A stretch of 14,583 nt of DNA from Candidatus Hodarchaeaceae archaeon. Lineage in GTDB: Archaea > Hadarchaeota > Hadarchaeia > Hadarchaeales > Hadarchaeaceae. Below are positions 1-14,583 of this stretch, in pieces; the first letter of the stretch is position 1, and every line of letters starts with the position of its first letter. The notes under the pieces are model-generated. The model searched no databases and was not told the origin of the DNA. It saw only the letters and a list, made by a program, of their open reading frames with translations. Made by a program: the position numbers and the translations under genes. The stretch lies in the NCBI GenBank assembly GCA_030018135.1, contig JASEGJ010000025.1, positions 1 to 14,583 of the forward strand. The letters run 5' to 3'.

Positions 1-53
1 CCTGCGCAAGATTAGCTTTGACCATCAAGGCTTTTTAATTTTGCACACTCCTA

Positions 54-127
54 TTTGTTATAAATAAAAATTTGTTATAAATACAACAAAGATTTTATAT
101 ATGGGAAAATTGTTGTAAATATAACAA
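54..127 (+). promoter_or_regulatory. Promoter and palindromic operator of the orf88-cdc48 operon
   Basis: A TATA-like box (TTTTATATAT, 93-102) lies about 40 nt before the first ATG, putting the expected start site near 123. It is flanked by two copies of an imperfect 18-bp palindrome, TTGTTRTAAATAYAACAA, at 72-89 and 110-127. Each has TTGTT and AACAA arms around 8 bases. A third copy of the left part (TTGTTATAAATA) sits at 55-66, so 54-66 and 71-83 form a 17-nt-period direct repeat. The first full palindrome lies just upstream of the TATA/BRE region and the second over the predicted start site, as expected for a dimeric repressor that blocks TBP/TFB or polymerase. The regulator is not identifiable here. 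The repeats and palindromes are directly visible; the regulatory role is inference. Confidence 0.6.
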
Positions 128-137
128 AAGTGAGCAC

Positions 138-404
138 ATGAAGAAGATCCTCCTAGTCTGGGACGTCAAGAGCAAGGGCTCGCCAGCAACGCTCTTCTAC
201 CGCGCCCTCTGCGGTTACGATTACCCGACGAAGTCTGGCAAGAGCCACTCCAATGGGGTCCTCGACGAGATCCCCGACGGCGTCTGGGAATTCATAAACC
301 GTAGCACCCTGCTGATCGAGGAGGAGTACGCGAAGATGGTCGAAGAAATATTCAGGGAGTTCGGCAAACATTTGCTCTGGCACAGGTTCGAGGTGGAGGT
401 TTAG
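138..404 (+). CDS. Small conserved-looking archaeal protein of unknown function (88 aa)
   Basis: This 88-residue protein starts at an ATG 15 nt downstream of the predicted transcription start. It opens with a hydrophobic beta strand (MKKILLVWDV), then a basic, aromatic-rich stretch (LFYRALCGYDY), a Gly/Ser/Lys-rich loop, another predicted strand (STLLIEEEYA), an acidic amphipathic helix (residues about 62-75) and a final strand (WHRFEVEV). The pattern suggests a small ferredoxin-like alpha/beta fold loosely resembling Cas2-like proteins, but no catalytic motif is visible and there is no CRISPR array or cas gene nearby. There is no signal peptide or membrane segment. Its stop is 13 nt before the cdc48 ATG, with the cdc48 Shine-Dalgarno in the gap, so the two are almost certainly cotranscribed. 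A role as partner, adaptor or regulator of CDC48 is possible from position alone. Confidence 0.75.
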   Translation: MKKILLVWDVKSKGSPATLFYRALCGYDYPTKSGKSHSNGVLDEIPDGVWEFINRSTLLIEEEYAKMVEEIFREFGKHLLWHRFEVEV

Positions 405-417
405 GGAGGTGATTTGA

Positions 418-5433
<5,016 letters not shown>

Positions 5434-5435
5434 GC

Positions 5436-5470
5436 CTTTTAAGGGAAAGCCGCAGAGTTAAGGCGGAGGT
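5436..5470 (+). promoter_or_regulatory. Candidate promoter and Shine-Dalgarno of the PRC-barrel gene
   Basis: CCTTTTAAGG (5436-5445) is TATA-like and centred 38 nt before the TTG start, the same distance seen at the other promoters in this window. A GGAGGT Shine-Dalgarno follows at 5465-5470, 7 nt before TTG. The predicted transcript start falls close to the Shine-Dalgarno. The gene could also be read through from cdc48, whose stop is only 44 nt away. Confidence 0.4.
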
Positions 5471-5477
5471 CAAAAAC

Positions 5478-5801
5478 TTGGCGCAAATTTTCGCGAGCAG
5501 TTTGCGCGGCATGAACGTCCTCACCGATAGGGGTCTGCAGGTTGGGCGGCTTTACGACATGCTCGTCGACGAGGAAAACGGCAGGATCCTTTCGCTTGTG
5601 GTTAAATCCGTGACCAAGGAAACGCTCGAGAACCTCCCAAAGGACAGCAGCGGTAATGCCCTGTTGCCGTTTAGCTCGGTCATGGCAATTCGCGATCACA
5701 TCATCGTCAATGAGCGGGTTCTGATGATCCAGCAGCTCAAGCAGCAGCCGCCCCAAAAATCGACCGCGGAGCCAACGTTCGGCGAGCCACCGCTGCTGTG
5801 A
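5478..5801 (+). CDS. PRC-barrel domain protein
   Basis: A 107-aa protein whose residues about 3-80 match the archaeal PRC-barrel pattern: an N-terminal segment with L-R-G-M-N-V, the strand G-L-Q-V-G-R-L-Y-D, D-E-E-N-G-R-I-L-S-L-V-V, then L-P-F-S-S-V-M-A-I-R-D-H-I-I-V. The tail (about 85-107) is Gln/Pro/Lys-rich and probably disordered. PRC barrels are small protein-interaction domains; in haloarchaea some (CdpB proteins) act in cell division with FtsZ/SepF, but nothing here proves that role. The TTG start is chosen because a GGAGGT lies 7 nt upstream; the alternative in-frame ATG at 5511 would remove the first strand and has no such site. The stop codon abuts the stop of the convergent metallophosphoesterase gene with no spacer. 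Confidence 0.85.
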   Translation: MAQIFASSLRGMNVLTDRGLQVGRLYDMLVDEENGRILSLVVKSVTKETLENLPKDSSGNALLPFSSVMAIRDHIIVNERVLMIQQLKQQPPQKSTAEPTFGEPPLL

Positions 5802-6488
5802 TCACCACCCGAAGTGTAACCTAATCGCAAGCTCGCTCGGCAGACCCGCGGCCTCTATCTTTTTGGCCGTGCGCTCGATTTCGTACTCAACTCTCTCTTG
5901 CTTGACGCCTACTTCATCATCTATCGACAGAAGCATATAGCTCGCGCGGGCATCTCGGTCGCGGGGCTGCCCAATTCCTCCGGGGTTCAGGATGAGCTTG
6001 CCTTGGATGGTGCGCCGCATAGGCACATGGGTATGGCCCAGCACTATGATGTCCGCATTGACATCTCGCGTTAGTTCGACGAGCTCGCGGTTTGACAGGT
6101 CCGGAAAAACATATTCGAAGAGGGGGTCCCGCGGGCTCCCGTGGACCACGTAGATGACTTTATCACCACAGGTGAGCTTCAGTTGCTCCGGCAAGCCGCG
6201 GAGGTACCTGGTATTATCATCTTGCATGTTGTCCGCGGTCCAGAGCACGGCGCGGGCGGCGCTCGGGTTGAACCCGGCCACATCTCGCGTTATCGCGCCG
6301 TAGTCGTGGTTGCCCATGACTGTTTGGATGCCCCTTGACCTGGCGAGGGCGATTACCTCATTCGGCTCCGCGGCATAGCCGACGAGGTCGCCAGCACAGA
6401 TCAGCTTGTCAACTTTCGGCATGTGCTTGAGCACCGCTTGAAATGCCGCAAGGTTTGAGTGCACATCAGCTATTACTCCGATTTTCAC
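5802..6488 (-). CDS. YfcE/MJ0936-type metallophosphoesterase
   Basis: A 228-aa calcineurin-like phosphoesterase. Metal-site motifs are all present: D8-x-H10 (ADVHSN), G-D34 (AGDLVGY), G-N60-H61-D (MGNHDYG), H116 (VVHGSP) and G-H152-x-H154 (LGHTHVP), followed by the family's NPGGIGQPRDRD. Such enzymes hydrolyse phosphodiesters or phosphomonoesters with two divalent metals; the natural substrate cannot be read from sequence. I start it at GTG 6488, giving the standard V-K-I-G-V-I-A-D-V-H opening. The frame stays open upstream to an ATG at 6566, but the extra 26 residues are Cys/aromatic-rich and lie over the promoter. A GGTGG sequence lies just before the GTG. It is the last gene of the minus-strand cluster, with its own likely TATA box. 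Confidence 0.9.
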   Translation of the reverse strand: MKIGVIADVHSNLAAFQAVLKHMPKVDKLICAGDLVGYAAEPNEVIALARSRGIQTVMGNHDYGAITRDVAGFNPSAARAVLWTADNMQDDNTRYLRGLPEQLKLTCGDKVIYVVHGSPRDPLFEYVFPDLSNRELVELTRDVNADIIVLGHTHVPMRRTIQGKLILNPGGIGQPRDRDARASYMLLSIDDEVGVKQERVEYEIERTAKKIEAAGLPSELAIRLHFGW

Positions 6489-6499
6489 TGGACCACCGT

Positions 6500-6529
6500 T
6501 TTGCAAAATGCACGACTTTAGATAAAAGC
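6500..6529 (-). promoter_or_regulatory. Candidate promoter of the metallophosphoesterase gene
   Basis: On the minus strand GCTTTTATC (6529-6521) is a TATA-like box centred about 37 nt before the chosen GTG start (6488). That places the transcript start near 6500 and gives a leader of about 12 nt. The 96-nt gap 6489-6584 between the HAD gene and this gene is AT-rich and holds nothing else I can identify. Confidence 0.35.
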
Positions 6530-6584
6530 ATGCATAAATTAAACTAAGTTTCCTTAAATGAAACAAAATTAACTTGGCAAAAGG

Positions 6585-7275
6585 TCAGCGGTGGAGCTCC
6601 AGTATTTTGGCTATCGCCTCAGCGACGCCCCTTCCGTAGGGCTCCGCTGTGACATGGGTGCAGACCTTTTTTTACCGCCTCGTCGGAGTTCGCCACGGCA
6701 AAGCTGAGCCCTGCGACCTCGAGCATTTCGATATCGTTCAGCGCATCGCCGATCGCCGCCATTTCAGCCGTGGCTATGCCGAGCAGCGAGGCGACCTTGC
6801 GCAGAGCATCCCCCTTGTTTACGTACGGGTTCTTGATGTGGATCGCGAAGCCCGAGTCCACCGCCGCCAACTCCAACCCCTCGCGGCGGAAGACGTCCAT
6901 CGCCTGCTCAGCGGTTATCCCGCGCTCGAGCGTCAGGCCGGTGAGGCGCATGCTCGAGCTCCTAGTCTGCCGCAGGGCGCCGAACGCCCGTTCAAGCGCG
7001 GCCAGCCCGCGATCCGCCTCTACCCTGTCGCCGAGCAGGTGCTCGCGCCCGCTGGTGCGGTCAAATACCACCCCGCCATCCTCGGCGATGAGCGGGCCGG
7101 ATGTGCCGAGCAGCGTCGCAGCCGCCTCGGCGAAGCACAGCGGATTGCCCGTGGAGAGCACGACGGGCAAGCCCTCGTCCTCCGCCCTTCGAACCGCCTC
7201 AACTGCGGCCACATCGAGCCTTCTGTTTCTGAACGTCATGGTACCGTCGATATCGATGGCTACAGCCCTGATCAA
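6585..7275 (-). pseudogene. Archaeal phosphoglycolate phosphatase-like HAD gene, frameshifted at an A7 tract
   Basis: HAD-superfamily phosphatase of the archaeal phosphoglycolate phosphatase type (clearing 2-phosphoglycolate or a related small phosphate). Motif I is D8-I-D10-G-T, motif II V-V-L-S41-T-G-N, the motif III lysine is K154 (NKGDALRKV), motif IV is G-D177-A-L-N-D181; the cap lies between. The continuous frame ends early with an unrelated tail (...GLHPCHSGALRKGRR, stop at 6619). The normal C-terminus (THVTAEPYGRGVAEAIAKIL) is encoded in the next frame and ends at a TGA at 6585-6587. The switch point is a run of seven A on the minus strand (T7 at 6667-6673). Dropping one A restores a 229-aa protein of usual size. 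It starts at TTG 7275, 13 nt after the radA stop; no strong Shine-Dalgarno is seen. This may be a sequencing error, a real mutation or slippage; catalytic residues all precede the shift. Confidence 0.85.
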
Positions 7276-7288
7276 AGTTTCAACCCGG

Positions 7289-8257
7289 TTAGTCCCTGAT
7301 GCCCTGTTCGGTGATGACGAAAATGGACTCGCCCTCCGGCAAGTTAGGGCTGTCGACCACGCGCGCGATGCGCCTGCCCCCCTTGGACTTTCGCAGGTAG
7401 ACGCGCGTCGTAGCCGAGTGTCCGAGCACGTGTCCGCCGATCGGCCGCGTCGGATCACCGAAGAACAGGTCAGGTCTCGCCTGCACTTGGTTCGTCACAA
7501 ATACTGCGATGTCCTTCAGGTCAGCTATCCGGTGAAGGGTCAGCAGGTGCCTCGCGAGCTTCTGCTGTCTATCAGCCAAAGTTCCCCTCCCCACGAACTC
7601 GGCTCGGAAGTGGGAGGTCAGCGAATCGACCACAAGGAGCCGCACCCCCTCCTTCCCGATTATCTCCTCGGCCTTCTCCGCTATCAGCAGCTGTTGGTCT
7701 GTATTATACGACCTGGCGACCAAGATGTTCCGAAGCGCATCCGTCGGGTTGAGCCCAGCCCCGGCCGCCATATCCAGGATCCGCTCGGGCCTAAAGGTGT
7801 TCTCGGTGTCTATGAAGACCGCCTTGCCGCTCAGGCCCCCCTGCTCGGGCGGGAGCTGCACGTTCACGCAGAGCTGGTGGGCCAGCTGGCTCTTGCCCGA
7901 GCCGAACTCCCCGAAGACCTCGGTGATTGCCCTTGTCTCGATGCCCCCCCCGAGCAAATTATCGAGCTGCTTGCCGCCGGTGGTTATCCAGCCTATTGTC
8001 TTCCTGCGCTCCAAGACCTTATCTGCCGTTACGAAGGTTCCAATCTCCGCCGCCTTTTTCGCGGCTTCGATGATCTTCTTCGCCTGAGATTCCCCGATCT
8101 CGGCCGCCTCGCGGAGCTCAGCCACAGTCGCGACGGCAATCGACTCAACGGTGCCGTAACCGGCCTCGCGGAGCTTCTCGGCGGTTGCCTCACCGACCCC
8201 GGGCAGTCCCTCGATCGATATTCCCTTCCCCCCGGCCAAACTTGCGCCTCCGTTCAT
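7289..8257 (-). CDS. radA: RadA recombinase
   Basis: RadA, the archaeal RecA/Rad51 homologue that forms filaments on single-stranded DNA and catalyses strand exchange. At 322 aa it is family length. Residues about 14-70 form the helix-hairpin-helix N-domain ([15 protein letters not shown]); the polymerisation motif is around F75 ([12 protein letters not shown]). Walker A is G116-S123 (GEFGSGKS) and Walker B 207-211 (LLVVD). Loops L1 ([15 protein letters not shown]) and L2 ([14 protein letters not shown] to GGHVLGHS) are intact. No intein is present here, although RadA is a common archaeal intein host. The ATG at 8257 has no good Shine-Dalgarno. A TTG at 8239 (codon 7) is preceded by GGAGG at a 7-nt spacing and may be the real start, giving 316 aa. 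It sits 10 nt after the RPA stop, so the two are cotranscribed. Confidence 0.97.
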
Positions 8258-8267
8258 TTTTCGATTT

Positions 8268-10331
8268 TCATGCTTTTATTCTTTCCAGTAGTTCGCGCGC
8301 TTCCTGTTTTGGATCTGACGGCTGCACATCATCAACCCTGAGCTCAAGTTGGCCGAAGTACTTATCGTACCTGGTGGTCCCGACGAGGATGATCTCCCGG
8401 CCGATCAAACTGAACCTATTGTAAAGCTCAATCAAGTCGGGAGTTTTTTTGAACTGCTCGAACAACTGCTGCGCGCTCATGTTCAGGAGCCTCTCCGCGG
8501 CCTTCCCGAAGAGCGCGGCGCGGATGTTGCCCGTACCGTCGTCCACCACGAAGCTCAGCACCGCGCGATGTTCCGGCGTCACGACCTTCCCGCACTCCTC
8601 GCACAACAAACTCGTATCCACGCTCCCGAGGCTTCGGCCGCACGAGGGGCAGACATCGAACAACGGACGCCTGTGAAATACTCGCACGATCGTGCCGCGC
8701 ACTTGGATGTGCATGCCCTCCTTTTGGAGCGAGCCGATGTCGACGCGCTCCGGCTTGGCAACGACCATCGCGAGCACATCAGCGGGGGGGAGCTCTTCGA
8801 CCACGGCCGGGTTGACCTCGAGACGACCCTGTTTGCCGAGGTGGATTTCAGTTTGCCCAAAGAGCCCGACCGTGCTATAACAATTGACGAGTTTTACGAC
8901 ATCGCCCGCTTTGATCCCCTCGACCTGCTCGGCATGCTCCTGCCACACCGATGCCCCAGCGGTGCCGGTCTCGTCCCCCACCACGAGGGTTGCGACCTTC
9001 CCCCTGCTTCCGTCGGCGCGCGTGAACTCCCGCGGCCCTGCCACCTCCACGACCCTGCCGACCACCTCGAGTGCGTCCATGCCGGGCTCGACCTCGCCTA
9101 CCGCTATTGGACTTGGTTCAAGCTCGCCGACCGTCATGCCGGCCGGGTTGATTTCGACCCGAGCGGCTCGGCCGATGTGGACCTCGGGCCTGCCAGCTAG
9201 GCCCGGGCGCGCGTAAGCGTTGCGCACGAGCACCACTTCACCCGGCGATAGCCTTTGTGCGAGCTCGACAGCGCCGTCCCAAAATGAGGCGCGGATGGTT
9301 CCGGTTTCGTCTGCCAAAATTGCGCTTGCTACCCGCCCCACCGTGCCGTCATCGCGCTTGAACTCCTGCGGTTGGAATTTGCGCCTCACCCTGCCGACGA
9401 AATCGAGCGTCTGCATATCCGCCTCGATCTCCTCAACCTTCAACAGCCGTTCCTTCAGTTCCGGGAGTTCCGCGACCTCCGCATCCGGCGGGTTGAGCAA
9501 TATGCGCCCTCGCCATCCGAGGTGGAGTTCGGGCTTCTCGCGCAACCCTGGCCGCACGTAAGCATTTTCCAGCTTTATCACGTCGCCGCGCCTGACGTTC
9601 CGCACGGACTCCGCCTTCTCGTCCCACAGCGAGGCGCGCACGCTACCGGTTGAATCCATCAGCATGAGTGACGCGACCCTTCCAGTCGAGCCGTCGGGGC
9701 GCTCGAACGTTCGGGGCTCGCTCACGGCGACGACTCGGCCGAGCACGTCGACATCCGCAAGATCCGGCCGAAGGTCCGCAATTTTGACCCTCGCCTCCTC
9801 CAGCGGTGGCAGGTCGGCCGCGCGGGGGTCGTCCGGGTTGAGGATCACCGAACTGCGCTGGCCGGCGTTGAGCTCGGGCTGCTGGTTGAGCCCTTGGCGC
9901 ACGTAGGCACCCTTGATCTGCACCGCAATCCCCTTTTGAATCTCGCCCATCTCGACGAGCGAAACCTTGTCGTCCCACAGCACGACTCGAACCTGCCCGG
10001 TTCGATCTTGGAGCAAAAGATTTGCCACGCGTCCCTGCGAGCCGTCCAAGCGCTGGAAGGCCCGCGGCTCGTAGACGCGGACGACGCGCCCGACGATGTC
10101 GACCCTCGACATCCCGGGGATCAAGTCCTCTATGCGCAGCTCCCTGACCTCCGGCTCCTTCCTCACCAGCTCGATGCCGAGCTCGCGCCCGACGATGATC
10201 GCGGCACCCTCGGTGGTAACGAAGCCGCTCAACTCCTCCTGCTTCTGCCGGATGCGAGCCATGAGTTCGTCGTGACTGATTCCCGTGCGCCCCAGTATCT
10301 CGCTGACCATCTGCTCAAAATTCATGCTCAT
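8268..10331 (-). CDS. rpa: Replication protein A, five OB folds and zinc finger (single-stranded DNA-binding protein)
   Basis: A 687-aa single-polypeptide archaeal RPA that coats single-stranded DNA in replication and repair. After an N-terminal helical region (1-60), four consecutive OB folds repeat at about 76-167, 191-282, 308-398 and 419-510. Each follows the pattern GRV...P..F.R.DG..G(R/K)VA....D.TG....(L/F/V)W and ends in a (V/I)..NP box. A fifth, more divergent OB (about 540-672) carries a C561-x2-C564 ... C577-x2-C580 zinc finger and [13 protein letters not shown]. The layout matches the large euryarchaeal RPA type. The ATG at 10331 is chosen because GGAGG (10342-10338) lies 6 nt upstream; the longer start at 10361 lacks one. 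Cotranscription with radA fits their joint role in homologous recombination. Confidence 0.95.
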
Positions 10332-10337
10332 GAGCAG

Positions 10338-10370
10338 CCTCCAAGGATGTTGCTGACTCATGCCTTAAAG
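10338..10370 (-). promoter_or_regulatory. Candidate promoter and Shine-Dalgarno of the rpa-radA-HAD operon
   Basis: CTTTAAGG on the minus strand (10370-10363) is a TATA-like element centred 36 nt before the rpa ATG. GGAGG (10342-10338) is the Shine-Dalgarno, 6 nt from ATG. Leader length would be about 10-12 nt, in line with the other genes of this window. The TATA match is only moderate. Confidence 0.4.
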
Positions 10371-10845
10371 AAGTTTGGGGGAGAGGTGGGTGAAAGTAAT
10401 GATGTCCATATTGGTTTATCCGACTATTTTCAAAAATTTGGCTGGCATAATAGTGTCGACCCTCCGTCGGATTTCTCCCATAGGAAATCTTTGTCCTCTT
10501 GATCAATTTTACTGCATTTGGGATGACCCTCGATACCTCTTGGCTGGGACCACCTTAGGGTTTACCATTTTCAGAAAGGCATCTAGCAGGTATCCCTGTA
10601 CGAAATTTTTCTCCTGAAAATCACGCGGGTTTCGTCGAGTTCATCTGCGGGGATTAAAAGCCTCAGCTCCCGCTTCCTCAGTAGATTCAAACTTTCCCCC
10701 CATGGCATTAAGAATCCTCCAACATTTATTTCAATACTACACTAGTCCGATTCAAACTTTTCTACTCTTTGCGATGGTTGCTAGATGACCATTGGTCTGA
10801 TAAGAAATTGACCCGCCGTTGATCCATTCTAAACCAAACTAAAAA
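10343..10845. other. Long intergenic region between divergent rpa and ferredoxin-oxidoreductase operons
   Basis: Outside the candidate small gene (10509-10708), no convincing coding frame, tRNA or repeat array is seen. It contains a 12-nt direct repeat GATTCAAACTTT at 10684-10695 and 10749-10760, and a short palindrome GACCA-T-TGGTC at 10787-10797 about 50 bp upstream of the next TATA box. Composition is more AT-rich than the flanking genes. Both flanking operons are transcribed away from it. Confidence 0.6.
10509..10708 (-). pseudogene. Possible small gene (41 aa, or 66 aa if one A is missing), unknown function
   Basis: Within the 545-nt gap between rpa and the ferredoxin operon, a minus-strand ATG at 10708 follows GGAGG (10720-10716) by 7 nt. 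It opens a 41-codon frame ending at TAG (10585-10583). The product starts MPWGESLNLLRKRELRLL, continues with an acidic patch (PADELDE) and TRVIFRRK, and reads like real protein. The end of the frame lies just past an A5 run (T5 at 10606-10610). Adding one A joins it to a second protein-like stretch (NFVQGYLLDAFLKMVNPKVV...) ending at TAA 10511-10509, for 66 aa in total. So it could be an intact 41-aa protein, a 66-aa gene with a homopolymer error, a decaying remnant, or chance. I recognise no family. The strong Shine-Dalgarno is the main support. Confidence 0.3.
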
Positions 10846-10846
10846 A

Positions 10847-10880
10847 CATATAAGCAAATTGAAACTATCCCACAAGGAGG
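10847..10880 (+). promoter_or_regulatory. Promoter and Shine-Dalgarno of the polyferredoxin-oxidoreductase operon
   Basis: CATATAAG (10847-10854) after an A-rich stretch is a good archaeal TATA box centred 38 nt before the ATG. AAGGAGG (10874-10880) is a strong Shine-Dalgarno 7 nt before ATG 10888. The predicted transcript start near 10874 leaves a very short leader. Confidence 0.6.
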
Positions 10881-10887
10881 TTGACGC

Positions 10888-11367
10888 ATGCCATACTTAT
10901 ACGGCGACCCGCTCAAGTGCACCGGCTGCCGCATCTGCGAGCTGTATTGCAGCCTCTGCCACGAGCGCGTCCTGAACCCCAAGAAGGCGCGCCTCAGGGT
11001 GGTGAGGATGGAGCCCGCGATCGACAAGCCGATAGCCTGCCGACAGTGCGCGGATCCGCCCTGCGCGAAGGTCTGCCCGACGAATGCGATCGCGCGCAAT
11101 GCAGCGGCCGACATGGTGGCCGTCGACGAGGCGAAATGCATAGGTTGCGGCACATGCGTCGAGGCCTGCCCATTTGGGGCGATCTGGTTGCATCCCGAGC
11201 GAAAGGTTGCGATAAAATGCGATCTTTGCGGGGCCTGCGTCCCGCGATGCCCGGTGGGTGCCCTGAGTATCGTGACGGGAGAGCAATTTGCAAATCGAAG
11301 GCGGGCTGAGCTGATTGCCCGCTTGAAGCCCATCATGCTGGAGCGGGTTCGGGTCCCGAGGGATTAA
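10888..11367 (+). CDS. Polyferredoxin electron-transfer subunit with four [4Fe-4S] sites
   Basis: A 159-aa iron-sulfur protein with 16 ligand cysteines in four groups: C11/14/17/21 (plus a spare C24), C51/54/59/63 (CRQCADPPCAKVCP), C84/87/90/94 (CIGCGTCVEACP) and C111/114/117/121 (CDLCGACVPRCP). This is the HycB/DmsB-like pattern for four [4Fe-4S] clusters. It has no signal peptide or membrane span, so it is cytoplasmic. The stop is one base before the start of the downstream tungsten oxidoreductase, so translation is probably coupled. A similar small polyferredoxin accompanies the catalytic subunit in Pyrococcus WOR5 and in bacterial AorA-AorB systems. The likely role is therefore to carry electrons from the pterin enzyme to ferredoxin or another acceptor. 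The pairing is seen; the function is inferred by analogy. Confidence 0.9.
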   Translation: MPYLYGDPLKCTGCRICELYCSLCHERVLNPKKARLRVVRMEPAIDKPIACRQCADPPCAKVCPTNAIARNAAADMVAVDEAKCIGCGTCVEACPFGAIWLHPERKVAIKCDLCGACVPRCPVGALSIVTGEQFANRRRAELIARLKPIMLERVRVPRD

Positions 11368-11368
11368 A

Positions 11369-13279
11369 ATGCAATTCAAATACGGTGGCTACACAGGTCA
11401 GGTGCTTGAGGTCGATCTGAGCCGGGGAAAGGTCGTCGGTAACCCATTGGACCCTCTCCTAGCCAGGGAATACCTCGGCGGTGCTGGCTTCTGCTCCCGC
11501 GTCCTCTACGATGAAATTGGGCCGAAGACCAGACCGCTAGGTCCGGAAAACGTCTTAGTTATCGCCACCGGTCCGCTGACCGGAACGCTCTTTCCCCAAG
11601 CTTCGCGGCACGTGGTAGCGGCAAAATCGCCGCTCACGGGGATATGGGGCGAGGCTCATGCGGCGGGTCACTGGGGGGCGGAACTCAAGTTTGCTGGCTT
11701 CGATGCGATAATCGTCAGAGGTCGGTCGCCGAGACCGGTTTATCTTTGGATAGAGAATGGACAAGCCAAAATTAAGAACGCTCGACGGCTCTGGGGATGC
11801 GACGTTTACGAGACGGATGCGATGATCAAGGAGGAGTTCGGGGATGGGTCGATCAAGCTCCTCTACATAGGGCAGGCCGGGGAGAACCTCGTCAGGTTTG
11901 CTGCCGTCATGAACGACCTAGATCGAGCCGCTGCGCGGACGGGCATGGGCGCCGTGATGGGCTCGAAGCGCCTAAAGGCGGTCGCGGTTAGGGGCAGCCG
12001 GGACATCCCGATAGCGAAGCCTGAGAGCTACTTGAAGCTGATGGACGAGCTCCGCGAGAAGATGCTAGCCGACCCCTTCACGCAGGGGCGCGCGGACTAC
12101 GGCACGCCGAGCTTGGTGGAGCTCATGAATGAGATCGGGCGCCTGCCCACCCGCAACTTCCAGACGGGCGTCTTCGAGCACGCAGAGGCGATAGGCGGCA
12201 AAACAATAAGGAAGAGGTACTTGGTCAAGCCGAGGGCCGATTTCGCCTGCATTCAACGCTGCGGCCGTTACACCTGCGTGCCCGAAGGACCCTACGCCTA
12301 CATCGGCGGAAGCCCGGAATACGAGACGCTTTCTTGCGTGGGGTCGAAGTGCGGCATCGGCGATGTCGAGGCGATACTGTACGCGCACCACCTCTGCAAT
12401 CGATACGGCATGGACACCTGCAGCTTCGGGGGCACGCTTGCCTGGGCTATGGAGTGTTATGAAAAGGGGATAATCACAAAGGACGACACGGGCGGCCTCG
12501 ACCTCAGCTGGGGAAACCACGCATCGATGGTCGAACTCGTGCACATGGTCGCACGCCGGAAGGGCTTCGGCAATATTTTGGCCGAGGGCAGCTACCACGC
12601 GGCGAGGAAGGTAGGCCGTGGAGCTGAGGAGTACGTGATGTGCATCAAGAAGCAGGAGATAGCTGGGCAGGATGGCCGCGCTCAGAAATCAATGGGCCTC
12701 GGAAATGCTACCGCAGCGAGGGGCGCAGACCACCTCTACGCATTCCCGGTGCTCGATGAGGTAGGATTCGAGAAGGCGATACGCGAGCGCTTTGGGGCGA
12801 AGTACCTGCCGGAAATAGGTGAGAAGCTCAACCCCAAATACAAGGGATTGATGGTCAAGGAATGCGAGGATTTTGCGGTGGTGGTGGAGTCGGTCGGCGT
12901 TTGCAAGTACGGCACGATGATACCCCCCACCTTCTTCTATTCAGATATTCTGAGGGCGCTCAACGCGACGACGGGCATGAGGCTCACCGAACGAGAGCTG
13001 CGCAGAATAGGCGAGCGCATCGTTAACCTCAACCGAATGTTCAACGTCCGTGAAGGCATAGCACGAAGGGATGATACGCTGCCGGAGCGCCTGCTGAAGG
13101 AACCAGCCCCTGATGGCCCGCCCAAGGGACATGTGGTCGAGTTGGATCAGATGCTCGACGAATATTACAGGCTGCGCGGCTGGGACGTTAAAACGGGCCT
13201 CCCGACGCGCGGTAAACTTAGAGCACTCGGGCTTGAGTTCACTGTCAAGGACTTGCCTCGGCGCAAAGTCGCCCGATGA
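11369..13279 (+). CDS. Tungsten-dependent aldehyde:ferredoxin oxidoreductase family catalytic subunit
   Basis: A 636-aa AOR-family enzyme, usually oxidising aldehydes to acids with a tungstopterin cofactor and one [4Fe-4S] cluster. Family hallmarks include the opening GGYTGQVLEVDLS, EYLGGAGF, GPLTGT, SPLTGIWGEAHAAGHWGAELKFAGFDAI, GRAAARTGMGAVMGSKRLKAV-like pterin motifs, SPEYETL and RYGMDT (D349). The cluster motif is unusual. The family pattern C-x2-C-x3-C...C appears here as D291-x2-C294-x3-C298 with C512 (SVGVCKYG) as last ligand, so Asp replaces the first Cys; an extra C303 lies nearby. The ATG start lies one base after the ferredoxin stop. The adjacent polyferredoxin suggests a heteromeric WOR5/AorAB-like enzyme. 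Substrate cannot be told from sequence; other AOR branches (FOR, GAPOR, BamB-like) are possible. Confidence 0.93.
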   Translation: MQFKYGGYTGQVLEVDLSRGKVVGNPLDPLLAREYLGGAGFCSRVLYDEIGPKTRPLGPENVLVIATGPLTGTLFPQASRHVVAAKSPLTGIWGEAHAAGHWGAELKFAGFDAIIVRGRSPRPVYLWIENGQAKIKNARRLWGCDVYETDAMIKEEFGDGSIKLLYIGQAGENLVRFAAVMNDLDRAAARTGMGAVMGSKRLKAVAVRGSRDIPIAKPESYLKLMDELREKMLADPFTQGRADYGTPSLVELMNEIGRLPTRNFQTGVFEHAEAIGGKTIRKRYLVKPRADFACIQRCGRYTCVPEGPYAYIGGSPEYETLSCVGSKCGIGDVEAILYAHHLCNRYGMDTCSFGGTLAWAMECYEKGIITKDDTGGLDLSWGNHASMVELVHMVARRKGFGNILAEGSYHAARKVGRGAEEYVMCIKKQEIAGQDGRAQKSMGLGNATAARGADHLYAFPVLDEVGFEKAIRERFGAKYLPEIGEKLNPKYKGLMVKECEDFAVVVESVGVCKYGTMIPPTFFYSDILRALNATTGMRLTERELRRIGERIVNLNRMFNVREGIARRDDTLPERLLKEPAPDGPPKGHVVELDQMLDEYYRLRGWDVKTGLPTRGKLRALGLEFTVKDLPRRKVAR

Positions 13280-13306
13280 ATTAGCTGACGGGCTTTCCGG
13301 ATATTG

Positions 13307-13334
13307 CAATGCATTGAGATATTTTTCTGATTTT
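13307..13334 (+). terminator. Possible terminator after the oxidoreductase operon
   Basis: A perfect 10-bp palindrome CAATGCATTG (13307-13316) is followed by a T-rich stretch (ATTTTTCTGATTTT, 13321-13334). Archaeal termination mainly needs T-rich tracts, so this could end the operon before the RNA gene promoter. Support is weak. Confidence 0.35.
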
Positions 13335-13370
13335 AGACAAACTATATATAGTATACATGTTAAACAATAA
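13335..13370 (+). promoter_or_regulatory. Strong TATA promoter of the structured RNA gene
   Basis: CTATATATA (13342-13350), preceded by a purine/A-rich BRE-like stretch (AGACAAA), is the cleanest TATA box in the window. Its centre is 25 nt before 13371, where the long terminal stem of the downstream RNA begins. That is the expected archaeal TATA-to-start distance. Confidence 0.7.
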
Positions 13371-13612
13371 CCGGCGGGGATGGAAGCCTACAGAGGCGGC
13401 CGAACCGGAGCCTACGGGCAACGGGGAGTCGTGAAAAAACCTAGGCGAAAAACTAGGGTTTGTCGCGGATAAACGCCTGGAAGCAGGGCGTGAGGTAGCG
13501 GCTGTGGGAAAAAGACCCCAACATGAAAAAGCGGCAGACGACGGAATTGGTCGAGACTCCGAAGTTTGCCGGGGGAGTAGTGGAAGGGTCGAAGTCCCCG
13601 CCACTTTTTTTT
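13371..13612 (+). ncRNA. Candidate stand-alone structured RNA of about 240 nt, no recognised family
   Basis: This non-coding stretch has the layout of an independent RNA gene. The 5' end GGCGGGGA (13373-13380) pairs perfectly with TCCCCGCC (13595-13602), right before T8 (13605-13612). Inside, a nested central rod pairs CTAC 13412-13415 with GTAG 13577-13580, GGCAA 13417-13421 with TTGCC 13566-13570, and GGAGTC 13425-13430 with GACTCC 13555-13560. Local hairpins are GCCT/AGGC (13386-13397), CCTAG/CTAGG (13440-13457, extended by AAA/TTT), CGCCTG-GAAG-CAGGGCG (13474-13490), GGG/CCC (13506-13518) and CGAC/GTCG (13539-13553). No reading frame looks like protein and stops are frequent. I found no RNase P, SRP, tRNA or rRNA signatures. 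Function unknown. All pairings were found by eye. Confidence 0.6.
13605..13612 (+). terminator. T8 terminator of the structured RNA gene
   Basis: Eight consecutive T follow three bases after the GC-rich closing stem of the RNA, the usual form of an archaeal oligo-T terminator. The same tract lies 38 nt upstream of the TTG at 13647, so it might also contribute to the next gene's promoter, though this is less likely. Confidence 0.6.
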
Positions 13613-13646
13613 AGATTATCAGAAAAGCTCAAGTAGCTTCTAAGTT

Positions 13647-14545
13647 TTGAGTAAACTTATGATCGCTACCAGCGCTGGTTCCGGCAGGTACGAGGATATC
13701 GTCACCGCCTTAGGCAGATTGAAGCGAAAGCCCAGCAAAAGGTTGTTGTTGAAACCGAATCTAGTCGGAGGCGGCCTGGCGGCGACGCATGTCGATGCGG
13801 TCAGGGCGGTGTTGGATAGCATGGATGTGGATCTCATAGCCGAGGGCAGCAGCGTCGACACGTTTGGGCTTTATTCCATGCTCGGTTACAGAAAGTTGGC
13901 GCAGGAATATGGTGTGGACCTCGTCGACATAAATCGGACGGACGAGTGGAGGGAGATAGAATTCACCGCCATCGACGCACGCAAGGTTAAAGTCAGGGTC
14001 TCAGAGTTCTCGCGAAAGTGGAATGTAATTTCCTTAGCGTTGCCCAAAACCCACGACCACGCCATCGTCACGCTGACGCTCAAAAATATGTTGGGATTCG
14101 TGCACCCCCAGGATCGCGGATTGGTCCACGGCTACGCTGCCACCTTCGGTAAGTTGATGAGGATAGCGCCGTTGAGGAAGGTTGCCGCACGCCTCTCGAG
14201 GTTTAGGTCGCTTAGGCGGTTATATTCCTCCACGGAGGTCGAGGAAAGGGCGTATTTACTCGGCGCCAGAGTTGTCCATAAAAACATCGTGGCACGCTCA
14301 AGTTCGCGATGCCGAAGCTCGGCATAATAGATGGCTTCGTGGGCATGCAGGGAGAGGGACCAATCGGCGGCGAACCTGTTGAGTGGAACATGGCGATAGC
14401 TGGCAACCCAATCGAGTGCGATGTGTTTTGCGCTCACAAGATGGGTTTTGATCCAACGGATGTCGGGTACCTACACTACCTTAGGGCGCCAGGGATAGAC
14501 GAGATAAAAGTTGTGGGTGACGAAATCCCGGTGCCGTTCAAATAA
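13647..14545 (+). pseudogene. DUF362 family protein, frameshifted near 14280-14290
   Basis: The protein matches the DUF362 family: KPNLVGG (36-42), LPKTHDHAIVTLTLKNMLGF (from about 132) and, in a second frame, IDGFVGMQGEGP, then IECDVFCAHKMGFDPTDVGYLHYL and a V-V-G-D-E end. The first frame runs from 13647 to a stop at 14325-14327 with a meaningless tail (SSSRCRSSA). The normal continuation (TLKFAMPKLGIIDG...) is in another frame up to TAA 14543-14545. An A5 run at 14280-14284 is the likely spot: one added A would give a continuous 299-aa protein. The start is TTG 13647 or ATG 13659; neither has a clear Shine-Dalgarno. The function of DUF362 proteins is poorly known; some carry ferredoxin domains, but this one shows no Cys clusters. 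Error versus real mutation cannot be decided here. Confidence 0.85.
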
Positions 14546-14583
14546 AGACCTCCACCCAAGCTTCTAGCCCACCTGCCCCGCCG

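Follow-up and report, generated by a model that had tools for sequence, protein, structure and literature searches.

A structured RNA gene of Hadarchaeota belongs to an uncatalogued family of paralogous, probably freestanding RNAs

What is encoded in the interval that separates an aldehyde ferredoxin oxidoreductase gene (11369-13279, + strand) from a DUF362 gene (starting at 13647, also +) in the genome of a Candidatus Hodarchaeaceae archaeon? The stretch of 14,583 nucleotides that contains this interval is referred to here as the window. The first-pass annotation placed a structured RNA gene, with its own promoter and terminator, at 13335-13612, and these outer limits proved accurate apart from a few bases. 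The gene itself is assigned to 13373-13612 on the + strand from its stability, its covariation and its match to a covariance model (13373-13604, +). There are no transcript data, and the ends of the RNA are probably at 13371-13373 and at about 13612. As had been claimed, a TATA box (CTATATATAG) is present on the same strand at 13342-13351; from its centre to 13373, where the closing stem begins, the distance is about 26 nt and not exactly 25 nt. The run of eight T residues described at the 3' end was found at 13605-13612 (+) and is the probable transcription terminator. The minimum free energy of the fold is -102.9 kcal/mol compared with a mean of -80.4 for dinucleotide shuffles (z = -4.9), and none of 200 shuffles reached a value as low. 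Conserved coding capacity is absent, the best reading frame being open in no more than 14 of 30 homologues, and the window contains no tRNA or tmRNA.

Alignment of the homologues yields a consensus structure of 61 base pairs, P1 to P10, all on the + strand. The ends are closed by P1, in which GGCGGGGAU (13373-13381) pairs with GUCCCCGCC (13594-13602). This pairing had been reported as a perfect helix of 8 bp; the eight Watson-Crick pairs are there, and with one G-U pair the stem is actually 9 bp long. Compensatory changes support both strands, and exchanges among relatives include GGCCGGAA/UUCCGGCC and GGUGGGA/UCCCACC. Inside P1, P2 (13387-13393 with 13502-13508) is continued by P3 (13399-13401 with 13494-13496), and both covary. 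These helices surround three hairpins. P4 (13405-13424), identified from the alignment and from covariation, carries a 2x2 A/G-rich internal loop and a UACG tetraloop that is replaced by UAAG in many relatives. P5/P5b (13429-13468, formed by 13429-13434 with 13463-13468 and by 13440-13444 with 13453-13457) has covariation scores among the strongest, and in P6 (13473-13491) all six pairs show double-sided changes. The 3' domain (13514-13590), likewise supported by alignment and covariation, consists of P7 (13514-13518 with 13586-13590), P8 (13522-13523 with 13581-13582), P9 (13532-13538 with 13565-13571) and P10 (13542-13545 with 13558-13561). Its terminal loop region, that of P10, is conserved as AGUGGUCGAGA and reads AUUGGUCGAGA in the window's copy. 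When read by eye, an internal loop of this domain, GAAAAA / AGUA, resembles a bulged-G motif. Covariation thus bears out the nested long-range helices of the first-pass annotation (P1, P2/P3 and P7/P8) as well as its hairpins (P4, P5, P6 and P9/P10).

The strength of this support may be judged from 30 sequences of the main type, in which 97.0% of cells are paired and 40 of the 61 pairs show double-sided changes, in 220 cells. When the partners were slid, only 9-15 pairs showed such changes (16-36 cells), and 35-44% of cells were paired. A shuffled control gave 67 double-sided cells, and in none of 500 shuffles was the value as high as in the real alignment. With the paralogues added (58 sequences), the count rises to 50 of 61 pairs; this larger alignment was fitted to the structure, and its count therefore leans towards it. 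The shorter paralogue types C and D, introduced below, were each folded from their own alignment without copies of the window's type, and gave the same architecture: a closing stem, P2/P3 around P4, P5/P5b and P6, and after these a long 3' arm. Both types lack the P10 loop AGUGGUCGAGA. A pairwise covariation scan for long-range pseudoknots, read by eye, revealed no extra helix of consecutive pairs.

The invariant unpaired segments are rich in A and G, namely GGAAAAAG, GAAAAA opposite AGUA, and GGAUAA. By inspection we infer that they resemble motifs that contact proteins or make tertiary contacts. From these conserved unpaired motifs and by analogy, the RNA may act as a protein-binding scaffold or as a regulator; this has not been shown, and we regard it as an even bet.

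Is this a known RNA in disguise? A scan of the whole window against Rfam 15 (4227 families) gave nothing at or above the gathering threshold, and more lenient scans, run on four copies that represent different types, gave only weak, mutually inconsistent matches at the level of chance. A clear match to a known family would have refuted the proposal that this is a non-coding RNA of archaea that is either novel or strongly diverged; the proposal is instead supported. The exclusion of RNase P and SRP RNA, argued earlier from missing conserved cores, also holds: the locus matches neither, and a diverged form of either was rejected because the genome carries its genuine RNase P RNA (contig G000:C41, 204.5 bits) and SRP RNA (contig G000:C7, 147.4 bits) elsewhere. 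Archaeal RNase P RNA (RF00373) is comparable in being archaeal, about 230-290 nt long, closed at its ends by P1 and built of several domains, but the new RNA fails to match that family and has several paralogues. Archaeal SRP RNA (RF01857) is also a freestanding archaeal RNA of similar size; the architecture of the new RNA differs from it and its score is below gathering.

Further parallels are the orphan ornate non-coding RNAs OLE, ROOL, GOLLD and raiA, which are freestanding and strongly covarying and whose functions were initially unknown. The Hadarchaeota RNA shares with them a freestanding, strongly covarying structure, but is archaeal and shorter, has four anciently diverged paralogue types, and carries promoter elements. 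OLE, ROOL and GOLLD assemble into large RNA-only complexes (PMC12286853). It is conceivable that the new RNA is likewise a ribozyme or forms an RNA-only complex, and is not a scaffold for protein, since its many invariant unpaired A/G-rich segments suggest tertiary contacts. We think this unlikely, given that it is far shorter than OLE, ROOL or GOLLD and that cleavage-site evidence is lacking. A structured RNA of Hadarchaeota is unreported in the open-license literature of PMC; subscription papers and preprints were outside this search and such an absence is no proof. The novelty consists in the lack of a match to any known RNA family tested, and a new mechanism has not been shown.

The first-pass annotation left conservation in relatives to be determined, and its absence would have counted against the proposal. 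A covariance model found matches in 22 of the 28 Hadarchaeota genomes searched. By BLAST, 22 of 61 relatives have a homologue, all of them from the same order. Among the GTDB genomes a pattern scan retrieved 34 stretches, 32 of them titled Hadesarchaea, Hadarchaeum or "Hodarchaeaceae"; an "uncultured archaeon" match (L049 = G024) is from a genome in that order. A match in the actinomycete Nonomuraea (L061) was taken as chance, no copy being found there by BLAST. In the genome of the window there is a second full copy on contig C18 (79% identity) and a third, shorter one on contig C40; the genes beside the C18 copy are presumably hypC/hypA, to judge by eye, their names not having been checked with HMMs. 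Most genomes of family f1 have 2-6 covariance-model matches, counting fragments at contig ends, and those of family f3 have one each. A second model, which included the paralogues, was run on 394 genomes; 366 of these belong to archaea of other phyla. In these 366 nothing convincing was found with stricter filters, by which weak homologues could be lost; the single outside match (G037, 18.5 bits, E 0.0018 per genome) is at the level expected by chance across so many genomes. The models had short calibrations and give only rough E-values; matches to the family, nonetheless, are far from threshold. The RNA was not found in phage and plasmid collections. One pattern match from IMG/VR (L111) lies on a contig that looks like a tailed phage from its ORFs, yet reaches a covariance-model score of only 7.4 bits and was set aside as chance. 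As far as we have searched, the family is confined to Hadarchaeota.

Within the phylum, no match was found in either genome of genus g8, one of which is 95% complete, in single genomes of families f2 and f4, or in two fragmented Hadarchaeota genomes. In g8, f2 and f4 the neighborhoods of the reductase gene and of the DNA polymerase B gene (polB) were searched for diverged copies, and the best candidate, at 11 bits, was not above background. Because metagenome-assembled genomes are incomplete, the copy numbers given are minima and the absences must be taken as provisional. Since several Hadarchaeota appear to lack the RNA, it does not appear to be universally essential.

Beyond what was annotated at first, the RNA is one member of an old family with several paralogues. 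There are four recurring locus types, A to D, assigned by hand from the neighboring genes and a tree, and across these types the RNAs are about 205-235 nt long. Type B, to which the window copy belongs, is found near aldehyde ferredoxin oxidoreductase, DUF362 and polB. Type A is convergent with a gene of the geranylgeranyl reductase family, near genes for a DRG-type GTPase, TrkA and ribosomal L10e. The shorter type D occupies the place of A in some genera, or stands in tandem 5' of A in genus g5, and the shorter type C lies near glutamine synthetase and often also near aldehyde ferredoxin oxidoreductase. Further full-length copies adjoin NifS/NifU genes and others are found elsewhere; Fe-S cluster genes are among the differing neighbors of the RNA across loci. 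Two genomes have unusual copies. In L110 (2958-3117; G003:C17) a shortened copy of 160 nt, with most of the 5' domain missing, lies upstream of polB and is either a remnant or an assembly artefact. L098 (G001:C30) has two copies, one full-length and strongly diverged (2085-2307) and one C-like (1-169) that is cut by the start of the contig. In the tree, copies cluster mainly by locus type, across genera, and not by genome, from which it is inferred that the duplications are ancient and have been kept vertically; several deep nodes of this tree are weakly supported.

These neighborhoods bear on whether the RNA is a cis-acting leader, riboswitch or autoregulatory, of a downstream gene such as polB or DUF362, with the RNA as 5' UTR and the T tract as a regulated terminator. 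About ten genomes have the locus-B RNA directly 5' of polB on the same strand, and in the window only some 40-60 nt separate the RNA from the start of the DUF362 gene downstream, also on the same strand. The expectation for a leader, namely a constant position and orientation before the same gene, is not met. The same RNA is followed by different genes from locus to locus, polB in the genome of the window is on another contig (C5), and the RNA is convergent with the reductase gene at locus A and with a phosphatase gene at the B-type copies in two genomes (L047 and L055). Because the neighbors differ between loci and the orientation is often convergent, we consider a leader function improbable.

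The claim that promoter, closing stem and terminator agree on the same ends holds across the homologues: in nearly all copies, of all paralogue types, a TATA-like box lies about 24-28 nt before P1, and in most copies there is a T-rich tract within a few nucleotides after the closing stem. Farther upstream, about 50-60 nt from the A and B copies of most genera, there is a dyad, GGAAATATTTCC, often preceded by a second half-site, GATATTTC (for example at the A/B copies of L010, L004 and L007). From its position relative to the RNA in other A/B copies, the corresponding element in the window is a degenerate dyad, TTGAGATATTTTTCT (family form TTGGAAATATTTCC), at 13314-13328 (+); another half-site, GGATATTGC, may be present at about 13298-13306. 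Eleven genomes, nine with the RNA and two of genus g8, were searched for the dyad with one mismatch allowed. In the nine RNA-bearing genomes most matches lie upstream of these RNAs and the remainder are mostly inside reading frames or beside unrelated genes, while in g8, which lacks the RNA, matches are merely scattered. The window's own degenerate dyad is not among the one-mismatch matches. In genus g5 the C-type copies carry another palindrome, GTTACATTTTCAGTAAC, in a comparable position. This difference from the A/B dyad suggests that RNA subtypes are under separate transcription factors.

Two further explanations were weighed. An H/ACA or C/D guide for rRNA modification would, like this RNA, be archaeal, structured and represented by several paralogues, and some hairpins do differ between paralogues. 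By inspection, however, the alignment has no conserved 3' ACA box or C/D boxes, and in 13 RNA/genome pairs complementarity to the 23S region was no longer than that of shuffled RNAs. The comparison used rRNA of the same genome and covered 16S only where it fell within the 1.5-kb flanks; the window's own metagenome-assembled genome lacks rRNA genes. With no excess complementarity to the 23S region, and 16S only partly covered, we judge the guide function very improbable. That the RNA belongs to a mobile element (group I/II intron, omega-RNA or retron), as its RNA component or as what is left of one, is scarcely credible despite the several copies per genome, the tandem pair in g5 and the truncated copy in L110, because chromosomal positions are conserved with copies grouping mainly by locus across genera, no transposase, TnpB or RT family recurs among the neighbors scanned, Rfam intron families give no match, and none is found in phages or plasmids.

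As a whole, these results leave us highly confident that this is a real, freestanding, non-coding RNA family that acts in trans; the family itself is well supported and its function is an inference. In the mechanism that we propose, each RNA gene would be transcribed from its own TATA promoter, with the A and B types controlled by a putative factor bound to the upstream dyad, and transcription would stop at the T tract. The RNA, of about 230 nt, is predicted to fold into two domains closed by P1 and to act in trans; its likeliest role would be to provide the RNA core of an RNP or to serve as a regulator. Contact with protein may be made through the P10 loop and through internal loops that are conserved and rich in A, an inference for which no partner protein or target has been identified, and paralogues A-D would be versions under separate transcriptional control. 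That 13373-13612 (+) is a type-B member of an uncatalogued, freestanding, trans-acting Hadarchaeota RNA family that works in this way seems to us rather probable. It could with equal justice be affirmed or denied that the family constitutes a phylum-specific RNP or RNA machine, with types A-D of ~205-235 nt arising by ancient duplications in f1 from a type-B-like ancestor, separate promoters, and a function unknown from other archaea.

To our knowledge, archaea rarely yield new large structured non-coding RNAs that covary strongly. This one, from uncultured members of a deep-branching lineage of the deep subsurface, is a candidate regulatory RNA, or RNP, specific to that lineage. With dozens of sequences, a covariance model and a defined range that includes natural absences, the family can be tested in metatranscriptomes and in vitro.

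Two protein-coding genes of the window also deserve mention. In a CDC48/VCP-type AAA ATPase gene at 418-5433 (+), of 1671 aa, both AAA modules are interrupted, each by one intein splicing domain and one LAGLIDADG-type endonuclease domain, two of each kind in all. The DUF362 gene (13647-14545, +) is present as two overlapping frames of 226 and 78 aa, where relatives have one frame of about 324 aa; the split reflects a frameshift that is either real or an assembly error.
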